From Hallerella porci (GTDB lineage Bacteria > Fibrobacterota > Fibrobacteria > Fibrobacterales > Fibrobacteraceae), in NCBI RefSeq assembly GCF_003148885.1, contig NZ_QGHD01000004.1, forward strand, positions 1 to 64,000: 64,000 nt of DNA. The letters are read 5' to 3'. Made by a program: the position numbers and the translations under genes. Below the pieces are notes generated by a model. It was not told the DNA's origin, searched no databases, and was given only the letters and a program-made list of their open reading frames with translations. This document shows, piece by piece, positions 1 through 64,000 of the stretch (positions within the stretch are counted from its first letter, which is position 1; each line of letters opens with the position of its first letter).

Positions 1-353
1 CTGTCCGGTAAAAAACGGCCGAACTTTTCGTAGAGCGACTTGTAGACGGCCTCGAAGAACTTGCAGGGGCGTCTGTTGTTCGCGTCGGAAAAAGTGCTCA
101 TCTTCAGCGGTCCCGTGAACCCGGCGTGCCACAGGTGCCTCGCTTCCGTGTTCACTCCCGTAAGGATTTCGCGCAGGGACCTGTAATTTTTGAATACAGC
201 GAACAACAGCACGAGCAGGTGCTGGAACCCGTCGAACTTCTTGACATAGCGTTCCCCGCCAACGCTGCGGGATTGCCTCAGAATTTCGCCTTTAGAGAGG
301 TATTTTGTGATTTGTGCGTATATCGGCTGTCCGGTAAAATTTCTACTTTCCAT
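1..353 (-). CDS. IS4-family transposase, N-terminal part (cut by window edge)
   Basis: Read on the minus strand from the ATG at 353, an open frame runs without a stop to the window edge (about 117 codons). Its start (MESRNFTGQPIYAQ), a middle part with KKFDGFQHLLVLLFAVF and SLREILTG, and then STFSDANNRR match the order of conserved blocks in the DUF4372 N-terminal domain of IS4-family DDE transposases. The catalytic DDE part would lie beyond the window. The family cuts and joins insertion-sequence ends. The gene sits just inside a likely IS end near 475. The frame on the opposite strand at 126-440 is a shadow of this gene. Whether the element is intact cannot be judged here. Confidence 0.82.
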   Translation of the reverse strand, partial: MESRNFTGQPIYAQITKYLSKGEILRQSRSVGGERYVKKFDGFQHLLVLLFAVFKNYRSLREILTGVNTEARHLWHAGFTGPLKMSTFSDANNRRPCKFFEAVYKSLYEKFGRFLPD

Positions 354-402
354 GGTGCTTTTGAGCTTGTTTTTGATTGCAAACTGAACAATAGTCAAAA
401 GT

Positions 403-435
403 GGCGACTCCCGGAAACGGAAGTCGCCTTTTTTT
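403..435 (+). terminator. Hairpin terminator inside the IS end
   Basis: GGCGACT (403-409) pairs with AGTCGCC (422-428), extended by CCG/CGG around a GAAA loop, and is followed by seven T on the plus strand. On the minus strand the same hairpin is followed only by a short T stretch. It lies between the IS end and the transposase start, where such hairpins commonly shield a transposase from transcripts entering from outside. Confidence 0.6.
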
Positions 436-453
436 GTTAGATTTCAGGTTGAA

Positions 454-1644
454 TTAAAAAGTTTTACCGGACACTAATAATTCATAACAAATTCTCTTTC
501 GCATAACATCAAACGAATCAGAATCTTCTATGAGTTTTTTTTCTAGTCCCTCGTTAACTATATAAGTAAAAGCTTTTTTTGTATAACAAGTTTCTCCATT
601 AGCGATAATATATTTTTCAATTGTTCTAGACTTAGCCAATAAGCAGCACAATTGATAATCTGGATTGATAGTATTAAAATTGCTATTTACATGAGCTCGT
701 TGACGATGTTGGCTACTTGTTAAAAGAATCAAATTTTCTAAATACGCAGCAAGAAGGGGATATTTTGACTTCGGAAAAATGTGATGAACCTCTGTAGCTT
801 TTCCTGCAGCAAGATCATCATTAACTTCACTAATTTCACCATGCATCTGTTTGATTAAACGGATAGCTTTCTTCACTTGATAATCAAGATAAAAATTCTC
901 ATTGATATTTTTTATTTTTGTTTTTTCTGATTCTTCTCGTGTTTCTGACTTTTTCTTTCCGGTATCACGCCAATTTAATCGATTATACATTAAATCGTAC
1001 CAATTCAAAATTTTGCCATTACTTCCAGGAAGACCTTTAGAAAAAGCAAATATATTAAATACTTTATGAAACATTCTATCACAATCTATTTTGGACTGAG
1101 AAGGAGTATTTGCCGAAATAAATTTGTGGTATCGAGAGTAGATTGTATCTTTCGCTAAATTTGGATTTTCTTTACACATTGATTCATATTCATCAAAAAA
1201 TCTTTTTATACCACTTTGTTCAACTACTGCTTTGAAAAAAAAGTAAAGAAATTGAAAAGCGTTTCGTTCTTTGATGGATATAAATTCAAGTACTTTTTGT
1301 TCAGCTACTTTAAATATTAGATTACGCCCTTGATTGACAACATTTAACACATGAGCGTATGCTAGCAATTTTAAAGGCTGACTCAAAACCTTATTATATT
1401 CATTTCTCGCTTTTGGGTCTGTAGGAGAAGGTTTGCCAAAAACTACTCGGCAATTTTGTTCAAAAAATGTTTCTTCCCATAAATCATTAATCGAAAATGA
1501 TTTATTTGCACAACTAGTATTAAGAATACAATCTGCAATGAAGCATACAATATCAGGTGTGCATTTTTGATCTACATAACGAGCATCATGATTTATCCGA
1601 ATATCAAAATCATTAAACCGATTGAAGAATATTTCTAAATCCAT
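454..1644 (-). CDS. HNH endonuclease, putative restriction enzyme
   Basis: The 396-residue protein carries a C-terminal HNH nuclease core: EVHHIF at about 285-290, the Asn of ENLILL near 304, and His residues in SSQHRQRAH near 313-318. The first 280 residues are not recognised and probably hold DNA recognition. The gene starts two bases after the stop of the methyltransferase, with a GGGGG ribosome site inside the end of that gene, so the two are co-transcribed. I infer that it is the nuclease of a type II-like restriction-modification pair. Its last codons (VSGKTF and stop) lie in the inverted repeat of the adjacent IS, so the native C-terminus was probably replaced. The effect on activity is unknown. 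Base composition is clearly AT-rich compared with the core genes. Confidence 0.8.
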   Translation of the reverse strand: MDLEIFFNRFNDFDIRINHDARYVDQKCTPDIVCFIADCILNTSCANKSFSINDLWEETFFEQNCRVVFGKPSPTDPKARNEYNKVLSQPLKLLAYAHVLNVVNQGRNLIFKVAEQKVLEFISIKERNAFQFLYFFFKAVVEQSGIKRFFDEYESMCKENPNLAKDTIYSRYHKFISANTPSQSKIDCDRMFHKVFNIFAFSKGLPGSNGKILNWYDLMYNRLNWRDTGKKKSETREESEKTKIKNINENFYLDYQVKKAIRLIKQMHGEISEVNDDLAAGKATEVHHIFPKSKYPLLAAYLENLILLTSSQHRQRAHVNSNFNTINPDYQLCCLLAKSRTIEKYIIANGETCYTKKAFTYIVNEGLEKKLIEDSDSFDVMRKRICYELLVSGKTF

Positions 1645-1646
1645 TT

Positions 1647-4154
1647 TTATTCCCCCTGTTTTATTTTCCCAAAAAAGAAAACCGCATTAGAATCAATATT
1701 TAGAGATCTAGTTCCAAAATTTCTTGCGATTCTATAAAATTGCGAAAATTCATCTGTAGCAAAATATGCCAAGTCTTTTTTTGTAATGACTATTGTTTTA
1801 TCTTTTGTTTCAAGAATAGCAACAGAGCCATCTGCAATACAATTTTTAGGCAGAAAACAAGCTCTAGGTTTATATGTAAGGTTTGGAACAAGTATGCAAT
1901 TATTCTTATTCAAAAAAGAGCCAACAGCAAGACCAGAAACATCATCGATATAACAGTCGTATCCTTCAATATTTTTTATTTCATTATTCCCAATATTTCT
2001 CGATTTTAATACACGAATTTTCCCTACATTTTTCGTAATCTTTTTTGTTATCGTTCGATCTCTAAAAGCACTAAATATTCCAAAAGTCATTTTTCTAGCA
2101 ATTTCATCAAATTCAAGATTACGGTAAAGAAGCCAATATGGGTAAACCTTATCTGTGATATAAGATTGTTTTTGCTGAAAAATTGCATCCGTGATATAAG
2201 ATTCAATGATTGTATTTTCTGCTATTTGATTATGCCATACTACAAATGCAACCGTTTCAATTTTAACACCCTTAAATCCATGTTCTCCAAAATCAATAAC
2301 TTTTTCAATTTTATGATTTGCAAGAATTTTTCTCGTTAAATTGAATTCTGGTGCGCTAATTAAACTCTTTGGAACAATAAGCGAAACCAATCTTCCACAG
2401 TCTAATGATTTTTCAATAAAGAAAGAAAAAAGATTATTTGTATCCTTGTTTACCACAGTATTCTTATACATGGATAAAAGTTTTGGATTTCCCGTCAATT
2501 TTTTATACGGAGGATTTCCTACAATGATGTCGTAGATTTCTTTATTCTGATACGTCAAAAAATCTGCAACAATAAAATTGATATGTACATTTGAAGGAAC
2601 ATCTATAATTTTCAATAATTCTTTAACAATTGAAATACTATTTGAATCAATATCAAAGACATCTATGCAAACGTTTGGAACATCCCTATATTTTTCTATT
2701 AAGCCTGGAATAAAATTTCCAACACCTGCAGAAGGCTCCATTATTTTTAGCGATTTAAAATTCTTTGAATCAGGAAGAGATTTTAGTATTGAATAACAAA
2801 TATTAGATCGTGTATAAAAAGCTTCATTATTTTCACGAAGTGCGTTTGCATATTCCGCAATTTTTGAAAGATTGATAAAGCCAAGAGTATGATGTTTACG
2901 AATGTAACACAGAATAGATTCATTATTAGATATGTTTTCATCTTGAATTAAATGAAGAATTTCGCCATCAGAATAAAGATTTTCTATTGCGAATTTGATC
3001 TTAAATGCAATCTGTTGAAATATAATTGTGGGGACAGCTTCGCCTAAATTTTGTCGAATATTGATGCTCATCTTGGCGAGATATTCTTCTTTTTCTTGCA
3101 ATGGCAATGCGTTTAGTTGCACATAAGGAATTCGATTCCATTCAAAATCCTTTGGGACTGACATCATCAACATCACTTCCCTAATGCTGAATACACGATT
3201 ATCAACTGGATGAATTGTATTCTGACTGGCTAAAATATCATTTCTTGTGTGGATACATGGAGGAACTTTATCCCAAAATTGCCTTGTATATTTATCGCCA
3301 TTTTTTTCCACATTGAATACTTTCTTTCCATTTTCAATATGATATGGACGACGATTAATTTCTTCATTTTCAAAAGCGCCCTGCCCCTCTTTGAGATTTT
3401 CAATCCAAGGTACCATTATGGGATTATATTTTCTAAAAGCGTGATATATATCTTCTTTAGATATTTCACCCATTACCTTTAGCGAAGGTAAATGCCCTAT
3501 TACTTGGCGTAAAGTTTTTTCCTTTTGACGATTAGGAAAAATATCGTATGGAGAAACATCAAGAATGTCTTTACGAACGCCTAATACCAAAGTGCGAGTT
3601 CTGCTAGATGGACAACCATAATCTTTAAAATTAACGACTTTATAAAGAATATTATAGATGCCTTCTAAATTCTGAGAAATCGCGTCAAAGATTGATTTAA
3701 AATTTCCATCTACATCTAAGCAAGATGTTCCAAGAAACGCTTTGACATTTTCATATACAAAAAATTTTGGTTTCAAATCCTTAGTCATTTTTATTGATTC
3801 TATCACTAAGGAGTTTCGTTTCATTTCCTTTTTTTCATCATTTTTCTTATGATTGATATAAGACATTCCTTGACAAGGAGGAGTTGCAATTAAAACATCT
3901 AATTCATCAACATTATGCTTTTTTCTCCAAAAACTAACCTCAGAAAATATTTTTTCCTTGGTTTCATCCAACGTCATATCCCCACAAATGTACCCAGAAT
4001 CATAGCGACATTTCTGATTACATTTTTGAACCTCCAAACGACGAGCTAACAATTCAACCGTGGCTACGCAATCAAAACCTTCTTTTTTAAAACCGAAGCA
4101 CCCTACACCTGCACTACTAAATAAACTGATATAGGTTTTAAGTTTTTCAGTCAC
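1647..4154 (-). CDS. Fused cytosine-C5 / adenine-N6 DNA methyltransferase
   Basis: This 835-residue protein joins two methyltransferases. Residues 1-390 form a cytosine-C5 enzyme: LFSSAGVG (11-18, SAM binding), TPPCQG with the catalytic Cys near 94, ENV at 135-137, SRTRT at 184-188, and a recognition region before the last conserved block at about 320-340. Residues 440-835 form an N6-adenine (or N4) enzyme: EPSAGVGNF at 473-481 and NPPY at 547-550. It would modify two positions, perhaps in the two strands of an asymmetric site, and protect the host from the HNH nuclease encoded directly downstream. The start is GTG at 4154 with AGGA upstream. The gene is AT-rich and next to an IS, which suggests transfer. 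The domain calls are firm; the target sequence is unknown. Confidence 0.9.
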   Translation of the reverse strand: MTEKLKTYISLFSSAGVGCFGFKKEGFDCVATVELLARRLEVQKCNQKCRYDSGYICGDMTLDETKEKIFSEVSFWRKKHNVDELDVLIATPPCQGMSYINHKKNDEKKEMKRNSLVIESIKMTKDLKPKFFVYENVKAFLGTSCLDVDGNFKSIFDAISQNLEGIYNILYKVVNFKDYGCPSSRTRTLVLGVRKDILDVSPYDIFPNRQKEKTLRQVIGHLPSLKVMGEISKEDIYHAFRKYNPIMVPWIENLKEGQGAFENEEINRRPYHIENGKKVFNVEKNGDKYTRQFWDKVPPCIHTRNDILASQNTIHPVDNRVFSIREVMLMMSVPKDFEWNRIPYVQLNALPLQEKEEYLAKMSINIRQNLGEAVPTIIFQQIAFKIKFAIENLYSDGEILHLIQDENISNNESILCYIRKHHTLGFINLSKIAEYANALRENNEAFYTRSNICYSILKSLPDSKNFKSLKIMEPSAGVGNFIPGLIEKYRDVPNVCIDVFDIDSNSISIVKELLKIIDVPSNVHINFIVADFLTYQNKEIYDIIVGNPPYKKLTGNPKLLSMYKNTVVNKDTNNLFSFFIEKSLDCGRLVSLIVPKSLISAPEFNLTRKILANHKIEKVIDFGEHGFKGVKIETVAFVVWHNQIAENTIIESYITDAIFQQKQSYITDKVYPYWLLYRNLEFDEIARKMTFGIFSAFRDRTITKKITKNVGKIRVLKSRNIGNNEIKNIEGYDCYIDDVSGLAVGSFLNKNNCILVPNLTYKPRACFLPKNCIADGSVAILETKDKTIVITKKDLAYFATDEFSQFYRIARNFGTRSLNIDSNAVFFFGKIKQGE

Positions 4155-4340
4155 TCTCGTTCCTCGAGTTGAAGGTGAACGAGTTCACCCTCGGTCGGGA
4201 ACAAGAAACCGCAATGTCAAAACAAGTCAAGAAAACGCCCGCAAGCGCACGCGTGTACGTGCGCAAATTCCTCTGGGAACTGAATGGCTACAGCATGCCC
4301 AGGGTGCACCATGACCTATGCAATCATAAGTCAACGAACG

Positions 4341-4675
4341 TTTGTCTTATTCTAATGTTCTGAAGTTGTCGAAGTTTCAGGAGCGAACAAGAGCAAACCC
4401 AGCAAGAGTTTTTCTTGCCGCATTCCCCACAACGCGATTTAAAATGAAAAAGGCGTGAGGTTGAATGCGCTTACCCACTGAGGCCTTCGACTGCCCGGAC
4501 ATAATAAACGCAAACAACCCACGCCCCATAAGGTCGCAATGCGCACAGGCAGATCTAAAAAAGTATGCATGTAGCAAAACGATGCCGCTAAGTAAAGCTT
4601 AGCAACAAGCGTGAGCGTTGCCTTATTCCTTATCCGTGAAATTGTCGAAGTTTCAGTGAGGAACAAGAACAAAAC
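4341..4675. repeat. Imperfect direct repeat pair, about 55 bp, 277 bp apart
   Basis: The stretch beginning near 4341 (core TTGTCGAAGTTTCAG, then GAACAAGA) recurs near 4618 with scattered mismatches. The pair brackets about 220 bases without a gene. It may be the trace of an excised or decayed element; the function is unknown. Confidence 0.55.
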
Positions 4676-4784
4676 TCTTTATGTACAAAAGGAAATATAG
4701 ATAATCGCATTTGACGCCAAATGTCAAATTGATTAAAGAATGTGAATTTTTTTGAAAACGGAAAAGGACGATTAAAAAATGAGG

Positions 4785-4809
4785 GAAAAAGGAACCGCTT
4801 GCGCGGTTC
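4785..4809 (-). terminator. Terminator of the Rpn-like gene
   Basis: GAACCGC (4792-4798) pairs with GCGGTTC (4803-4809) around a four-base loop. Read on the minus strand, a run of T follows within two bases. It lies 43 bases after the stop of the gene ending at 4852. Confidence 0.75.
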
Positions 4810-4851
4810 TTTCTTACAAGACTTTGATTTCGTTGATAGAGAGGCCGGTGC

Positions 4852-5601
4852 TTATACGAATGCCCCGTTCAACTCCTCGATGACTTTATCGTCCAAAAAC
4901 TCTTTCAAATAGAATGAAATTTTTTTCAAAAGGTCTTTGGCCTCGGCGGGCGGCAACTTTTGAAAGCGACTTTTAAATTGCAGCAATGCTTTGAGTAATT
5001 TTTCGCGGTCAAATGCATATTTCATCGCGGTCAAGCCCATCGCCGTTGCAACATCGTCGCAGCCGGTGCAATCTTCGTCGGAAATCATTTTCATATCGAT
5101 GAAACTGCATTGACAAGGCAGCGCAGAACTCAAAAAGTAATCGCTATACCTTTCACGCAAAATTTTCATCGGATCCCACGAACCTTTTCCGTTGTAAAAA
5201 ACGAAAGCCCATGTCGGCAGCAGTCCATACGGATTATCTTTAGTGTACAATTCCATCCCCATATCATTCTGCACTTCCATCACCATATCGGCATAGCGAG
5301 AAATTTGTGCGAATACAGATTTATATGAGCCCGATTTGTGCGCCAAAAGCATCCCGATCAATCCGGGAAGCCCTTTCGCATTTTTCACACGGAAAGCCAA
5401 ATCGGCTTCGCCCGTTTCGTCTACTTCGGAATACGAATCCGGAATCCGCTCAAGCGAATTCAAATCGAAAAAATTCAAAAACTCAGCACTTTCCGGATTC
5501 TGCTTCGCACACAGTTTCAATAACGCTCGCGAATGATTTTCATCGGCAAAAAGCCAGCGGAAAAATGCATCGTGACTGCGATGAGATTTTTGATTTGTCA
5601 T
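4852..5601 (-). CDS. Rpn/YhgA-like PD-(D/E)XK family protein, probable degraded active site
   Basis: The 249-residue protein resembles the Rpn (recombination-promoting nuclease, YhgA-like, transposase_31) family: SHDAFFRWLFAD at the start, EADLAF near 66-71, then LLAHKS near 85-90. In the family these blocks carry the PD-(D/E)XK nuclease residues, and the second normally reads like LIEHKS. Here the acidic residue is replaced by Ala, so DNA cleavage may be lost. The start at 5601 is chosen because GGAG lies seven bases upstream; a longer frame starts at 5628 without a better site. A terminator follows. Such genes are usually multicopy and associated with genome plasticity. The family call is fairly sure; the loss of activity is inference. 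Confidence 0.78.
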   Translation of the reverse strand: MTNQKSHRSHDAFFRWLFADENHSRALLKLCAKQNPESAEFLNFFDLNSLERIPDSYSEVDETGEADLAFRVKNAKGLPGLIGMLLAHKSGSYKSVFAQISRYADMVMEVQNDMGMELYTKDNPYGLLPTWAFVFYNGKGSWDPMKILRERYSDYFLSSALPCQCSFIDMKMISDEDCTGCDDVATAMGLTAMKYAFDREKLLKALLQFKSRFQKLPPAEAKDLLKKISFYLKEFLDDKVIEELNGAFV

Positions 5602-5835
5602 TTTGTTCTCCATTGGGAACGCCCCCAAAAAAGCGAATAGAAAAATTTTTTTCTATCTAAGAGTATAGACGTTTTTTTTGGGAAAAATATTCTAAAAGTA
5701 AAGAAGATTTTACTTAAAATCGAAAAAAGTGGAAAGAAAGATCTTAGAACTTAGATTTTAGAGCTTAGAATTCCTAAGATAATTGATCATTCACAATTCA
5801 AAAGTGAGCCGGCGTATACGCCCGCATCCTTTTTT

Positions 5836-6035
5836 GTCATCCTGAACGGAGCCGCAGACACATCCGCCGTGTCATCCTGAACGGAGCCGAAGGCGAAGTG
5901 AACGGATCTAGCTTTTTTTTCGCAATGAGAACAGCTAGATCCTTCACTGCGTTCAGGATGACACGCAGGGCATTGCGAAGGGATGACAAACTCTGTGTCA
6001 TTCTGAGTGGAGCCGAAGGCGGAGCGATATATGAA
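5836..6035. repeat. REP-like dispersed inverted repeats (GTCATCCTGAACGG family)
   Basis: Copies starting GTCATCCTGAACGGAGCCG are at 5836 and 5871. An inverted copy (GCTAGATCCTTCACTGCGTT...) is at about 5934-5964, and a diverged copy (GTCATTCTGAGTGGAGCCG) starts near 5998. The 5871 copy and its inverse can fold into a hairpin of about 30 bp. The motif resembles intergenic repeats seen in many bacterial genomes. Confidence 0.7.
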
Positions 6036-6138
6036 ACTTGGAACTTTAGTTCCTTAGTTGAATTAAGCCCTTTGGGGTAGAATCTAGCAGTAATTTTCAG
6101 CGTTAAAAATTAAAAGAAGATATTTTTCGTTCAAGATT

Positions 6139-6322
6139 TGCCCAAAAATTTTTAAAGATGACTTCCCGCACTCAAAATATGTCCAAAAATTTTTTAAAAT
6201 GAGTTCCCGCCGCCCAAATATTGGCAAGAAATTTCATTTGAACCCTCCATCCCAAAAAATATTGGCTAGAAATTTCATTTGAAACCTCCATCTGAAACTT
6301 TGGAGGCTAGAAATTTCATTTG
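6139..6322. repeat. Tandem array, 41-bp period, about 4.5 units
   Basis: Units begin at 6139, 6180, 6221 and 6262, with a partial unit at 6303. The first two units resemble each other (CCAAAAATTTTT...TTCCCGC), as do the last three (GGCTAGAAATTTCATTTG). There are no spacers and no coding potential. Confidence 0.7.
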
Positions 6323-6325
6323 CTT

Positions 6326-6374
6326 AGAGCTTAGAATTTCTAAGTTCAAAGATCTCAGCTCTAAGTTCTCAAAA
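6326..6374. repeat. 49-bp intergenic element, copy A
   Basis: This stretch (core AATTTCTAAGTTCAAAG, then CTCTAAGTTCT) matches 55695-55743 at about 42 of 49 positions, and a 21-base part recurs at 5760-5780. Both full copies lie beside a 41-bp tandem array. Confidence 0.65.
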
Positions 6375-6419
6375 AAACTCGCGCCTACGCCGCGCCAAAT
6401 TCTACCTTCCTCATTTAAT

Positions 6420-7790
6420 TCATTTTAAGAAAAGTCCGATTTTTTCAATATCGAGAAATGTGATGAAAACAAATAAAGCGATAAAAAGCGACATGGCGAT
6501 TTTTTGAATGAGCGCCTGCTTTTCTTGCGAAACGGGTTTACCGCGGATTGCTTCGATCAAAAGGAATAAGAGGATGCCGCCATCGGTAATAGCAAGCGGG
6601 AGTAAATTCATCACGCCTAAATTGATGCTGATGAGGGCAAGCATCATCAAAAATTCTTGGAAGCCCGCCATCCAAACATTGCCCATGACAGCGACAATTG
6701 TCACCGGTCCCGACATTGCATCAACTTTCACTTGACCTTGGAAGAGACGCTTAAAATAACGGAAAACGCTCGTCGTCAATTTCCAACTTGTCGCACTTGC
6801 TTTGACGACTGCATCCGGCAAATTGCGCTTCACAATATGCGTTTCACGGAACATCACATATTGCATCCGAATGCCAATCATGTAGCGTTTATATTCTTCA
6901 TTGTAAACGGGCGAAACTTCTTTATAAAGGGTATCTGCGCCGCGGTGAATGGTGAGAGTCAGAGGATTCCCTTCGGAGCCGCTGATAAATTTGACGACGC
7001 TTTGATAATCGTAAAGCCATTGATGATTGATTTCGGTAATCGTATCGCCTTTTAAGACGCCGACTTTTTCGGCAACGCTTCCGGCGAACGGAGTTTCTGC
7101 GACCACAATTCGATGCCGCGGATAAATTCCCGCATCGCCAACTCCCATGTGAATATTTTCGTCCGAAGAATCCTGCGCCGGAATAATCATTTCTTGAGGA
7201 ATTAACATCGTCGAAATCGTATCGCCGCCGCGAGTGAGTTTAATCGAAACATTCGCTCCGATTCGCACGCCGATTTGTTCCCGAAAATCATCCCAGCCCG
7301 CAGTCGCTTTTCCATCGACTTCAAAAATCGTATCGCCCGGTTGAATTCCCGCTTGAGCCGCAGCGCTTTCAGGGACGACGAGTCCGACGATTAACCGCGA
7401 AGATTCCGGTTCTTCGACTCCCCACATGTAAAGTCCGACCAAAAGGAAAAACGCAAAAACGATATTGACAAACGGCCCCGCAAAAGCAATCGCCGCCCGA
7501 GCGCCCACACTTTTTTTAGCAAATCCACGCGGGTCATCGGATTCGGGCGAGTCCGGATTTTCGCCTTCCATCGCCACATAACCGCCGAAAGGAATGAGCG
7601 AAATGCAATATTCCGTTTCCCCTTTTTTGAACCGCAGCAATTTTTTGCCAAAGCCAATGGAAAATGTGTTGACTTTTACCTTATTCCATTTGGCGACGAT
7701 AAAATGTCCGAGTTCATGTATGAAAACCAAAAAGCTTAAAGCAATCAGCCCAAGCACAAACATCGCCACATTGGAGAAGAGGTGTTCCAT
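6420..7790 (-). CDS. rseP: RseP-type site-2 zinc metalloprotease
   Basis: A 456-residue intramembrane protease of family M50B. It shows the zinc site HELGH (25-29) in the first membrane segment, two PDZ domains in the periplasmic part (around VVPESAAAQAGIQPGD and VAEKVGVLKGD), and a C-terminal NLLPLAITDGG block where the Asp is the third metal ligand. The usual LDGG reads TDGG here. RseP cleaves anti-sigma factors and signal peptide remnants within the inner membrane. It is the last gene of the rpsB-tsf-pyrH-frr-uppS-cdsA-dxr-rseP set, 24 bases after dxr, an order common in Gram-negative bacteria. No clear ribosome site precedes the ATG. The target anti-sigma factor is not in the window. Confidence 0.95.
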   Translation of the reverse strand: MEHLFSNVAMFVLGLIALSFLVFIHELGHFIVAKWNKVKVNTFSIGFGKKLLRFKKGETEYCISLIPFGGYVAMEGENPDSPESDDPRGFAKKSVGARAAIAFAGPFVNIVFAFFLLVGLYMWGVEEPESSRLIVGLVVPESAAAQAGIQPGDTIFEVDGKATAGWDDFREQIGVRIGANVSIKLTRGGDTISTMLIPQEMIIPAQDSSDENIHMGVGDAGIYPRHRIVVAETPFAGSVAEKVGVLKGDTITEINHQWLYDYQSVVKFISGSEGNPLTLTIHRGADTLYKEVSPVYNEEYKRYMIGIRMQYVMFRETHIVKRNLPDAVVKASATSWKLTTSVFRYFKRLFQGQVKVDAMSGPVTIVAVMGNVWMAGFQEFLMMLALISINLGVMNLLPLAITDGGILLFLLIEAIRGKPVSQEKQALIQKIAMSLFIALFVFITFLDIEKIGLFLK

Positions 7791-7814
7791 AAATTGAATT
7801 ATAAAAATGAAGAG

Positions 7815-8969
7815 TTAAAAGTTCGGAATGAGGCTTTGCGCCAACTTTCTTGCTTCGGCATCGGCAGCGAGGATAGTTTCCAAATCGAGTTTGCCCGAAA
7901 CCGTCGGCGTTTTCGCGATGACTTTTTCGACTCCCGCAGGAATATCCATAAAGCCGATTTTCTTTTCGAGGAAAGCGTTCACCAAAACTTCGTTTGCAGC
8001 GTTCATCATCGCGGTATAAAGTCCCGCTTTTTTGCCGCATTCGATAGCGATTGCTAAGCAACGGAATTTTTCTAAATCCGGTTGGAAGAAAGTAAATTTC
8101 CCGACTTCGGCGAGATCCAAACGATCCGTTTTGAGCGGGATGCGTTCTGGCCAAGTAAGTGCCACCTGAATAGGAATTTTCATATCCGGAGCACCGAGCT
8201 GCGCCATCAAATTGCCATCGCGGAATTGCACAAGAGAATGCACGCGACTTTGCGGATGCACAACGACTTTAATTTGTTCGTAAGGAATGTCAAACAAGAA
8301 ATGCGCTTCGATGACTTCGAGGCCTTTATTCATCATGCTCGCCGAGTCGATTGTAATTTTTCGACCCATGCTCCAGACAGGATGATTGAGCGCATCTTCA
8401 ACGCGGATGTCTTTGAATTTTTCGACAGGCCATTCGCGGAAAGGTCCACCCGAAGCGGTAATTTGCAAATTTTCAACTTCGACTTTGGGGCGGTCGGCGA
8501 GGCATTGGAAAATCGCATTGTGTTCCGAATCAACCGGAGTCAAATACGCTTTCGGATTTTCGCGAAGCGCTTCTTTGATAACTTCGCCCGCCATCACCAA
8601 GGTTTCTTTGTTCGCAAGAGCGATATGCTTTGAAGAACGAATTGCAGAAAGTGTCGGAAGGCATCCGACAGAACCCATTAAAGAATTGAGGACGATATCG
8701 GTTTTCGGATCGCTTGCTAATTCGCAGAGTCCGTCCATTCCCGAAAGCACCGGTTTACCGAGTTCTTTTTCAAGAGCCTTGGCTGCGGTTTCGTCAAACA
8801 TGCAGAAACGTTCCACGTCCATTTCGCGGGCAATTTCCGCCATTTTTTTCCAGTTGCTGTTTGCCGCAATCGCGTAAAGTTTAAAACGATCTGGATGCTG
8901 TTTTAAAACGCCGATGGTCGAAGTTCCAATCGAACCCGTTGCTCCCAAAAGACAAACCTGTTTCATCAA
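7815..8969 (-). CDS. dxr: 1-deoxy-D-xylulose-5-phosphate reductoisomerase
   Basis: The protein (384 residues, normal length) converts 1-deoxy-D-xylulose 5-phosphate to 2-C-methyl-D-erythritol 4-phosphate with NADPH and a divalent metal, the committed step of the MEP isoprenoid pathway. The NADPH loop GATGSIGTST lies at 9-18. Further blocks include VDSEHNAIFQ (metal and substrate), TASGGPFR and the NKGLEVIEAHFLF region, all typical of Dxr. The start overlaps the cdsA stop as ATGA, with GGAG nine bases upstream, so translation is coupled. It feeds precursors to UppS encoded two genes upstream. The assignment is secure. Confidence 0.97.
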   Translation of the reverse strand: MMKQVCLLGATGSIGTSTIGVLKQHPDRFKLYAIAANSNWKKMAEIAREMDVERFCMFDETAAKALEKELGKPVLSGMDGLCELASDPKTDIVLNSLMGSVGCLPTLSAIRSSKHIALANKETLVMAGEVIKEALRENPKAYLTPVDSEHNAIFQCLADRPKVEVENLQITASGGPFREWPVEKFKDIRVEDALNHPVWSMGRKITIDSASMMNKGLEVIEAHFLFDIPYEQIKVVVHPQSRVHSLVQFRDGNLMAQLGAPDMKIPIQVALTWPERIPLKTDRLDLAEVGKFTFFQPDLEKFRCLAIAIECGKKAGLYTAMMNAANEVLVNAFLEKKIGFMDIPAGVEKVIAKTPTVSGKLDLETILAADAEARKLAQSLIPNF

Positions 8970-9811
8970 ATCGCTCCGTTAACAAAATACATCACCAGCA
9001 CAACTGTCGGCGCCGAAAGGTAGAACGAATCTGCGCGATCGAGAACGCCACCGTGACCGGGGAAAATTTGGCTCGCATCTTTTGTTCCGGACCAACGCTT
9101 CAAAGTCGATTCTAACAAATCGCCGACTTGTCCCGAAATCGCAAGAACAATCCCGAGAATCGCTGCGCGCGCATAATCCAAGCCGAAGACAGATGGAGCA
9201 AAGAACATGACCCAAGCGACTGCAAAAAGCGTTCCGCAAATCGCGCCTTCCCATGTTTTCTTCGGGCTAATTTCCGGAGCAAATTTATGCTTGCCGAAAA
9301 GGCGTCCGCCAAAGTAAGCCATCGTATCGCAGACCCACATCGCTGTCATTACGATGACGAGTTTATAAGAATGTTCAATCGAAAAACTGCCCGAGCCGAG
9401 CAAATAAATATTCAAGCCTCCCCATAATCCTAAATAAAGCGGAGCGCCGAGCTGCATCATTAACCACGGAAAAAGATGATCAATTGAAACTTTTGAAAAT
9501 GCAATTCCGATGTAAATGGCAAAGACGCAGACAAAAACAAGCCCGACTAAATGCGGAACCGGAGCAAGTCCAAAGAAATGTCCCGATTGGAAAATCCACG
9601 CAAGAGTTAACGCCACCGCAGTGACAGGCGCCACCACTTGCATCGACGGACCTTTATACATTTTCGAAGCCATCCGTGCCCATTCCCAAGCGCCCGCTCC
9701 GCAGAAAAAGCTCATTAAAGCGAGCCGAGAAATATCGTTCAGCCACAAAAGCACAAATGTAACTGGGATAGCAATCGCCGCAAAAAGAATGCGAAGAGTT
9801 AAATTACTCAT
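8966..9811 (-). CDS. cdsA: Phosphatidate cytidylyltransferase
   Basis: A multi-pass inner membrane enzyme (281 residues from the chosen ATG) that makes CDP-diacylglycerol from phosphatidate and CTP for phospholipid synthesis. The C-terminal signature of the family is clear: STLKRWSGTKD followed by FPGHGGVLDRADSF. The frame is open to 9856, but the ATG at 9811 starts a typical hydrophobic N-terminus (MSNLTLRILFAAIAIPVTF) and overlaps the uppS stop by eight bases. It overlaps dxr by four bases downstream. The many hydrophobic segments fit the usual eight or so membrane helices. Confidence 0.95.
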   Translation of the reverse strand: MSNLTLRILFAAIAIPVTFVLLWLNDISRLALMSFFCGAGAWEWARMASKMYKGPSMQVVAPVTAVALTLAWIFQSGHFFGLAPVPHLVGLVFVCVFAIYIGIAFSKVSIDHLFPWLMMQLGAPLYLGLWGGLNIYLLGSGSFSIEHSYKLVIVMTAMWVCDTMAYFGGRLFGKHKFAPEISPKKTWEGAICGTLFAVAWVMFFAPSVFGLDYARAAILGIVLAISGQVGDLLESTLKRWSGTKDASQIFPGHGGVLDRADSFYLSAPTVVLVMYFVNGAI

Positions 9812-10514
9812 CAAGAACCTTGCCGAAACGGCGTTCGCGCGTATTGTAAAAATCAATCGCTTTTTGAAATTCTTCGTTCGTAAATTCGGGCCAAAGAGTC
9901 GGCGTCACATAAAATTCACTGTAAGCAGCTTGCCACAAAAGATAATTCGAAAGGCGGAATTCTCCGCCGGTGCGAATCACCAAATCCGGATCGGGTGCGC
10001 CCTTTAAATAAAGATGTTCAGCGAAAACAGATTCGTCAATTGCATCTAACGCAAGAGTTCCCTTTTGCACTTTCTCTGCAATCGCTTTGCAGGCATCGAC
10101 GATTTCTAAACGTCCGCCGTAAGAAATTGCAAGATTTAATTGCATCCCCGTATTATTCGCAGTTGTATCGATAGCGTGCTGCAGTTGCTTGCGCGGAGCA
10201 TCGGGCAAACGGTTAATGTTTCCGATGACCACGAGCTTTACATTTTTTTCCATCAAATCTGGAAGTTCCTTGTGAACCATTTCCACAAGGAGCTTCATCA
10301 AATAATCCACTTCTTTCGAAGGGCGTTGCCAGTTCTCGGAGCTGAACACATACAAGGTCAAATGTTCCAAGTGCAAATCACACCCGAATTTTACCGCATC
10401 AATAGTCGCCTGAGTTCCTTTGCGGTGTCCCAGAAAACGTTCTAAGCCGCGGCTCTTTGCCCAGCGACCGTTGCCATCCATAATGATGGCAACATGTTTC
10501 AGCCCGTTCGCCAT
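9804..10514 (-). CDS. uppS: Isoprenyl transferase (undecaprenyl diphosphate synthase)
   Basis: A cis-prenyltransferase of 236 residues that elongates farnesyl diphosphate to undecaprenyl diphosphate, the carrier for peptidoglycan and O-antigen units. HVAIIMDGNGRWA near 7-19 contains the catalytic Asp (residue 13). RFLGHRKG and the C-terminal RTGGEFRLSNYLLWQ block are family hallmarks. It lies five bases after frr and overlaps cdsA, the standard order. GAGG precedes the start. It could in principle make another chain length, but this gene context favours UppS. Confidence 0.97.
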   Translation of the reverse strand: MANGLKHVAIIMDGNGRWAKSRGLERFLGHRKGTQATIDAVKFGCDLHLEHLTLYVFSSENWQRPSKEVDYLMKLLVEMVHKELPDLMEKNVKLVVIGNINRLPDAPRKQLQHAIDTTANNTGMQLNLAISYGGRLEIVDACKAIAEKVQKGTLALDAIDESVFAEHLYLKGAPDPDLVIRTGGEFRLSNYLLWQAAYSEFYVTPTLWPEFTNEEFQKAIDFYNTRERRFGKVLDE

Positions 10515-10519
10515 ACCGA

Positions 10520-11056
10520 CTACACCTCGAGCAAGTCAGCTTCTTTGACTTTCAGAATTTCATCGATTTTTGCAATGTAGCTGTCGGTGATTTTCTGAAT
10601 TTGATCCTGACGCTTTTTGGATTCGTCTTCGCCGAGTTCTTTATTTTTCTTAATCGCATCGTTGGCGTCGCGGCGAATGTTGCGAATTGCGACCTTGCCT
10701 TCTTCGGCATGTTTGCGCGCAATTTTTGCGAGTTCAGCACGACGTTCCGATGTGAGAATTGGAATCGAAACGCGGATGCCGTTTCCTTCCATAATCGGCG
10801 ACACACCGATATTTGCCATTTGAATGGCGCGATTAATCGGTTCGACCATTTGCTTTTCCCACGGGGTCACGAGAAGCATACGCGGTTCCGGCACAGTGAC
10901 CTTTGCCACCTGCGGAATCGGAGTCGGCGTTCCGTAATAGTCCACGCGGATGTTGTTCAAAATAGCGGGAGTTGCAACGCTTGTGCGGATTTTGGAAAAT
11001 TCGCGTTCGGTTGCTTCGATCGCCTTTTGCATTTTTACTTCATATTCTTCAGCCAT
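10520..11056 (-). CDS. frr: Ribosome recycling factor
   Basis: A 178-residue protein that, with EF-G, splits post-termination ribosomes. It has the family's three-helix-bundle sequence: KMQKAIEATEREFSKIRT at the start, TPIPQVAKVTVPEPRMLLV in the small domain, and the C-terminal helix with IRRDANDAIKK. The ATG at 11056 is preferred over the upstream one at 11071 because AGAGGA lies six bases before it. It lies 30 bases after pyrH and five before uppS. Size and sequence are ordinary. Confidence 0.97.
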   Translation of the reverse strand: MAEEYEVKMQKAIEATEREFSKIRTSVATPAILNNIRVDYYGTPTPIPQVAKVTVPEPRMLLVTPWEKQMVEPINRAIQMANIGVSPIMEGNGIRVSIPILTSERRAELAKIARKHAEEGKVAIRNIRRDANDAIKKNKELGEDESKKRQDQIQKITDSYIAKIDEILKVKEADLLEV

Positions 11057-11086
11057 GAAATCCTCTTTCAAATTCGGTACAAGCGA

Positions 11087-11800
11087 TTAGCAATGTACAA
11101 GTGTACCTAAATTACCTTCAACAGTCGCCTTGGTCAAGTTCCCTTTTTCCATTTTAAAGACCAAAATCGGCATTTTCTGTTCTAAGCAAAGCGCAACTGC
11201 AGCAGTGTCCATCACTTTTAAGCCGCGGTTAATCACTTCGGTGTAGGTAATGTCGTCAAAACGTGTTGCCGCCGGATTTTTCACCGGGTCATCTGTATAA
11301 ATTCCATCGACTTTAGTCGCCTTCATAATCACATCGCATTCCGATTCAATCGCACGAAGTGCTGCGGCGCTATCTGTCGTAAAGTAAGGGTTTCCGGTTC
11401 CTGCGGAGAAAATCACAACAGTTCCCGAAGAAAGGAGAGACAGAGCCCGTCTGCGATTAAAGAATTCGCAGATAGGTTCCATCCGAATTGCAGACATCAC
11501 GACGCACGGAATGCCCTGCTTATCGAGAGCATCCTGCATCGCAAGTCCATTCATGACAGTTCCGAGCATTCCCATGGCATCGCCTTGAGCACGATTCATG
11601 CCGCCAGCCGATGCCGAGATGCCGCGCACCAAGTTTCCGCCGCCGATCACCAACGCCACTTGAACTCCCGACTTCACAACGGATGCGATTTCGGAAGCCA
11701 TCGTAGTGAGGATTTCGGAGTCGATGCCGTGACCTTTTTCCCCAGCGAGAGCTTCGCCAGAAAGTTTTAAAAGAATACGGTTAAACTTGGTGCTTGCCAT
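11087..11800 (-). CDS. pyrH: UMP kinase
   Basis: A hexameric kinase of the amino acid kinase fold (237 residues) that phosphorylates UMP with ATP in pyrimidine nucleotide synthesis. RILLKLSGEALAG (8-20) and VALVIGGGNLVRG form the nucleotide-binding parts. The GTGNPYFTTDSAAALRA block is diagnostic of bacterial PyrH. It starts two bases after tsf, with AGAGG inside the end of tsf. The rpsB-tsf-pyrH-frr order is widely conserved. Confidence 0.97.
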   Translation of the reverse strand: MASTKFNRILLKLSGEALAGEKGHGIDSEILTTMASEIASVVKSGVQVALVIGGGNLVRGISASAGGMNRAQGDAMGMLGTVMNGLAMQDALDKQGIPCVVMSAIRMEPICEFFNRRRALSLLSSGTVVIFSAGTGNPYFTTDSAAALRAIESECDVIMKATKVDGIYTDDPVKNPAATRFDDITYTEVINRGLKVMDTAAVALCLEQKMPILVFKMEKGNLTKATVEGNLGTLVHC

Positions 11801-11802
11801 AA

Positions 11803-12702
11803 TTAGTTACCTCTTTCGAAACGAACGAAGTCAACGACCTTCAAAGAAGAAAGACCGAATTCGGCGGCCTTGCTCTGGAGGTAATCCTTCACATTGAGTT
11901 TCTGCGGGTTCTTGTCGCTCATGAAGAATTCTTGATCTTCGAGGACGAGTTCCTTCAGAACCTTTGCCACGCGGCCATCGATCTGACGTTCCACGAATTC
12001 CGGCTTTGTCTTCTTGCCGGTTTCCGCAGCTTGACGTTCGATCTGTTCGCGAGCAATTTCGCGTTCCTTTGCAATGCGATCTGCTGGGATAGCAGCGTTA
12101 TTCACCGCTTCCGGAGCAAATGCGGAAGTCTGCATGGCGATGTCTTTTGCGACAGCCTTCAAACCTTCTTCATTGTTCAAAGAACCTTCGAATGCGAGCT
12201 TCACGATCACGCCGACCTTACCATTCATGTGATTGTAAGAGCCGAGGATTTCGTTTGCACCGCAAGTAATGACGCGGAGTTTGCGGAAGTCGATGTTTTC
12301 CTGGATCTTCACGAGAACATCCTGGAGCTTGTCACCGATTTTCACACCGTCAACGACAGCGTTCTTCAAGTCATCCACCGAGTTGATGTCTTGAGTTTCG
12401 CAAGCCTTCACTGCGAGATTTGCAAGAGCGACGAAGTCTTGGTTCTGAGAAACCGGTTCGGTTTCGCAGCCGAGTTCGAATGCGACAGCGCGATTTGCAG
12501 CCATCACGAGGAACACGCGACCTTCTTTCGCAGCCTTGTCCGCACGCTTTGCAGCGACAGCAGCACCCTGCTTACGGAGAAGTTCGAATGCCTTTTCCTG
12601 ATCGCCTTCAGCTTCGGTCAAAGCCTTCTTGCATTGCATCATACCCACGCCAGTCTTCTGACGGAGTTCGTTTACCATTGCGGCAGTAATTGTAATCGCC
12701 AT
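11803..12702 (-). CDS. tsf: Elongation factor Ts
   Basis: The guanine nucleotide exchange factor of EF-Tu (299 residues). The N-terminal UBA-like part contains VNELRQKTGVGMMQCKKAL and the signature GDQEKAFELLRKQG. The core reads FVALANLAVKAC and later VGVIVKLAFEG, and the C-terminal part includes FVERQIDGRVAKVLKEL, all expected. It lies two bases after rpsB with GAGG at the rpsB end. Length is in the normal range for the two-domain core form. Confidence 0.97.
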   Translation of the reverse strand: MAITITAAMVNELRQKTGVGMMQCKKALTEAEGDQEKAFELLRKQGAAVAAKRADKAAKEGRVFLVMAANRAVAFELGCETEPVSQNQDFVALANLAVKACETQDINSVDDLKNAVVDGVKIGDKLQDVLVKIQENIDFRKLRVITCGANEILGSYNHMNGKVGVIVKLAFEGSLNNEEGLKAVAKDIAMQTSAFAPEAVNNAAIPADRIAKEREIAREQIERQAAETGKKTKPEFVERQIDGRVAKVLKELVLEDQEFFMSDKNPQKLNVKDYLQSKAAEFGLSSLKVVDFVRFERGN

Positions 12703-12704
12703 TG

Positions 12705-13514
12705 TTACTTTTCCTCAGCGGTTTCGGACTTTTCTTCGGACTTCGGAGCAGCCTTGCGCGGCTTGAAATTGCGCTTGCGCGGAGCGTCATCAAACTTCTT
12801 TGCTGCAGATTCTGCATCCGCAGTCTTTGCCACTTCAGAACGAGTCGTCACGTTTGCTGCGATGTAGTCCACGATGAGCTTGATAGACTTCACAGCGTCA
12901 TCGTTTGCCGGAACCGGATAATCCACGAGGGTCGGATCCACGTTCGTGTCGCAAATGCCGATGATAGGAATGTGCAAACGACGAGCTTCAGCCACAGCGA
13001 TGTGTTCGTGATGGAGGTCGGTGACAACGACGAGACCCGGAAGGGTTGCCATTTCACGGATACCGCCGAACACGCCGAGCATCTTTTCGCGGAGACGAGT
13101 CTTGTCGAGAACTTCCTTCTTGGAGAGTTCTTTGAAGAGTCCGTCAGCTTCCATTTGATCAATCTTATCGATTTGCTTAATGGACTTGCGAACAGTCTGG
13201 AAGTTGGTGAGCATACCACCGAGCCAGCGGTTCGAAACGAAGAAATGATTCGTCTTCTGAGCAGCTTCTTCCACGATTGCGCGTGCCGTGGGCTTTGTAC
13301 CGACGAAGAGAACGCTCTTGCCTTCGCTCGAAATACGAGCAGCGACCTTGCCTGCTTCTTCAAGCATCTTGATCGTCTTGTCGAGATTGATGACGTAGAT
13401 GTCATTCTTCTTCGCCAAGATATACGGCTTCATTTTCGGGTTCCAGCGCTGAGCCTGGTGACCAAAGTGAGCGCCAGCAGAGAGGAGTTCTTCAACGGAA
13501 GGCAGATTAGCCAT
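12705..13514 (-). CDS. rpsB: 30S ribosomal protein S2
   Basis: S2 binds the head-body junction of the small subunit. The 269-residue product starts MANLPSVEELLSAGAHFGHQ, followed by RWNPKMKPYI and the conserved RWLGGMLTNFQTVRKS and DPTLVDYPVPANDDA blocks. The open frame extends to 13616, but the ATG at 13514 matches the family start and has AAGGA upstream. After residue 225 there is a charged, Ala/Lys/Glu-rich tail not needed for the fold. A leader of about 180 bases with a long hairpin (13551-13588) separates it from the rpsI terminator, which could allow S2 autoregulation as known in other bacteria. Confidence 0.97.
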   Translation of the reverse strand: MANLPSVEELLSAGAHFGHQAQRWNPKMKPYILAKKNDIYVINLDKTIKMLEEAGKVAARISSEGKSVLFVGTKPTARAIVEEAAQKTNHFFVSNRWLGGMLTNFQTVRKSIKQIDKIDQMEADGLFKELSKKEVLDKTRLREKMLGVFGGIREMATLPGLVVVTDLHHEHIAVAEARRLHIPIIGICDTNVDPTLVDYPVPANDDAVKSIKLIVDYIAANVTTRSEVAKTADAESAAKKFDDAPRKRNFKPRKAAPKSEEKSETAEEK

Positions 13515-13550
13515 GATAATTTTCCTTTTTTCGGTTGTTCTTCCCGGCGG

Positions 13551-13588
13551 AAAAATCGCAAAGCCCAAAGGCCACCGAAGCGATTTTT
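13551..13588 (-). promoter_or_regulatory. Hairpin in the rpsB leader
   Basis: On the minus strand AAAAATCGC pairs with GCGATTTTT, enclosing an inner GCC/GGC stem. It lies 37-74 bases upstream of the rpsB ATG. It could be an S2-responsive leader structure or an attenuator; only the inverted repeat is directly seen. Confidence 0.4.
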
Positions 13589-13724
13589 TGAATAGGCCGG
13601 TGCTTGTTATGCCCAAACGAAATTATTTGAGCGCGGAAAATTTAGAAAAATTCATCTTTCTAAGAAAAAATGCAAACGCAAATTGCCCCCAAAAACCATT
13701 CCGATTCCCGTGAAAATGAAGCAC

Positions 13725-13755
13725 AAAAAAAGCCCCCGAAAACGGGAGCTTTTTT
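13725..13755 (-). terminator. Terminator after rplM-rpsI
   Basis: GCTCCCG and CGGGGGC pair around a TTTT loop (13732-13749), followed on the minus strand by seven T. The plus strand also has a T run after the hairpin. It lies 21 bases after the rpsI stop and separates rplM-rpsI from rpsB. Confidence 0.88.
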
Positions 13756-13776
13756 GCAAATTTCTTTGCCAAGCGA

Positions 13777-14181
13777 TTAACGCTTGCTGAACTGGAAGTG
13801 CTTACGAGCCTTCTTGCGGCCGAACTTCTTACGTTCCACAGCACGAGAATCACGGGTCATGAGACCTTCTTTCTTGAGAGCGGACTTGTCTTCGGCGTTG
13901 TTTGCAACGAGAGCGCGAGCAATGCCCAAGCGAACTGCACCCATCTGGCCAGCGATTCCACCGCCATGAGCGTTCACTTCAACATCCCACTGGTCTGCAT
14001 TGTTGAGAACTGCAAACGGAAGGTTTGCAATCATATCTTGCACGTCAGAGTGGAAATATTCCTTAAAATCGCGACCATTGATGGTACGCTTGCCGGAACC
14101 CGGCTTCAAGATAACAGCAGCGATGGCGTTCTTGCGACGACCGGTGCCACGGTAGATCTTCTTAGATTTTGCGGTAGTAAT
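13777..14181 (-). CDS. rpsI: 30S ribosomal protein S9, apparent ATT start
   Basis: S9 sits in the head of the small subunit, with its C-terminal tail (QFSKR) reaching the P site. The conserved N-terminal block YRGTGRRKNAIA is coded upstream of the first in-frame ATG (14109), so that ATG cannot be the real start. The frame stays open back to a TAA and contains no ATG, GTG or TTG before this block. A strong GGAGG lies eight bases before an in-frame ATT (14181-14179), giving 134 residues, a normal S9 length. I therefore place the start at ATT. It lies 16 bases after rplM. A sequencing error is the main alternative. Confidence 0.9.
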   Translation of the reverse strand: MTTAKSKKIYRGTGRRKNAIAAVILKPGSGKRTINGRDFKEYFHSDVQDMIANLPFAVLNNADQWDVEVNAHGGGIAGQMGAVRLGIARALVANNAEDKSALKKEGLMTRDSRAVERKKFGRKKARKHFQFSKR

Positions 14182-14197
14182 AGAGATATCCTCCGTC

Positions 14198-14632
14198 CTA
14201 GAAATCGATGCTTACGGTTTCGAGGTGTTGGGCCGCGTGCGGCTGTTCCGCACCAGCGTAGATTTTAAGTTTCTTCAGCATCTTCTTGCCGAGAGAGCTG
14301 TGCGGGAGCATGCCCCAGATCGCTTCCATAAGCGGTTCTGTCGGGTGCTTTTCCATCAAAGCTTCGTAAGAAATCCAGCGTTCACCGCCAATGTGACCGG
14401 TGTGGTGGAAGTACTGCTTCTGTTGAGCTTTCTTGCCGGTGGTTGCAACCTTGCCAGCATTGATAATCACCACGAAGTCGCCAGTATCGACGTTCGGGGA
14501 ATAGATAGCCTTGTGCTTGCCCATCAAAAGGCGGGCAGCAGCGGTGGCGACGCGACCGAGAGGCTTGCCTTCGGCGTCGATGAGCTTCCACTGACGAGTG
14601 ACCGTCTTGGGGTTCACCATAATGGTTTTCAT
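14198..14632 (-). CDS. rplM: 50S ribosomal protein L13
   Basis: An early assembly protein of the large subunit, 144 residues. Family blocks are WKLIDAEGKPLGRVAT near the start, GDFVVIINAGKV, and MLPHSSLGKKMLKKL near the C-terminus. The frame is open to 14803, but the ATG at 14632 begins at the expected place and has AGAGGA seven bases upstream. It heads the rplM-rpsI unit, which ends in the hairpin at 13725-13755. Confidence 0.97.
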   Translation of the reverse strand: MKTIMVNPKTVTRQWKLIDAEGKPLGRVATAAARLLMGKHKAIYSPNVDTGDFVVIINAGKVATTGKKAQQKQYFHHTGHIGGERWISYEALMEKHPTEPLMEAIWGMLPHSSLGKKMLKKLKIYAGAEQPHAAQHLETVSIDF

Positions 14633-14979
14633 GTAATCCTCTAAAAGTTGCTGCAGACACAGAACCGCGCCGCAGTGCGAAGCAAAATTAGAAAGTCCAA
14701 TACAAAAATCAAGGGCAAAAAAGGAAATTTTTTCCATTTTCCGCGTCATTTTTGACTTTTTTATTCTATCAATTATAATAATTAAAACAATTAACACAAT
14801 CAAATTGATGAAAGAATCGTGCGCATTCTAGAAAAATTCAAAAATTGAAGGCGTTAGAATTCGCGCTGAGAAATTCCTTGAGCCATTTTCTCATTTTCCA
14901 TTTTTTGCAATAATTATACATAGAAAATCGTCAATTATTTTATTAGATTTACACAAAAATTTACAAGGAATCGTAATTT
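14633..14979. other. Divergent intergenic region rplM / lipoprotein gene
   Basis: About 350 AT-rich bases with no gene. On the minus strand a TATAAT (14772-14777) with a weak TTGATT about 20 bases upstream could be the rplM promoter. On the plus side AAGGA precedes the ATG at 14980. No other structure was seen. Confidence 0.4.
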
Positions 14980-16749
14980 ATGGATTACAAAAAACTTTTT
15001 GGAGTTGCAATTTCTAGCGCATTTTTGATGAATGCGTGTTCCGATGATTCTTCGTCTAGTTCGCAAGGTCCATCGAATCCCGATATCGATATTTCGGCTT
15101 GCGTGGATATTGAAGACGCAAACCTCCGCGCGCAAATTGACGATGCGAACAAAACCGTTTTGCAAGCAATTGAAAATAGAAACAATTACGAAAATCTCAA
15201 ATTCTACGTCGCCAATGCCGAAGAGACTTTTCACAAAGCGCTGAACGCTTACCCGAATAGTTGCGAAGCGCAATTTGGTTTAGCAGTTACTCTTCTCGCC
15301 AATACAATCAACAATTCCTTAGTCGATTCGATTTACAGAGTTTATGAGTCCGGCGATGAAAATTTAAAACTCAATTTATTCAATGTCGATGTTGGAAATT
15401 ACGCGGGTGCAATCGTCAATTTGTCGGCAAACAAATACGGCTTGATCAATGACCGCGTTCAATCCACGGTGGTAAATACTTTTATCCCGAAAACCGATTC
15501 GGCCATTGCCCTTTTGCAAAATGTGAAAAGCGCGGGCAATTTCTTGTATTCGTTGGATAACGACGGCGAACGTTTGGATATTGATGAAGGCGATTTAGAT
15601 GTCGCCATCGGCGCGGTTCAAGCGGTTAATGCACTTTTAACGGCTGTCGCTTCTTTTAATTTAGATGCTTCTTTAGATGACTCTTATAATTGGGTTAAAA
15701 CAGCTGATAGCGTTGATCGCTACCGCTACTCTTTTGAAAATTTAAACGCCAACGAACAAAAAGCCATCAAGCAAGCCATTTCACTTCTTGAAAAAAGCAG
15801 TCCTTTTACAACAGTCAAAAACAGCTGGAAAGACCGCTATAAAAAAATTCCCGAAGCTCTCGATTCCGCCGTAGAAAATGTCAAAGCAGGCCTTACTTTT
15901 AAAATGCTAAACGCGGGCAAAAATCCGTATTCCGCTTTCAATGTCGGCTTTGACGAAGAATCGGATATTTCGGCAAATGATATTCAAAAATCCATTGATA
16001 TTTGCGATTCCATTCAAAAAGGTTTACACGGAATTGTAAAAGTGCAAATTCACGATTCTCTTCTTGCCGTCAATATTCAAAAATTCTTTGAAATTACCGA
16101 AGGCATTCAAGATTATTATCCGTATCATAAAATCAAGCCCATTGAAACTTGGACAAAATTTCCCAAAACCGGATTTGATTGGCGCAGCGAAAATTGGGAC
16201 GATATCGATGATGAAGATTCTACGATTCTTGCAGAATATGAAATCATGAGCAAGTTTAGATCTTTGAGTAATCATCAATATGGTAGATTTTATATTTATG
16301 CACGGCAGTCTTACACTTCTGATACTGTAGAATATTTTTTAGATTATTATAGCGATGACGGTTGGGAATCAATTAAGGTTTATTTGTCTAGTTGTAATTA
16401 TGCGTTTGAAACCGATGAATTCGCCAATACAAATTCCGCAGAAATTTACACATTCTCTGACGAAGTTTGCCAAGTTAAAAATGGCGATGCTTATTATAAA
16501 GTCATGGATATTTCCGTGCTTTCTGATGTTTGTATGTTTACCGATAAAAACGGGAACAAGACTGCAAACGCACTTGAAATTATCCGTCACGAAAATAAAA
16601 CGCCAGATTATTATGCAAGAACCGTCATCTTCCCAGACCCCACATTTGGCGGCGTTTTCCCGGAAATGACGCAAGAAAAATTAGGAAAACTGATTTATTA
16701 TATTTACGATTTTGACGAAGAGGAAGATGACGAATCTATTTTTGATTAA
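14980..16749 (+). CDS. Large lipoprotein of unknown function
   Basis: The 589-residue product starts with a short charged stretch, a hydrophobic core (LFGVAISSAFL) and a Cys at about 20 in FLMNACSDD, followed by a Ser-rich linker. This is the form of a secreted lipoprotein, although the lipobox is not ideal. Residues 60-110 (FYVANAEETFHKALNAYPNSCEAQFGLAVTLL as separate parts) suggest a TPR-like helical repeat. The rest is acidic and Asn-rich with no recognised domain. It ends in a strongly acidic tail (DFDEEEDDESIFD). The next gene starts 14 bases later, so the two may form an envelope unit. No function is claimed. Confidence 0.8.
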   Translation: MDYKKLFGVAISSAFLMNACSDDSSSSSQGPSNPDIDISACVDIEDANLRAQIDDANKTVLQAIENRNNYENLKFYVANAEETFHKALNAYPNSCEAQFGLAVTLLANTINNSLVDSIYRVYESGDENLKLNLFNVDVGNYAGAIVNLSANKYGLINDRVQSTVVNTFIPKTDSAIALLQNVKSAGNFLYSLDNDGERLDIDEGDLDVAIGAVQAVNALLTAVASFNLDASLDDSYNWVKTADSVDRYRYSFENLNANEQKAIKQAISLLEKSSPFTTVKNSWKDRYKKIPEALDSAVENVKAGLTFKMLNAGKNPYSAFNVGFDEESDISANDIQKSIDICDSIQKGLHGIVKVQIHDSLLAVNIQKFFEITEGIQDYYPYHKIKPIETWTKFPKTGFDWRSENWDDIDDEDSTILAEYEIMSKFRSLSNHQYGRFYIYARQSYTSDTVEYFLDYYSDDGWESIKVYLSSCNYAFETDEFANTNSAEIYTFSDEVCQVKNGDAYYKVMDISVLSDVCMFTDKNGNKTANALEIIRHENKTPDYYARTVIFPDPTFGGVFPEMTQEKLGKLIYYIYDFDEEEDDESIFD

Positions 16750-16763
16750 ACGCTAATTAAAAA

Positions 16764-18191
16764 TTGAAATTATCACTTTTCATTTGTTTGCTATTTGCGC
16801 TCTCATCGTTTGTGATGGGAGCATCAAATTCGTTTGAAGCTCGCGGCCGCGGGCTTTTTTTATGGAATACAAATGAAGCTTCTGCCAATGCGTCCGAATT
16901 AAAAATCGAAGACTCAGTTAATGTCGGCGTGTTTTCGGCAAGTGCAAATATTCACGCTTATAAAGCGCGGATTTCGTGGACGAATTTTTGGACAATTGCG
17001 ACCAGCTTAAAAAAAATTGAAGCGACGACAAATTTATATGGCAGATTTTCTTATCTCGATTTAGAATCCGAAATTTTAGGAAATGATGATGACGCAAGGG
17101 CTTTCGTCAAAAGTACTTTTCATCAAAGAGATTCGCTTTACTTCGTTTCGTTTTTACTCGGCGGTGGAACTTTTAGCGGGATGAAAGCGACGTGGACTTC
17201 CGAAGAACCCAATGGACTTTTGGACACTTTGCGCATGTATCAAGAAAGTGAATTTTTTAGAAAAGGAATTGCCGTCGGAACAAAATTAAACAAGCATCTT
17301 TTTGCTTTGGATTTGGAATATTTTTACACGAGACGCGCTCCGTTAAATGATGAGCATTATGAACTTCGCGATTCGTTGGATTTATATTTTTCGAAATTTT
17401 CATATCGCTATAAAAGTGGAAATTTTTCCGATCAATTTCAGCTGATGTATTTGTATTCAAATGCGACTTTTTTTGGAATTAGAACCGACCAAGAAAACGC
17501 AAAACGGTTTATGTATCAAAATGGAAAATCGCATATTTTATTGGCGGAAAATAAACTAACAAATCTCAACTGGTCACTTCGTTTGGGCGTTTCTTTCATT
17601 CATTTAAGACTCCCGAAAGAAATGTCAAAATACAAAGAAAGTTTAGCGCCCAATCGAGCGCTCGATCCATCGCTTTTGCAAACTCTTTCGTTCAGTTTTT
17701 ACAAAACAAATTTTAGACTTTTTGGCGAATCTAAAAATGCAATTTTTTATTCTAACATCAAACGCGAATTTCATTGCCTGTTAGGAAATTTTCATTTTAG
17801 TCCGCAAGTTTCCATGTATTTGTTGTATGCACAAGGCGAACTCGATATGACTCTTGTCAATGAGACGACAAAAGCTTTGCTCATTAAAACAAAAAAGAAC
17901 GCTTTGTATCATGGAGAATTTCAACTCGCAGGTTCCATTCTGAATTTAGGATTTTTATTGGAAAGTCCACAAAGAAATTATTTTTTGCAAGCAACTGCAA
18001 GTCAAATTATTCCTTTTTATGTTCATAAAGAACTTGGCCGCATTCATCCAAAAAGTTCGCAAGTCGTTCCACAAAATCCTGAAATGGAAAAAGAGCCTTC
18101 AAAAGAGAATCACAAAATTTCAAAGACTGAGCATCTTTCGCCTTTTAAAACCGGTTTCGGAATAGATGTCCGAATGGGATTTTATTTTTAA
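16764..18191 (+). CDS. Probable outer membrane beta-barrel protein
   Basis: The 475-residue product begins with a clear signal peptide (MKLSLFICLLFALSSFVMGA) and is then rich in alternating aromatic/hydrophobic and polar residues (FSKFSYRYKSGNFSDQFQ, ATNLYGRFSYLDLE), as in transmembrane beta strands. There is a Lys/Glu/Pro stretch near 420-450. It ends in an aromatic residue (RMGFYF), the usual C-terminal signal of barrel proteins. The start is TTG without an evident ribosome site, 14 bases after the lipoprotein gene. The substrate or role is unknown; it is not similar to a porin I can name. Confidence 0.7.
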   Translation: MKLSLFICLLFALSSFVMGASNSFEARGRGLFLWNTNEASANASELKIEDSVNVGVFSASANIHAYKARISWTNFWTIATSLKKIEATTNLYGRFSYLDLESEILGNDDDARAFVKSTFHQRDSLYFVSFLLGGGTFSGMKATWTSEEPNGLLDTLRMYQESEFFRKGIAVGTKLNKHLFALDLEYFYTRRAPLNDEHYELRDSLDLYFSKFSYRYKSGNFSDQFQLMYLYSNATFFGIRTDQENAKRFMYQNGKSHILLAENKLTNLNWSLRLGVSFIHLRLPKEMSKYKESLAPNRALDPSLLQTLSFSFYKTNFRLFGESKNAIFYSNIKREFHCLLGNFHFSPQVSMYLLYAQGELDMTLVNETTKALLIKTKKNALYHGEFQLAGSILNLGFLLESPQRNYFLQATASQIIPFYVHKELGRIHPKSSQVVPQNPEMEKEPSKENHKISKTEHLSPFKTGFGIDVRMGFYF

Positions 18192-18214
18192 TTGAATATT
18201 TCTAAATTTACCGC

Positions 18215-19561
18215 ATGCCTGTTAATTTAACGCAAGGAAGTATTTTAAAAAATATTGCGGTCTTTTCGATTCCGTATTTGGCGGCGTATTTTTTGCAAAC
18301 TCTTTATGGCCTCGCGGACCTTTTTATTATCGGACAATACGAAGGCGCCAAATCGATTACCGCAGTTGCCGTCGGAAGCCAAGCGATGCATTTTTTGACC
18401 GTGATGATTGTCGGGCTTGCGATGGGCGTGACGGTTTTAATTAGCAAAGCGGTGGGCGCAAAAAATTTTCGAAGCATTTCTCGCATCACAGGAAATACGA
18501 TTTTATTGTTTAGCGCTGTCGCATGTATTTCGACTGTTGTGCTTTTGTTTTTTTGTTCAAGCATTGTGTCCATTTTACAAACGCCAACCGAAGCGGTAGA
18601 AGAAACAAAAAATTATTTGAAAATTTGCTTTGCCGGAATTCCATTCATCATTGCATACAACTTAATCGCTGCAATTTTCCGCGGGCTAGGCGATTCAAAA
18701 CATCCGATGTACTTTATTGCGTTTGCGTGCATTTTAAATATTTTTCTCGATTTTATTTTTATGGGCGTTTTAAAATGGGGCGCGAAGGGCGCTGCATTGG
18801 CAACGATTATTGCGCAAGCGTTAAGCGTTTTCATTTCGTTAATCGCCGCAAAAAAATTGCACCTTGGAATTCCTTTAACCCGCAGAGATTTTCGAATTCA
18901 CAAAAAAATTCTTCAAGCTATTTGGAGCATTGGTTCGCCGATTGCGTTACAAGACGGATTTATTCAAGTTTCGTTTTTGTTCATCACGATGATTGCGAAT
19001 AGTCGCGGTTTAGAAATTGCAGCCGCCGTAGGAATTGTCGAAAAAATTATTTGCTTTTTATTCTTAGTGCCGTCTGCGATGCTTTCAACAATTTCTGCCA
19101 TCGCTGCGCAAAATTTAGGTGCGGGATTTCACGAACGAGCCAAGAAAACTCTTTGGGCGGGCACAAGTATTGCTGTGGGAATCGGAATTATTTTTGCCGT
19201 TTTATTTCAATTTATTTCAGAGCCTTCGCTCAAACTTTTTACAAGCGAAACAGCAGTCATTTTATTTGGCGTGCAATATTTGCGCACGTATGTAATCGAT
19301 TGCTTTTTTGCTTCCATTCATTTTTGCTTTAGCGGATATTTTACTGCGTGCGGCTATTCGATTATTTCGTTTGTTCACAATTTATTTTCAATTATTTTAT
19401 TTCGCATTCCGGGCACATGGCTCGCTGCAAAATATTTTCCCGATTCGCTTTATGCGATGGGACTTGCCGCTCCTTTGGGCTCTTTATTTTCCGTTATCGT
19501 TTGCGTCGCCGTATTTATTTGGCTTCAAAAAAGAATTGCCAAAAAATCGATTATGCACTAG
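18215..19561 (+). CDS. MATE family efflux transporter
   Basis: The 448-residue inner membrane protein has about 12 hydrophobic segments and the MATE pattern: FSIPYLAAYFLQTLYGLADLF split by the usual early Pro, VGSQAMHF, GLAMGVTVLISKAVGAKN, and in the second half SAIAAQNLGAG. Members export cationic drugs or metabolites using Na+ or H+ gradients. The stop codon overlaps that of the convergent gene at 19558 in the tetramer CTAG. The substrate cannot be predicted. Confidence 0.93.
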   Translation: MPVNLTQGSILKNIAVFSIPYLAAYFLQTLYGLADLFIIGQYEGAKSITAVAVGSQAMHFLTVMIVGLAMGVTVLISKAVGAKNFRSISRITGNTILLFSAVACISTVVLLFFCSSIVSILQTPTEAVEETKNYLKICFAGIPFIIAYNLIAAIFRGLGDSKHPMYFIAFACILNIFLDFIFMGVLKWGAKGAALATIIAQALSVFISLIAAKKLHLGIPLTRRDFRIHKKILQAIWSIGSPIALQDGFIQVSFLFITMIANSRGLEIAAAVGIVEKIICFLFLVPSAMLSTISAIAAQNLGAGFHERAKKTLWAGTSIAVGIGIIFAVLFQFISEPSLKLFTSETAVILFGVQYLRTYVIDCFFASIHFCFSGYFTACGYSIISFVHNLFSIILFRIPGTWLAAKYFPDSLYAMGLAAPLGSLFSVIVCVAVFIWLQKRIAKKSIMH

Positions 19562-20379
19562 CTAAAAAATTTACACTTCGGAATTTGAATTTTCCAAGTG
19601 ACGAGTTTTAATTGCTTATTCGCAAACATTTCTTCGGGATCGATGAGCGCTGTCGCAGGCTTCCCCGCAAATTCTAGAGGCGTTCCGCCAAAGTCCACCA
19701 CTTTGAGAGCATTTTGCGCAAGCGCTTGCTTTAATAATTTATCGCCGAAGAAAATTACCGTCGTCGGCTGCATCAATGCGATTTCTTTTTCAAGCATTTT
19801 TTTGAATACAGCAGCAACTTGCGGAAGCACCATTCGCGAAATGACTTTTTTGCAAAAATAGGTGACAGCGATTTCTTCGGGCGTTACATGCAAACTTTTG
19901 AACATGCGCAAAATCATTTGTCCCACATCCGAATTCACATAACCATTTGTCAAATATTTTTCTAGCGGAGAATACACGACGAGCAAAAATCGCGGGGCGT
20001 TTAATTTTCCTTCGCCGCGGATAAATTGCGTTTTCGCATACAATTTTTCGGCTGCAACCAAACTGTAAAATTCTTCCAAAGTTTTGGCGTTTTCATACGC
20101 CGAAGGCACTGCTGATTTTGCTGATTCGGGAATGATAATTTTTGCGGGCGCGGGATTAAAGACGCGCGGTTTTGCAGGAGCAGGCGCGGGCGTAGAAAAA
20201 GAAGAACGTTGCGGCTGTGAAAACGGAGCGGGCGATGGCGCAGAAATTGGCTGCGGAGCATTCACCGGCTGAGACATTCGAACGGGCGAAAGAGTCCACG
20301 GTTCATCTAAAATAACAGAACTTTCCCCGATGTCAATTTGTTCGGCGAGATATTTCGCAAGTTCCGAAAAATCAGGCAT
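19558..20379 (-). CDS. Uracil-DNA glycosylase-fold protein, atypical
   Basis: The 273-residue protein has a Pro/Ala-rich N-terminal 80 residues and then a domain that follows the order of family 4/5 uracil-DNA glycosylases: RFLLVVYSPLEKY at the first strand, NSDVGQMILRMFKSL, a strand and helix VTYFCKKVISR, and PTTVIFFGDKLLKQAL where UDGs have a P-x-hydrophobic-GxxA block. The usual active-site GE(A/P)PG motif is not seen, so it is either a divergent or a catalytically dead member. It overlaps coaBC by eight bases and has GGAG seven bases before the ATG. The fold call is a moderate inference; enzymatic activity is not claimed. Confidence 0.6.
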   Translation of the reverse strand: MPDFSELAKYLAEQIDIGESSVILDEPWTLSPVRMSQPVNAPQPISAPSPAPFSQPQRSSFSTPAPAPAKPRVFNPAPAKIIIPESAKSAVPSAYENAKTLEEFYSLVAAEKLYAKTQFIRGEGKLNAPRFLLVVYSPLEKYLTNGYVNSDVGQMILRMFKSLHVTPEEIAVTYFCKKVISRMVLPQVAAVFKKMLEKEIALMQPTTVIFFGDKLLKQALAQNALKVVDFGGTPLEFAGKPATALIDPEEMFANKQLKLVTWKIQIPKCKFFS

Positions 20380-21574
20380 GAGAAGACTCCAACAAGCAAG
20401 TTACTTTATCTGCAATTTTTTGTGCTAATTCCGATTTTGTGTGCATTTGCAATTCGGGAATCGGCGCATTTTTTTCGAGAATCGCAAACGGAACGCGGTC
20501 AAATCCAAAGCCCGCATTTTGCATTACAGGCGTATTGAGTACGAGTAAATCGGCGCCACTTTTTTCAAATTTTTCTGCGCCATGATTTTTTACATCATCC
20601 GTTTCGAGCCCAAAGCCTACGATGATTTGACCTGCAGATTTATTCTTCACCGAGTCCCGCAAAATATTCGGATTCGGTTCCAATTCCAAATTAAGTTGAC
20701 TGCGACTATCTTTGATTTTCGTTTGAGAAACATGCTTCGGACGATAATCGGCAACGGCTGCGCAATGCACGATTGCGTTTACTTCCGATTCTCTTTGCAT
20801 CACCGCTTGATACATTTCGAGCGAATTTTTTATGCGGACATTTTCAGCAAAAGTTGGCGCAGAAATATCCATCGGGCCGTGCACAAAAACGACGCGATAA
20901 CCCGCATTCCAAAATGCTTCAGCGAGAGCGACTGCAGTTTTTCCACTCGAACGATTTGAAATATAACGCACCGGGTCAATTGCTTCTTCGGTTCTGCCCG
21001 CGGTAATTAAAACAGTTTTTCCATTTTCTTTTTCACGAAAATTTTTGAGAGCGCGCACAATTTCTGCGGGCTCCATAAATCGTCCCGGTCCATTTTCTCC
21101 GCAAGCGAGTTCTCCGCTCGGCGATTCTAAAATTTGCGTATCCGAAAAAGAACGGAGAGTTATCAAATTGCGCTTTACCGCCGGCGATAAAAACATCGTC
21201 GTATTCATCGCGGGCGCAATCCATTTTGGGCAAGCGCTCGACATATAGCAAAGCGAAACCGGATCGTCGGCAATTCCATTCGCCATTTTTCCAATGCAAT
21301 CCGCCGAGGCGGGCGCCGCTAAAAAAAGATCTGCCCAACGCGGAAAGTCGATGTGTTGAAACGGACGTCCTTCGGGATTTCCATCTTTTGTATAAACCGG
21401 ACATTTAGAAAGCGAAGCAAAAGTTAAAGGTGCGACAAATTTCGTCGCCGCTTCCGTCATCGCCACGCGGACTTCGGCACCTTCTTTTTGAAGTAAGCGC
21501 AAAAGTTCGCAAGCTTTATACGCCGCGATGCTTCCGGTAACGCCCAAAAGAATTTTCTTTCCCGAAAGATTCAT
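20372..21574 (-). CDS. coaBC: Phosphopantothenoylcysteine decarboxylase / phosphopantothenate-cysteine ligase
   Basis: A bifunctional coenzyme A enzyme of 400 residues. The N-terminal flavin-dependent decarboxylase (CoaC) shows GVTGSIAAYKACELLR, FQHIDFPRWAD with the catalytic His, APAMNTTM and GELACGENGPGR with the catalytic Cys. The C-terminal ligase (CoaB) starts near 185 with TAGRTEEAIDPVRYISN and RSSGKTAVALAEAF and ends with the AKNKSAGQI-like nucleotide loop (here KNKSAGQIIVGFGLETDD in part). It makes 4'-phosphopantetheine from phosphopantothenate and cysteine. It overlaps the flavoprotein gene upstream by four bases; panB at 62784 belongs to the same pathway but is distant. Confidence 0.96.
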   Translation of the reverse strand: MNLSGKKILLGVTGSIAAYKACELLRLLQKEGAEVRVAMTEAATKFVAPLTFASLSKCPVYTKDGNPEGRPFQHIDFPRWADLFLAAPASADCIGKMANGIADDPVSLCYMSSACPKWIAPAMNTTMFLSPAVKRNLITLRSFSDTQILESPSGELACGENGPGRFMEPAEIVRALKNFREKENGKTVLITAGRTEEAIDPVRYISNRSSGKTAVALAEAFWNAGYRVVFVHGPMDISAPTFAENVRIKNSLEMYQAVMQRESEVNAIVHCAAVADYRPKHVSQTKIKDSRSQLNLELEPNPNILRDSVKNKSAGQIIVGFGLETDDVKNHGAEKFEKSGADLLVLNTPVMQNAGFGFDRVPFAILEKNAPIPELQMHTKSELAQKIADKVTCLLESSHA

Positions 21575-22467
21575 TTCGATTCCTTTGCTTTGAGATTTCG
21601 CACAAATTCAATCGCCCCGAGGCCCGCTTTTGCACCGTCGCCAACAGCAACCGCTACTTGCAAAATTCCTCCGAGGCAATCGCCCGCCGCAAAAAGTCCC
21701 GGCACTGTTGTCATGCGTTTTTCGTCAACGGCGAGTTTATTTTTCTGCACAGCAGCTCCGGTTTTGCGCGCCAAATCGGCGGCACTCGCCGTTCCAATCG
21801 CCACAAAAATTCCATCAACCGCAATTTCTTTTCCGCTTTCAAAGCGAATTTTTTGCACTTTGCCTTCGCCTTCTACTGCGACAATTTTTTCGGTTTCAAG
21901 CGCATAATCTGCGGGAATTTCCACCGTCGTTTTTTCGCCTAATGTGCAAATTGAAACCGATGCGGCGAGCGGTAAAAGTTCACTCGCTTCAGCGAGCGCA
22001 TACGCGCCGCTGCCGAGAACTGCCACATTTTTTTTGCGATAAAAAAATCCATCGCACACGGCGCAGTAACTAACACCTTTTCCTTCGAACGCGTCCAAGC
22101 CGGGAACCGGAGCTTTCGAACGCACAGAACCTGCTGCGATAATTACCGACTTCGCCAAAAATTCTGTTTCCGCATTTTCGTATTTCACGCGCACATGAAA
22201 TTTTTCGGCAAACATTAAATCGATGACTTCTCCCGTGAAAAATTCTGCGCCTAATTTCTTCGCTTGATCTTCACCGCGTTGCGCAAGTTCCTTGCCCGTG
22301 ATGGCGCTTTCTAAGCCGTAATAATTGGCGATGGCATGTGCCCGAGAAAGTGCGCCCGCATCTTTTGCGACGATTAAAACCGAAAGCCCTGCGCGCAAAG
22401 CATAAAGTGCTGCAGAAATTCCAGCGGGACCTTTCCCGATAATCAAGACATCAAAATCATTCTGCAT
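21571..22467 (-). CDS. Thioredoxin reductase-like FAD-dependent oxidoreductase
   Basis: A 298-residue flavoprotein of the pyridine nucleotide-disulfide class II family. The FAD-binding GKGPAGISAALYALRAG lies near 11-27, the redox pair CAVC in SYCAVCDGFF near 135-144, the NADPH domain has LGSGAYALAEASELL, and the C-terminal FAD part has TTVPGLFAAGDC. The arrangement is that of TrxB, which reduces thioredoxin with NADPH. The sequence deviates enough that another disulfide or ferredoxin/thioredoxin partner is possible, so no symbol is given. AGAGG precedes the ATG. It overlaps both neighbours and is part of the rnc-coaBC series. Confidence 0.85.
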   Translation of the reverse strand: MQNDFDVLIIGKGPAGISAALYALRAGLSVLIVAKDAGALSRAHAIANYYGLESAITGKELAQRGEDQAKKLGAEFFTGEVIDLMFAEKFHVRVKYENAETEFLAKSVIIAAGSVRSKAPVPGLDAFEGKGVSYCAVCDGFFYRKKNVAVLGSGAYALAEASELLPLAASVSICTLGEKTTVEIPADYALETEKIVAVEGEGKVQKIRFESGKEIAVDGIFVAIGTASAADLARKTGAAVQKNKLAVDEKRMTTVPGLFAAGDCLGGILQVAVAVGDGAKAGLGAIEFVRNLKAKESK

Positions 22468-24265
22468 TTTTCACCTCTTGATAACGCACATCTGCGGATT
22501 CAATAGGAAGTTCTTTTCCCGCGTCCATCGCTGCATTTAACGCTTCGGATTTTTCCGTAGAAAGCCACCAATAAATCGGAATGCTTTCGTCTTCGCGTCC
22601 AAATTTTGCATAAACATTTTGCGGCATTCCGAAACGATTCCAGTAAAGAATCCGATGAAAATCGCATTGCCACATAAGTACATACGGCACAATTTCGGTT
22701 AAACGTAAATCTAACGCCCGCAAAATTTCTTGGCGCTTTTTCAAATCAAATTCTGTCTTTTGCAATTTTACAAGACTATCGACAATCGCATCTTGTAAAC
22801 CGGTAACATTATTGGTTCCGGGATCATTTGCCGTTGCACTCGACCACGATGCTTCGGGATCATTTAACCGAGAGCTTCCCCAAGCAATCCAATACATATC
22901 AAAGTCCGCTTCATCCAAACGTTTGCGGAGAGTACTTTGCGAAATTTGTTCGATGGAAACTTGAATGCCCGCTTTTTGCAACGCTTCTTGATAAAGAGTC
23001 AAATGCCGCATATCTTCGCTCGCCGTGATAAACGAAATCGTAAACGGCTTCCCTTCTTTTTCAAGCATTCCTTTGGCGCCAGGAACGTAACCCGCTTCGG
23101 CGAAAAGTTTTCGCGCTTGATCCATATCAAACGGATAATTTAACGCTTTCGGATTTTCATGCGATTCCCATAAATCCGGATAATAACTGTTGAGCAAAAA
23201 ATATTGATCGTACATATATTTTTCGTTCATCAATTTTCGATTCATCAAATACGAAAGCGCTTTGCGCACGCGGACATCTTGAAATTTTTCGCGGCGTAAA
23301 TTCATCGCCATTCCTTGGAAGCCAATCGGTTCGCGATTGAAAATGCGCTGTTTTACCGCCCAACCTTTTTTCACAGCATCGAAATCGGTTTGCTTCATCC
23401 AAATCGATGAGGTGTAAACTGCGTAAGCGTCCAAGTCGCCTTTTTTGAAAGCTTCGAGCGCTTTCGTGCGATCTTCCATAAAACGGTAACGGATTTTTTC
23501 GAAATTATATTTTCCGTGATTCCATTTTTTATGATAGCCCCACCAATCTGCGTTTCGAGAAAGTTCTACGTAGCGATCTTCGCGAAAATCTGAAATTTTA
23601 TACGGGCCTTCGACCACCGGAAATTTGTAACGAATTTGATTAAAGTCTGCGTCTTTCCAAATATGTTTGGGGAATGCGACAAGTCCTGCGGCTTCCCAAA
23701 AATTCGCCCAATGCACATCTTTTGCTGTAATCGCAATCGTGAGAGAATCCACAATTTCGGGGCGCGAGAAACGCGATAATCCGACTTTAAAAATCGGCGT
23801 TAAATTTTTCGGATTCATGATGACGTCGTAATAAAACTGCACATCTTCGGCGGTAATGGATTTGCCATCGCTCCACTTTGCCCGCGGATCCAAATGAAAT
23901 GTAAATGTCATGCTGTCCGCAGAAATTTCCCAACGATCAGCGAGAATTCCCACCGGACGATCTTCGGTTGTATGCAACGAAACGAGAGGCTCAAACATTA
24001 AATTCATCAAGCCCGCGCTAAAGCTGTTATAATCTTCCCACATGTTGAAAGACTTCGGCATCGCAGAGCCCCAAAGGCGAATATTTCCGCAAGGAACTGC
24101 CGCGAGATTTGCCATCGGATCGTATTCACCATCCGCATCCGCAGGATATTGTGCTGCAGCTGGACACTGCGTTTTTGCAGCCGTTTTCGGCGAATCTTTT
24201 TCTTGGCAAGCGGTGAATGCGATGAGAATTCCGAGAATTCCTAAAAATTTTATTTTCCCGTTCAT
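22457..24265 (-). CDS. ABC transporter substrate-binding lipoprotein, family 5 (peptide/nickel type)
   Basis: The 602-residue protein has a lipoprotein signal (FLGILGILIAFTAC, Cys about 20) and the body of an SBP_bac_5 protein: VGILADRWEISADSMTFTF, LDPRAKWSDGKSITAEDV near 130, VEGPYKISDF, and AMNLRREKFQDVRVRKALSY. These proteins capture oligopeptides, nickel or other solutes outside the inner membrane for an ABC importer. No permease or ATPase gene is near, so it must work with a distant transporter. It overlaps rnc upstream by four bases and the flavoprotein by 11, which is an unusual operon for such a protein. Confidence 0.92.
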   Translation of the reverse strand: MNGKIKFLGILGILIAFTACQEKDSPKTAAKTQCPAAAQYPADADGEYDPMANLAAVPCGNIRLWGSAMPKSFNMWEDYNSFSAGLMNLMFEPLVSLHTTEDRPVGILADRWEISADSMTFTFHLDPRAKWSDGKSITAEDVQFYYDVIMNPKNLTPIFKVGLSRFSRPEIVDSLTIAITAKDVHWANFWEAAGLVAFPKHIWKDADFNQIRYKFPVVEGPYKISDFREDRYVELSRNADWWGYHKKWNHGKYNFEKIRYRFMEDRTKALEAFKKGDLDAYAVYTSSIWMKQTDFDAVKKGWAVKQRIFNREPIGFQGMAMNLRREKFQDVRVRKALSYLMNRKLMNEKYMYDQYFLLNSYYPDLWESHENPKALNYPFDMDQARKLFAEAGYVPGAKGMLEKEGKPFTISFITASEDMRHLTLYQEALQKAGIQVSIEQISQSTLRKRLDEADFDMYWIAWGSSRLNDPEASWSSATANDPGTNNVTGLQDAIVDSLVKLQKTEFDLKKRQEILRALDLRLTEIVPYVLMWQCDFHRILYWNRFGMPQNVYAKFGREDESIPIYWWLSTEKSEALNAAMDAGKELPIESADVRYQEVKNAE

Positions 24266-25122
24266 TTCTTTTTTCCTTTTGCAGCTTCGCGCGCCGCTTT
24301 TTCGGTGCGGGCGATGGAACGCTTTGTCACTTTTTGCGGTTTCGTATTGAGAAGAGCTTCGTTTGTTTTGGCAGCTTCTTCCGCTTGAAATTTTGCAAGA
24401 GCTTCTTTGGCAGCTTCTTGTTCTGCTTTCTTTTTGGAAGCGCCTTTTCCGCGACCATATTCGTGGCCATCGTACATCACCGTCATCTCAAAAATTTTGC
24501 AGTGCTCCGGCCCGGATTCCGAAACGACTTCATAATCGGGCGCAGGCAATGAACGCGCTTGCATATATTCCAAAAGGGCGCTTTTATAATTGATAAAATC
24601 CGATTCGGAGACAACTTCTTGCACATTCGGGAAAATGTGTTTCTCCAAAAATTTTCGGCATTGTTTAATGTCGCTATCCAAATAAATAGCACCGAGAATC
24701 GCTTCGAACGCATCTTCCAAAACGCTATCGCGATCACGGCCACCGTTTTTCGCTTCGCCTTTTCCGACGCGCAAATACGAGCCCAAATTCCAACTGCGGG
24801 CAATTTTCGTAAGCGCTTGTCCCGAAACGATGACGCTTTTCATCTTCGAAAGATCGCCTTCGGGTAAATGCGGATAAGTTTTATAAAGGTATTCTGTGAC
24901 GAGCATATTCAAAACAGAATCGCCCAAAAATTCCAAGCGTTCATTATTTTCCCAATAAGGCATTTCTTTGCCCGAAAGCCAAGAACGATGCACCAACGCA
25001 TGCGCTAAATATTCGGGATTTTTAAATTCATAACCCAAACTTTTTTCGAGGTCATTTCCCGATTTTTTGCGGAACCACAAAAATATGCGGCGAATCACAT
25101 TTTTACCTTGTTTTTCTTCCAT
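24262..25122 (-). CDS. rnc: Ribonuclease III
   Basis: A dsRNA-specific endonuclease of 286 residues for rRNA processing and RNA turnover. The nuclease signature ERLEFLGDSVL lies at 61-71 and a second acidic site in SVLEDAFEAILGAIYLD. The double-stranded RNA-binding domain begins near 180 (YKSALLEYMQARSLPAPDYE ending in KKKAEQEAAKEAL). There are two extensions: about 25 basic residues at the N-terminus and a Lys/Ala-rich C-terminal tail of about 45 residues. It follows acpP by 240 bases with a terminator between, and it heads the coaBC series. The usual fabF between acpP and rnc is absent. Confidence 0.97.
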   Translation of the reverse strand: MEEKQGKNVIRRIFLWFRKKSGNDLEKSLGYEFKNPEYLAHALVHRSWLSGKEMPYWENNERLEFLGDSVLNMLVTEYLYKTYPHLPEGDLSKMKSVIVSGQALTKIARSWNLGSYLRVGKGEAKNGGRDRDSVLEDAFEAILGAIYLDSDIKQCRKFLEKHIFPNVQEVVSESDFINYKSALLEYMQARSLPAPDYEVVSESGPEHCKIFEMTVMYDGHEYGRGKGASKKKAEQEAAKEALAKFQAEEAAKTNEALLNTKPQKVTKRSIARTEKAAREAAKGKKK

Positions 25123-25284
25123 ACGAGGAATTTAGAAATTTTAAGTTCGCTTGTTATTCCGTCAAAAGGATAAACGGAAGCATTCAAATCGTCGCAGAAT
25201 AAAAATTACCAAGAAGCCTTGTAAATAAAGGCATGCAGACGATAGCGCATACTTCTCCGAGGAGATTAAATTTCAACCGCCTTT

Positions 25285-25344
25285 AAAACGAAAACAGCCC
25301 TTTCGTCACTTGACCTCAACCGAGATCTGTTGACGAAAGGACTG
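25285..25344 (-). terminator. Terminator after acpP
   Basis: CAGTCCTTTCGTCA and its near-perfect complement TGACGAAAGGGCTG (25295-25344) form a stem of 14 pairs with one mismatch, followed on the minus strand by TTTTCGTTTT. It lies 20 bases after the acpP stop. The loop is long (about 22 bases) and contains a smaller possible pairing. Confidence 0.72.
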
Positions 25345-25363
25345 CTTCAGAAACCGAGTTCGA

Positions 25364-25609
25364 TTACTTGTTCAGCTTGTTCTGAATGTAAGAGAGAACG
25401 TCGGAAACCTTGATGAACTTTTCAGCATCTTCGTCGAGGATTTCGATGTCGAATTCGTCTTCGAGAGCCATCACGAGTTCAACGCGGTCGAGGGAATCAG
25501 CGCCGAGATCGTTCACGAAGGAAGCGTCGCGGGTCACGTCTTCCGGCTTGACACCGAGCTTTTCGACGACAACAGCCGTAATTTTTTTGAGAAGTTCTTC
25601 TTCAGTCAT
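25364..25609 (-). CDS. acpP: Acyl carrier protein
   Basis: An 81-residue, highly acidic carrier that holds fatty acyl chains on 4'-phosphopantetheine. The attachment Ser is residue 39 in [13 protein letters not shown]. The four-helix pattern and length are standard. CGGAG precedes the ATG at ideal distance. It is the last gene of the DUF177-rpmF-plsX-fabD-fabG-acpP unit and is followed by a hairpin terminator. Confidence 0.98.
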
Positions 25610-25665
25610 TTTTAACTCCGTTTGAGGTTTTGTGAAAATTTAGAAATTTTTGTCAAAATATCAAG

Positions 25666-26406
25666 TCACGCACCGAGACCACCGTCTACGCCAAGGACTT
25701 GACCTGTGATGTAACTCGCTTCGTCCGAAACGAGGAATGCAACAGCATTAGCCACATCTTTCGGTTGACCAATTCTCTGTTCCGGAATGGCATTTTGGAA
25801 CTTTTCAAGCATTTCCGGAGAAAGTTTCGCCGTCATATCCGTTCCGATAAAGCCCGGAGCGACTGCGTTCACCGTAATGCCGCGAGCAGCAAATTCCATC
25901 GCATTCGTCTTGGTGAGGCCGATAATGCCCGCTTTCGAAGCGGCATAATTCGATTGTCCCGCCTGAGCGCGGATGCCGTTAATGCTCGCCATATTCACAA
26001 TGCGACCCGAACGACGACCCATCATATGACGAGCGACCGCACGCGTGCAAAGGAAAGCCGAACGCAGATTTGTCCGAATCACATCGTCAAAGTCGGCATC
26101 TTTCATGCGCATCATCAAACCATCGCGGGTAATGCCCGCATTGTTCACCAAAATATCGATTTGGCCAAATGCTTCGAGAATTGCTTTGAATGTCGCCGCC
26201 ACTTGTTCCGAATCCGAAACATCGCAAGCGTAGCTTTTCGCTTCGGAACCCGTTTCGGTAGAAATCTGTTCTGCAATTTCCGGACGTTCTTTCGTCGAAA
26301 TCACGGCCACTCGCGCGCCTTGAGCAGCAAGAGTTTTGGCAATTTCCAAACCGATACCGCGAGAAGCTCCCGTGACCACTGCGACTTTGCCTTTCAAATC
26401 CAGCAT
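25666..26406 (-). CDS. fabG: 3-oxoacyl-[acyl-carrier-protein] reductase
   Basis: A short-chain dehydrogenase of 246 residues that reduces 3-ketoacyl-ACP with NADPH in fatty acid elongation. VVTGASRGIGLEIAKTLA (10-27) is the nucleotide loop, NNAG follows VNNAGITRDGLMMRM, and the catalytic Ser-Tyr-Lys are in MASINGIRAQAGQSNYAASK. The end EASYITGQVLGVDGGL is typical of FabG. AAGGAG lies six bases before the ATG. It is between fabD and acpP as in most bacteria. Confidence 0.97.
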   Translation of the reverse strand: MLDLKGKVAVVTGASRGIGLEIAKTLAAQGARVAVISTKERPEIAEQISTETGSEAKSYACDVSDSEQVAATFKAILEAFGQIDILVNNAGITRDGLMMRMKDADFDDVIRTNLRSAFLCTRAVARHMMGRRSGRIVNMASINGIRAQAGQSNYAASKAGIIGLTKTNAMEFAARGITVNAVAPGFIGTDMTAKLSPEMLEKFQNAIPEQRIGQPKDVANAVAFLVSDEASYITGQVLGVDGGLGA

Positions 26407-26415
26407 AAAATCTCC

Positions 26416-27339
26416 TTAAGCCTTGAGAGCCTGAACCGCTTCCACCGATTCCACGGCGGTAAACTTCACCGAGCGGTCAATTTTACGTTGCAAGCCCGAA
26501 AGCACATGACCAACGCCCACTTCAACGCCCGAAGTCATGCCGAGTTCTTTTTGCGCGTAAAGCATTGACTGACTCCAGCGAACCGGACTCACCAACTGAC
26601 GCACAAGCAAATCCTTGATTTCATTGCAATCGGTTACTTCTTTTGCAGTCACATTCGCAATGAGCGGCTTTTGCAAATTGTGGAATTCTGTTTTGGCAAT
26701 CGCTTCGGCAAGTCCCGGCTGCGCACTTTGAATTAACGGGCTGTGGAATGCACCGGACACGGCGAGAGGCACAGCCTTCACGCCTGCAGCAGCACAATTT
26801 TCAACGAGTTTCTTCACCGCAGCGACTTCGCCCGAGACGACGATTTGGCCAGGGCAATTATAGTTTGCCGGCACCACAATGCCTGCGCTCTTTGCTTCGT
26901 CGCAAAGTTCTTGCACTTTCTGATCGTCCACGCCGATTACCGCAGCCATCGAGCCCGGATTTTTCACACCGGCTTCTGCCATCAGAGTGCCGCGGATACG
27001 GACGAGTTTCAAACCATCTTCAAAAGAGAATCCGCCAGCAGCGCAAATTGCGGAATATTCGCCGAGAGAATGTCCAGCAACCATATCAAATGCAATGCCT
27101 TCGGCTTTTAATACTTCGAGAACCATCATCGAAGAAACGAACAAAGCCGGCTGCGTATTCGCAGTGACTTTCAATTCGTCTTCAGTACCTTCGAACATCA
27201 CTTTCGAGAGCGAGAATCCGAGAACGTCATCTGCTTTCTGCAAAAGTTCCTTTGCCGGAGCGAAGGATTCCGAAAGAGCCTTGCCCATGCCCACATACTG
27301 AGCACCTTGACCGGGAAAAACAAAAATGGTCTTAGACAT
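26416..27339 (-). CDS. fabD: Malonyl CoA-acyl carrier protein transacylase
   Basis: A 307-residue enzyme that moves malonyl groups from CoA to ACP to supply chain elongation. The oxyanion loop FVFPGQGAQYVGMG lies at 6-19, the catalytic Ser is residue 91 in AGHSLGEYSA, and the second catalytic His lies in VSGAFHSPLIQ. TTGGAG precedes the ATG. It is nine bases from fabG. The 170 bases upstream, toward plsX, hold no fabH, which usually occupies this place. Confidence 0.97.
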   Translation of the reverse strand: MSKTIFVFPGQGAQYVGMGKALSESFAPAKELLQKADDVLGFSLSKVMFEGTEDELKVTANTQPALFVSSMMVLEVLKAEGIAFDMVAGHSLGEYSAICAAGGFSFEDGLKLVRIRGTLMAEAGVKNPGSMAAVIGVDDQKVQELCDEAKSAGIVVPANYNCPGQIVVSGEVAAVKKLVENCAAAGVKAVPLAVSGAFHSPLIQSAQPGLAEAIAKTEFHNLQKPLIANVTAKEVTDCNEIKDLLVRQLVSPVRWSQSMLYAQKELGMTSGVEVGVGHVLSGLQRKIDRSVKFTAVESVEAVQALKA

Positions 27340-27509
27340 AGTTTACTCCAAGATAAATTAAAATTCGCCGAAACAGATACCCCAAGAAGAATAAAAAATC
27401 GCCCGAAAATGCGAGAATTCGGACGAGATTCTAAACTTTCGTTCAATAAATTTTACATTCCATCCCTGCACCGGAGCGTATGCAGCAGTCAAGGACGGAA
27501 TTTTCATCA

Positions 27510-28478
27510 TTAAGCTTCGATACCTGCGAGCTTCTGTCCCACTTTTTCGGGGACTTGGTTAGCAGCAAATGTATATGCCACCTTAATCGCTTGTTCGATA
27601 GCCTTTTCATCGGAACGGCCATGAGCAATAATGCCCGTGCCCTTGAGTCCGAGAAGCAATGCACCGCCGGCATTGCGGTAATCAAATGCTTCGTTAAACT
27701 TTTTGCCCGCTTCGGAATCAATTTTTCCGAACATTTTGTTGTGCAATTCGTAGAAGCCTTCGTACATCTTGAGCACGACATTGCCGACAAAGCCCGAGCA
27801 AACAATCACATCGGCTTTACCGAGAACGACATCGCGACCTTCAATGTTTCCGATGAAGTTCACCGGAGCATTTTTCAAAAGCTGATGCGCTTCTTGAACG
27901 GCTGCAGGGCCTTTCTTTTCTTCTTCGCCCATATTCAAAAGTCCGACTTTCGGATTTTGAATGCCCAAATGGCATTCGGCAAAGACAGAACCCGCGAGAG
28001 CAAAATCGCGGAGAACCACCGGCTTTTCGTCTACGTTTGCACCAGCATCCACCAAGATGCTTTGACCTGCTGCGGTCGGGAGAATGCAACCGATAGGCGG
28101 ACGAGCAAAGTTTTCACTCGTACGGCCGAGGAGCATCAAGCACGATGCCATCATCGCACCCGAGTTGCCTGCGGAAACACTTGCTTGGACGAGGCCTTTC
28201 TTTTGAAGGGCAACGCACATCACCAAACCGGACTTCTGCTTTTTGCGGAGAACTTCGGTCGGATGTTCGTCCATCGCAACGAGTTCAGGAGCGTCCACCA
28301 CCTGAATCAGCTTGCCTTCGTAACCGAACTGCTTGAGTTTTGCTTTAACTTCGGCCTCTGGACCGCATAAAACAACTGCAAACTTACCTTCGGAACTATT
28401 GACTGCGTTAATCGCACCCTGGACAACAACGTCCGGAGCGTAATCACCGCCAAAAGCATCTAATGCAATGCTGATCAT
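27510..28478 (-). CDS. plsX: Phosphate acyltransferase PlsX
   Basis: A peripheral membrane enzyme (322 residues) that forms acyl-phosphate from acyl-ACP for phosphatidic acid synthesis. The family start IALDAFGGDYAPDVVVQGA is evident, followed by VSAGNSGAMMASCLMLLGR and the C-terminal half with VCSGFVGNVVLKMYEG and GGALLLGLKGTGIIAHG. It lies between rpmF and fabD, the classical arrangement. AGGAG is 12 bases upstream of the ATG. Confidence 0.97.
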   Translation of the reverse strand: MISIALDAFGGDYAPDVVVQGAINAVNSSEGKFAVVLCGPEAEVKAKLKQFGYEGKLIQVVDAPELVAMDEHPTEVLRKKQKSGLVMCVALQKKGLVQASVSAGNSGAMMASCLMLLGRTSENFARPPIGCILPTAAGQSILVDAGANVDEKPVVLRDFALAGSVFAECHLGIQNPKVGLLNMGEEEKKGPAAVQEAHQLLKNAPVNFIGNIEGRDVVLGKADVIVCSGFVGNVVLKMYEGFYELHNKMFGKIDSEAGKKFNEAFDYRNAGGALLLGLKGTGIIAHGRSDEKAIEQAIKVAYTFAANQVPEKVGQKLAGIEA

Positions 28479-28505
28479 AGTGTGTAAACTCCTATAGAAG
28501 AGAAA

Positions 28506-28688
28506 TTAGGCTTCCTGAATGTGAACGACTTCTACGCCATTGTAGTAGCCGCAAACCGGGCACACGCGGTGCGGACGCTTTGCAGAACCGCAATGATCGC
28601 AAGTAGCCATCGCCGGAGCTTCGAGCTTCCAGTGCGTACGGCGTTTGTCACGACGAGCAGTAGAGGTTTTTCTTTTTGGTACGGCCAT
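28506..28688 (-). CDS. rpmF: 50S ribosomal protein L32
   Basis: A 60-residue ribosomal protein beginning [17 protein letters not shown], with the zinc-ribbon pairs CDHC (30-33) and CPVC (43-46), so this is the zinc-containing form. TAGGAG is seven bases before the ATG. It sits between the DUF177 gene and plsX, an order conserved across many phyla. Confidence 0.97.
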
Positions 28689-28723
28689 TTTGAACTCCTA
28701 ATCGTTCGGCTCAAATTCTAGGT

Positions 28724-29248
28724 TCATCCGTTCGGATGTTCCATTTTGTCCTTGAGCGCTTTCAATTTTTCCCAACGAGGATCTTCTTTGGGGTCTTCTG
28801 ACTTTTCGCCGATTTCCCAAACGAAATCCTTGTCCGGATCATCCTTGACCGGATGAAGAGGCTCCTGGAGAATCACCAGTTGCCGAATGCATTCGGTCAC
28901 ATCCACGTGGTCCTGGACCTGCGGAACCTTAAAACCAAAAGTTTCATCGTCCGAGTCGTCCATTTCCTGCTCTGCAAGACCGGGGGAAAGTTCCACCCAA
29001 AAACTGATCGGCGTTTCAAAGGAATGGTCGAACAGTTCTAGCGTGCGAGAGCATTCTAAAACCTGCACCCCGAAAAGAGTTCCCGTAAGAAGCCACTTGT
29101 TTGAATCTTCGGCGACGACCGAGAGATCCAGTTGAAGCGGTTCCTTGATCCGGAGTTCTTCAAAAACGTTCGCGTCGGATTCGTCCTTCGCGAAATTCAT
29201 CTGCAACTGACCGTCGCAAGAGGCAATTTTTGAAAGTTCTATTTTCAA
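28724..29248 (-). CDS. DUF177 (YceD) family protein
   Basis: The 174-residue acidic protein precedes rpmF and has the DUF177 pattern: strands with ELRIKEPLQLDLSVVAED, LECSRTLELFDHSFETPI with the Cys-Ser-Arg characteristic of the family, and a C-terminal DVTECIRQLVILQEPLHPV ending before DPRWEKLKALKD. In other bacteria the homologue is linked to 23S rRNA/ribosome assembly. The reading frame starts at TTG (29248), only about three bases after the expected transcript start of the promoter at 29258-29286. The first internal ATG (29200) has no ribosome site. The start is therefore uncertain. Confidence 0.88.
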   Translation of the reverse strand: MKIELSKIASCDGQLQMNFAKDESDANVFEELRIKEPLQLDLSVVAEDSNKWLLTGTLFGVQVLECSRTLELFDHSFETPISFWVELSPGLAEQEMDDSDDETFGFKVPQVQDHVDVTECIRQLVILQEPLHPVKDDPDKDFVWEIGEKSEDPKEDPRWEKLKALKDKMEHPNG

Positions 29249-29257
29249 GGCTACGCA

Positions 29258-29286
29258 AATATACTAGAAAAAAATCATTCAGTCAA
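29258..29286 (-). promoter_or_regulatory. Sigma70-type promoter of the DUF177-rpmF-plsX-fab operon
   Basis: On the minus strand TTGACT (29286-29281) and TATATT (29263-29258) are separated by exactly 17 bases. The expected transcript start, near 29251, lies only a few bases before the TTG start codon at 29248. Confidence 0.7.
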
Positions 29287-29307
29287 TAATTGTTGCGGTA
29301 AATCGCT

Positions 29308-30663
29308 TCATTTTTCCGCTTTTGTGCCGTTTTTTGGCAATGTCGGCGGGGTATAAGTGAAGTTTTGCTGCTTTAAGACGGCACCTTCGGGAAGGTTTAC
29401 GCCGTTTACACCGCGCACATAATCTTCTAATTCGAATTGACCCGCCCGCAAATTGCGCACGACAATTTCATCGCCTGAATAGAAAATCAAATCTTGAACT
29501 CCCGAAGGCAAACCCGAAAGTTCGACGCGGTCGCAAGAGCTAACCGTTTTGAAATGACTTGTTCCGCGGATTCCTACGCGGATGCTGTAAGCCCAACAAA
29601 GCGTATCTTGGCGCGCAGAAATAGGATCGTTTACAACCAAGAAAGCCGACCCGCTGAGACCAGACGCCGCTGTTAATGCAATGGATTTGACAGAAATCGT
29701 ATCCGAAGCCGCTTCGAGAGTTGCTTTCGCAATGTATTCCGAGACGCCGGCGAGCGGTTTTCCTAAAGAATCTTTTCCGTTAAATTCTACGCGGAAGCTA
29801 TCTTCTACCGCTTCCCACGCGGGAGCGAGCACTTGCCAATTTCCATTGGAATCGGTTACCGCTTGCGTGACAAAAGCTGACGAGTCCGCGCCAAAGCCGT
29901 AAAGATCGGTGACCACATGCACAGCAACCCCTTTCAGCGGTTTATCCAAATAGGTGACTGTTCCGCGGAGAATTTTTTCTTTTTTGTATCCTTCGCGGGT
30001 GGCATTCCAACGGAGATTTCCGACTTCTAATGTATCGCCGGCGGCAAGAGAAACTTGTAAACGGCGGTAAATTGTCGAATCGCTGTAACCCTTTTCGCGC
30101 AATTTCGAAACCACACCAGAATCGGCCGGGAGAATTGTTAACGTGTAATCGCCTTCGGGAGTAATGAGCGCAAACGAATCCGGCGCAAAGACATCGGCAA
30201 AGAATGTCGTCGATTCTAAGAAAGCGAAGAAATGCGATCCGGCAAGATTTGAAGCCGAGCCCGCATATTCTAATTGTCCGCGCAGAACGGCGACTTGTTC
30301 CAATTTGACATTTAAAGTGCCCGCATCTTTTGCGGTAATACCGCGGAGAATTTGAGCTTGCGATAAAGTCGAATCGCTATTCCGATAACGGAATTCCATA
30401 TTCACGGTATCGGCTAAGGTAGAATCAAATACGAAACTGCCGAGCGAATCCGTCTGCGTTTCGAGGTAAACTGCCGGCGACACTTTGTGTGCGCTCACAA
30501 CTTGGCGCACGAGAACGCCGTTTGCCGAAGAGCCGTCCGAAAGATGTACAACGCCTGCAATCGTATTTTCGGTATCGGTCGCCGTTCCTGCCACTTGATT
30601 TTCGGAACATGCCCAAAAGAAGACGCCAAGGAGCAGCGCGAGAATTCTCACATTAAGTTTCAT
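29308..30663 (-). CDS. Lipoprotein with carboxypeptidase-regulatory-like domains
   Basis: From the ATG at 30663 (AGGAG upstream) the product has 451 residues, with a lipoprotein signal (ILALLLGVFFWACSE, Cys about 19). It then shows repeated beta-sandwich modules of the CarboxypepD_reg/CNA-B kind: NTIAGVVHLSDGSSANGVLV near 30-50, TQTDSLGSFVFDST, and a second set near 245 (LRGTVTYLDKPLKGVAVHVV, TDSNGNWQV). These form rigid stalks or binding modules on the cell surface. The gene overlaps the TIGR02147 gene by 11 bases and is translated from the same transcript. The ligand is unknown. Confidence 0.8.
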   Translation of the reverse strand: MKLNVRILALLLGVFFWACSENQVAGTATDTENTIAGVVHLSDGSSANGVLVRQVVSAHKVSPAVYLETQTDSLGSFVFDSTLADTVNMEFRYRNSDSTLSQAQILRGITAKDAGTLNVKLEQVAVLRGQLEYAGSASNLAGSHFFAFLESTTFFADVFAPDSFALITPEGDYTLTILPADSGVVSKLREKGYSDSTIYRRLQVSLAAGDTLEVGNLRWNATREGYKKEKILRGTVTYLDKPLKGVAVHVVTDLYGFGADSSAFVTQAVTDSNGNWQVLAPAWEAVEDSFRVEFNGKDSLGKPLAGVSEYIAKATLEAASDTISVKSIALTAASGLSGSAFLVVNDPISARQDTLCWAYSIRVGIRGTSHFKTVSSCDRVELSGLPSGVQDLIFYSGDEIVVRNLRAGQFELEDYVRGVNGVNLPEGAVLKQQNFTYTPPTLPKNGTKAEK

Positions 30664-31519
30664 CGGATTCTCCTTGTGCAGGTTGAGTTGCCGATGACTC
30701 CGAAAGATCCAATTCTTTCGAAAGCGGGAAGAATTGAACATTCAATTCGTAAATCATCGATTCATGGTCGTCGGATCGAACGATATCGACAACCTCTTTA
30801 CGAAAACTATCAATTTTATGGATAATGCGTTCTAGTCCTTGCGCAGAAACACTCATCGTCGTGCACGAAACATTGCGACGTTCTGTGCTGTAATTATCCA
30901 CGGACGCTTTTCCCAAGTCCATCATTTTCTTTTGGAAGTCGTGGACGATAAACGGCGGAATTTCGCGGCCGCTCGTAATCGTCTTATTGACCGAACGCCA
31001 AAAACCGTTTTCTTTTTCGATGAGTCCGAGATTGGCGAGAAGCTTTATCGCTTGCTTTGCCTGCGGCACCGTAATCCGCGGATTGAGGAAAAGCGCCAAA
31101 TCTTGATAATTATCCGAAATATTCAAAACCGAAAGCGCTTCGCGCACGGCGACGTTATACCAATCTTTGTAATACTCGACTTGCTGCCGAGAAAGAGCCT
31201 TCGGCGTCCGCGGAAGAAGAGCGGACATTTGTTCAAAAATTGCCTGCTTGGATTCGGGAGTTTCTGCGTGGGTAAAGTCCACCATCAAACTGAAATAGCG
31301 GCCTTCTTTTTCGGAAAGTCCGAGCGCATGGATAAACTTTGGCACCATCTGCGGCGTAAGCGACTTGCGCCCTTTCACCAAATCCAAGTAAAAACCACTC
31401 GATGTGTAGCCCGCTTTCTTCGCAAAAGCACGATAAGAAAAATAACGCTGCACCGATTTGCGGTATTCGTAATAATCCTGCAAATATTTTCGGTAGTTGT
31501 AATAGGCGAACACATTCAT
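30653..31519 (-). CDS. TIGR02147 family protein
   Basis: The 288-residue product starts MNVFAYYNYRKYLQDYYE and continues SYRAFAKKAGYTSSGFYLDL and GRKSLTPQMVPKFIHALGL. This looks like a helix-turn-helix of the Cro/XRE kind and is the hallmark of TIGR02147, a family described from Fibrobacter succinogenes paralogues. A second helical part (AKQAIKLLANLGLIEKENG) resembles a winged helix. I infer a transcriptional regulator paired with the downstream surface lipoprotein. Three GTGTTCMC-type sites upstream may be its operators. The family identity is fairly sure; the regulatory role is inference. Confidence 0.82.
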   Translation of the reverse strand: MNVFAYYNYRKYLQDYYEYRKSVQRYFSYRAFAKKAGYTSSGFYLDLVKGRKSLTPQMVPKFIHALGLSEKEGRYFSLMVDFTHAETPESKQAIFEQMSALLPRTPKALSRQQVEYYKDWYNVAVREALSVLNISDNYQDLALFLNPRITVPQAKQAIKLLANLGLIEKENGFWRSVNKTITSGREIPPFIVHDFQKKMMDLGKASVDNYSTERRNVSCTTMSVSAQGLERIIHKIDSFRKEVVDIVRSDDHESMIYELNVQFFPLSKELDLSESSATQPAQGESDET

Positions 31520-31548
31520 AGTTCCTTAAAGATAGATTTTCCCATTTT

Positions 31549-31677
31549 TTTGGGAACACTTTTCCCGAAAATTTTTCAAGAAATTGCGAAATTTTTCAAA
31601 AAGAACAGTTTGTGAACACTTTTAGTCCTCTACCCTATACCACCCTCTCATTTTTTTGTCTATTTTTGTGAACACCC
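31549..31677 (-). promoter_or_regulatory. Three repeated GTGTTC(A/C)C sites upstream of the TIGR02147 gene
   Basis: On the plus strand the sites read TTTGGGAACACTTTT (31549-31563), TTTGTGAACACTTTT (31609-31623) and TTTGTGAACACCC (31665-31677). The spacing of about 60 and 56 bases is close to a whole number of helical turns. They lie 30-160 bases before the TIGR02147 start, as expected of operators for autoregulation. Confidence 0.45.
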
Positions 31678-31690
31678 AATCCCATCCCTA

Positions 31691-31727
31691 GAATCCCGTT
31701 TTCCTCTGAGAACGGGATTCTTTTTTT
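31691..31727 (+). terminator. Strong plus-strand terminator without an upstream gene
   Basis: GAATCCCGTT (31691-31700) and AACGGGATTC (31711-31720) form a perfect 10-bp stem with a 10-base loop, followed by eight T. There is no plus-strand gene upstream for more than 10 kb, so the transcript it ends is unknown. It precedes the gene at 31763. Confidence 0.85.
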
Positions 31728-31762
31728 GCTCAATTTTCCTTCCTAATTTCTAATTTTACTTC

Positions 31763-32521
31763 ATGCAATTTTTCAAGAAATTTCTTTTTAAGCTGCTTCG
31801 CTTTGCGGGGATTATCGCCATCGTTTATGCGAGTCTGGTTTTTTACCTCTTGCTTTCGGAACGGCGGCTCGCTTTTCCGCGGGCAGAGAGCGACACCGTT
31901 GCCGAGAAATTGCTCGAAAAAAATGCCGTGATTTGTCACGCGGACGATGCACTTTTACAAGGATGGATTTTAAACGATTCCCTTCCCGAAACGGTGCTGT
32001 ATTTTGCCGATGGCGGCGAAGACGCGGCGACATTTCTCAGCCACGCAAAAAAATTAAACGGATTCCGTTTTGTCGCTTTTAATTACCGCGGTTCCGCAGG
32101 AAGCGAAGGACGCCCCGCCGAAAAACATTACGCCGATGATATTTCGGCGATGATCGGTTGCGCAAACGCAGCAAATCCAATTTTCATCGGACACGGCACC
32201 GGTTCCATTGCTGCTTACAATGCCTTCGCCGACCGATTAGGAAAAGCCGCAATTCTCGTCGATCCCGCAGAAAGTTTTAACGCGACGCTTTCTTCGCGCT
32301 ACCGCATTTTCTTCCCCGCTTTTTTGGGACGGACAAAAGCCCGCATGAATTTTCACACGGATATTCCAGAAAAAGCAACCGTTATCACCGACGATCCGCG
32401 AAGACAAGAAACCGTCAAAAATTTACTCGCAAAAGAACCCGACAATTTCCGCGTTGTGCCGCGAGAAGGCGCTTCTTTGTTAGAAATTTTGCAGCGGGAA
32501 ATTTCTGCGATTCATCCGTAA
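31763..32521 (+). CDS. Membrane-anchored alpha/beta hydrolase-fold protein lacking the nucleophile Ser
   Basis: The 252-residue protein has an N-terminal membrane anchor (FAGIIAIVYASLVFYLLL, about 15-32) and an alpha/beta hydrolase fold: VLYFADGGEDAATFLSH, then FVAFNYRGSAGSEGRP (the oxyanion region with the typical NYRG-S-G pattern) and the nucleophile elbow FIGHGTGSIAAY. In active members the elbow is GxSxG; here the Ser position is Gly (GHGTG). It may be a non-catalytic member, or it may use a shifted residue. It follows the orphan terminator and is the first of three plus-strand genes. The fold call is good; the function is unknown. Confidence 0.78.
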   Translation: MQFFKKFLFKLLRFAGIIAIVYASLVFYLLLSERRLAFPRAESDTVAEKLLEKNAVICHADDALLQGWILNDSLPETVLYFADGGEDAATFLSHAKKLNGFRFVAFNYRGSAGSEGRPAEKHYADDISAMIGCANAANPIFIGHGTGSIAAYNAFADRLGKAAILVDPAESFNATLSSRYRIFFPAFLGRTKARMNFHTDIPEKATVITDDPRRQETVKNLLAKEPDNFRVVPREGASLLEILQREISAIHP

Positions 32522-32604
32522 AATTCGCACAAATTAACGGTGAAACTTGTCTGCATTCTCGGATTTTACTAAATTAAAATTAAAATAATCTTGAGGTTTT
32601 TTAT

Positions 32605-33246
32605 ATGGAAAACATCAAAGCAAGAATGGACATCCGCGGATTTCTCCGCTTTTCCAAAGAACTCATCGAAAAATTTGATTTGAAAAATAAGCCGTACGCC
32701 AATGTCATGATCGATAAAATCGGCAGCCGCATAGCAATTATTCCCACGAAAAAATTACAGACAACTTCATTCCGCTTTTTGGAATCCAATGGCGCAATTC
32801 TTCTCTATTTACGCGGTGCGATGAACGCTGTAGAAATTCCCGTCGTTTCGGGCGATATCGCTTTAACCTTCGACGGAAACGAACTCGTTCTGCAAAAAAA
32901 AGGAATGCGGAAAACGGGCGATTGGACAGTTTTCGCTTGCCGCAATTCTGCGGGACTTCCGATGGTTTCTATCGATCCGCGCGGCACAATGATTCTCGAC
33001 AAGCGCTGCATCGCTGCATTAAATACAGCGAAAAATTCGGCGATGACTCCCGATTACAACGCCAAAACAAAGACATTTAAATTTATCTTTGGAGAAAGCG
33101 GACTCGTTAACGTTCGCACCATTGAAAGTCACGCAAGCCTTTCGATGATGGGAACATTTCATTCCTTTGGCGTTTCTCTGCCCGAATCGCATGTGCGTTA
33201 CAGCGTGCAAATTTCCGGACAAGAAATGACACTTAAACTCGGGTAA
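32605..33246 (+). CDS. Hypothetical cytoplasmic protein
   Basis: A 213-residue protein without signal peptide or membrane segment. It begins MENIKARMDIRGFLRF and is mixed alpha/beta with two similar-looking beta-rich halves (VMIDKIGSRIAIIPTKK and GLPMVSIDPRGTMILDKR). No family is recognised. The frame has normal codon use for the window and starts 83 bases after the hydrolase-fold gene. The next gene starts three bases after its stop, which supports a real transcription unit. Confidence 0.7.
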   Translation: MENIKARMDIRGFLRFSKELIEKFDLKNKPYANVMIDKIGSRIAIIPTKKLQTTSFRFLESNGAILLYLRGAMNAVEIPVVSGDIALTFDGNELVLQKKGMRKTGDWTVFACRNSAGLPMVSIDPRGTMILDKRCIAALNTAKNSAMTPDYNAKTKTFKFIFGESGLVNVRTIESHASLSMMGTFHSFGVSLPESHVRYSVQISGQEMTLKLG

Positions 33247-33249
33247 TTT

Positions 33250-33666
33250 ATGATTGACGTTTTCAAAGTCTTTTACACGGTGCACTACAACTTCGGCGCA
33301 TTTTCGCTGTTGCTTTTGCTGCTCATCATTTTTCTTTTGACGAAGAAAAATTTCAAATGGAGTTTGATTTTCCTCGCCATCAATATCGCATTCAACATTT
33401 TCATTTGGCAGCGCACCGCAAATCGCGTCTGGGTCATCGACGACACTCCCGAACCGCAAAACGAATGGGACACGCCGTCGCCGGTCACTTACCGTTTTAG
33501 CGCGCCCGAACATTGGATTATCGAAAACGATAACGGCGAAAAAATGCACTGGTGCTGGGTTGAAGATTATACGGAAAAATTCCTCGGCTTTGACTTTGTC
33601 GATAAACTTTGGGGAACGAATAAAGCGAAGAAATTGCGCAACGCCTCCGAAGAACGCCTGAAATAA
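33250..33666 (+). CDS. Hypothetical membrane protein
   Basis: A 138-residue product with two adjacent hydrophobic segments (FSLLLLLLIIFLL about 18-30, and LIFLAINIAFNIFIW about 39-53) and a soluble C-terminal part of about 80 residues rich in Trp and acidic residues. No family is recognised. It is the last gene before the bidirectional hairpin at 33684-33713 and lies three bases after the preceding gene. Confidence 0.7.
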   Translation: MIDVFKVFYTVHYNFGAFSLLLLLLIIFLLTKKNFKWSLIFLAINIAFNIFIWQRTANRVWVIDDTPEPQNEWDTPSPVTYRFSAPEHWIIENDNGEKMHWCWVEDYTEKFLGFDFVDKLWGTNKAKKLRNASEERLK

Positions 33667-33683
33667 TTTTTGAAATCACAAAC

Positions 33684-33713
33684 GAAAAAAGCACCGCAAG
33701 CGGTGCTTTTTTT
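33684..33713. terminator. Bidirectional terminator
   Basis: GCACCGC and GCGGTGC (33691-33706) pair around a two-base loop, with A before and T after, so the hairpin has a T run in both directions. It serves the plus-strand gene ending at 33666 and the minus-strand lpxH ending at 33712. Confidence 0.88.
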
Positions 33714-34434
33714 ATGGCGTCAAAAGTTCGATTTTTCCATTTTCCAATTTCGCATAATGCAATGAGAAAAGCCATTGCCCCGTGGAGACGACCGTGCCCT
33801 CGGGCACTTGCCAAATTCCCGGAATATGATGATGCCCGTGCACGCAAATGTCGCAATGATTTTCGCGCATTTTTTTGGATGCCGCAGCGAGATATTCTTC
33901 GATTTGAATTTCTCGGGAAGCGCCCGCTTTGCGACTGTTCCTTCCGACAAATTGCGCAATATCCATTCCCAAATCCGGATGAATTTTTCGGAAGAGGAAC
34001 CGCGCCCATTTGGCATCGATGAGTTTTCGCGCGAGTCGGTAACCGCGGTCACTTTTCGGAATGCCGTCGCCGTGCATTAAATAAATGCGATGCCCTTGCG
34101 TTTCGAAGACAAACGAAGAATGCACTTGAACTCCGAGTTCTTTCGGAAAGAAATCGTCTAAGGCAAAATCGTGATTGCCGCGGATCAAATGCACGCTTAC
34201 GCCCGAATCCACTAAATCGCCGAGAATACGGTAAAGCGGGAAATGTTTCCGCGCTACATAATGCCGATATTCATACCAAAATTCAAACAAATCGCCGACA
34301 AAAAATACATGCGACGCTTTCCCTTTTAGCGCTTCTAAAAAACGCACCAGAGTTTCTTCGCGACTTTCAATCGCCCCCGGCGGATTCACGCCCAAATGCG
34401 CATCGGAGATAAAGTAAGCAGGAAAATTTTGCAT
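33712..34434 (-). CDS. lpxH: UDP-2,3-diacylglucosamine diphosphatase
   Basis: A calcineurin-like phosphoesterase of 240 residues that cleaves UDP-2,3-diacylglucosamine to lipid X in lipid A synthesis, at the inner face of the inner membrane. The metal motifs are in order: SDAHLG (10-15), VGDLFEFW, RGNHDFA, LMHGD and VHGHHHIPG. The GNHD and GHHH blocks and the middle helical insertion (RKLIDAKWARFLFRK) fit LpxH rather than a generic phosphoesterase. It is alone on this strand and ends at a bidirectional terminator. Other lipid A genes are not in the window. Confidence 0.88.
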   Translation of the reverse strand: MQNFPAYFISDAHLGVNPPGAIESREETLVRFLEALKGKASHVFFVGDLFEFWYEYRHYVARKHFPLYRILGDLVDSGVSVHLIRGNHDFALDDFFPKELGVQVHSSFVFETQGHRIYLMHGDGIPKSDRGYRLARKLIDAKWARFLFRKIHPDLGMDIAQFVGRNSRKAGASREIQIEEYLAAASKKMRENHCDICVHGHHHIPGIWQVPEGTVVSTGQWLFSLHYAKLENGKIELLTP

Positions 34435-34818
34435 AAACGAAATTTAATTAGGAATTAGGAGTTGCGTTCCGGAGAACCTAAAAACGGGCGTCGCTACCTT
34501 CTTCGGAGTGTCGGAGAACCTAGAGACGAGAGAAAATGAGGAATTAGTAATGAGGAATGAGGAATTTAGATAGTGGTCAGTGGTTAGTGGGCAGTGGCCA
34601 GAGGTTAAAAATTTGCAAAATATTATCTCCGAAGTTCCGATGAGCAAATTTTGCGGGTAAAATGTTATCGCCGGAGTTCCAACGGACAAATTTTGCAAAA
34701 ATTAGAAGTCTTCGCACGAAAACTTTTCAAATTAACCGCTAAAAAATTCGCACTTCCCTTGCGCGGCTTCGCCACGCCAAATTCTACATTTGTCATTCCT
34801 AATTTCTAACTTGTTGTC
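34435..34818. other. Repeat-rich intergenic region upstream of lpxH
   Basis: Nearly 380 bases without a gene. It holds simple degenerate repeats (GGAATTAG/GAGGAATTAG near 34450-34570), a GTGGTCAGTGGTTAGTGGGCAG run near 34573-34600, and two 42-bp units at 34617-34700. Copies of GGAGAACCTA appear twice near 34471 and 34515. Confidence 0.6.
34617..34700. repeat. Tandem duplication, 42-bp period, two units
   Basis: Units begin at 34617 (AAAATATTATCTCCGAAGTT) and 34659 (AAAATGTTATCGCCGGAGTT) and both end in CAAATTTTGC, with partial flanking copies. The period matches the other intergenic arrays of the window, but the sequence differs. Confidence 0.6.
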
Positions 34819-35358
34819 GTGAAATTTTTCGTTTTTATTTTTTCGCTTTTGCTTGTCGCTTGTGCGCCTGCGCTTTATCATGAAAAGGCGCTCGGCGAAG
34901 TTTCGCAAAGGGAAAATTCACCGATTTCATTTTTCGCAACCGAAAATGGCGACTCCATTTTATTTCCGCAAGAATTGAAAAATGCTTACGCAGAAAAACT
35001 CCAAGAAGCGATTCCTGCGGGCTGCAATTTACAGCTGCATTTTCAAGGCGATGTCGAAGAACATTATCTGAGTCCGTGGTACTTGGGAATTTTTATTCTC
35101 GCTCCGCTTTGGCCCGCGATGCCGCGAGAAGATGATATTGTAATAAATCTTTCGGCGGAACTTGTCTGCGAAAATGTCACCGTGCAAAGCGCAAAACTTT
35201 TGGAAGAAGAACATCCAAAACTTTTTTGGTATGGCGCTTACCGCCGCAGAGCAATTCAAAAACACGCGGATTTAATTCACGAAAAATTAGCGGTTCGATT
35301 GAAACAAATTTTAATGCAAAATAATCCCGTCGATGAATCCATTTACTTTGCATTTTAA
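34819..35358 (+). CDS. Small lipoprotein of unknown function
   Basis: The 179-residue product starts at GTG and has a short lipoprotein signal (FVFIFSLLLVAC, Cys about 15). The body contains one further hydrophobic stretch near 95 (YLGIFILAPLWPAMP) and beta strands with alternating residues. No domain is recognised. It lies 38 bases before rsmI on the same strand but has its own intergenic region. No function is assigned. Confidence 0.72.
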   Translation: MKFFVFIFSLLLVACAPALYHEKALGEVSQRENSPISFFATENGDSILFPQELKNAYAEKLQEAIPAGCNLQLHFQGDVEEHYLSPWYLGIFILAPLWPAMPREDDIVINLSAELVCENVTVQSAKLLEEEHPKLFWYGAYRRRAIQKHADLIHEKLAVRLKQILMQNNPVDESIYFAF

Positions 35359-35395
35359 TCCGTAACGCTATCCCACAATTTTCTACTTTCTTTTT

Positions 35396-36082
35396 ATGCA
35401 TACTCTTTACGTTGTCGCCACTCCCATTGGAAATTTAGAAGATATGACCTTCCGCGCGGTGCGCACTTTGAAAGAAGTTTCGCTCGTGCTCGCCGAAGAT
35501 ACTCGGCATTCTCGCTTGTTAATGGACCATTACGACATTCACACGCCGATGGAAAGTTATCACGATTTCAACAAAGAAGAAGTCACGCCGAAATATGTTG
35601 AATATTTGAAAAATGAAGGCGACATTGCAATTGTAAGCGATGCAGGAACGCCGGGAATTGCAGACCCCGCTTTCAATTTGGTGCGGGAATGTGTCCGCGA
35701 AGGCATTGAAGTTCGTAGTATTCCAGGCGCATGTGCGATGATTAACGCTCTCGTTTCGAGCGGACTTCCGACGGATCGTTTTCGCTTCGAAAATTTTTCG
35801 CCGAAGAAAAGTGCGCAGCGTTTGCATCTTTTAGAAAAGCTGAAAGAGTCCGCGGATTCGACTCTCATCTTTTACGCGAGTCCGCACAACCTCGTCAAAT
35901 TCTTAGACGAAATTCGCCAAGTCTTTGGAGAAATTCCCATTGCGTTAATGCGCGAACTCACTAAAAAATTTGAAGAACATTTGGTGGATACGCCGACGAA
36001 ACTTTTGGAACATTATAAGAATCGCGAGCCCAAAGGCGAATACGTTTTGCTGTTCCATCCGCAAGGAAAAGGCGGACTATGA
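35396..36082 (+). CDS. rsmI: 16S rRNA (cytidine(1402)-2'-O)-methyltransferase
   Basis: A 228-residue SAM-dependent enzyme of the tetrapyrrole methylase fold that methylates the ribose of C1402 in the decoding site. It shows LYVVATPIGNLEDMTFRA at the start, VLAEDTRHSRLL, IVSDAGTPGIADP and IPGACAMINALVSSGLP, which are RsmI signatures. The C-terminal KFEEHLVDTPTKLLEHY is also typical, although the protein is shorter than many homologues (about 280), lacking the last helical part. It overlaps lnt by four bases. Confidence 0.95.
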   Translation: MHTLYVVATPIGNLEDMTFRAVRTLKEVSLVLAEDTRHSRLLMDHYDIHTPMESYHDFNKEEVTPKYVEYLKNEGDIAIVSDAGTPGIADPAFNLVRECVREGIEVRSIPGACAMINALVSSGLPTDRFRFENFSPKKSAQRLHLLEKLKESADSTLIFYASPHNLVKFLDEIRQVFGEIPIALMRELTKKFEEHLVDTPTKLLEHYKNREPKGEYVLLFHPQGKGGL

Positions 36083-37947
36083 TCGGCTTTCTGTTTGTTC
36101 AATTTGTTTTGAACGCAGCGCTTGTTCCCGCCGCTCCAGCTCTCAACGGTTTTTACATTTTCATTCCGCAGCTTTTTCCGATTATCGCTGCGATTCCGTT
36201 TTTCTTTCGCAAAAAATTTCGTCAAAATTTTCAGCGGATTCTTCTTGCCTTTTCGGCGATTGGATTTCTTTCTCTTGCATGCGATTATACGTTGCATTCG
36301 CACGTCGGAGTCATCCAACTGATTTCCGTTTTTGTTCCGCTGATTCTTCTCGGGCTTTTTCATTTTGTCAAATGGAATTTTAAGCGCCTTTGCGAAAAAG
36401 AATCCCGCTTAGCTCTTGCGCTTTCGTCAATCGGCTGGGGATTTTATGCGTTTGCGTTTCCGCCGCTTCCGCTTGGACCGGGCGCATTTGTTTTTTTAGT
36501 GCCGTGGTTCATTATCCTTTTGCGTTCAAATTTACAGACGGCGATTTTCGCTTCATTCTGGTCGGGATTTTTATATAACATCATCAATTATTATTGGATT
36601 TATAATGTGATGAATGTCGGGCCCGCTTTTTTAATTCTTCTCGGGCTCGTGCTGCTTATCGCGTATTTCAGTTTATACAATCTCATCGCGGCAGCGGTTT
36701 TCGTCAAAGCGCGCGATTTAAAATGCAAAGGTTTTCCGATTTTTCTGATTCTCTTTCCGCTGTTTTATGCGGGGCTTGAGATGACGCGGAGCATCGGCGA
36801 TTTCAGTTTTCCGTGGAGTCATTTGGGTTATGCGCTCGGCGATCAACTGCCGCTTTTGCAAGCGCTTTCGCTCATCGGTGTTTTCGGTTACACAGCTCTC
36901 ATTATCGCGAGTAATCTCGCAGTCGCAATCGCTTTCCGCGGGCACAAAAAATTTCTTTTTGCGTTGCCCATTTTAATTTTTGCGTCTCTTTGGATTTACG
37001 GTTCGGTGAGACTTTCGAAGCCCGAAGCAGAACCTTTCCGCATTGAAAATTCGGAAGAAGCGCCGAAGGTCGCTATTGTGCAACCGAATATTCCGCAGAC
37101 GAATAAATGGAGCAAAGCTTACTACGATTCTGTCGTCTATAAAACTTGGCAAATTACAAGCGATAGCATTGACTGGGAAGCGGATGACATCGATTTGGTC
37201 GTTCTCCCCGAAACCGCAATTCCCGACTTTTTAAGAAAGCGGATGCGCGAACGCCTCTGGCTCGAAAAACGCATTCGTCGCACAAAAGCAAGTCTTTTCA
37301 TCGGCACTCTCGATTACGACCGAAACGGCAAAGAACCGCGCCCGAATAATCTTTACAACAGCGGATTTTTATTTCGCCCCAACGAAAGCGAATACACGCG
37401 TTATGTGAAAACGCATCTCGTTCCGTTTAGCGAAAGATTGCCTTTCGACGATATTTTCCCGATTTTAAATTACGTCGATGTGGGACAAAGCAATTTTATT
37501 CCCGGAACATCGCGGCCCGTTTTTGAACCGTTTTCGTGGAGCCCGTACATTTGCTACGAAACCATTTACGGAGCCGAAGGCCGCAGGTCGATTCGCGAAG
37601 GTTCGCGTTTAATGGTGGACATTACAAACGACGGTTGGTTTGGAAAAAGCACCGCCGCGGCGCAGCATTTGAATCAACTGCGTTATCGTGCAATTGAAAA
37701 TAGTTATCCGATTGTCCGCTGCACCAATACAGGAATTTCTGCGTTCATCGATCAATTCGGACACGAAGATTTGCGAACCGAGATGTTTACGGAACGCGTT
37801 ATTATTCGCCGCATTCCGCTGCGTTCTTGCGATACTCTTTACACGCACATCGGCGACGCTGTAGAATACGGACTTTTGATTTTCTTCTTCGTCTATGTCG
37901 CTGCGGTCTTTTCGTTATTACGAATCCGCAAAGGCGCACACGCTTAA
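36079..37947 (+). CDS. lnt: Apolipoprotein N-acyltransferase
   Basis: The inner membrane enzyme that adds the third acyl chain to lipoproteins in the periplasm, 622 residues. The C-terminal nitrilase domain contains the expected triad: Glu 378 in VVLPETAIP, Lys 444 in YVKTHLVPFSERLP and Cys 492 in YICYETIYG. The membrane domain shows GFYAFAFPPLPLGPGAF and the usual SFPWSHLGYAL. The N-terminus carries about 100 extra residues with three or four more hydrophobic segments compared with E. coli Lnt (about 510), which may be an accessory membrane unit. The ATGA overlap with rsmI indicates coupled translation. It would act on the several lipoproteins of this window. Confidence 0.93.
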   Translation: MIGFLFVQFVLNAALVPAAPALNGFYIFIPQLFPIIAAIPFFFRKKFRQNFQRILLAFSAIGFLSLACDYTLHSHVGVIQLISVFVPLILLGLFHFVKWNFKRLCEKESRLALALSSIGWGFYAFAFPPLPLGPGAFVFLVPWFIILLRSNLQTAIFASFWSGFLYNIINYYWIYNVMNVGPAFLILLGLVLLIAYFSLYNLIAAAVFVKARDLKCKGFPIFLILFPLFYAGLEMTRSIGDFSFPWSHLGYALGDQLPLLQALSLIGVFGYTALIIASNLAVAIAFRGHKKFLFALPILIFASLWIYGSVRLSKPEAEPFRIENSEEAPKVAIVQPNIPQTNKWSKAYYDSVVYKTWQITSDSIDWEADDIDLVVLPETAIPDFLRKRMRERLWLEKRIRRTKASLFIGTLDYDRNGKEPRPNNLYNSGFLFRPNESEYTRYVKTHLVPFSERLPFDDIFPILNYVDVGQSNFIPGTSRPVFEPFSWSPYICYETIYGAEGRRSIREGSRLMVDITNDGWFGKSTAAAQHLNQLRYRAIENSYPIVRCTNTGISAFIDQFGHEDLRTEMFTERVIIRRIPLRSCDTLYTHIGDAVEYGLLIFFFVYVAAVFSLLRIRKGAHA

Positions 37948-37952
37948 TTTCT

Positions 37953-39065
37953 GTGCAAGCAATTTCCGAAAGAATCGGCTGGATTGACGAATGCAAAGGT
38001 TTCATTCTTTTGCTCGTTTGCCTTTTTCATTTGGAGCAATCGTTTGTGCACATTCAGCTCGGCATGTTGCACGGTGCTGCGCTTCGAATGTCTGCGTTCT
38101 TTTTTCTTTCGGGAATGCTTTTTAGCAATCGGCGATTTTCCACTTGGAAAAGTTATGCGCAACACAAGACAAAAGTTTTGCTCGTTCCCTACATTCTTCT
38201 TTCTCTTTTTTTCTTAGCGCTCGATCCGGTGCTGTATCAATTCGATGCATTTTTCCCGTTATCGCCGAAGATGAATATTCTCGGAATTTATCCCGACATT
38301 CAAAATGCCTTCCAATATCTCGGTTGGAATTTGGTAAAAATTTTCATCGCCGGAAAATCTTCAATCGGTTCGGGACCGCTTTGGTTTGTGTTTAATTTAT
38401 ACGCGATTAGCCTTCTCTTTTTTGCGATTCATCAATTCACTTCGGGACGAAAAATTTTCCTTTTTCTTTTCGCTCTTCTTTGCCTTGGCTTCGGATTTTT
38501 CTTGAACCGTTTTCATTTGCATTTTCCCTTTGGATTTGAACGCATTTGCACGACATTTTTCTTTTTTGCGCTCGGCAATTTGTGCAAAAATTTTCTTCTC
38601 CGTTTTGAGAAACAAAAACTTTTCGTTCTGCTTTTGGCATTTTTCTTCGCAGCGATTTTTTACGCTATTTTCGAAAAGCCCGATCCGAATTTTAGCATCA
38701 TGAACAATGATCTCGGAAAAAATTTCGGCGTTTTTATTCTCAGTTCTCTTTCGGGAATTTTTGCGCTGCTCGCGTTATTTTTAATTTTAAATCGTATGCC
38801 ATCTTGGAAAATCATTCTCGTATTCAAAGGAATTCTGCGGAACATTTCGCGAAACGGAATGATTATTCTCGCAACGCATTGGTGGATTCTTCTCGTGCTG
38901 CGCATCGTTTTTAAATCGGAATTGGATAAACCTTTTTGGGCGTGGATTTCTCTTCCCATCGTTTTCCTCGGCATGATTTTTTTCATTCCGCTTTTTCGTT
39001 CCAAGTTGAATCGACTCATCGCCAAAGAAAAAATTTCTTGGCGAGAAAGTTTATCTATTCGTTAA
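37953..39065 (+). CDS. Acyltransferase 3 family membrane protein
   Basis: From the GTG at 37953, just after the lnt stop, the product is 370 residues with about ten membrane segments. IGWIDECKGFILLLVCLFHLEQSF contains, in parts, the family start with Asp-xx-Lys-Gly and a His near 30. FFFLSGMLFSNR follows in the order typical of Acyl_transf_3 (OafA/YrhL-like) proteins. These move acetyl or other acyl groups onto surface glycans. The frame continues upstream over lnt, but that part reads across the lnt C-terminus and is discarded. The acceptor is unknown. Confidence 0.85.
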   Translation: MQAISERIGWIDECKGFILLLVCLFHLEQSFVHIQLGMLHGAALRMSAFFFLSGMLFSNRRFSTWKSYAQHKTKVLLVPYILLSLFFLALDPVLYQFDAFFPLSPKMNILGIYPDIQNAFQYLGWNLVKIFIAGKSSIGSGPLWFVFNLYAISLLFFAIHQFTSGRKIFLFLFALLCLGFGFFLNRFHLHFPFGFERICTTFFFFALGNLCKNFLLRFEKQKLFVLLLAFFFAAIFYAIFEKPDPNFSIMNNDLGKNFGVFILSSLSGIFALLALFLILNRMPSWKIILVFKGILRNISRNGMIILATHWWILLVLRIVFKSELDKPFWAWISLPIVFLGMIFFIPLFRSKLNRLIAKEKISWRESLSIR

Positions 39066-39068
39066 CCC

Positions 39069-40370
39069 ATGAAACGTTCGCACAAAATTTTTCTCGGCGG
39101 ATGCAGCTTACTCGCAGTTACTTTGTTAACCGCTTGCTTGTGGAATTTTAATTCGCCGTCTTCGTCGGATGAAGACGACGCTTTTGTTTATTTGCCTTTG
39201 GACGATTCCGAATATCCTTACGCCAATTTACAGCGTCTCGTAATTCAAACGGAAAACGCAGCCGATGTGCGCAACCGCGAAACAAAAGTGCCCGCGAAAC
39301 TTCAAATTTATGGAAAAGATTCGCCCGAAAGTTTTATTCTCGATTTGGAAATTCGCGGACGCGGAAATTCTTCTTGGCAACTTTCGAAATACGGTTACCG
39401 TTTGGAATTTGAACACAAAGTTTCGCTCTTTGGAATGCCCGCTGACAAAAGTTGGAATTTACTTTCGAATCAACGGGACAAAAGTCTTGTCCGCAATTAT
39501 ATCACAAATCAACTTGCCGAAAATCTCGGAGACGAATATGTTCCGCGTTCTGTTTTCGTCGAAGTTTTTTTGAATAAAAATTACCGCGGCATTTTTCAGC
39601 TCATCGAAAGCGTCAAAGTTTCTCCCGATCGCGTCGATATTCCCGAAAGCAATCAATCCTTTCTTTTGGAAAAATCTTCGGAAGATGATCAAGATAAAAA
39701 GCACGCTGAATTTTACACCGAAGCGGGAAATCGTTTTTTCATCAAATCGCCGAAGAAACCTTCTTTGGGTGACATCGACAACGTAAAAAATCATCTGGAC
39801 GATTTTGAAAAATTCATTTTAAGCGATGCGGCAAAAAATCCCGATTCTCTCTCCAAATGGATTGACTTCGAAAGTCTTGTCCGTTATTATTTAATTCAAG
39901 AATTTACCAAAAATATCGACGGTAATTTTCACAAAAGCATTTATCTTTCTTGGGTAAAAAATTCTCCGATTCATCTCGGACCCGTTTGGGATTTCGATTT
40001 GGCTTACGGACTTTCTTTGGGCGAAAAACTTTCTGCCGAAGATTATTATGCGGGAAATGCGGGCTGGTTTGCGGCACTCTTTAACAGCGAAGAAAATTTT
40101 TCCCACGTGCGTCAATTTTGGAAAGATCATCACCGAGAATTTGAAGCCGTCGCCGATTCGGCAAGAGAAACGATTCGCCGTTTAACGCCAGCGGCAAAAA
40201 ATGAATATAAACGTTGGCCGATTTTAAATGAAAAATTTTGGGTCTTCGCCGAAAGTTTTAAGCGTTACGAAGACACCGCGGATTCGCTTACGGATTGGAT
40301 TCAAAAACGGATTGCATGGCTGGATGCAGAATTACTTTCCCCAATTTCCGAGTCTGCTTCATATCGATAA
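39069..40370 (+). CDS. CotH-like kinase family lipoprotein
   Basis: The 433-residue protein has a lipoprotein signal (LLAVTLLTACLW, Cys about 23) and a CotH domain: LEIRGRGNSSWQLSKYGYRL near 95-115, WNLLSNQRDKSLVRNYI, SVFVEVFLNKNYRGIFQL, and the late GPVWDFDLAYG with the metal-binding Asp. CotH proteins are atypical protein kinases first known from spore coats. In anaerobic fibre degraders, related domains occur on surface or cellulose-binding proteins. It starts four bases after the acyltransferase gene. Its last 83 bases overlap the convergent nrdG. Confidence 0.9.
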   Translation: MKRSHKIFLGGCSLLAVTLLTACLWNFNSPSSSDEDDAFVYLPLDDSEYPYANLQRLVIQTENAADVRNRETKVPAKLQIYGKDSPESFILDLEIRGRGNSSWQLSKYGYRLEFEHKVSLFGMPADKSWNLLSNQRDKSLVRNYITNQLAENLGDEYVPRSVFVEVFLNKNYRGIFQLIESVKVSPDRVDIPESNQSFLLEKSSEDDQDKKHAEFYTEAGNRFFIKSPKKPSLGDIDNVKNHLDDFEKFILSDAAKNPDSLSKWIDFESLVRYYLIQEFTKNIDGNFHKSIYLSWVKNSPIHLGPVWDFDLAYGLSLGEKLSAEDYYAGNAGWFAALFNSEENFSHVRQFWKDHHREFEAVADSARETIRRLTPAAKNEYKRWPILNEKFWVFAESFKRYEDTADSLTDWIQKRIAWLDAELLSPISESASYR

Positions 40371-40836
40371 TTCGTTGATTTTCGGAACCGCGAAAACGTA
40401 ATCCGATATTGCGCAATTCAATTTTAAAAGGACCGTCCACGAGGACGTCAATTGTATTTAAGATTTCATCGGTATTTTCGGTGTAACGTTTCCCGCCCGG
40501 AATTAAATCGCAGTCGTAAACATAACCCGAAAACATCCAGATGCTTTTTGTCGGCAATTCTTTTTTGATGCGACGCACCAATTTTACGAGAACTTCTTGA
40601 TTCGACGGTTCAAAAGGTTCGCCGCCGAGAATCGTAATGCCCTCGTAAAAATCGCGACTGAGTTCGTGCAAAATGAAATTTTCCATTTTTTCGTCGTAGG
40701 GAACGCCAAAATGGAAATCCCATGTTTGCGAATTAAAGCAGCCTTTACAATGAATTGTACAGCCCGAAACGAAGAGCGAAATGCGAATGCCTGTTCCGTT
40801 CGCACAATCCGCTTTGTAAATCTGCCCGACGTTCAT
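40288..40836 (-). CDS. nrdG: Anaerobic ribonucleoside-triphosphate reductase activating protein
   Basis: A radical SAM enzyme of 182 residues that installs the glycyl radical on NrdD. The 4Fe-4S ligands are Cys 26, 30 and 33 in VSGCTIHCKGCFN. Further blocks TILGGEPFEPSNQE and IWMFSGYVYD are typical. It begins at the nrdD stop (40836), so the pair is one operon. Its C-terminal 27 codons are convergent with the end of the CotH gene, which may lengthen the tail (ILHPAMQSVFESNP). Expression should follow nrdD. Confidence 0.96.
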   Translation of the reverse strand: MNVGQIYKADCANGTGIRISLFVSGCTIHCKGCFNSQTWDFHFGVPYDEKMENFILHELSRDFYEGITILGGEPFEPSNQEVLVKLVRRIKKELPTKSIWMFSGYVYDCDLIPGGKRYTENTDEILNTIDVLVDGPFKIELRNIGLRFRGSENQRIIDMKQTRKLGKVILHPAMQSVFESNP

Positions 40837-43139
40837 TAGCGCGCCACCGAATTCGGATTGGATTCTGTAGGAATTTCACCGATGCCGACATGCAAAACGC
40901 GGTCTGCAATTTCGGCGGTGCGGCCTTGGTTCCAGTATTGTGTGCCAATGTAGCCGCAAGTTCTCCGCGCTACGTGCATTTTAATCTGGTCACGGTTGCC
41001 GCAGTTCGGGCATTCCCAAACGAGTTTTCCCGTCGAATCTTTGATCACGCGAATTTCTCCCGTGTAACCGCAGACGTCGCAGAGATCCGATTTCGTATTC
41101 AATTCCGCATAGAGAATTGAATTATAAATGTGCTTCATGATGGCGAGAACAGCGGGAATATTGTTCTGCATATTCGGCACTTCGACGTAGCTAATCGCAC
41201 CGCCCGGAGAAAGACGCTGGAATTCTGCTTCTTTCGAAAGCTTGTCAAATGCATCGATTTCTTCGGTCACGTGAATGTGATAACTGTTCGTGATATAATT
41301 CTTGTCGGTCACATGCGGGATTTTGCCGAAACGTTTCTGCAAGCCCTTGGCAAATTTATACGTCGTGCTTTCGAGCGGTGTGCCGTAAACGGAATAGTCC
41401 ACGTTTTCTGCGGCTTTCCACGCTGCGCAAGAATCATTCAAAAGTTGCATCACTTTTAAGCCGAATGCTTCGCCTTCTTCACTTGTGTGCGAAACGCCTT
41501 TCATATAGTAAACGCATTCGGCAAGGCCTGCGTAGCCGAGGGAAATCGTCGAATAACCATCGAAAAGTAAGCGGTCAATCACTTCGCCCGGTTTGAGTCT
41601 TGCCAAAGCGCCGTCTTGCCAAAGAATCGGAGCCACATCCGACGGCGTTCCGAGAAGACGTTCGTGACGCAAACGCAACGCCTTGTGGCAAAGCGCGAGA
41701 CGTTCCTTCATGATTTCCCAGAATTTTTTTTCATCGCCGCCCGAAGAACATGCTGCATCGACCAAATTGATGGTGACGACGCCTTGGTTAAAGCGACCGT
41801 AATATTTATGCTTGCCTTCGACGTAATTTTTTGCATTGCCCAAATTGCCTTTGCCCGCGTCCGTAAAACGATCCGGCGTGAGGAAGGAGCGGCAACCCAT
41901 ACACGGATAGCAGTCGCCCTTGAGCGAAAGCGCCATCTTTTCGGAAATGTAATCCGGAACCATACGCTGCGCAGTGCATTCGGCAGCGAGTTTCGTCAAA
42001 TAGAAATACGGAGTGCCTTCCGAAACATTGTCGTCTTGGAGAACATAGATGAGCTTCGGGAAAGCCGGCGTAATGAAATATCCGCGGTTATCTTTGACGC
42101 CGAGGATTCTCTGCTTGAGCATCACTTCGATAATGAGCGCTAAATCGTCGCGGATTTGACCTTCCGGAACTTCGTGCAAATACAAGAAGACGGTGACAAA
42201 CGGCGCTTGACCATTCGTCGATTGCAAAGTAATCAGCTGATACTGAATGGTTTGGCAACCCGATTCCACTTCGCGGCGTACTTCATCTTCGACGATTTTT
42301 TTGAGCTTTTCGTCGGCGATATCCACGCCCGCTTCCGCAAATTCCGCTTTCAAACGCTTCGAAATTTTCTTCCGGCTAATGTCCACGTAACGTGCGAGAT
42401 GCGACATCGTAATCGTTTGTCCACCGTATTGGCTCGAAGCCACTTGGGCAACAATCTGCGACGCTACCGTGCAAGCGGTATTAAAACTGCGCGGAGAATC
42501 GATATGAGTCCCGCTAATGCAAGTCCCGTTATCGAGCATATCGCCCAAATTGACGAGGCAGCAGTTATGCATGTGCTGCGCAAAATAATCCGCATCGTGG
42601 AAATGGATAAGGCCTTCTTTGTGCGCATTCACCACATCTTCGGGGAGCAAATAACGGCTCGTATAATAGCGGCTCCATTCGCCCGCCATATAATCGCGCT
42701 GCACCGAAAGCACCGTCGGATTTTTATTGGAATTTTCTTGCTTGACTTCTTCGTTATCGCGTTCCACAATGCCAGAAATTTTCTGGTCGATATTGCTCAT
42801 CTTGCGCAATTCATTGTGTTTGTAGCGGTAAGTAATGTAAAGGCGAGCCACATTAAAACGGCCCGTTGCCATCAAGGAATTTTCCACTTTATCTTGGATT
42901 TCTTCCACCGAAAGATCGCGGCTCGCATTGCGGGCGTCTTTTTCAATGCCTTTCACAATGGAAACGATTTGTTCTTCGGTTAATTTGTCCGAGAGAATTC
43001 CTTCTTCTCCATTTGCCTTGCGAATTGCATTGGCAATTTTTTCGCCGTCAAACAAAACACGTTCACCCGAACGCTTCATGATATAAATCTGCGGCTGTTC
43101 CACATCCATGTTGCCATCTAAGCTTTCATCGTAGACCAT
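40836..43139 (-). CDS. nrdD: Anaerobic ribonucleoside-triphosphate reductase (class III)
   Basis: A glycyl-radical enzyme of 767 residues that reduces ribonucleotides to deoxyribonucleotides without oxygen. An N-terminal ATP-cone lies at about 16-105 (IMKRSGERVLFDGEKIANAI in part). The core includes the substrate Cys region GCRSFLTPDR and a zinc site with CDVC and CPNC near 680-710. The radical site is RRTCGYIG, with the Gly near 729. AAGGAG lies nine bases before the ATG. A palindrome resembling an NrdR box lies about 80 bases upstream. It suits an obligate anaerobe. Confidence 0.97.
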   Translation of the reverse strand: MVYDESLDGNMDVEQPQIYIMKRSGERVLFDGEKIANAIRKANGEEGILSDKLTEEQIVSIVKGIEKDARNASRDLSVEEIQDKVENSLMATGRFNVARLYITYRYKHNELRKMSNIDQKISGIVERDNEEVKQENSNKNPTVLSVQRDYMAGEWSRYYTSRYLLPEDVVNAHKEGLIHFHDADYFAQHMHNCCLVNLGDMLDNGTCISGTHIDSPRSFNTACTVASQIVAQVASSQYGGQTITMSHLARYVDISRKKISKRLKAEFAEAGVDIADEKLKKIVEDEVRREVESGCQTIQYQLITLQSTNGQAPFVTVFLYLHEVPEGQIRDDLALIIEVMLKQRILGVKDNRGYFITPAFPKLIYVLQDDNVSEGTPYFYLTKLAAECTAQRMVPDYISEKMALSLKGDCYPCMGCRSFLTPDRFTDAGKGNLGNAKNYVEGKHKYYGRFNQGVVTINLVDAACSSGGDEKKFWEIMKERLALCHKALRLRHERLLGTPSDVAPILWQDGALARLKPGEVIDRLLFDGYSTISLGYAGLAECVYYMKGVSHTSEEGEAFGLKVMQLLNDSCAAWKAAENVDYSVYGTPLESTTYKFAKGLQKRFGKIPHVTDKNYITNSYHIHVTEEIDAFDKLSKEAEFQRLSPGGAISYVEVPNMQNNIPAVLAIMKHIYNSILYAELNTKSDLCDVCGYTGEIRVIKDSTGKLVWECPNCGNRDQIKMHVARRTCGYIGTQYWNQGRTAEIADRVLHVGIGEIPTESNPNSVAR

Positions 43140-43213
43140 AACTCAATACTCCTTTTGTACGCCCTCAACATTAGCAAAAAAATTCAACTGGCTGTGGCAG
43201 TTCGACGATTTTT

Positions 43214-43229
43214 CCACAACATGTTGTGT
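43214..43229. promoter_or_regulatory. Candidate NrdR box
   Basis: CCACAACATGTTGTGT contains a perfect 14-bp palindrome and matches the known NrdR consensus ACACWATATATWGTGT at 13 of 16 positions. It lies about 75-90 bases upstream of nrdD. NrdR boxes normally come in pairs, and a convincing second copy was not found, so confidence is limited. Confidence 0.5.
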
Positions 43230-43458
43230 TTCGTCACACAAACTGCCCCAATTTCATCAAAATCGCCACTTTGCGAACCAGCACTGCCAGACCCCATTTT
43301 GCAACTTCTTTCTACACTGTTTATAAGTTGTGAACAAAAAGAAAATTAGAAATTAGAAATGAAATGGCGCGCCATAGGCGCGCGGGGGAATCCTCTAAGT
43401 TTAAATGCGGTTAATTTGCGAAAAATGCGTGTGCGAAGTTCCTAAAAATCGCAGGGAA

Positions 43459-43649
43459 GCTAGAAGAGGCCTCGGACTGCTCCATTCGATTTGCTGAGAT
43501 GCTAGAAGAGCCCTCGGACAGCGCCATTTAATTTGCTGGCATACTAGATGAGGCCTCGGACTGCTTCATTCGATTTGCTGGCATACTAGATGAGGCCTCG
43601 GACAGTTCCATTCGATTTGCTGGCATGCTAGAAGAGGCCTCGGACAGGG
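43459..43649. repeat. Tandem array, 42-bp period, about 4.5 units
   Basis: Units begin at 43459, 43501, 43543 and 43585, with a 23-base partial unit at 43627. The unit starts (G/A)CTAGA(A/T)GAGGCCTCGGAC and ends ATTTGCTGGCAT. It is GC-richer than the other arrays, has no spacers, and sits directly behind the TRAP permease gene. Confidence 0.85.
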
Positions 43650-43659
43650 CATTTCTTTA

Positions 43660-45717
43660 TCACGAATTCACCATTTCATTTTCCATCAAACGCTTTTTCT
43701 TATTCCTTTTTGCTAAGAGCACTTGATAGCCCGAGCATAATCCCACAACGACTAAGCCAATGCCATCGGTAATCATCGCTGGGTGAATAAGCAATAAACC
43801 GCCGGCCGCTAAAATCACGCGGACCGGTGCCGAAATTTTTCCGTAGAAATATCCTTGTAAAGCGGCGGTGATGCCAAAGACTCCGACAAAAGAAGTAATC
43901 GCAATTTGCACAATTTCTACCCACGAAGCATCGATTAAAAGCATTTTCGGGTTAAAGCAGAACATATAAGGAACAATGAATGCGGCGATTGCAAGTTTTG
44001 AAGCGTTGAAGGCGGTTTTCATCGGTTTTCCTTTTGCAATGGCTGCGGCGGCGTAAGCGGCTAAGGCGACAGGCGGCGTAATGTCTGCGATGATTCCAAA
44101 GTAAAACACAAAGAAATGCGCTGCAATCGTCGGCACTCCCATGTGAATTAAAATGGGCGCAGTCGTTGCTGCCATAATGCAATAATTTGCCGTTGTAGGA
44201 ACTCCCATTCCAAGCACAATGCAGCAAACCATCGTAAGCACGAGGGCGACAATCAGCTGACTTCCGGCGATTCCCACAATGCCGTTAATGAGTTCATTAG
44301 CAAGGCCTGTCATCGTAATGGAGCCTGCGATGATTCCTGCCATCCCGCAAGCAGCGCCAACGGTAATCGTACTTTTACTGCCCGCCACAAGAGCGTCTAA
44401 AAATTTCTTCGGATTGATGCGATTTTCTTTGTTAAAAAGGCTCACGATAATGGACAAAATAATCGCATAGGCGGCAGCCCTTTGAAGGGTCATGAAATTT
44501 CCAGAAACCCAAACGACTAACATCACAAGCGGCAAAAGCAAATAAAGTTTTTTCGCAAGAACGCGCATCTTCGGGAGTTCTTCTTTCGGAATTCCTTTAA
44601 GCTTTAAACGACGCGCTTCTAAATGCACACAAATAAAAATTCCTACGAAATATAAAATCGCCGGCAGAATGGACATTTCCACAATATTGGAATACGGAAT
44701 GCCGATAAAATCCGCCATTAAAAACGCAGCAGCTCCCATAATCGGCGGCATAATTTGCCCGCCCGTTGAAGAAGCCGCTTCGACTGCGCCCGCAAATTCT
44801 TTTTTGTAGCCCGTCTTTTTCATCATCGGAATTGTCACAGAACCCGTCGTCACCGTGTTTCCGACAGACGAGCCCGAAACCATACCGCAAAGCGCCGAAG
44901 AAATCACAGAAACTTTCGCAGGGCCACCGGAAAAGCGCCCCGCCACGCGATTCGCAAGTTCAATGAAAAAAATCGAAATGCCAATTCTTTCGAGGAATGC
45001 GCCAAAGATAATGAACACGACAATGTATTTCGAGCACACGTTTAATGGCGTCGAAAAAATGCCTTCTTTTGTATAAAATAAATTGCGGACAAAATAGCGA
45101 AGCTTCAAAAAGAAATCGGGATTGGTGAGCCCATAAATTAAAGCGTAAAGAGTGAAAAAACCGGCGACATATAAAATCGGTTTTCCAACACATCTTCTTG
45201 TGACTTCGACAAGTCCGATGATTCCTACGATGCCGATGACAATTTGATGCGCAGCAAAACGCGTTCCTTGATTCACAATTTCCGAAGCGTTCCAAGCAAA
45301 GTAAAAGAATGCGCTCGAAGTCGATACCATCAAAAGCAAATCATACCACGGAATATGATTCACTTTTTGTTCGCCTCTTTTTGCAGGGTAAATGATAAAT
45401 CCCATCAAGACAATCATGCCCATGAAACAAGTCAAGCGAATTTCTTCTAAGAAGGTCGCAAACAAAGTCACATAAATGCACCAAATCGCAAAAAATGCTA
45501 AAACGAGTTCGATGGCAACTTTGTATTTCCCGACCCAAATGCGAACATTCGATTGCTTATCATATTTTCGCATGACCGCATCGATATCTTCGTGAATAGA
45601 ATTATCGCTTTTATCGACGAAGTTATCGTAATGTTCGAGTTTTTTCTCTTCTTCTTGCTCGAATTTGAGTTCGCGCTGAATGAGTTCTTCTTCTAGTTTT
45701 TCGCGGTTGTCGTTCAT
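43660..45717 (-). CDS. TRAP transporter permease, fused 4TM-12TM (TAXI type)
   Basis: The 685-residue membrane protein joins the small DctQ-like and large DctM-like subunits, as usual for TAXI-TRAP systems. It has a cytoplasmic acidic N-terminus of about 60 residues, four segments, and then the DctM part with FIIFGAFLERIGISIFFIEL, GGPAKVSVISSALCGMVSGS, GGQIMPPIMGAAAFLMADF and GMGVPTTANYCIMAA. It uses ion gradients to import a small carboxylate or amino acid delivered by the binding protein encoded 29 bases upstream (45747-46721). The C-terminus has extra hydrophobic segments (VILAAGGLLLIHPAMI). Confidence 0.94.
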   Translation of the reverse strand: MNDNREKLEEELIQRELKFEQEEEKKLEHYDNFVDKSDNSIHEDIDAVMRKYDKQSNVRIWVGKYKVAIELVLAFFAIWCIYVTLFATFLEEIRLTCFMGMIVLMGFIIYPAKRGEQKVNHIPWYDLLLMVSTSSAFFYFAWNASEIVNQGTRFAAHQIVIGIVGIIGLVEVTRRCVGKPILYVAGFFTLYALIYGLTNPDFFLKLRYFVRNLFYTKEGIFSTPLNVCSKYIVVFIIFGAFLERIGISIFFIELANRVAGRFSGGPAKVSVISSALCGMVSGSSVGNTVTTGSVTIPMMKKTGYKKEFAGAVEAASSTGGQIMPPIMGAAAFLMADFIGIPYSNIVEMSILPAILYFVGIFICVHLEARRLKLKGIPKEELPKMRVLAKKLYLLLPLVMLVVWVSGNFMTLQRAAAYAIILSIIVSLFNKENRINPKKFLDALVAGSKSTITVGAACGMAGIIAGSITMTGLANELINGIVGIAGSQLIVALVLTMVCCIVLGMGVPTTANYCIMAATTAPILIHMGVPTIAAHFFVFYFGIIADITPPVALAAYAAAAIAKGKPMKTAFNASKLAIAAFIVPYMFCFNPKMLLIDASWVEIVQIAITSFVGVFGITAALQGYFYGKISAPVRVILAAGGLLLIHPAMITDGIGLVVVGLCSGYQVLLAKRNKKKRLMENEMVNS

Positions 45718-45746
45718 AAAAATTCCTAATCGTTAAAATTCAAAGT

Positions 45747-46721
45747 TTAGTCAAGAGTTTCGACGTTTACGCCGTGTTCTTGGTAATATTTTGCAGAACC
45801 TTTGTGATAAGGCACGGACTTTGTGCAAGTCGCATTTTCTATCGAAAGTTCTTTGCCTTTTGCATTTTCTTTTGTAATCTCTTCGCGATGATCAAAAAGT
45901 GCAGAAGTCAATTTGTAAACCGTTTCTTCGTTTGCATTTGCCGAAACGATTAAGACCGCTTTTACCGCAATCGTTTGCATCGGTTCCGTTTGCCCGGGGT
46001 AAGTATTTGCCGCAAGTTCTTTGGTCGTGTAATACGGACATTTTTCCATAATTTGTGCGCGGACATCGCCTTCGATATTGATTAAATAAACGCCGTTTGT
46101 CGTCGCAAGTTCTGTAATCGCCGAAGTGGGAGCTCCCGCGACAATGAAAGCGGCATCAATGCGTCCATCTTTTAACGCTTCCTTTGAATCGCCGAAAGAT
46201 TGAAATTGCGGTTTGATATCGTCAAGAGTTAAACCGGCGGCAGTTAAAACATCGATGGCGTTAAAGTAAACGCCCGAACCGCTTGCGCCAACGGAAACTT
46301 TTTTCCCTTTTAAATCTTGAACCGTTTTAATGTCTTTGTTCATCGTGAAAAGTTGCACCGTTTCGTCATACAAAGAACCGAGCACTCGAAAATCGTGAGT
46401 CGCACCGTCCTTTTCAAAAGCGCGCGTTCCGTTCCACGCATAAGTCATCACATCGGATTGCGCAAATCCAAGTTGATAATCGCCATCTTGAATGCTTTGC
46501 ACATTCACTTTAGAGCCGCCCGTCGAAACAGCGGTGACTTTTACATTCGCAAAATTTCTCATATACTGCGCAAGAACTCCGCCGTAAGCATAATAAGTGC
46601 CCGCAGTTCCGCCCGTTCCAAACATCATACGCGCATCGTAACTTTTGCAGCCGCTTAGGGAAAAGACAAATCCTAAAGCAAGCAAAAAGAATAACGAAAT
46701 TCTTTTACCAAGAAAATCCAT
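45747..46721 (-). CDS. TAXI family TRAP transporter solute-binding protein
   Basis: A 324-residue lipoprotein (LFFLLALGFVFSLSGC, Cys about 25) with the TAXI binding fold: MFGTGGTAGTYYAYGGVLAQ, VTAVSTGGSKVNVQSIQDG, LGFAQSDVMTYAWNGT and LKGKKVSVGASGSGVYFNA. Known members bind glutamate or related acids, but the ligand here is not known. AAAGGA precedes the ATG. It is upstream of the fused permease in one unit. Being lipid-anchored is in line with the many lipoproteins in this genome region. Confidence 0.94.
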   Translation of the reverse strand: MDFLGKRISLFFLLALGFVFSLSGCKSYDARMMFGTGGTAGTYYAYGGVLAQYMRNFANVKVTAVSTGGSKVNVQSIQDGDYQLGFAQSDVMTYAWNGTRAFEKDGATHDFRVLGSLYDETVQLFTMNKDIKTVQDLKGKKVSVGASGSGVYFNAIDVLTAAGLTLDDIKPQFQSFGDSKEALKDGRIDAAFIVAGAPTSAITELATTNGVYLINIEGDVRAQIMEKCPYYTTKELAANTYPGQTEPMQTIAVKAVLIVSANANEETVYKLTSALFDHREEITKENAKGKELSIENATCTKSVPYHKGSAKYYQEHGVNVETLD

Positions 46722-46915
46722 TTTGAGTCCTTTTTGTAAAAATTTTCCCCGTAAAATTAGAAATAATAATGAAAATTTCGCACAAATTCTCTAAAAATGA
46801 AAAACGCATTTTGGGGAAAAGAACTTGCACTTCCTTGAAACTTCTAAATTTTCTCTTTCATTTTCTCGCTTTTATTTATATTATCATTGTTTCCATCCAA
46901 AGGGAGCGTTTTTAT

Positions 46916-49324
46916 ATGGCCGCAAACGATAAACTCAGCGAAGAAGACATAAAAAACAGGTTCATTACGCCTGCAATCGAATCAAAAGGTTGGAATAAAA
47001 ATGCCATTCGGATGGAATTCAAACTAACCGATGGCAAAATCAACATTCGCGGAAACAAGGCCCAGCGCGAAAAGGCAAAATTCGCCGATTATGTTTTGTT
47101 TTTAAATCCGGGGAACCCCATCGCAATTGTCGAAGCAAAAGACGAAACTTACGGCATCGCTCACGGTTTACAGCAAGCAATTGCCTACGCCCAAATGCTC
47201 GAAGTTCCATTTGCATACAGTTCAAACGGGCACGGCTTTGTCGAGCACGACTTTTTGACAGGCAAAGAACGCGAACTTAAAATGGATGAATTTCCCACTT
47301 ACGACGAACTTTGCAAAAGATTCAAAGGTGAAATTCATGACGGAAAAGGCCTAGCAAAACTCGAAGAAAAAATCATCGACGAACCTTACTGCACAGGACA
47401 AGGCATCAATTCGCCACGTTATTACCAGCGAAACGCCATAAACAAAACTCTTGCCGCAATCGCCCAAGGCAAAAACCGCGCCCTTTTAGTTATGGCGACA
47501 GGAACCGGAAAAACATACACCGCATTTCAAATCGTCTATCGTTTACTCAAAAGCGGATTAAAGAAAAAGATTCTTTATTTGGCCGACCGCAATATCTTAG
47601 TCGATCAATCGATTGTTCAAGATTTTAAGCCGCTCGAAAAAGTCATTTGGAAAGTCCAACTAAACAAAGCGGACATTTCTAAAGCCTCATCGTATCAAGT
47701 TTACTTTGCGCTTTACCAACAACTTTTAGGCATCAAGGAAACGGACGACGATATTGAAAACGAGAAATATTCGGAGCGTTACAAGGAATTTTTTGCGCCC
47801 GACTTTTTTGATTTCATTATCGTTGACGAATGCCACAGGGGTTCTGCCAAAGCCGACAGCAACTGGCGAAAAATTTTGGAATACTTTTCAAAGGCAACGC
47901 AGCTCGGCATGACGGCAACTTCCAAAGAAACTGCGTACCAATCCAACATCGGCTATTTTGGTGAACCCGTTTACACTTACAGCCTAAACGATGGAATCGA
48001 AGACGGCTTTTTAGCGCCCTTTAAATTTATCAATCTAAGCTTAAACATAAGCGATGGCTGGCGCCCGTGCAAAGGACAATTAGACGCAAACGGAAACGAA
48101 ATCCCCGACAGAATTTACAACAACAAAGACTTTGATTACGGCATCGTCATCGAAGATCGCACAAGAGAAGTCGCCAAAACGATTACGGATTATTTAAAAT
48201 TCACGGGCGATAGATTTGCAAAAACCATTGTCTTTTGCGCAAACGAAGACCATGCCGACCGCATGCGAAAAGAACTTGTAAACGAAAACGCCGACCAGTG
48301 CAAAATCAATTCCGATTATGTCGTGCGCATTACCGGTTCGGATGCCGAAGGAAAATCAAAACTCAAAGAATTTATTTCGGTGACTCAAAAGTATCCAGTC
48401 ATCGCCACCACAAGCAAATTGCTTTCGACAGGCGTCGATTGCAAAATGGTAAAGTTGATTGTGCTTGACCAAAATATTTCTTCGATGACGGAATTCAAGC
48501 AAATCGTCGGCCGCGGCACGCGCATCCGCGAAGCCGAAGGCAAATTGTCTTTTGCTATTATGGATTTGCGCAACATGCGCTCAATGTTTTTAGACCCCAA
48601 GTGGGACGGTCCCGCAGAACAAGACGAAAACTTTTCAAATGAACCCTGCCCGAAATGCGGCAAATATCCGTGCGAATGCCCAAAAGAGAACGAAAACGAA
48701 CCTTGCAAAGTGTGCGGAAAATTCCCGTGTGAATGCAACAACCCAAAGCCTTACCAATGGATTGTCGATAAAAACGGATGCAAAGCTCAAGTTGTAAACG
48801 AAGAAGTAGCCACCTACGATTCGAACGGCAGTTTATTAAGAACAGAAACCATTATCGATTACACCAAGCGCAACATTTTAAATGAATTTGCAAACCTGAA
48901 CTTTTTCGAAAAAGAATGGAAATCCAAAAAGCGCAAAAAAGAAATCATCGACATGTTTAAAGAAAAAGGCATTGATTTATTTGCGTTAAAAGAACAGCAA
49001 AATATGCAGGACATCGACATTTACGATTTCATGTGCCACCTCGCATTTAATAAAAAAACGCTCACGCGAAAAGAGCGCGCAAACCATGTGAAAAAGAAAG
49101 ATTTCTTTAGCAAATACGGCGACAAGGCCCGCGAAGTATTGGAAGCCCTGCTTGAACGCTACATAAATTACAACATTACAGAAATTGAAGATTTGAAAAT
49201 TTTGGACAACGACCCATTTAGAAAATTCGGATCGAAAAAAGCAATCGTCAATCTGTTCGGTTCAAAAGATGGTTATCTTTTAGCTGTCAAAGAACTCGAA
49301 GATTTAATTTACGAAGCCGCGTAG
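46916..49324 (+). CDS. hsdR: Type I restriction enzyme, R subunit (EcoEI type)
   Basis: The 802-residue motor and nuclease subunit. The N-terminal PD-(D/E)XK domain has Asp 58 (FADYVLF) and the E-x-K of IVEAKDE (73-75). The SF2 helicase shows MATGTGKT (193-200), VDECHRG (303-309), MTATSKE and VGRGTRIREAEGK. The C-terminus matches the EcoEI_R_C region that binds the methylase core. After the helicase there is an unusual Cys-rich stretch with four CxxC-like pairs (CPKCGKYPCEC and CKVCGKFPCEC), probably a metal-binding insert. The ATG at 46916 with AGGGAG upstream is chosen over an earlier in-frame ATG. It is the first gene of the locus. Confidence 0.96.
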   Translation: MAANDKLSEEDIKNRFITPAIESKGWNKNAIRMEFKLTDGKINIRGNKAQREKAKFADYVLFLNPGNPIAIVEAKDETYGIAHGLQQAIAYAQMLEVPFAYSSNGHGFVEHDFLTGKERELKMDEFPTYDELCKRFKGEIHDGKGLAKLEEKIIDEPYCTGQGINSPRYYQRNAINKTLAAIAQGKNRALLVMATGTGKTYTAFQIVYRLLKSGLKKKILYLADRNILVDQSIVQDFKPLEKVIWKVQLNKADISKASSYQVYFALYQQLLGIKETDDDIENEKYSERYKEFFAPDFFDFIIVDECHRGSAKADSNWRKILEYFSKATQLGMTATSKETAYQSNIGYFGEPVYTYSLNDGIEDGFLAPFKFINLSLNISDGWRPCKGQLDANGNEIPDRIYNNKDFDYGIVIEDRTREVAKTITDYLKFTGDRFAKTIVFCANEDHADRMRKELVNENADQCKINSDYVVRITGSDAEGKSKLKEFISVTQKYPVIATTSKLLSTGVDCKMVKLIVLDQNISSMTEFKQIVGRGTRIREAEGKLSFAIMDLRNMRSMFLDPKWDGPAEQDENFSNEPCPKCGKYPCECPKENENEPCKVCGKFPCECNNPKPYQWIVDKNGCKAQVVNEEVATYDSNGSLLRTETIIDYTKRNILNEFANLNFFEKEWKSKKRKKEIIDMFKEKGIDLFALKEQQNMQDIDIYDFMCHLAFNKKTLTRKERANHVKKKDFFSKYGDKAREVLEALLERYINYNITEIEDLKILDNDPFRKFGSKKAIVNLFGSKDGYLLAVKELEDLIYEAA

Positions 49325-49330
49325 GTTTTT

Positions 49331-49795
49331 ATGCTTTTATACCATGGAAGTGATTGTAAAATTGAATTCCCTGAAATTCGAAAGACGAAATATTCAAAAG
49401 ATTTCTCATGGGGATTTTATTGTACCAATAATTATGAGCAGGCATGCAGGTGGGCAGAACGAAAGCTTATCAATGCATTTATCAATGTTTATGAATATTC
49501 AGAAAATCAAGAATTAAAAATTTTGAAATTCTCAGACATGAATGATGAATGGTTAAACTTTATTGCCAAATGCCGCAAAGGAATTTTACACGATTATGAT
49601 ATTGTAGAAGGTCCAATGGCAGATGATACCATTTGGAATTTTGTAAACGATTATTTAGAAGGTAATATTTCTAAAGAAGTTTTTTTTGAATATGCAAAAT
49701 TTAAACACCCTACGCATCAAATAAGTTTTCATAGCATTCGCGCTTTAGATTGTCTGAAGTTTGTAAAAGGAGAATCATTATGCTCAAAGAAATAA
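49331..49795 (+). CDS. DUF3990 family, ADP-ribosyltransferase-like protein
   Basis: The 154-residue protein begins MLLYHGSDCKIEFPEI, then DFSWGFYCTNNYEQACRWAE, and ends with HQISFHSIRALDCLKF. This is the DUF3990 pattern, related to ADP-ribosyltransferases: a His in YHGS, a Tyr in GFYCT and a Gln in HQISF would be the H-Y-Q/E triad. Such proteins may transfer ADP-ribose to a target and act as toxins, but this is inference. It starts six bases after hsdR with a weak ribosome site and overlaps the next gene by 16 bases. Its base composition is more AT-rich than hsdR and hsdM, suggesting a separate origin. Confidence 0.75.
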   Translation: MLLYHGSDCKIEFPEIRKTKYSKDFSWGFYCTNNYEQACRWAERKLINAFINVYEYSENQELKILKFSDMNDEWLNFIAKCRKGILHDYDIVEGPMADDTIWNFVNDYLEGNISKEVFFEYAKFKHPTHQISFHSIRALDCLKFVKGESLCSKK

Positions 49796-50226
49796 AAGAT
49801 GATGTGTTTTATGTATGCACAATGATTGAATTTGTAGCACGAGCAACCCACAATAAAGTAGGCGATGTTATTAAATACATTTCAGATGATGATTTAGCAC
49901 ATGAATTAAAAGCGGCTCCTATAAATCACTGCTTAACTTTTGAACAAGTTTGTGATGAATGGATAGAAAAGTATAAAATTGCAAATGGAGTCTTTGACAA
50001 CATTTCAACATGCAAATATCAAGTTCCAACTGTCACATCCATTGGACGACTCTACCAACAGCTGATTTATAACGTCATCAAAGACGAAACCAAATTGATT
50101 CAAACGATTCGAGAAGTTTTTACCTCTTTTTTAAGCGAAGAAATTGCCAACTATAATTCGAGCCTTTATTACAGCAACCCCGATTACTTGCGCTGTTCCT
50201 ATTTAGAAGGAACATTACTTGCGTAG
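49780..50226 (+). CDS. Conserved small protein of the DUF3990 cassette (middle gene)
   Basis: A 148-residue protein starting MLKEIKDDVFYVCTMIEF, with AAAGGAG upstream, inside the end of the DUF3990 gene. The first 70 residues are helical (VARATHNKVGDVIKYISDDD, then CLTFEQVCDEWIEKY) and recall the small helical proteins, some annotated DUF3791, that I know to accompany DUF3990 genes. The second half (VPTVTSIGRLYQQLIYNV and AYNSSLYYSNP-like NYNSSLYYSNPDYL) is a distinct module. The overlap suggests tight co-expression, as in toxin-antitoxin pairs. The role is unknown; it could be an inhibitor or partner of the ART-like protein. Confidence 0.6.
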   Translation: MLKEIKDDVFYVCTMIEFVARATHNKVGDVIKYISDDDLAHELKAAPINHCLTFEQVCDEWIEKYKIANGVFDNISTCKYQVPTVTSIGRLYQQLIYNVIKDETKLIQTIREVFTSFLSEEIANYNSSLYYSNPDYLRCSYLEGTLLA

Positions 50227-50243
50227 ATAAAAAGGAGGTTTTT

Positions 50244-50660
50244 ATGCGAGCCTATAGCGAAGCTTATTTAGATGAAGTTGTAGAAACTCAAGGGCATCTT
50301 TTTGATTTTGTGGCACAAAATTTCAAAGATTTTGATACAGAGGATTTTATTTGTGCATACATGAATAGCAACACGCGAAAATACATCGATGAATCGCAGG
50401 CGTATGTAAACACGATGAGCGCAAAGGAACTTTGGGAATATTTTACGACAAATGAGCATTACACTTTAAAAAATGGAAAATCGATGCAAGGTTTTATGCC
50501 CGACTGGATAGGCGAATTTTATGCGTATTACCAGTGGTATACAAACATTCCTAGCGCCGAAGTGATAAAGAAAGTCCCTTTGGAATTTTTGAAAAAAGCC
50601 TACCCCGCTTTGCATGATTTAGACTTGAAACTCGCAGTCGAAAAAACTTTACAACAATAA
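50244..50660 (+). CDS. Conserved small protein of the DUF3990 cassette (third gene)
   Basis: A 138-residue protein starting MRAYSEAYLDEVVETQGHLF, preceded by a perfect AAGGAGG. It is helical and aromatic-rich, with YMNSNTRKYIDESQAYVNT near 40-60, ELWEYFTTNEHYTLK and MPDWIGEFYAYYQWYTNIPS near 90-110, and a C-terminal PALHDLDLKLAVEKTL. The strings look like a strongly conserved family, but I cannot name it. It follows the middle gene by 17 bases and precedes hsdM by eight, so the cassette is embedded in the hsd transcript. The function is not known. Confidence 0.6.
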   Translation: MRAYSEAYLDEVVETQGHLFDFVAQNFKDFDTEDFICAYMNSNTRKYIDESQAYVNTMSAKELWEYFTTNEHYTLKNGKSMQGFMPDWIGEFYAYYQWYTNIPSAEVIKKVPLEFLKKAYPALHDLDLKLAVEKTLQQ

Positions 50661-50668
50661 GGAATTTT

Positions 50669-52117
50669 ATGAATTTATCGAATTTTGTCAAACGAATCCG
50701 CGACATCATGCGTAACGACGCAGGCATTAACGGCGACGCTCAACGCATCGAACAAATCGCCTGGATGTTGTTTTTAAAAGTCTACGACGAAAAAGAAAAC
50801 GACTGGGAACTAGACGACGATTACGAATCGATTATCCCCGAAAAATTGCGCTGGCGAAACTGGGCAAAAAATGCAAACCTAACCGGCGACGAACTTTTGG
50901 ACTTTGTCAACCTCAAATTATTTGTCGGATTAAAAAAGTTAAATGTCGACACAAACACGCCCATGAAAAAGGCAATCGTCAAATCGACATTCACCGATGC
51001 GAATAACTACATGAAAGACGGCGTTTTGCTTCGCCAAATTATAAACGTCATCGATGAACTCGATTTATCAAACTACGAAGAAAGCCACGCCTTTGGAGAA
51101 ATTTACGAATCGATTTTAAAAGAAATGCAAAGCGCAGGCTCTTCGGGCGAATTTTACACCCCGCGTGCCGTCACCGACTTTATGGCAAAAGTCATCAAGC
51201 CCAAAGTGGGCGAAGTGATGGCCGACTTCGCTTGCGGAACAGGCGGCTTTATCACAAGCTGGCTAAACGAACTCGATGCAAAAGTCAAAACCGCAAGCGA
51301 CCGCGAAGATTTTAACAATTCCATTTACGGCATCGAAAAAAAGCAATTCCCTTACATGCTGTGCGTCACCAACATGCTTTTGCACAACATCGACATGCCG
51401 CGCATTTACCACGATAATTCGCTCACCAAAAACATTTTAGACTACACCGAAAAAGATAAATTCGACGTCATTTTAATGAACCCGCCCTACGGCGGCGCCG
51501 AAAAAGAAAGCATCAAACAAAATTTCCCCGACGATTTAGCCTCGAGCGAAACCGCCGACTTGTTTGTCTCTTTAATCATGTACCGCTTAAAACAAGACGG
51601 ACGCTGCGCCATCATTTTACCCGACGGATTTTTATTCGGCACCGACAACGCCAAAGTTTCCATCAAGCAAAAACTCTTCAACGAATTTAACCTGCACACG
51701 ATTATCCGCTTGCCCCACAGCGTCTTTGCGCCCTACACAAGCATTACCACCAACATTTTGTTCTTCGATAAAACAGGCCCCACCAAAAAGACTTGGTTTT
51801 ACCGCCTCGACATGCCCGAAGGCTACAAGAATTTTTCGAAAACAAAACCGATGAAACTCGAACATTTCGCCCCCGCTTTAGACTGGTGGAAAAACCGAAA
51901 AGCAATTACCCAAGACGGCTTTGACAAATCCAAATGCTACACCGTAAAAGAACTCGCCGAGCGCGGATTAAACATTGACCTTTGCGGCTACCCGCACGAA
52001 GAAGAAGAAATTTTAGAACCCAAAGATTTAATCCAGCAATTCAAAGAAAAACGCGAAAGCCTCAACGCTCAAATGGATAAAACGCTAGAAAAAATTGAAA
52101 AAATGATTGCAATGTAA
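50669..52117 (+). CDS. hsdM: Type I restriction-modification system, M subunit
   Basis: The 482-residue N6-adenine methyltransferase of the complex. An N-terminal helical HsdM_N domain covers about 1-140 (VKRIRDIMRNDAGINGDAQR). The catalytic part begins with GEFYTPRAVTDFMAKVIKP, the SAM loop ADFACGTGGFI near 185 and the active site MNPPYGG near 275. Two copies bind HsdS to methylate the target on both strands, and HsdR joins for restriction. It is separated from hsdR by three small genes, which is unusual. Confidence 0.97.
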   Translation: MNLSNFVKRIRDIMRNDAGINGDAQRIEQIAWMLFLKVYDEKENDWELDDDYESIIPEKLRWRNWAKNANLTGDELLDFVNLKLFVGLKKLNVDTNTPMKKAIVKSTFTDANNYMKDGVLLRQIINVIDELDLSNYEESHAFGEIYESILKEMQSAGSSGEFYTPRAVTDFMAKVIKPKVGEVMADFACGTGGFITSWLNELDAKVKTASDREDFNNSIYGIEKKQFPYMLCVTNMLLHNIDMPRIYHDNSLTKNILDYTEKDKFDVILMNPPYGGAEKESIKQNFPDDLASSETADLFVSLIMYRLKQDGRCAIILPDGFLFGTDNAKVSIKQKLFNEFNLHTIIRLPHSVFAPYTSITTNILFFDKTGPTKKTWFYRLDMPEGYKNFSKTKPMKLEHFAPALDWWKNRKAITQDGFDKSKCYTVKELAERGLNIDLCGYPHEEEEILEPKDLIQQFKEKRESLNAQMDKTLEKIEKMIAM

Positions 52118-52132
52118 AAGTTGGGAGGGACA

Positions 52133-53332
52133 ATGAGTAAAAAAGAAATGAAAAAGCCAATACAAAACCACGAATTTCAATTCGGTGAAGTATTAAATAT
52201 TATTCAAACTCATCAAAAGAAAGCCGCTTCTGTTGTAAATGAACAGATGATTTTAACAGCATGGGCAGTGGGTGAATATGTTTCTAACAAGCTTAAAAAC
52301 AAGGCTTGGGGCAGCAAAGTTGTAACGGAACTTTCAGAATACATATGCACAAAGCAGCCTGACTTAAAAGGTTTTGGAAAGCGGCATATTTATAACATGG
52401 TAAAGTTCTACGATGAATATTCTTCGCCATCATTTTACGAAACAGTTTGCAGGTATCTGCCCAAAACAATGGCACAGAATCAGAGTGTTTTAATTGAAGA
52501 TAAATCAAATACAAGCAAAAATCAAATAATACAGCAACATGTTGAACAAATACAGCCAACTGAAATTGTGCAATCACTGATTGCACAATTAGGAAAAATT
52601 TTATCTCTTACAACCTTTACAAACCATTTAATTATTTTAACCAACTGCAAAACATACGAAGAACGTTTGTTTTATATCCTTTATGCGAATAAAGAGCGTT
52701 TATCCACAAGAGAACTACGCCGTTGCATAGAAAACCAAACCTATTCATCACTTCTTTCTGACAAGAAATCCCTTTCAAAAGGAATGCTTGAAGCATACCC
52801 CAATGCAAACTTTTTACTTAAAGACACATTGTTTGTAGACTTTTTGGGGTTGCCGCAAAAGCACAGCGAATCAAAACTTAAAAAAGGTTTGCTTGAACAC
52901 ATGAAAGAATTTATTCTTGAACTGGGTAAAGATTTTATCTTTATGGATCAGGAATATAATTTGCAAGTAGGTTCATCTACTTACAAGGCAGATTTACTTT
53001 TCTATCACAGAGGTTTGCAGGCTCTTGTTGCTGTCGAACTTAAAAAGACAAAATTTAATCCTAGAGATTTAGGTCAATTGGAATTTTATTTAGAAGCCCT
53101 TGACCGAGATGTAAAACGTTCAAATGAAAATCCATCTATTGGAATTTTATTGTGCCCAAGTGCAGATAAAGTTGTTGTTGAATATGCCATGAGCCGAAGT
53201 ATGTCTCCTACGATGATTGCCGAATACAAGCGCATTTTAATTCCACAGGAACAAATGCAGCGCATGTTGAATGAATTCTGCTCTTTCTATGAAAAAGAAG
53301 AAAAATCTACCCCAAGAAACTTAAACCCATGA
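52133..53332 (+). CDS. DUF1016 (YhcG) family PD-(D/E)XK nuclease-like protein, copy 1
   Basis: From the ATG with GGGAGG upstream the product has 399 residues. The N-terminal DUF1016_N domain, probably DNA-binding, contains ILTAWAVGEYVSNKL, GSKVVTELSEYI and FGKRHIYNMVKFYDEY. The C-terminal nuclease-like part has YKADLLFYHR and VAVELKKTKF, supplying the Asp and the E-x-K of a PD-(D/E)XK site, followed by GQLEFYLEALDRD and SIGILLC. Such genes are frequent inside type I restriction loci. It overlaps the next gene by four bases. The role may be an extra restriction or anti-plasmid activity; that is inference. Confidence 0.9.
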   Translation: MSKKEMKKPIQNHEFQFGEVLNIIQTHQKKAASVVNEQMILTAWAVGEYVSNKLKNKAWGSKVVTELSEYICTKQPDLKGFGKRHIYNMVKFYDEYSSPSFYETVCRYLPKTMAQNQSVLIEDKSNTSKNQIIQQHVEQIQPTEIVQSLIAQLGKILSLTTFTNHLIILTNCKTYEERLFYILYANKERLSTRELRRCIENQTYSSLLSDKKSLSKGMLEAYPNANFLLKDTLFVDFLGLPQKHSESKLKKGLLEHMKEFILELGKDFIFMDQEYNLQVGSSTYKADLLFYHRGLQALVAVELKKTKFNPRDLGQLEFYLEALDRDVKRSNENPSIGILLCPSADKVVVEYAMSRSMSPTMIAEYKRILIPQEQMQRMLNEFCSFYEKEEKSTPRNLNP

Positions 53333-53748
53333 CAGAAAACCAGAACACAGAATACAAGCTCATATTAACCGATAAATTTGAGCGCGCTGCTGTTTCTTTT
53401 TTGAACAGCAAAATGGGTGGTGTGCTTTATATTGGAATTGACGATGACGGAAAATTTAATATCCTTGCATATCTTTTTGCAGACCAAAACGGCACTGTAA
53501 ATGCAAATGGCGGAATAAATGGCTCTGTAAATGACACTAAAAACGGCACTGTAAATCTTTTAGAATCAGAACGCCTTGTTTTAGAAGAAATAAAAAGAAA
53601 TCCCCACGTTACAATGAATGAAATTGTTATTGTAACAGATATTTCCAGACGAACAGTTGCAAGGGCTTTAAAAACCTTGCAGGAAAAGCAAATTATTTGC
53701 CGAATTGGAGCCGATAAAAACGGACATTGGAAAATCATTAACGAATAA
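53329..53748 (+). pseudogene. AlbA_2 / winged-helix protein with a large internal deletion
   Basis: The 139-residue product has the start of an AlbA_2 (Schlafen-like, COG2865) domain: EYKLILTDKFERAAVSFLN and GGVLYIGIDDDGKF. It then jumps to KFNILAYLFADQNG, which in full-length members lies near residue 200, and next to an Asn/Thr-rich linker and a winged helix (ISRRTVARALKTLQEKQI ending NGHWKI) from the C-terminus. About 300 residues of the usual protein are missing, without a frameshift. It overlaps the DUF1016 gene (ATGA). It may be decayed or a small DNA-binding protein that retains its winged helix and could act as a regulator. Confidence 0.7.
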
Positions 53749-53771
53749 ACAAATTTATAACAGGACGCCTC

Positions 53772-53846
53772 ATGACCCACACCCAACTCAAAAACTCGAT
53801 TTTACAACTCGCCGTAAGCGGCCGATTTGAAGAATTTAGGAGATGA
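53772..53846 (+). pseudogene. Truncated hsdS start (24 codons), duplicate of the downstream hsdS
   Basis: ATG at 53772 opens MTHTQLKNSILQLAVSGR, identical to the first 18 residues of the hsdS at 54922, followed by FEEFRR and a stop that lies in the ribosome-site region of the next gene. The 63 bases 53762-53824 and 54912-54974 match at 59 positions, including the bases before the ATG. It is the remnant of a second hsdS copy displaced by the DUF1016 gene, or a sequence duplicated when that gene entered. Confidence 0.8.
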
Positions 53847-53847
53847 A

Positions 53848-54906
53848 ATGAGCGAAAACAAAAATGAACTAACAGAATTCGCACCGCTTGTAGAAGATAT
53901 TAAAAGCGTCATTTTTACAGGCAGGGATTTAGCCTATAACGCTACAAACCGTGCCATTGTGCTCACTTACTGGAATGTGGGCAAACGCATTGTTTTGCAG
54001 GAACAAAAAGGAAATGCCCGAGCAGAATACGGCACCGCTTTAATTGAGCTTTTAGCATCTGAACTTACTAAGGAATTTGGCCCAAGTTACTCAAAGCGAA
54101 ATTTGCAATATTTCCGCAAATTTTATTTAGCCTTTGAAGATGAGCAAATTGTGAACACATGTGTTCACAATTTAAATTGGTCGCACTTTAGAACTCTTTT
54201 ACGTATAACAGATGAAAATGCACGCCTCTGGTATTTAAAAGAAGCTTGTTCAGAAAACTGGAGCGTGCGTACATTGGATAGAAATATTTCAACACAATAT
54301 TACTACAGGCTTTTACAATCTCCAAAGAAAAATGAAGTCATAAATGAAATGCTTGCAAAAACCGCTCAAACAAAAAAACAGCCTTTGGAACTGATTAAAA
54401 ATCCTATCGTTGCAGAGTTTTTAGGATTTAAACTTGAAAGTTCTAGTATAGAAAGCGACTTAGAAAGTGCAATTCTTAATCATATCCGCGATTTTTTAAT
54501 GGAAATGGGCAAAGGTTTTGCATTTGTTGCCCGCCAGCAGCACATTGTAACCCAAACCGAAGATTATTACATTGACCTGGTTTTTTATAACATTGAACTT
54601 AAATGCTATGTGATAATCGATTTGAAAATGGGGAAAATCACTCATCAAGATGTAGGGCAAATTGATATGTATGTGCGTATGTATGATGACCTGAAGCGCA
54701 AAGAAGGTGACAATCCGACACTAGGAATTTTGCTTTGTTCAGAAACCGATGAAGACATAGCCCGCTATTCTGTGCTGCACGATAACGACCGCCTTTTTAT
54801 GTCAAAATATCTAACATTTTTGCCGACCAAAGAACAATTAAAAGCAGAAATAGAGCGTCAGAAAGAAATCTTTTATGCCCAACACCCGCAAAAGAATATG
54901 AACTAA
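53848..54906 (+). CDS. DUF1016 (YhcG) family PD-(D/E)XK nuclease-like protein, copy 2
   Basis: A 352-residue protein from the ATG at 53848 (AGGAG five bases upstream). The DUF1016_N part has IVLTYWNVGKRIVLQEQ, YGTALIELLASELT and YSKRNLQYFRKFYLAF. The nuclease-like part has YYIDLVFYNIELKCYV and IIDLKMGKITHQDVGQIDMY, i.e. Asp and D-x-K. It differs clearly from copy 1, so it is not a recent duplication. It begins right behind the hsdS fragment and ends 15 bases before the complete hsdS start, so it is bracketed by the 63-bp hsdS duplication. Recruitment into the locus by recombination is likely. Confidence 0.9.
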   Translation: MSENKNELTEFAPLVEDIKSVIFTGRDLAYNATNRAIVLTYWNVGKRIVLQEQKGNARAEYGTALIELLASELTKEFGPSYSKRNLQYFRKFYLAFEDEQIVNTCVHNLNWSHFRTLLRITDENARLWYLKEACSENWSVRTLDRNISTQYYYRLLQSPKKNEVINEMLAKTAQTKKQPLELIKNPIVAEFLGFKLESSSIESDLESAILNHIRDFLMEMGKGFAFVARQQHIVTQTEDYYIDLVFYNIELKCYVIIDLKMGKITHQDVGQIDMYVRMYDDLKRKEGDNPTLGILLCSETDEDIARYSVLHDNDRLFMSKYLTFLPTKEQLKAEIERQKEIFYAQHPQKNMN

Positions 54907-54921
54907 TTTCAAGGACGCCCC

Positions 54922-55674
54922 ATGACCCACACCCAACTCAAGAACTCAATTTTACAACTTGCCGTAAGCGGCCGCCTAGTAAACCAAATCGCAAGCGAAG
55001 GAAACGCAAACGACTTGCTTACCCAAATCCAAAAAGAAAAACAAAAACTCATCGCCCAAGGCAAAATCAAAAAAAGCAAAACTCAAAGCAGCATCTACAA
55101 AAAAGAAGGCCGCTGGTTCGAAAAATCCGGCAAAGAAGAAAAAGACATTACCGACGAACTCCCCTTTGAAATCCCCGGAAACTGGACATGGGCAAGACTC
55201 GGGGAAATTGGAGAATTTACTGGCGGAAAAACTCCAAGTTCAGAGAGTTTAAGAGCAGAAGGAAATATTCCTTACTATAAAGTTTCTGATATGAATAGAA
55301 TTGAAAATCAAAAGTTTATGATAAAAACAGAGGCATATTTAGATTCTTCTTATACTGGCAAATTGTTCAAAAAGAATACTATTATTTTCCCCAAAAATGG
55401 CGGTGCGGTTTTTACAAATAAAAAACGAATTTTAACAACGGACTCATTGATAGATTTAAATACAGGAGCCTTTTCTTTTTCAAATCAATTGGATTTAGAA
55501 TTTGTTTATCTAATGTTTCAAACAATTGATTTTAGAAAACATTACAAAGGTACAGCTTTACCAACGGTAGATACTGAAGAAGTCAAAAATATATTGTGGG
55601 GAATCCCCCCGCTAGCGGAGCAAAAGCGCATCGTCCAAAAAATTGAGGAACTCTTTAATACAATTAACAGTTGA
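54922..55674 (+). CDS. hsdS: Type I restriction-modification system, S subunit, half-length
   Basis: The specificity subunit, 250 residues with only one target recognition domain. The start MTHTQLKNSILQLAVSGRLV and the coiled-coil-like LLTQIQKEKQKLIAQGKI are typical of the N-terminus. Recognition-domain residues follow from about 88 (PGNWTWARLGEIGEF, then IPYYKVSDM). The conserved region LAEQKRIVQKIEELF near 228-242 is followed at once by INS and stop. Full HsdS proteins have about 400-450 residues and a second domain. Half subunits may work as dimers on symmetrical sites. The stop codon lies in an AATTAACARTTGA repeat also found at 56650, so truncation by that repeat is likely. Confidence 0.9.
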   Translation: MTHTQLKNSILQLAVSGRLVNQIASEGNANDLLTQIQKEKQKLIAQGKIKKSKTQSSIYKKEGRWFEKSGKEEKDITDELPFEIPGNWTWARLGEIGEFTGGKTPSSESLRAEGNIPYYKVSDMNRIENQKFMIKTEAYLDSSYTGKLFKKNTIIFPKNGGAVFTNKKRILTTDSLIDLNTGAFSFSNQLDLEFVYLMFQTIDFRKHYKGTALPTVDTEEVKNILWGIPPLAEQKRIVQKIEELFNTINS

Positions 55675-55694
55675 TAATTCACCGTTGATAATGG

Positions 55695-55743
55695 AGAGCT
55701 TCAGATTTCTAAGATCAAAGCTCTCCGCTCTAAGTTCTTAAAA
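55695..55743. repeat. 49-bp intergenic element, copy B
   Basis: Matches 6326-6374 at 42 of 49 positions (shared core ATTTCTAAG, then CTCTAAGTTCT). Like copy A it lies next to a 41-bp tandem array, here on its upstream side. Confidence 0.65.
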
Positions 55744-55838
55744 CCTTGTGCATAATTCGCCGAAGGCGGAGCACGGCTATGCCGTGCGCGCTCATTACTC
55801 ATAAAAAATGTCATTTCCAGAAACTGGAAGACAAATTT

Positions 55839-56301
55839 CTCCTCTAATTTCTTGCGGACTTATTTCCCCTGGGAAATTTCTTCTCTAATTTCTTGCGGAA
55901 TTATTTCCTCCGGGAAATGTCTTCTCTAATTTCTTGCGGAATTATTTCCCCCGCGAAATGTCTTCTCTAATTTCTTGCGGAATTATTTCCCCCGGGAAAT
56001 GTCTTCTCTAATTTCTTGCGGAATTATTTCCCCCGCGAAATGTCTTCTCTAATTTCTTGCGGAATTATTTCCTCCGGGAAATTTCTTCTCTAATTTCTTG
56101 CGGAATTATTTCCCCTGGGAAATGTCTTCTCTAATTTCTTGCGGAATTATTTCCTCCGGGAAATTTCTTCTCTAATTTCTTGCGGAATTATTTCCCCTGG
56201 GAAATGTCTTCTCTAATTTCTTGCGGAATTATTTCCTCCGGGAAATGTCTTCTCTAATTTCTTGCGGAATTATTTCCCCCGGGAAATTTCTCCTCTAATT
56301 T
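55839..56301. repeat. Tandem array, 41-bp period, 11 units plus a partial
   Basis: Units begin at 55839, 55880, 55921 and so on, every 41 bases to 56249, with a 12-base partial unit at 56290. The unit is CTTCTCTAATTTCTTGCGG followed by a palindromic ATTTCCCCCGGGAAAT-like centre. Variation is concentrated in that centre (CCTGGG, CTCCGGG, CCCCGCG). There are no spacers, so it is not a CRISPR array. Confidence 0.93.
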
Positions 56302-56439
56302 AATCGTGTAACTTATAGGTTACAATATAGACTTGAATACAAATTTTTACAAATATTTTGTAGTAAAATAAAAAGTTGCAGTTTATATTCATTACCACTT
56401 TCGCATGGGGCGAAAGTTTCAAATACTCATGGAGGCTTT

Positions 56440-56655
56440 ATGGCTCAAATTGAATCATTCAAAGTATCAGGGATTAACAATTCCGCTCACTTTATTTTTA
56501 TGAAAGAAATTGCAACGCGTGCTCTTGCCGACGAAGCAGTTTCAAAAAATTGTGCAGCGCAAGTTTCTGCCTTTGACTCTGCTTTAAAAGCAGAAGATGA
56601 ATGTTATTCTATTTCGCGTAAAAGTCTTGCAACCGATAAAATTTTATTCAATTAA
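56440..56655 (+). pseudogene. Truncated DUF6261-like protein
   Basis: The 71-residue product MAQIESFKVSGINNSAHFIF ... EDECYSISRKSLATDKI resembles the N-terminal third of DUF6261-type helical proteins (about 200 residues or more) known from Bacteroidetes-like genomes. It ends ILFN and stop exactly where an AATTAACAATTGA repeat begins. The ribosome site GGAGG is good, so the fragment may be expressed. The family assignment is moderate; no downstream continuation was found. Confidence 0.5.
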
Positions 56656-57072
56656 CAATTGACAATTGATAATGAACAATTATAGGGGATTTGAATTGAA
56701 AAACGATAATGTGATTGTTGAAAAAAGTGAAAATTTTGCAGTGCGAATTGTTCGATTATATCAATTTTTATGCGATGAAAAAAAAGAGTTTATTCTTTCA
56801 AAGCAACTGCTTCGCTGTGGCACAAGTATTGGTGCAAATATTCACGAAGCAACTCATGGCGAAAGCAAACTGGACTTTATTCATAAATTAAGCATTGCGT
56901 TAAAAGAAGCAAATGAAACATCTTACTGGCTTAGACTTTTATACAAAACCCAATACTTAACGCAAACACAATTCAAAAGTATCAACACAGACTGCAAAGA
57001 ATTCCTAAAACTTTTAACATCAATTATCAAAACGGCTAAGAAAAATCTTGATAATTGACAATTTTATAGCAA
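56649..57072. repeat. AATTGACAATT repeats flanking the four-helix-bundle gene
   Basis: On the left, CAATTAACAATTGACAATTG and following bases (56649-56685) contain the start codon of the gene at 56672. On the right, CTTGATAATTGACAATTTTA (57047-57066) contains its stop codon. A related sequence, CAATTAACAGTTGATAATTC, begins at 55661 at the hsdS stop. The flanks suggest a mobile or recombining unit. Confidence 0.55.
56672..57058 (+). CDS. Four helix bundle protein (23S rRNA intervening sequence family)
   Basis: A 128-residue helical protein starting MNNYRGFELKNDNVIVEKS, with FAVRIVRLYQFL, LRCGTSIGANIHEATHGESK near 50-70 and FIHKLSIALKEANETSYWL. These are the hallmarks of the family first found inside intervening sequences of 23S rRNA genes (TIGR02436), which form pentameric helical bundles. 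Here the gene is free-standing, and its start and stop codons lie within flanking AATTGACAATT repeats. The activity of the family is not established. It follows the truncated DUF6261-like gene and precedes two terminators. Confidence 0.88.
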   Translation: MNNYRGFELKNDNVIVEKSENFAVRIVRLYQFLCDEKKEFILSKQLLRCGTSIGANIHEATHGESKLDFIHKLSIALKEANETSYWLRLLYKTQYLTQTQFKSINTDCKEFLKLLTSIIKTAKKNLDN

Positions 57073-57260
57073 GCATATTTTTGCAACTCTCATCTTGCAA
57101 ATAATTGTGCATTGTTAATTTTTAATTATGCATTGGCTTACGCTTTTATAAATACGCAAATTGCGCAATTTAAACAAAATGTGGTGAACAAAAGGAAATC
57201 GAAAACGGAATCCCCCGCCGAAATTTCTCCCCTGGAATAAACTCCAACACTAAACGCAGA

Positions 57261-57286
57261 AAGCCGCCCGAAAGGGCGGCTTTCTT
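57261..57286 (+). terminator. Terminator hairpin 1 between the four-helix gene and tex
   Basis: AAAGCCGCCC and GGGCGGCTTT (57260-57283) pair around GAAA, followed by a CTTTCT stretch on the plus strand. It lies about 200 bases after the four-helix-bundle gene and is likely used by plus-strand transcripts. Confidence 0.7.
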
Positions 57287-57299
57287 TCTACTTCTCCTA

Positions 57300-57326
57300 A
57301 AAAAGCCGCTCAATGAGCGGCTTTTT
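57300..57326 (-). terminator. Terminator of tex
   Basis: AAAGCCGCTC and GAGCGGCTTT (57302-57322) pair with a short loop. Both sides have A/T runs; on the minus strand TTTTTT follows. It is three bases after the tex stop at 57329. Confidence 0.85.
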
Positions 57327-57328
57327 TC

Positions 57329-59674
57329 TTAAAGTCCTTTCTTGAATTTTTTAATCATCGAAGAAAGTTTGTTTTGCGGTTGGGCGCTCTTCGCTTGGTT
57401 TGCGTTTCCGCCACCGAGGCGCGCCTTCAAATCGGCGATGGTTGCATGCGGGCGAATGCCTTCGTGACGCTGCGGGCGACCGCCGCGAGAATTGCCGCGC
57501 GGAGCGCGTCCGGCACCGGCAACACCGTCGGTCTGTTCTTGCTTCATCGAAAGGCTAATGCGCTTTTGTCCTGCATCGACACCGAGCACGCGGACTTTCA
57601 CCACATCGCCCACGGTCAGAACCGTTTTTGCGTCTTCTACGAATTTGTCGCTGATTTCCGAAACGTGCACCAAACCATCTTGGTGAACGCCGATATCGAC
57701 AAATGCACCGAAGTTGGCGACGTTCGTCACCACGCCTTCCATCCAGCTTCCGGTGACGAGGTCGTTGATGTCCTTAATGCTGTCGTTGAATTTCGCATAG
57801 CGGAATTCTTTACGCGGGTCACGGCTCGGCTTTTCCAATTCGGCGAAGATATCTTCCAATGTGTGCTGTCCCACCGTATCCGAGAGGAATTCTTCTGGCG
57901 AAAGCGTCTTGATGGCGCTTGCGTTTCCCACGAGATCCTTGACAGGGACGCCGGCCTTGGCTGCCATCTTTTCGACGAGTTCATAGTTTTCGGGGTGAAC
58001 TGCGCTGCAATCGAGCGGATTTTCTGCACCCGGAATGCGGAGGAAGCCTGCGGATTGTTCGAATGCCTTCGGGCCAAAGCCTTTGACCTTCAGAACTTCT
58101 TGACGCGATTTGAATGCGCCATTTTCTTCGCGGTACTTCACCACGTTTTCGGCGAGGGTCGAAGAGACGCCTGCGACATGAGTCAAAAGCGGAGCACTTG
58201 CGCTGTTGAGATCGACGCCGACCATGTTCACGCAGCTTTCGACGACTTCGTCCAAACGCTTTTTGAGTTCGCGCTGATTCACATCGTGCTGATATTGTCC
58301 AACGCCAATCGACTGCGGATCGACTTTTACTAATTCGGCGAGCGGGTCTTGTAAACGGCGACCGATAGAAATCGCACCGCGCGTTGTCACATCTTCGTTC
58401 GGGAATTCTTGAATCGCGAGCGGACTTGCGGAATAGACCGAAGCGCCTGCTTCCGAGACGATGACGCGAGCCGGCTTTTTGCCTTTGAATTTATGCGCAA
58501 TGTCTGCGACGAAGGCATCGGTTTCGCGGCTAGCGGTGCCGTTTCCGATGGCGATTAAATCGATGTCGTATTTTTCGACGAGTGCGGCAATGTAATCGCC
58601 CGATTCCGCGACGCGCTTTTGCGGTTCATGCGGGAAGATGACACCGTGATCGATGAACTTTCCATTCTTATCGAGAACGGCGACTTTACAACCGGTGCGG
58701 AAGCCCGGATCGAGAGCGAGAACTGCCTTGTGACCAGCCGGAGGCGCAAGCAAAACATCTTGCAAATTCTTGCTGAACACTTTGAAAGCTTCTTCTTCGG
58801 CTCTGTCTTTGAGAATCAAACGCACTTCGCTTTCGAGGCTCGTCTTAAGCAAACGATCCCAAGCGTCTTTGCACATTTCTTCCAAATACGGTTTCCAAAT
58901 GCTATCGCGGACGATGACTTGATTCTGCAAATACGAAACAAATTCTTCGTCGGGCATTTCGATTCCCAAGCGGAGAACTTTTTCTTTTTCGCCGCGGCGA
59001 AGGGCGAGCATCCGGTGGCTCGGAATTTTCGAAACCGGTTCCGAGAAGTCGTAGTAATTTTTGAATTTCGTTTCTTGCTTTTCAAATTCTTTGCGAACTT
59101 TCGAAGTCATCAAACCTTGCTTTTCAATTTTTGCGCGCAAGTATTGACGGAACGCTGCGTTATCCGCAATTTCTTCGGCGAGGATATCGCAAGCGCCATT
59201 GATTGCAGCCTTCGGATCGCCGATGCCGTTTTCTTCGGAAAGATAAATGCGTCCGATTTCTTCGGCGGTGTTCGTCGTTTCTTCTTGCGCCATGATGATG
59301 CGGGCGAGAGGTTCTAAGCCGCATTCTTTTGCAATCGTTGCACGCGTCCGTTTTTTCGGCTTATACGGTGCGTAAAGGTCTTCGAGAAGAGTTTTGTCTT
59401 TGCAAGATTCGATTTGCGATTTCAATTCGGGAGTGAGTTTTCCCTGTTCTTCGATGCTCTTCAAAATCGTCGTCTTGCGTTCTTCAATTTCTTGCAAATA
59501 TTCGCGGCGGTGCTGAATATCGCGAAGTTCAATTTCATTTAATGTTCCGGTTTGGTCTTTGCGGTAGCGTGCGATGAACGGAATCGTTCCGCCCTGATCC
59601 ATCAGTTCCAGAGCTTTGGCGACGCGCCATTCTTCCAATTTCAATTCTTCCGAAATCACTTGCGAAAAATTCAT
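57329..59674 (-). CDS. tex: Tex family S1 RNA-binding protein
   Basis: A 781-residue conserved nucleic-acid-binding protein associated with transcription. It has an N-terminal helical region (WRVAKALELMDQGGTIPFIARYRK), a YqgF/RuvC-like domain starting at LALDPGFRTGCKVAVLD near 325, helix-hairpin-helix motifs (NVVKYREENGAFKSRQEVLK), and an S1 domain near 640-715 (GVVTNVANFGAFVDIGVHQD). The tail is Gly/Arg- and Lys-rich. GAGGA precedes the ATG. It may be transcribed with the transporter gene 53 bases upstream and ends at a hairpin. All of the family's domains are present. Confidence 0.96.
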   Translation of the reverse strand: MNFSQVISEELKLEEWRVAKALELMDQGGTIPFIARYRKDQTGTLNEIELRDIQHRREYLQEIEERKTTILKSIEEQGKLTPELKSQIESCKDKTLLEDLYAPYKPKKRTRATIAKECGLEPLARIIMAQEETTNTAEEIGRIYLSEENGIGDPKAAINGACDILAEEIADNAAFRQYLRAKIEKQGLMTSKVRKEFEKQETKFKNYYDFSEPVSKIPSHRMLALRRGEKEKVLRLGIEMPDEEFVSYLQNQVIVRDSIWKPYLEEMCKDAWDRLLKTSLESEVRLILKDRAEEEAFKVFSKNLQDVLLAPPAGHKAVLALDPGFRTGCKVAVLDKNGKFIDHGVIFPHEPQKRVAESGDYIAALVEKYDIDLIAIGNGTASRETDAFVADIAHKFKGKKPARVIVSEAGASVYSASPLAIQEFPNEDVTTRGAISIGRRLQDPLAELVKVDPQSIGVGQYQHDVNQRELKKRLDEVVESCVNMVGVDLNSASAPLLTHVAGVSSTLAENVVKYREENGAFKSRQEVLKVKGFGPKAFEQSAGFLRIPGAENPLDCSAVHPENYELVEKMAAKAGVPVKDLVGNASAIKTLSPEEFLSDTVGQHTLEDIFAELEKPSRDPRKEFRYAKFNDSIKDINDLVTGSWMEGVVTNVANFGAFVDIGVHQDGLVHVSEISDKFVEDAKTVLTVGDVVKVRVLGVDAGQKRISLSMKQEQTDGVAGAGRAPRGNSRGGRPQRHEGIRPHATIADLKARLGGGNANQAKSAQPQNKLSSMIKKFKKGL

Positions 59675-59727
59675 AGATTCTTTTCCTCAATAATTAGGTA
59701 CTAGGACAATTTAAAAATCTTTCCCAC

Positions 59728-61563
59728 TTAAAATGGGAAAAACAAAGGTAGAACAAAAGTCATCACCGCACCCATTGCAAACTGTAATGGACCGCCGATT
59801 TTCAAATAATCGTTGAAAGCGTAACGGCCTGCGTTCATCACGAGCGCATTGGGCGGCGTTGAAAACGGTGAAATGAAACAGCAACTAGCAGAGACAGTCA
59901 CCGCAAACAAAAACGGATACGGACTCACCCCGAGGCCGGTCGCTGCACTCATCGCAATCGGTGCGAGAAGCACCGCTGTCGCTGTATTGCTGATGAAAAT
60001 CGTGACAATCGAAGTCGTATAATAAATGCCCGCGAGAAGCGCAAACGGTCCAAGAGAGCCCAAATTTTCCACAAGTCCGTTCGCAATCATTCCCGAAACG
60101 CCTGTCTTTTCGAGAGCCGTAGACATCGGAAGCATCGCGGCGATAAGGACTGTACTTTCCCAGTTGATGGAATTATACGCGTCTTCCACATTGCGGAAGC
60201 ATCCCGTCAAAATCATGAGAAGCGCTGCGATAAATACCGCGGCTACCGGAGGCACTACGCTTGTCACCATGAGAATTACCATCAAGAGAAGAATCACTGC
60301 GGCAAAAGGCATTTTGTGATCGAGCGGCACCGATTCCGCGGATTCCAAAGGTTCGCCGAGGACAATCCATTCTGTATTCGACATCGAAAGTTTGCGGATA
60401 TTGTCCCACGTTCCTTGCACCAAAAGAGTATCGCGGGATTTTAATTTTTCGTCTTTTAAATCGCTCAAAATATAAGCGCCTTTGCGCTGAATTCCCAAAA
60501 TGTTCACGCCGAATTGCGCGCGGAAATTTGTTTCTAAAACATTGCGATTGATAAGCGAAGAATCGGGCATAAGGAGAACTTCAGCGATTCCCCAATTTTG
60601 AAAATGCAAAGAAGAGCCGCGACCTTCGCCCGCTTTCAAAACATCGGTGCGCATTTCTTCGGCAAATTTTTCCACGTTCGCCGTATCGCCCAAAACATAA
60701 AGAGTATCACCGCCAAACGGAACACTTTGCGGTCCGACTAATTCTCGCCCCGAACTACCAAAAAATTTTCCGCGACTCGGTCTATCGATTTCGATGACGG
60801 TTAAATTATATGTATTCGGTAATTTTAATTCGGCAAAAGAACGTCCGATTAACGGCGAATCCATCCGGACGCGGACGCGCGTCACATTGCGCGAAAGACT
60901 GTATTCATCGGCCAATTCGCGAAGCGATTTCGGGCGCAGTTCGTCGACTTTTTTTTCTTCGGATTTTTTGCAGAGAAAGTGCGACAAAGGAATCATCGCA
61001 GCAATCATGAGAAGAAGCACAAACGCACCGATCGGCGTAAACGAAAACAATTTTAATTCAGGAAATCCCGCACGCACAAGGGTATCGCTAATCACCATGT
61101 TCGGCGGCGTCCCGATTAAAGTCATCATCCCGCCGAGGCTGCACGCAAACGCCATCGGCATGAGAAAACGCTTCGGGCCCGATTTTGTTCCCGCCGAAAC
61201 GCTCATCACAATCGGAAGCATTAACGCAGCCGTTCCCGTAATCCCGACAAATGCGCCGATAAATCCCGTCACGAGCATCACCGCGACAAAGAGAAAATTT
61301 TCATTGTTGCCGACGATTTTTACAATTTTTTGCCCGGCGACGCGAGCGAGTCCCGTCCGAAAAACAGCCCCGCCGACAATGAAAAGTCCAAGCATCATGA
61401 GAACGATGGGATTTGAAAATCCCGCAAGCGCTTCGTCGACAGAAATCACTCCGAAAATCAGTAACAGCACAAGCGATCCGAGCGCAACAATATCCGAACG
61501 GATTTTCCCGTGCACAAAAAGAATCATCGAAATAACTAAAATGACGAGTGTTGTTATCAACAT
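59728..61563 (-). CDS. SLC13/DASS-type transporter with two RCK_C (TrkA_C) domains
   Basis: A 611-residue membrane protein of the CitMHS/SLC13 fold. The first half has GFSNPIVLMMLGLFIVGGAV and FVGITGTAALMLPIV, followed by GGMMTLIGTPPNMVISDTLV. In the middle, two soluble RCK_C units (RVRMDSPLIGRSFAEL and LLMPDSSLINRNVLE) sit between the membrane halves. The second half has ISNTATAVLLAPIAMSAATG and PFSTPPNALVMNAGRY. Proteins of this layout move dicarboxylates, sulfate or other anions with Na+. The substrate cannot be told from sequence. It is divergent from the HIT gene. Confidence 0.92.
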   Translation of the reverse strand: MLITTLVILVISMILFVHGKIRSDIVALGSLVLLLIFGVISVDEALAGFSNPIVLMMLGLFIVGGAVFRTGLARVAGQKIVKIVGNNENFLFVAVMLVTGFIGAFVGITGTAALMLPIVMSVSAGTKSGPKRFLMPMAFACSLGGMMTLIGTPPNMVISDTLVRAGFPELKLFSFTPIGAFVLLLMIAAMIPLSHFLCKKSEEKKVDELRPKSLRELADEYSLSRNVTRVRVRMDSPLIGRSFAELKLPNTYNLTVIEIDRPSRGKFFGSSGRELVGPQSVPFGGDTLYVLGDTANVEKFAEEMRTDVLKAGEGRGSSLHFQNWGIAEVLLMPDSSLINRNVLETNFRAQFGVNILGIQRKGAYILSDLKDEKLKSRDTLLVQGTWDNIRKLSMSNTEWIVLGEPLESAESVPLDHKMPFAAVILLLMVILMVTSVVPPVAAVFIAALLMILTGCFRNVEDAYNSINWESTVLIAAMLPMSTALEKTGVSGMIANGLVENLGSLGPFALLAGIYYTTSIVTIFISNTATAVLLAPIAMSAATGLGVSPYPFLFAVTVSASCCFISPFSTPPNALVMNAGRYAFNDYLKIGGPLQFAMGAVMTFVLPLFFPF

Positions 61564-61708
61564 GCCGTAAAATTAGAAATTCATCTTTCCAAAAGCAGAA
61601 AAAATCAAGGGCTCATCTTGCGCAAAGCGCCGACGCAAAAAACAGAAAATCTTTAAAAACAAAAAATCAAAAACTTTATAATTTAGTCGAAACAAATAAA
61701 GGATGCTT

Positions 61709-62059
61709 ATGTCTGATTGTATTTTTTGCAAAATTGCTGCCGGTGAAATTCCTTCCACCAAAGTTTACGAAGACGCTGAATTTTGCGCGTTCAAAGATTT
61801 GAATCCGCAAGCGCCTGTTCACATTTTGCTCATTCCGAAGAAGCATATTTCAAGTCTGCTCGAATTGCAAGAAGCCGACGCCACTCTCATGGGAAAGCTC
61901 CTTTTCCGCGGTCAGAAAATTGCAAAAGAACAAGGCTTAGGCGAAAGCGGTGTGCGTTTTGTCTTTAACTGCAAAGATGACGCCGGACAAACTGTGCATC
62001 ACATTCACTGCCACATTCTCGGCGGTGCGCGCTTAAGCGATAGCTTCGGAGTGCGTTAA
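61709..62059 (+). CDS. HIT family (HINT-type) nucleotide hydrolase
   Basis: A 116-residue histidine triad protein that hydrolyses AMP-linked substrates such as adenosine phosphoramidates. CIFCKIAAGEIPSTKVYED at the start and the triad HHIHCHILGG near the C-terminus match HinT/PKCI proteins. AAAGGA lies six bases before the ATG at 61709; an earlier ATG at 61703 overlaps the ribosome site and is not used. A TATAAT at 61677-61682 is a likely -10 element. It is three bases before the recO start. Confidence 0.95.
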   Translation: MSDCIFCKIAAGEIPSTKVYEDAEFCAFKDLNPQAPVHILLIPKKHISSLLELQEADATLMGKLLFRGQKIAKEQGLGESGVRFVFNCKDDAGQTVHHIHCHILGGARLSDSFGVR

Positions 62060-62062
62060 GCA

Positions 62063-62809
62063 TTGCTCAAACAAACCCGGGTCATCATCCTTCATCGGAT
62101 GCCCTACAGCGATTCTTCGCTTATCGTCAAAGGTTTTTGCTTTGACTTTGGAGTGCTTTCTTTTTTGGTAAAAAGCGCCAAAAGCAAAAACAGTCCGTTC
62201 AAAGCTTCTCTCGATCCTTTGTCCGAAAGCGAAATCGTCTTCAATGACTCGGGAAAAAGCGATTTGCATTTTATCCGCGAAGCGAGTCTTATCGATTGGT
62301 TTCCAAATCTGCGGAAAAATTTAGAGAAGACCGCGATGGCAGAAGTTATCGCCGAAATTCTTTTGCGGTATTTGCCCGCGGGCCTTTCGCAAGAACTCGA
62401 TTTCCGTTATACGGAAAAAGCTTTTCAAATTTTAGACCGCAGTGAAAATTTTCAAGATGTTCTCGCCCGCTGGCTTTGGCACATCGCCGACTGCGAAGGC
62501 TACGCATTAAATTTTTCGGAATGTATCCGCTGCGGTACTCCGATTTCACAAATTCCCGCGGACTTTTCTTTTGAATCCGGCGGTTCCATTTGTGCAAATT
62601 GCCTCGGCGTTTTTCGTCCGCATTATTCCCCCGAATTTTTGCAGGACATCGCTCATCTCGTTTTTCGATTACCGCTTCAAAATCCGCGTCAAATCGAAGA
62701 AGAATTTTTTAAATATTTAAAATCCCATCTCGGAGAAAATCGAGAAATTAAATCTTACCATTGGTTACAAGAGGTTCGAAATTATGCTTTCTGCAACACA
62801 AATTCTTGA
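62063..62809 (+). CDS. recO: DNA repair protein RecO
   Basis: A 248-residue recombination mediator that loads RecA with RecR and anneals DNA. The N-terminal OB fold reads VIILHRMPYSDSSLIVKGF and FGVLSFLVKSAKS. The helical part follows, and a zinc-binding site has CIRCG and CANCLG near 158-180. The start is TTG, with only three bases after the HIT gene. Its last 26 bases overlap panB in another frame. Length and domain order are normal. Confidence 0.92.
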   Translation: MLKQTRVIILHRMPYSDSSLIVKGFCFDFGVLSFLVKSAKSKNSPFKASLDPLSESEIVFNDSGKSDLHFIREASLIDWFPNLRKNLEKTAMAEVIAEILLRYLPAGLSQELDFRYTEKAFQILDRSENFQDVLARWLWHIADCEGYALNFSECIRCGTPISQIPADFSFESGGSICANCLGVFRPHYSPEFLQDIAHLVFRLPLQNPRQIEEEFFKYLKSHLGENREIKSYHWLQEVRNYAFCNTNS

Positions 62810-63530
62810 ATGCAAAGGTAAACGGAAAATCGCCCAAATTACCGCCTACGATTACGGTTTTGCAAAAATTGCCGAAGCCGCTCACGCCGATCAAATTCTC
62901 GTCGGCGATAGTCTTGCAAACACAATGCTCGGCTATAAAAGCACACAATCCGTGGGCATGAACGAAATGCTCATCTTCACCGCTGCCGTTTGCCGCGGCG
63001 CTCCGAACACTCATGTCATCGGCGATATGCCTTATCGCAGTTACGAAACGCCGGAACTCGCCCTCGAAAACGCCAAAAAATTTATCGATGTCGGCGCTTC
63101 TTCGGTAAAAATCGAAGGCTACAAACCCGAAGTCGTTGAAATTCTCCGCAAAAATAATATCGACGTTTGTGCACATTTAGGCCTTTTACCGCAAACCGCA
63201 ACAAGCTTAAAGCAAGTCGGCAAAACCGAAGAAGAAGCCGAACGCATTTTAAAAGAAGCGATTGAAATGGATCAATGCGGCGCTTACGCCATGGTCCTCG
63301 AACACATTCCCGAATCCCTCGGTGAACGCATCACCAAAGCGGTGAAACTCATCACCATCGGAATCGGCGGCGGTTCTCATACCGACGGACACGTTACCGT
63401 TTTGCAAGATGCCATCGGCATTAACGGCGGAAAAATTCCTCCCTTTGCCACGAAATTTTGCAGCGTTTTTGATGTAGCGAAAAAAGGCATCGAAGATTAC
63501 GTCAAATTCGTTCACGAAGAAAATTTCTAA
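62784..63530 (+). CDS. panB: 3-methyl-2-oxobutanoate hydroxymethyltransferase
   Basis: The first enzyme of pantothenate synthesis (248 residues), which adds a hydroxymethyl group from methylene-tetrahydrofolate to alpha-ketoisovalerate. KIAQITAYDYGFAKIAEAAH near 15-34 and ILVGDSLANTMLGY (metal-binding Asp near 42) start the TIM barrel. Further blocks are VIGDMPYRSY, VKIEGYKPEVV, CAHLGLLPQTA and IGIGGGSHTDGHVTVLQD. The gene overlaps recO by 26 bases. Product length is slightly short for the family (about 260). A hairpin terminator follows 17 bases later. Confidence 0.95.
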   Translation: MLSATQILECKGKRKIAQITAYDYGFAKIAEAAHADQILVGDSLANTMLGYKSTQSVGMNEMLIFTAAVCRGAPNTHVIGDMPYRSYETPELALENAKKFIDVGASSVKIEGYKPEVVEILRKNNIDVCAHLGLLPQTATSLKQVGKTEEEAERILKEAIEMDQCGAYAMVLEHIPESLGERITKAVKLITIGIGGGSHTDGHVTVLQDAIGINGGKIPPFATKFCSVFDVAKKGIEDYVKFVHEENF

Positions 63531-63546
63531 GCAAAACTTAAACGCA

Positions 63547-63573
63547 AAAGGCGGCGCAAAGCGCCGCCTTTCA
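63547..63573. terminator. Bidirectional terminator between panB and the outer membrane protein gene
   Basis: AAGGCGGCGC and GCGCCGCCTT pair around AA (63548-63570), with A before and T after. It serves panB on the plus strand and the convergent gene ending at 63589. Confidence 0.88.
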
Positions 63574-63588
63574 TTTTAATTTCACAAA

Positions 63589-64000
63589 TTAAAATTCGTA
63601 GAAGACTTTTCCACCGATTTCGATGTTATGATGCCAAAGCGTTTCCGAAAGGCTGTTATATCCTTCGGAATCCGTACTCACGCTGCGAATAAACATCGGC
63701 CGATAACGCAAGGCGATGTCCATACCGAACGGGCGAATTTTGTAACGCATATTCGCCGAAAGTGCAAATCCGTTCGCCGCAAAAACAGCCGCTTCGCGGA
63801 ATTCGCCCGAATATTTGTCTTCGGCGATTGCTGCGCTGTGCACCGACAACCGCGAAAAAGAATAGCCTAAACCCGGACCCACTTGAAAGTCTTCTTTCCA
63901 GAAGAAATAGTAGCGATATTCCGCAGCAAAACGCCAATAGTTCGCATCATTTCCCGTTTCGTATTCCGAGCCTTTGCCGTAACTCACATCGATATTCCAC
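63589..64000 (-). CDS. Probable outer membrane beta-barrel protein, C-terminal part
   Basis: Open frame on the minus strand entering from the window edge and ending at 63589; 136 residues are visible (the frame continues upstream of the GTG at 63987 as WNID). The sequence alternates aromatic and polar residues (YWRFAAEYRYYFFWKED, VGPGLGYSFSRLSVHS, SANMRYKIRPFGMDIALRYR) and ends in KVFYEF, the aromatic C-terminus recognised by the barrel assembly machinery. The upstream part, including any signal peptide, is outside. The family cannot be named. Confidence 0.72.
   Translation of the reverse strand, partial: WNIDVSYGKGSEYETGNDANYWRFAAEYRYYFFWKEDFQVGPGLGYSFSRLSVHSAAIAEDKYSGEFREAAVFAANGFALSANMRYKIRPFGMDIALRYRPMFIRSVSTDSEGYNSLSETLWHHNIEIGGKVFYEF

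Follow-up and report, generated by a model that had tools for sequence, protein, structure and literature searches.

The rpsI gene of Hallerella porci, coding for the ribosomal protein uS9, appears to start at an AUU codon, for which most relatives have AUC. Sequence comparison makes it likely that this codon is the real rpsI start, compensated by a strong Shine-Dalgarno (SD) sequence; coupling to rplM is probable, and the codon would be expected to respond to discrimination by IF3. The features of the region, numbered along the window (the whole stretch of 64,000 nucleotides that was analysed), are as follows:

13777-14181, minus strand: rpsI coding sequence (uS9, 134 amino acids), read from ATT, with the stop codon TAA at 13779-13777
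14179-14181, minus strand: ATT start codon of rpsI; relatives carry ATT or ATC at the homologous position, and ATG in lineages that have reverted
14182-14189, minus strand: 8-nt spacer ATATCTCT between GGAGG and ATT
14190-14194, minus strand: SD sequence GGAGG, 8 nt before ATT
14198-14632, minus strand: rplM (uL13), the upstream gene, in the same operon as rpsI, with the stop codon TAG at 14200-14198
14212-14214, minus strand: upstream TAA that is in frame with rpsI and not with rplM
13731-13750, minus strand: hairpin and T run 3' of rpsI, read by eye as a putative intrinsic terminator

The rpsI frame exhibited no ATG, GTG or TTG from the TAA at 14214-14212 to the conserved N-terminus of uS9, YRGTGRRKNAIA. 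The first canonical in-frame codon is the TTG at 14109-14107, which gives a 110-residue protein that misses roughly 20 positions at the beginning of the S9 family model. The gene has no AUG, GUG or UUG start on offer, and a near-cognate codon sits at SD distance. The original prediction had placed the start at an ATT with a GGAGG 8 bases ahead, giving a 134-residue S9, in a frame lacking ATG, GTG and TTG between the upstream TAA and the S9 N-terminus; these coordinates and the empty frame were confirmed in the window, and the start itself is upheld by the ATT, ATC and ATG codons that relatives carry at the homologous position. The 134-residue uS9 matched the S9 model NF001099 with 171.4 bits (cut-off 112) over profile positions 3-130 of 130, and its C-terminus, aligned to solved S9 chains, is the canonical SKR tail (QFSKR). 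An error of assembly or sequencing at the ATT, or initiation at the downstream TTG 14109 (110 amino acids), is hardly credible: the same codon class is shared by dozens of independent genomes, one of them a single contig, which excludes a sequencing error, and the TTG start would remove the conserved uS9 N-terminus. The putative terminator after rpsI reads AGCTCCCG-TTTT-CGGGGGCT-TTTTTT; the hairpin at 13731-13750 was absent from the list given by the terminator scan.

The search for rpsI took in 168 genomes of the phylum Fibrobacterota, and the start regions were read for a wide selection of them. Alignment of rpsI with its relatives, proposed along with the original prediction, showed that ATT is kept in each of the five genomes of the window's genus that have rpsI, one of them assembled as a single contig, and that an ATC or ATT start extends far wider, to about 76 species-level genomes from at least nine genera of the window's family (f1) and from another family belonging to that class (f4). 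Nearly all genera of f1 have ATC, in the near-constant site CGGAGGATA(AA/CC)TCTATC. The start-region pattern GGAGGATANNNNTATYNCTAC matched 66 of 111 family genomes, in a single copy each except for two genomes with two copies listed, and the reversed control pattern gave no match in these 111 genomes; two further f1 genomes (L164, that is G145, and L025, that is G099) have ATC within a variant site. In f4, ATC or ATT was found in 8 of 10 genomes behind different spacers. In f1 the SD and the start are always 8 nt apart, with a spacer of varying sequence; in f4 the distance is 5-8 nt, and the spacers differ between the families (GGAGGATAAATCT-ATC versus GGAGGATATC-ATC and GGAGGCATCCC-ATC). Since the two families share the AUU or AUC (AUY) start with different spacers, the codon and the SD persist while the spacer changes. 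Among 86 ATC/ATT loci, a set in which some genomes are counted twice because they come from two collections, 77 have ATC and 9 have ATT, and between the SD and 18 nt beyond the start none of the 86 contained an ATG, GTG or TTG, whatever the frame. No start region that was read had ATA as its start codon.

ATG occupies the homologous position in part of the genus g6, in G150, in f2 and in two f4 genomes; as these relatives carry ATG exactly at the AUY position, the AUY codon aligns with true starts. The Fibrimonas-like genera have an rpsI ATG farther upstream, together with an N-terminal extension, and the rpsI start of f5 is ATG. In the rest of the phylum, rpsI starts mostly with TTG among the genomes examined and with GTG in one (L194). 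TTG being the rpsI start in most families outside the class, a weak rpsI start is common in the phylum. The TTG starts outside the class usually stand in the context ATT-TTG-GAA-AAC or a similar one. A quick L13 and S9 tree (96 rows) gave seven changes between AUY and canonical starts, and on these sequences the AUY start would have arisen either once, before the split of f1 and f4, or twice. In G137, a metagenome-assembled genome of the succinogenes group (L070 / L181), rpsI is interrupted by one internal TGA and its best matches are split, possibly because of an assembly error.

The rplM stop codon and the rpsI start are 16 nt apart in the window and 12-31 nt apart in AUY loci; four rows were computed as -76 nt, an artefact, as their sequences show 23 nt. 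All three frame relations between rplM and rpsI occur, in 8, 6 and 7 of 21 distinct intergenic sequences, so that the fixed relation expected of a programmed frameshift or readthrough was not found. The rpsI frame is open upstream as far as near the rplM stop, as would suit a uS9 made by frameshift or readthrough as an extension of rplM and processed later. However, with a variable frame relation and several spacings among species, neither readthrough nor frameshifting can give the uS9 N-terminus, and sister species have a plain ATG at the same rpsI position; a fusion product is thus ruled out by the three frame relations, and we attach a negligible probability to this origin.

The SD sequence GGAGG is present in 50 of 52 AUY rows versus 1 of 27 ATG rows, and the ATG revertants have mostly a weaker SD (GGAGA). 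The calculated SD duplex energies were mostly -9.5 to -10.3 kcal/mol for AUY sites, with L025 (-5.8) and L176 (-7.5) as exceptions, and mostly about -6.6 kcal/mol for ATG sites, with L054/L168 (-9.5) as the exception. The association between AUY and a strong SD is striking by rows, but with only about four independent changes the sign test on independent pairs gave 4:0, which is non-significant (p = 0.125). The 16S 3' end of a complete sister genome (G005) is GGATTACCTCCTTT; it retains CCTCC, and an altered anti-SD was rejected on this ground. At four 16S loci (L282, L284, L285, L283), the 3' end reads GGATTACCTCC, with the anti-SD core intact; the E. coli counterpart is GGATCACCTCC. RNA folding at the rpsI start site showed no hiding hairpin (fold z-scores of 0.5 to 1.0), and no known leader was matched there in Rfam at gathering score.

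The complete sister genome G005 has three CAU tRNAs, one of them of initiator type, with a C1/A72 mismatch and three G-C pairs in the anticodon stem. As the single initiator-type tRNA carries CAU, the usual initiator tRNA is, judging from these genes, the likely reader of the rpsI AUY codon, mismatched at the third base. A second initiator tRNA with the anticodon GAU would read both AUU and AUC as cognate starts, and these are exactly the codons readable by GAU, ATA being missing from that position. Against this, the sole tRNA-Ile(GAU) found in G005 belongs to an rRNA operon, directly before tRNA-Ala(UGC) and about 90 bases past a 16S gene, and is without initiator features. No alternative initiator tRNA was present among the tRNA genes found in G005, and we consider decoding by such a tRNA very improbable.

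IF3 is present and aligns with solved IF3 chains across both of its domains. This factor excludes weak third-base pairs in vitro (PMC10158994), and the codons that it discriminates against include AUU, AUC and AUA (PMC4611024). The classic case is infC, with its AUU, AUC or AUA start and IF3 autocontrol, which resembles rpsI in that a third-base-mismatched start is kept among relatives and IF3 sensitivity is expected (PMC5472188, PMC4611024). It differs in that rpsI codes for a structural ribosomal protein, whose control by IF3 we infer. Moreover, nearly every Fibrobacteraceae genome read (L129-L158, L198) shares a TTG start for infC, with ATG in G146, and this start showed no swap with rpsI, TTG being found in nearly all genomes whatever the rpsI start. 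The comparison with infC made in the original prediction should thus be read with caution, as the window's family lacks the classic form of infC autoregulation through AUU.

Conserved non-canonical starts aided by a strong SD also occur in S. aureus, in cvfC1 (AUU), ccpN and infC (both AUA), where they give about 10% of the AUG output, and up to 30% for ccpN (PMC13009471). The SDs of these genes extend toward the start codon, whereas rpsI has GGAGG and an 8-nt spacer, and unlike rpsI they are not ribosomal-protein genes. The AUU of E. coli pcnB is reportedly a rare start limiting expression. The GUC of Streptomyces sigR is likewise a rare start that limits expression, and it is repressed by IF3 (PMC5472188). 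The products of pcnB and sigR are low-abundance regulators or enzymes, whereas uS9 is a stoichiometric part of the ribosome. A weak start in a ribosomal-protein gene, as here, is found in E. coli rpsT (S20), which starts with UUG; it is said by Parsons et al. (1988) to affect both efficiency and autoregulation. In contrast to AUY, UUG carries a first-base mismatch and lies outside the codons that IF3 excludes (PMC4611024). The E. coli rplM-rpsI operon has the same organization and gene order as here and is repressed by uL13 (PMC10931766), but this control acts via the rplM 5' UTR, with no described role for the rpsI start codon.

Codon usage was scanned in a 447-kb sample of the window's genome (G000) comprising 364 called genes. 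Coding signal well upstream of any canonical start was clear in two cases, rpsI and a prfB-like gene, of which rpsI alone offers a near-cognate codon preceded by an SD; none of nine weaker cases combined a near-cognate codon with a neighbouring SD. A stricter threshold listed the prfB-like gene alone, and the looser one, set since rpsI had been missed, listed rpsI, so the sensitivity of the scan is limited for short genes. The longest upstream coding signal belongs to the gene L297 (G000:C1, about 55648-56664), which by eye looks like prfB behind a programmed frameshift. The genes of the S10-spc-alpha ribosomal-protein clusters have ATG starts except for one GTG, in calls for which the script offered canonical starts alone. 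This GTG-start gene, in the alpha-operon region (G000:C12, L287-L290), resembles rpsK (S11).

In the favoured reading, the ordinary initiator tRNA (CAU) would pair with AUU or AUC through a third-base mismatch, and the strong GGAGG 8 nt upstream would offset the weak codon, probably with the help of ribosomes fresh from rplM, whose stop lies 16 nt upstream. Third-base mismatches of this kind are disfavoured by the P site and by IF3, so the uS9 output per mRNA is expected to be below that obtained from AUG. Relaxed discrimination, or low IF3 relative to 30S subunits, would raise uS9 synthesis, and the rpsI start codon might then limit, or sense, the synthesis of a single ribosomal protein. The sequences show where the start lies, its conservation, the strong SD and the lack of other starts or of an alternative initiator tRNA; what we infer is a lowered efficiency, as with the S. 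aureus starts, a response to IF3 like that of sigR, coupling to rplM across the short gap, and a regulatory use of the codon. The IF3-type control of rpsI suggested in the original prediction would fit general biochemistry, in which IF3 rejects mismatches at the third base. Each ribosome needs one copy of uS9, as it does of uL13, so a start of very poor efficiency would come at a price; Fibrobacter may tolerate such starts better than E. coli does. The reversion of several lineages to ATG indicates that the AUY start is dispensable.

These reversions, which mostly come with the weaker GGAGA, would also fit a true AUY start without any regulation, in which net strength alone matters and a weak start is tolerated, through the strong SD and coupling to the rplM stop close by (12-31 nt), as static tuning or drift. 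This is a possibility of some weight, although we do not lean toward it: AUY is one substitution from ATG and yet is kept across many genera and two families, which suggests that it is favoured, and no other gene in the 447-kb sample (364 called genes) has such a start.

A more specific form of regulation would make rpsI a feedback sensor of initiation fidelity, a lax P site, whether through IF3 or through the uS9 tail, allowing AUY to be used; we regard this idea, built on analogy, as doubtful. The S9 tail is reportedly the subject of a study of initiation fidelity by Arora et al. (2013). In initiation complexes Arg128 of this tail contacts the anticodon stem-loop of the initiator tRNA (PMC5037330), the P site is disturbed when S9 is truncated at its C-terminus (PMC3617221), and the SKR tail is retained in Fibrobacter uS9. 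By analogy, 30S subunits poor in uS9 could discriminate badly and translate rpsI from AUY until uS9 is restored; this self-sensing seems quite unlikely, as 30S subunits without uS9 may fail to initiate at all. If a feedback of this kind were true, the AUU feedback known from infC would be shifted to a ribosomal protein, and uS9, which contacts the initiator tRNA, would set its own synthesis through the discrimination that it helps to provide.

Non-AUG starts are said to have been surveyed by Gvozdjak and Samanta (2020, arXiv). In the open-licence text of PubMed Central, no report of a conserved AUU or AUC start in a bacterial ribosomal-protein gene was found. The AUY start of rpsI adds to the small set of genes with IF3-excluded starts, of the infC, pcnB and sigR kind, and spans two families of one class. 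Gene finders that admit only ATG, GTG and TTG should miss or truncate rpsI in these genomes. Bacterial ribosomes normally reject AUU and AUC, and in these bacteria the supply of uS9, an essential component of the ribosome, may hinge on how strictly the start codon is checked. Because AUY and AUG have replaced each other several times in nature, these lineages provide a comparative system for the balance between a weak codon and SD strength, and could address whether start-codon stringency controls ribosome composition.
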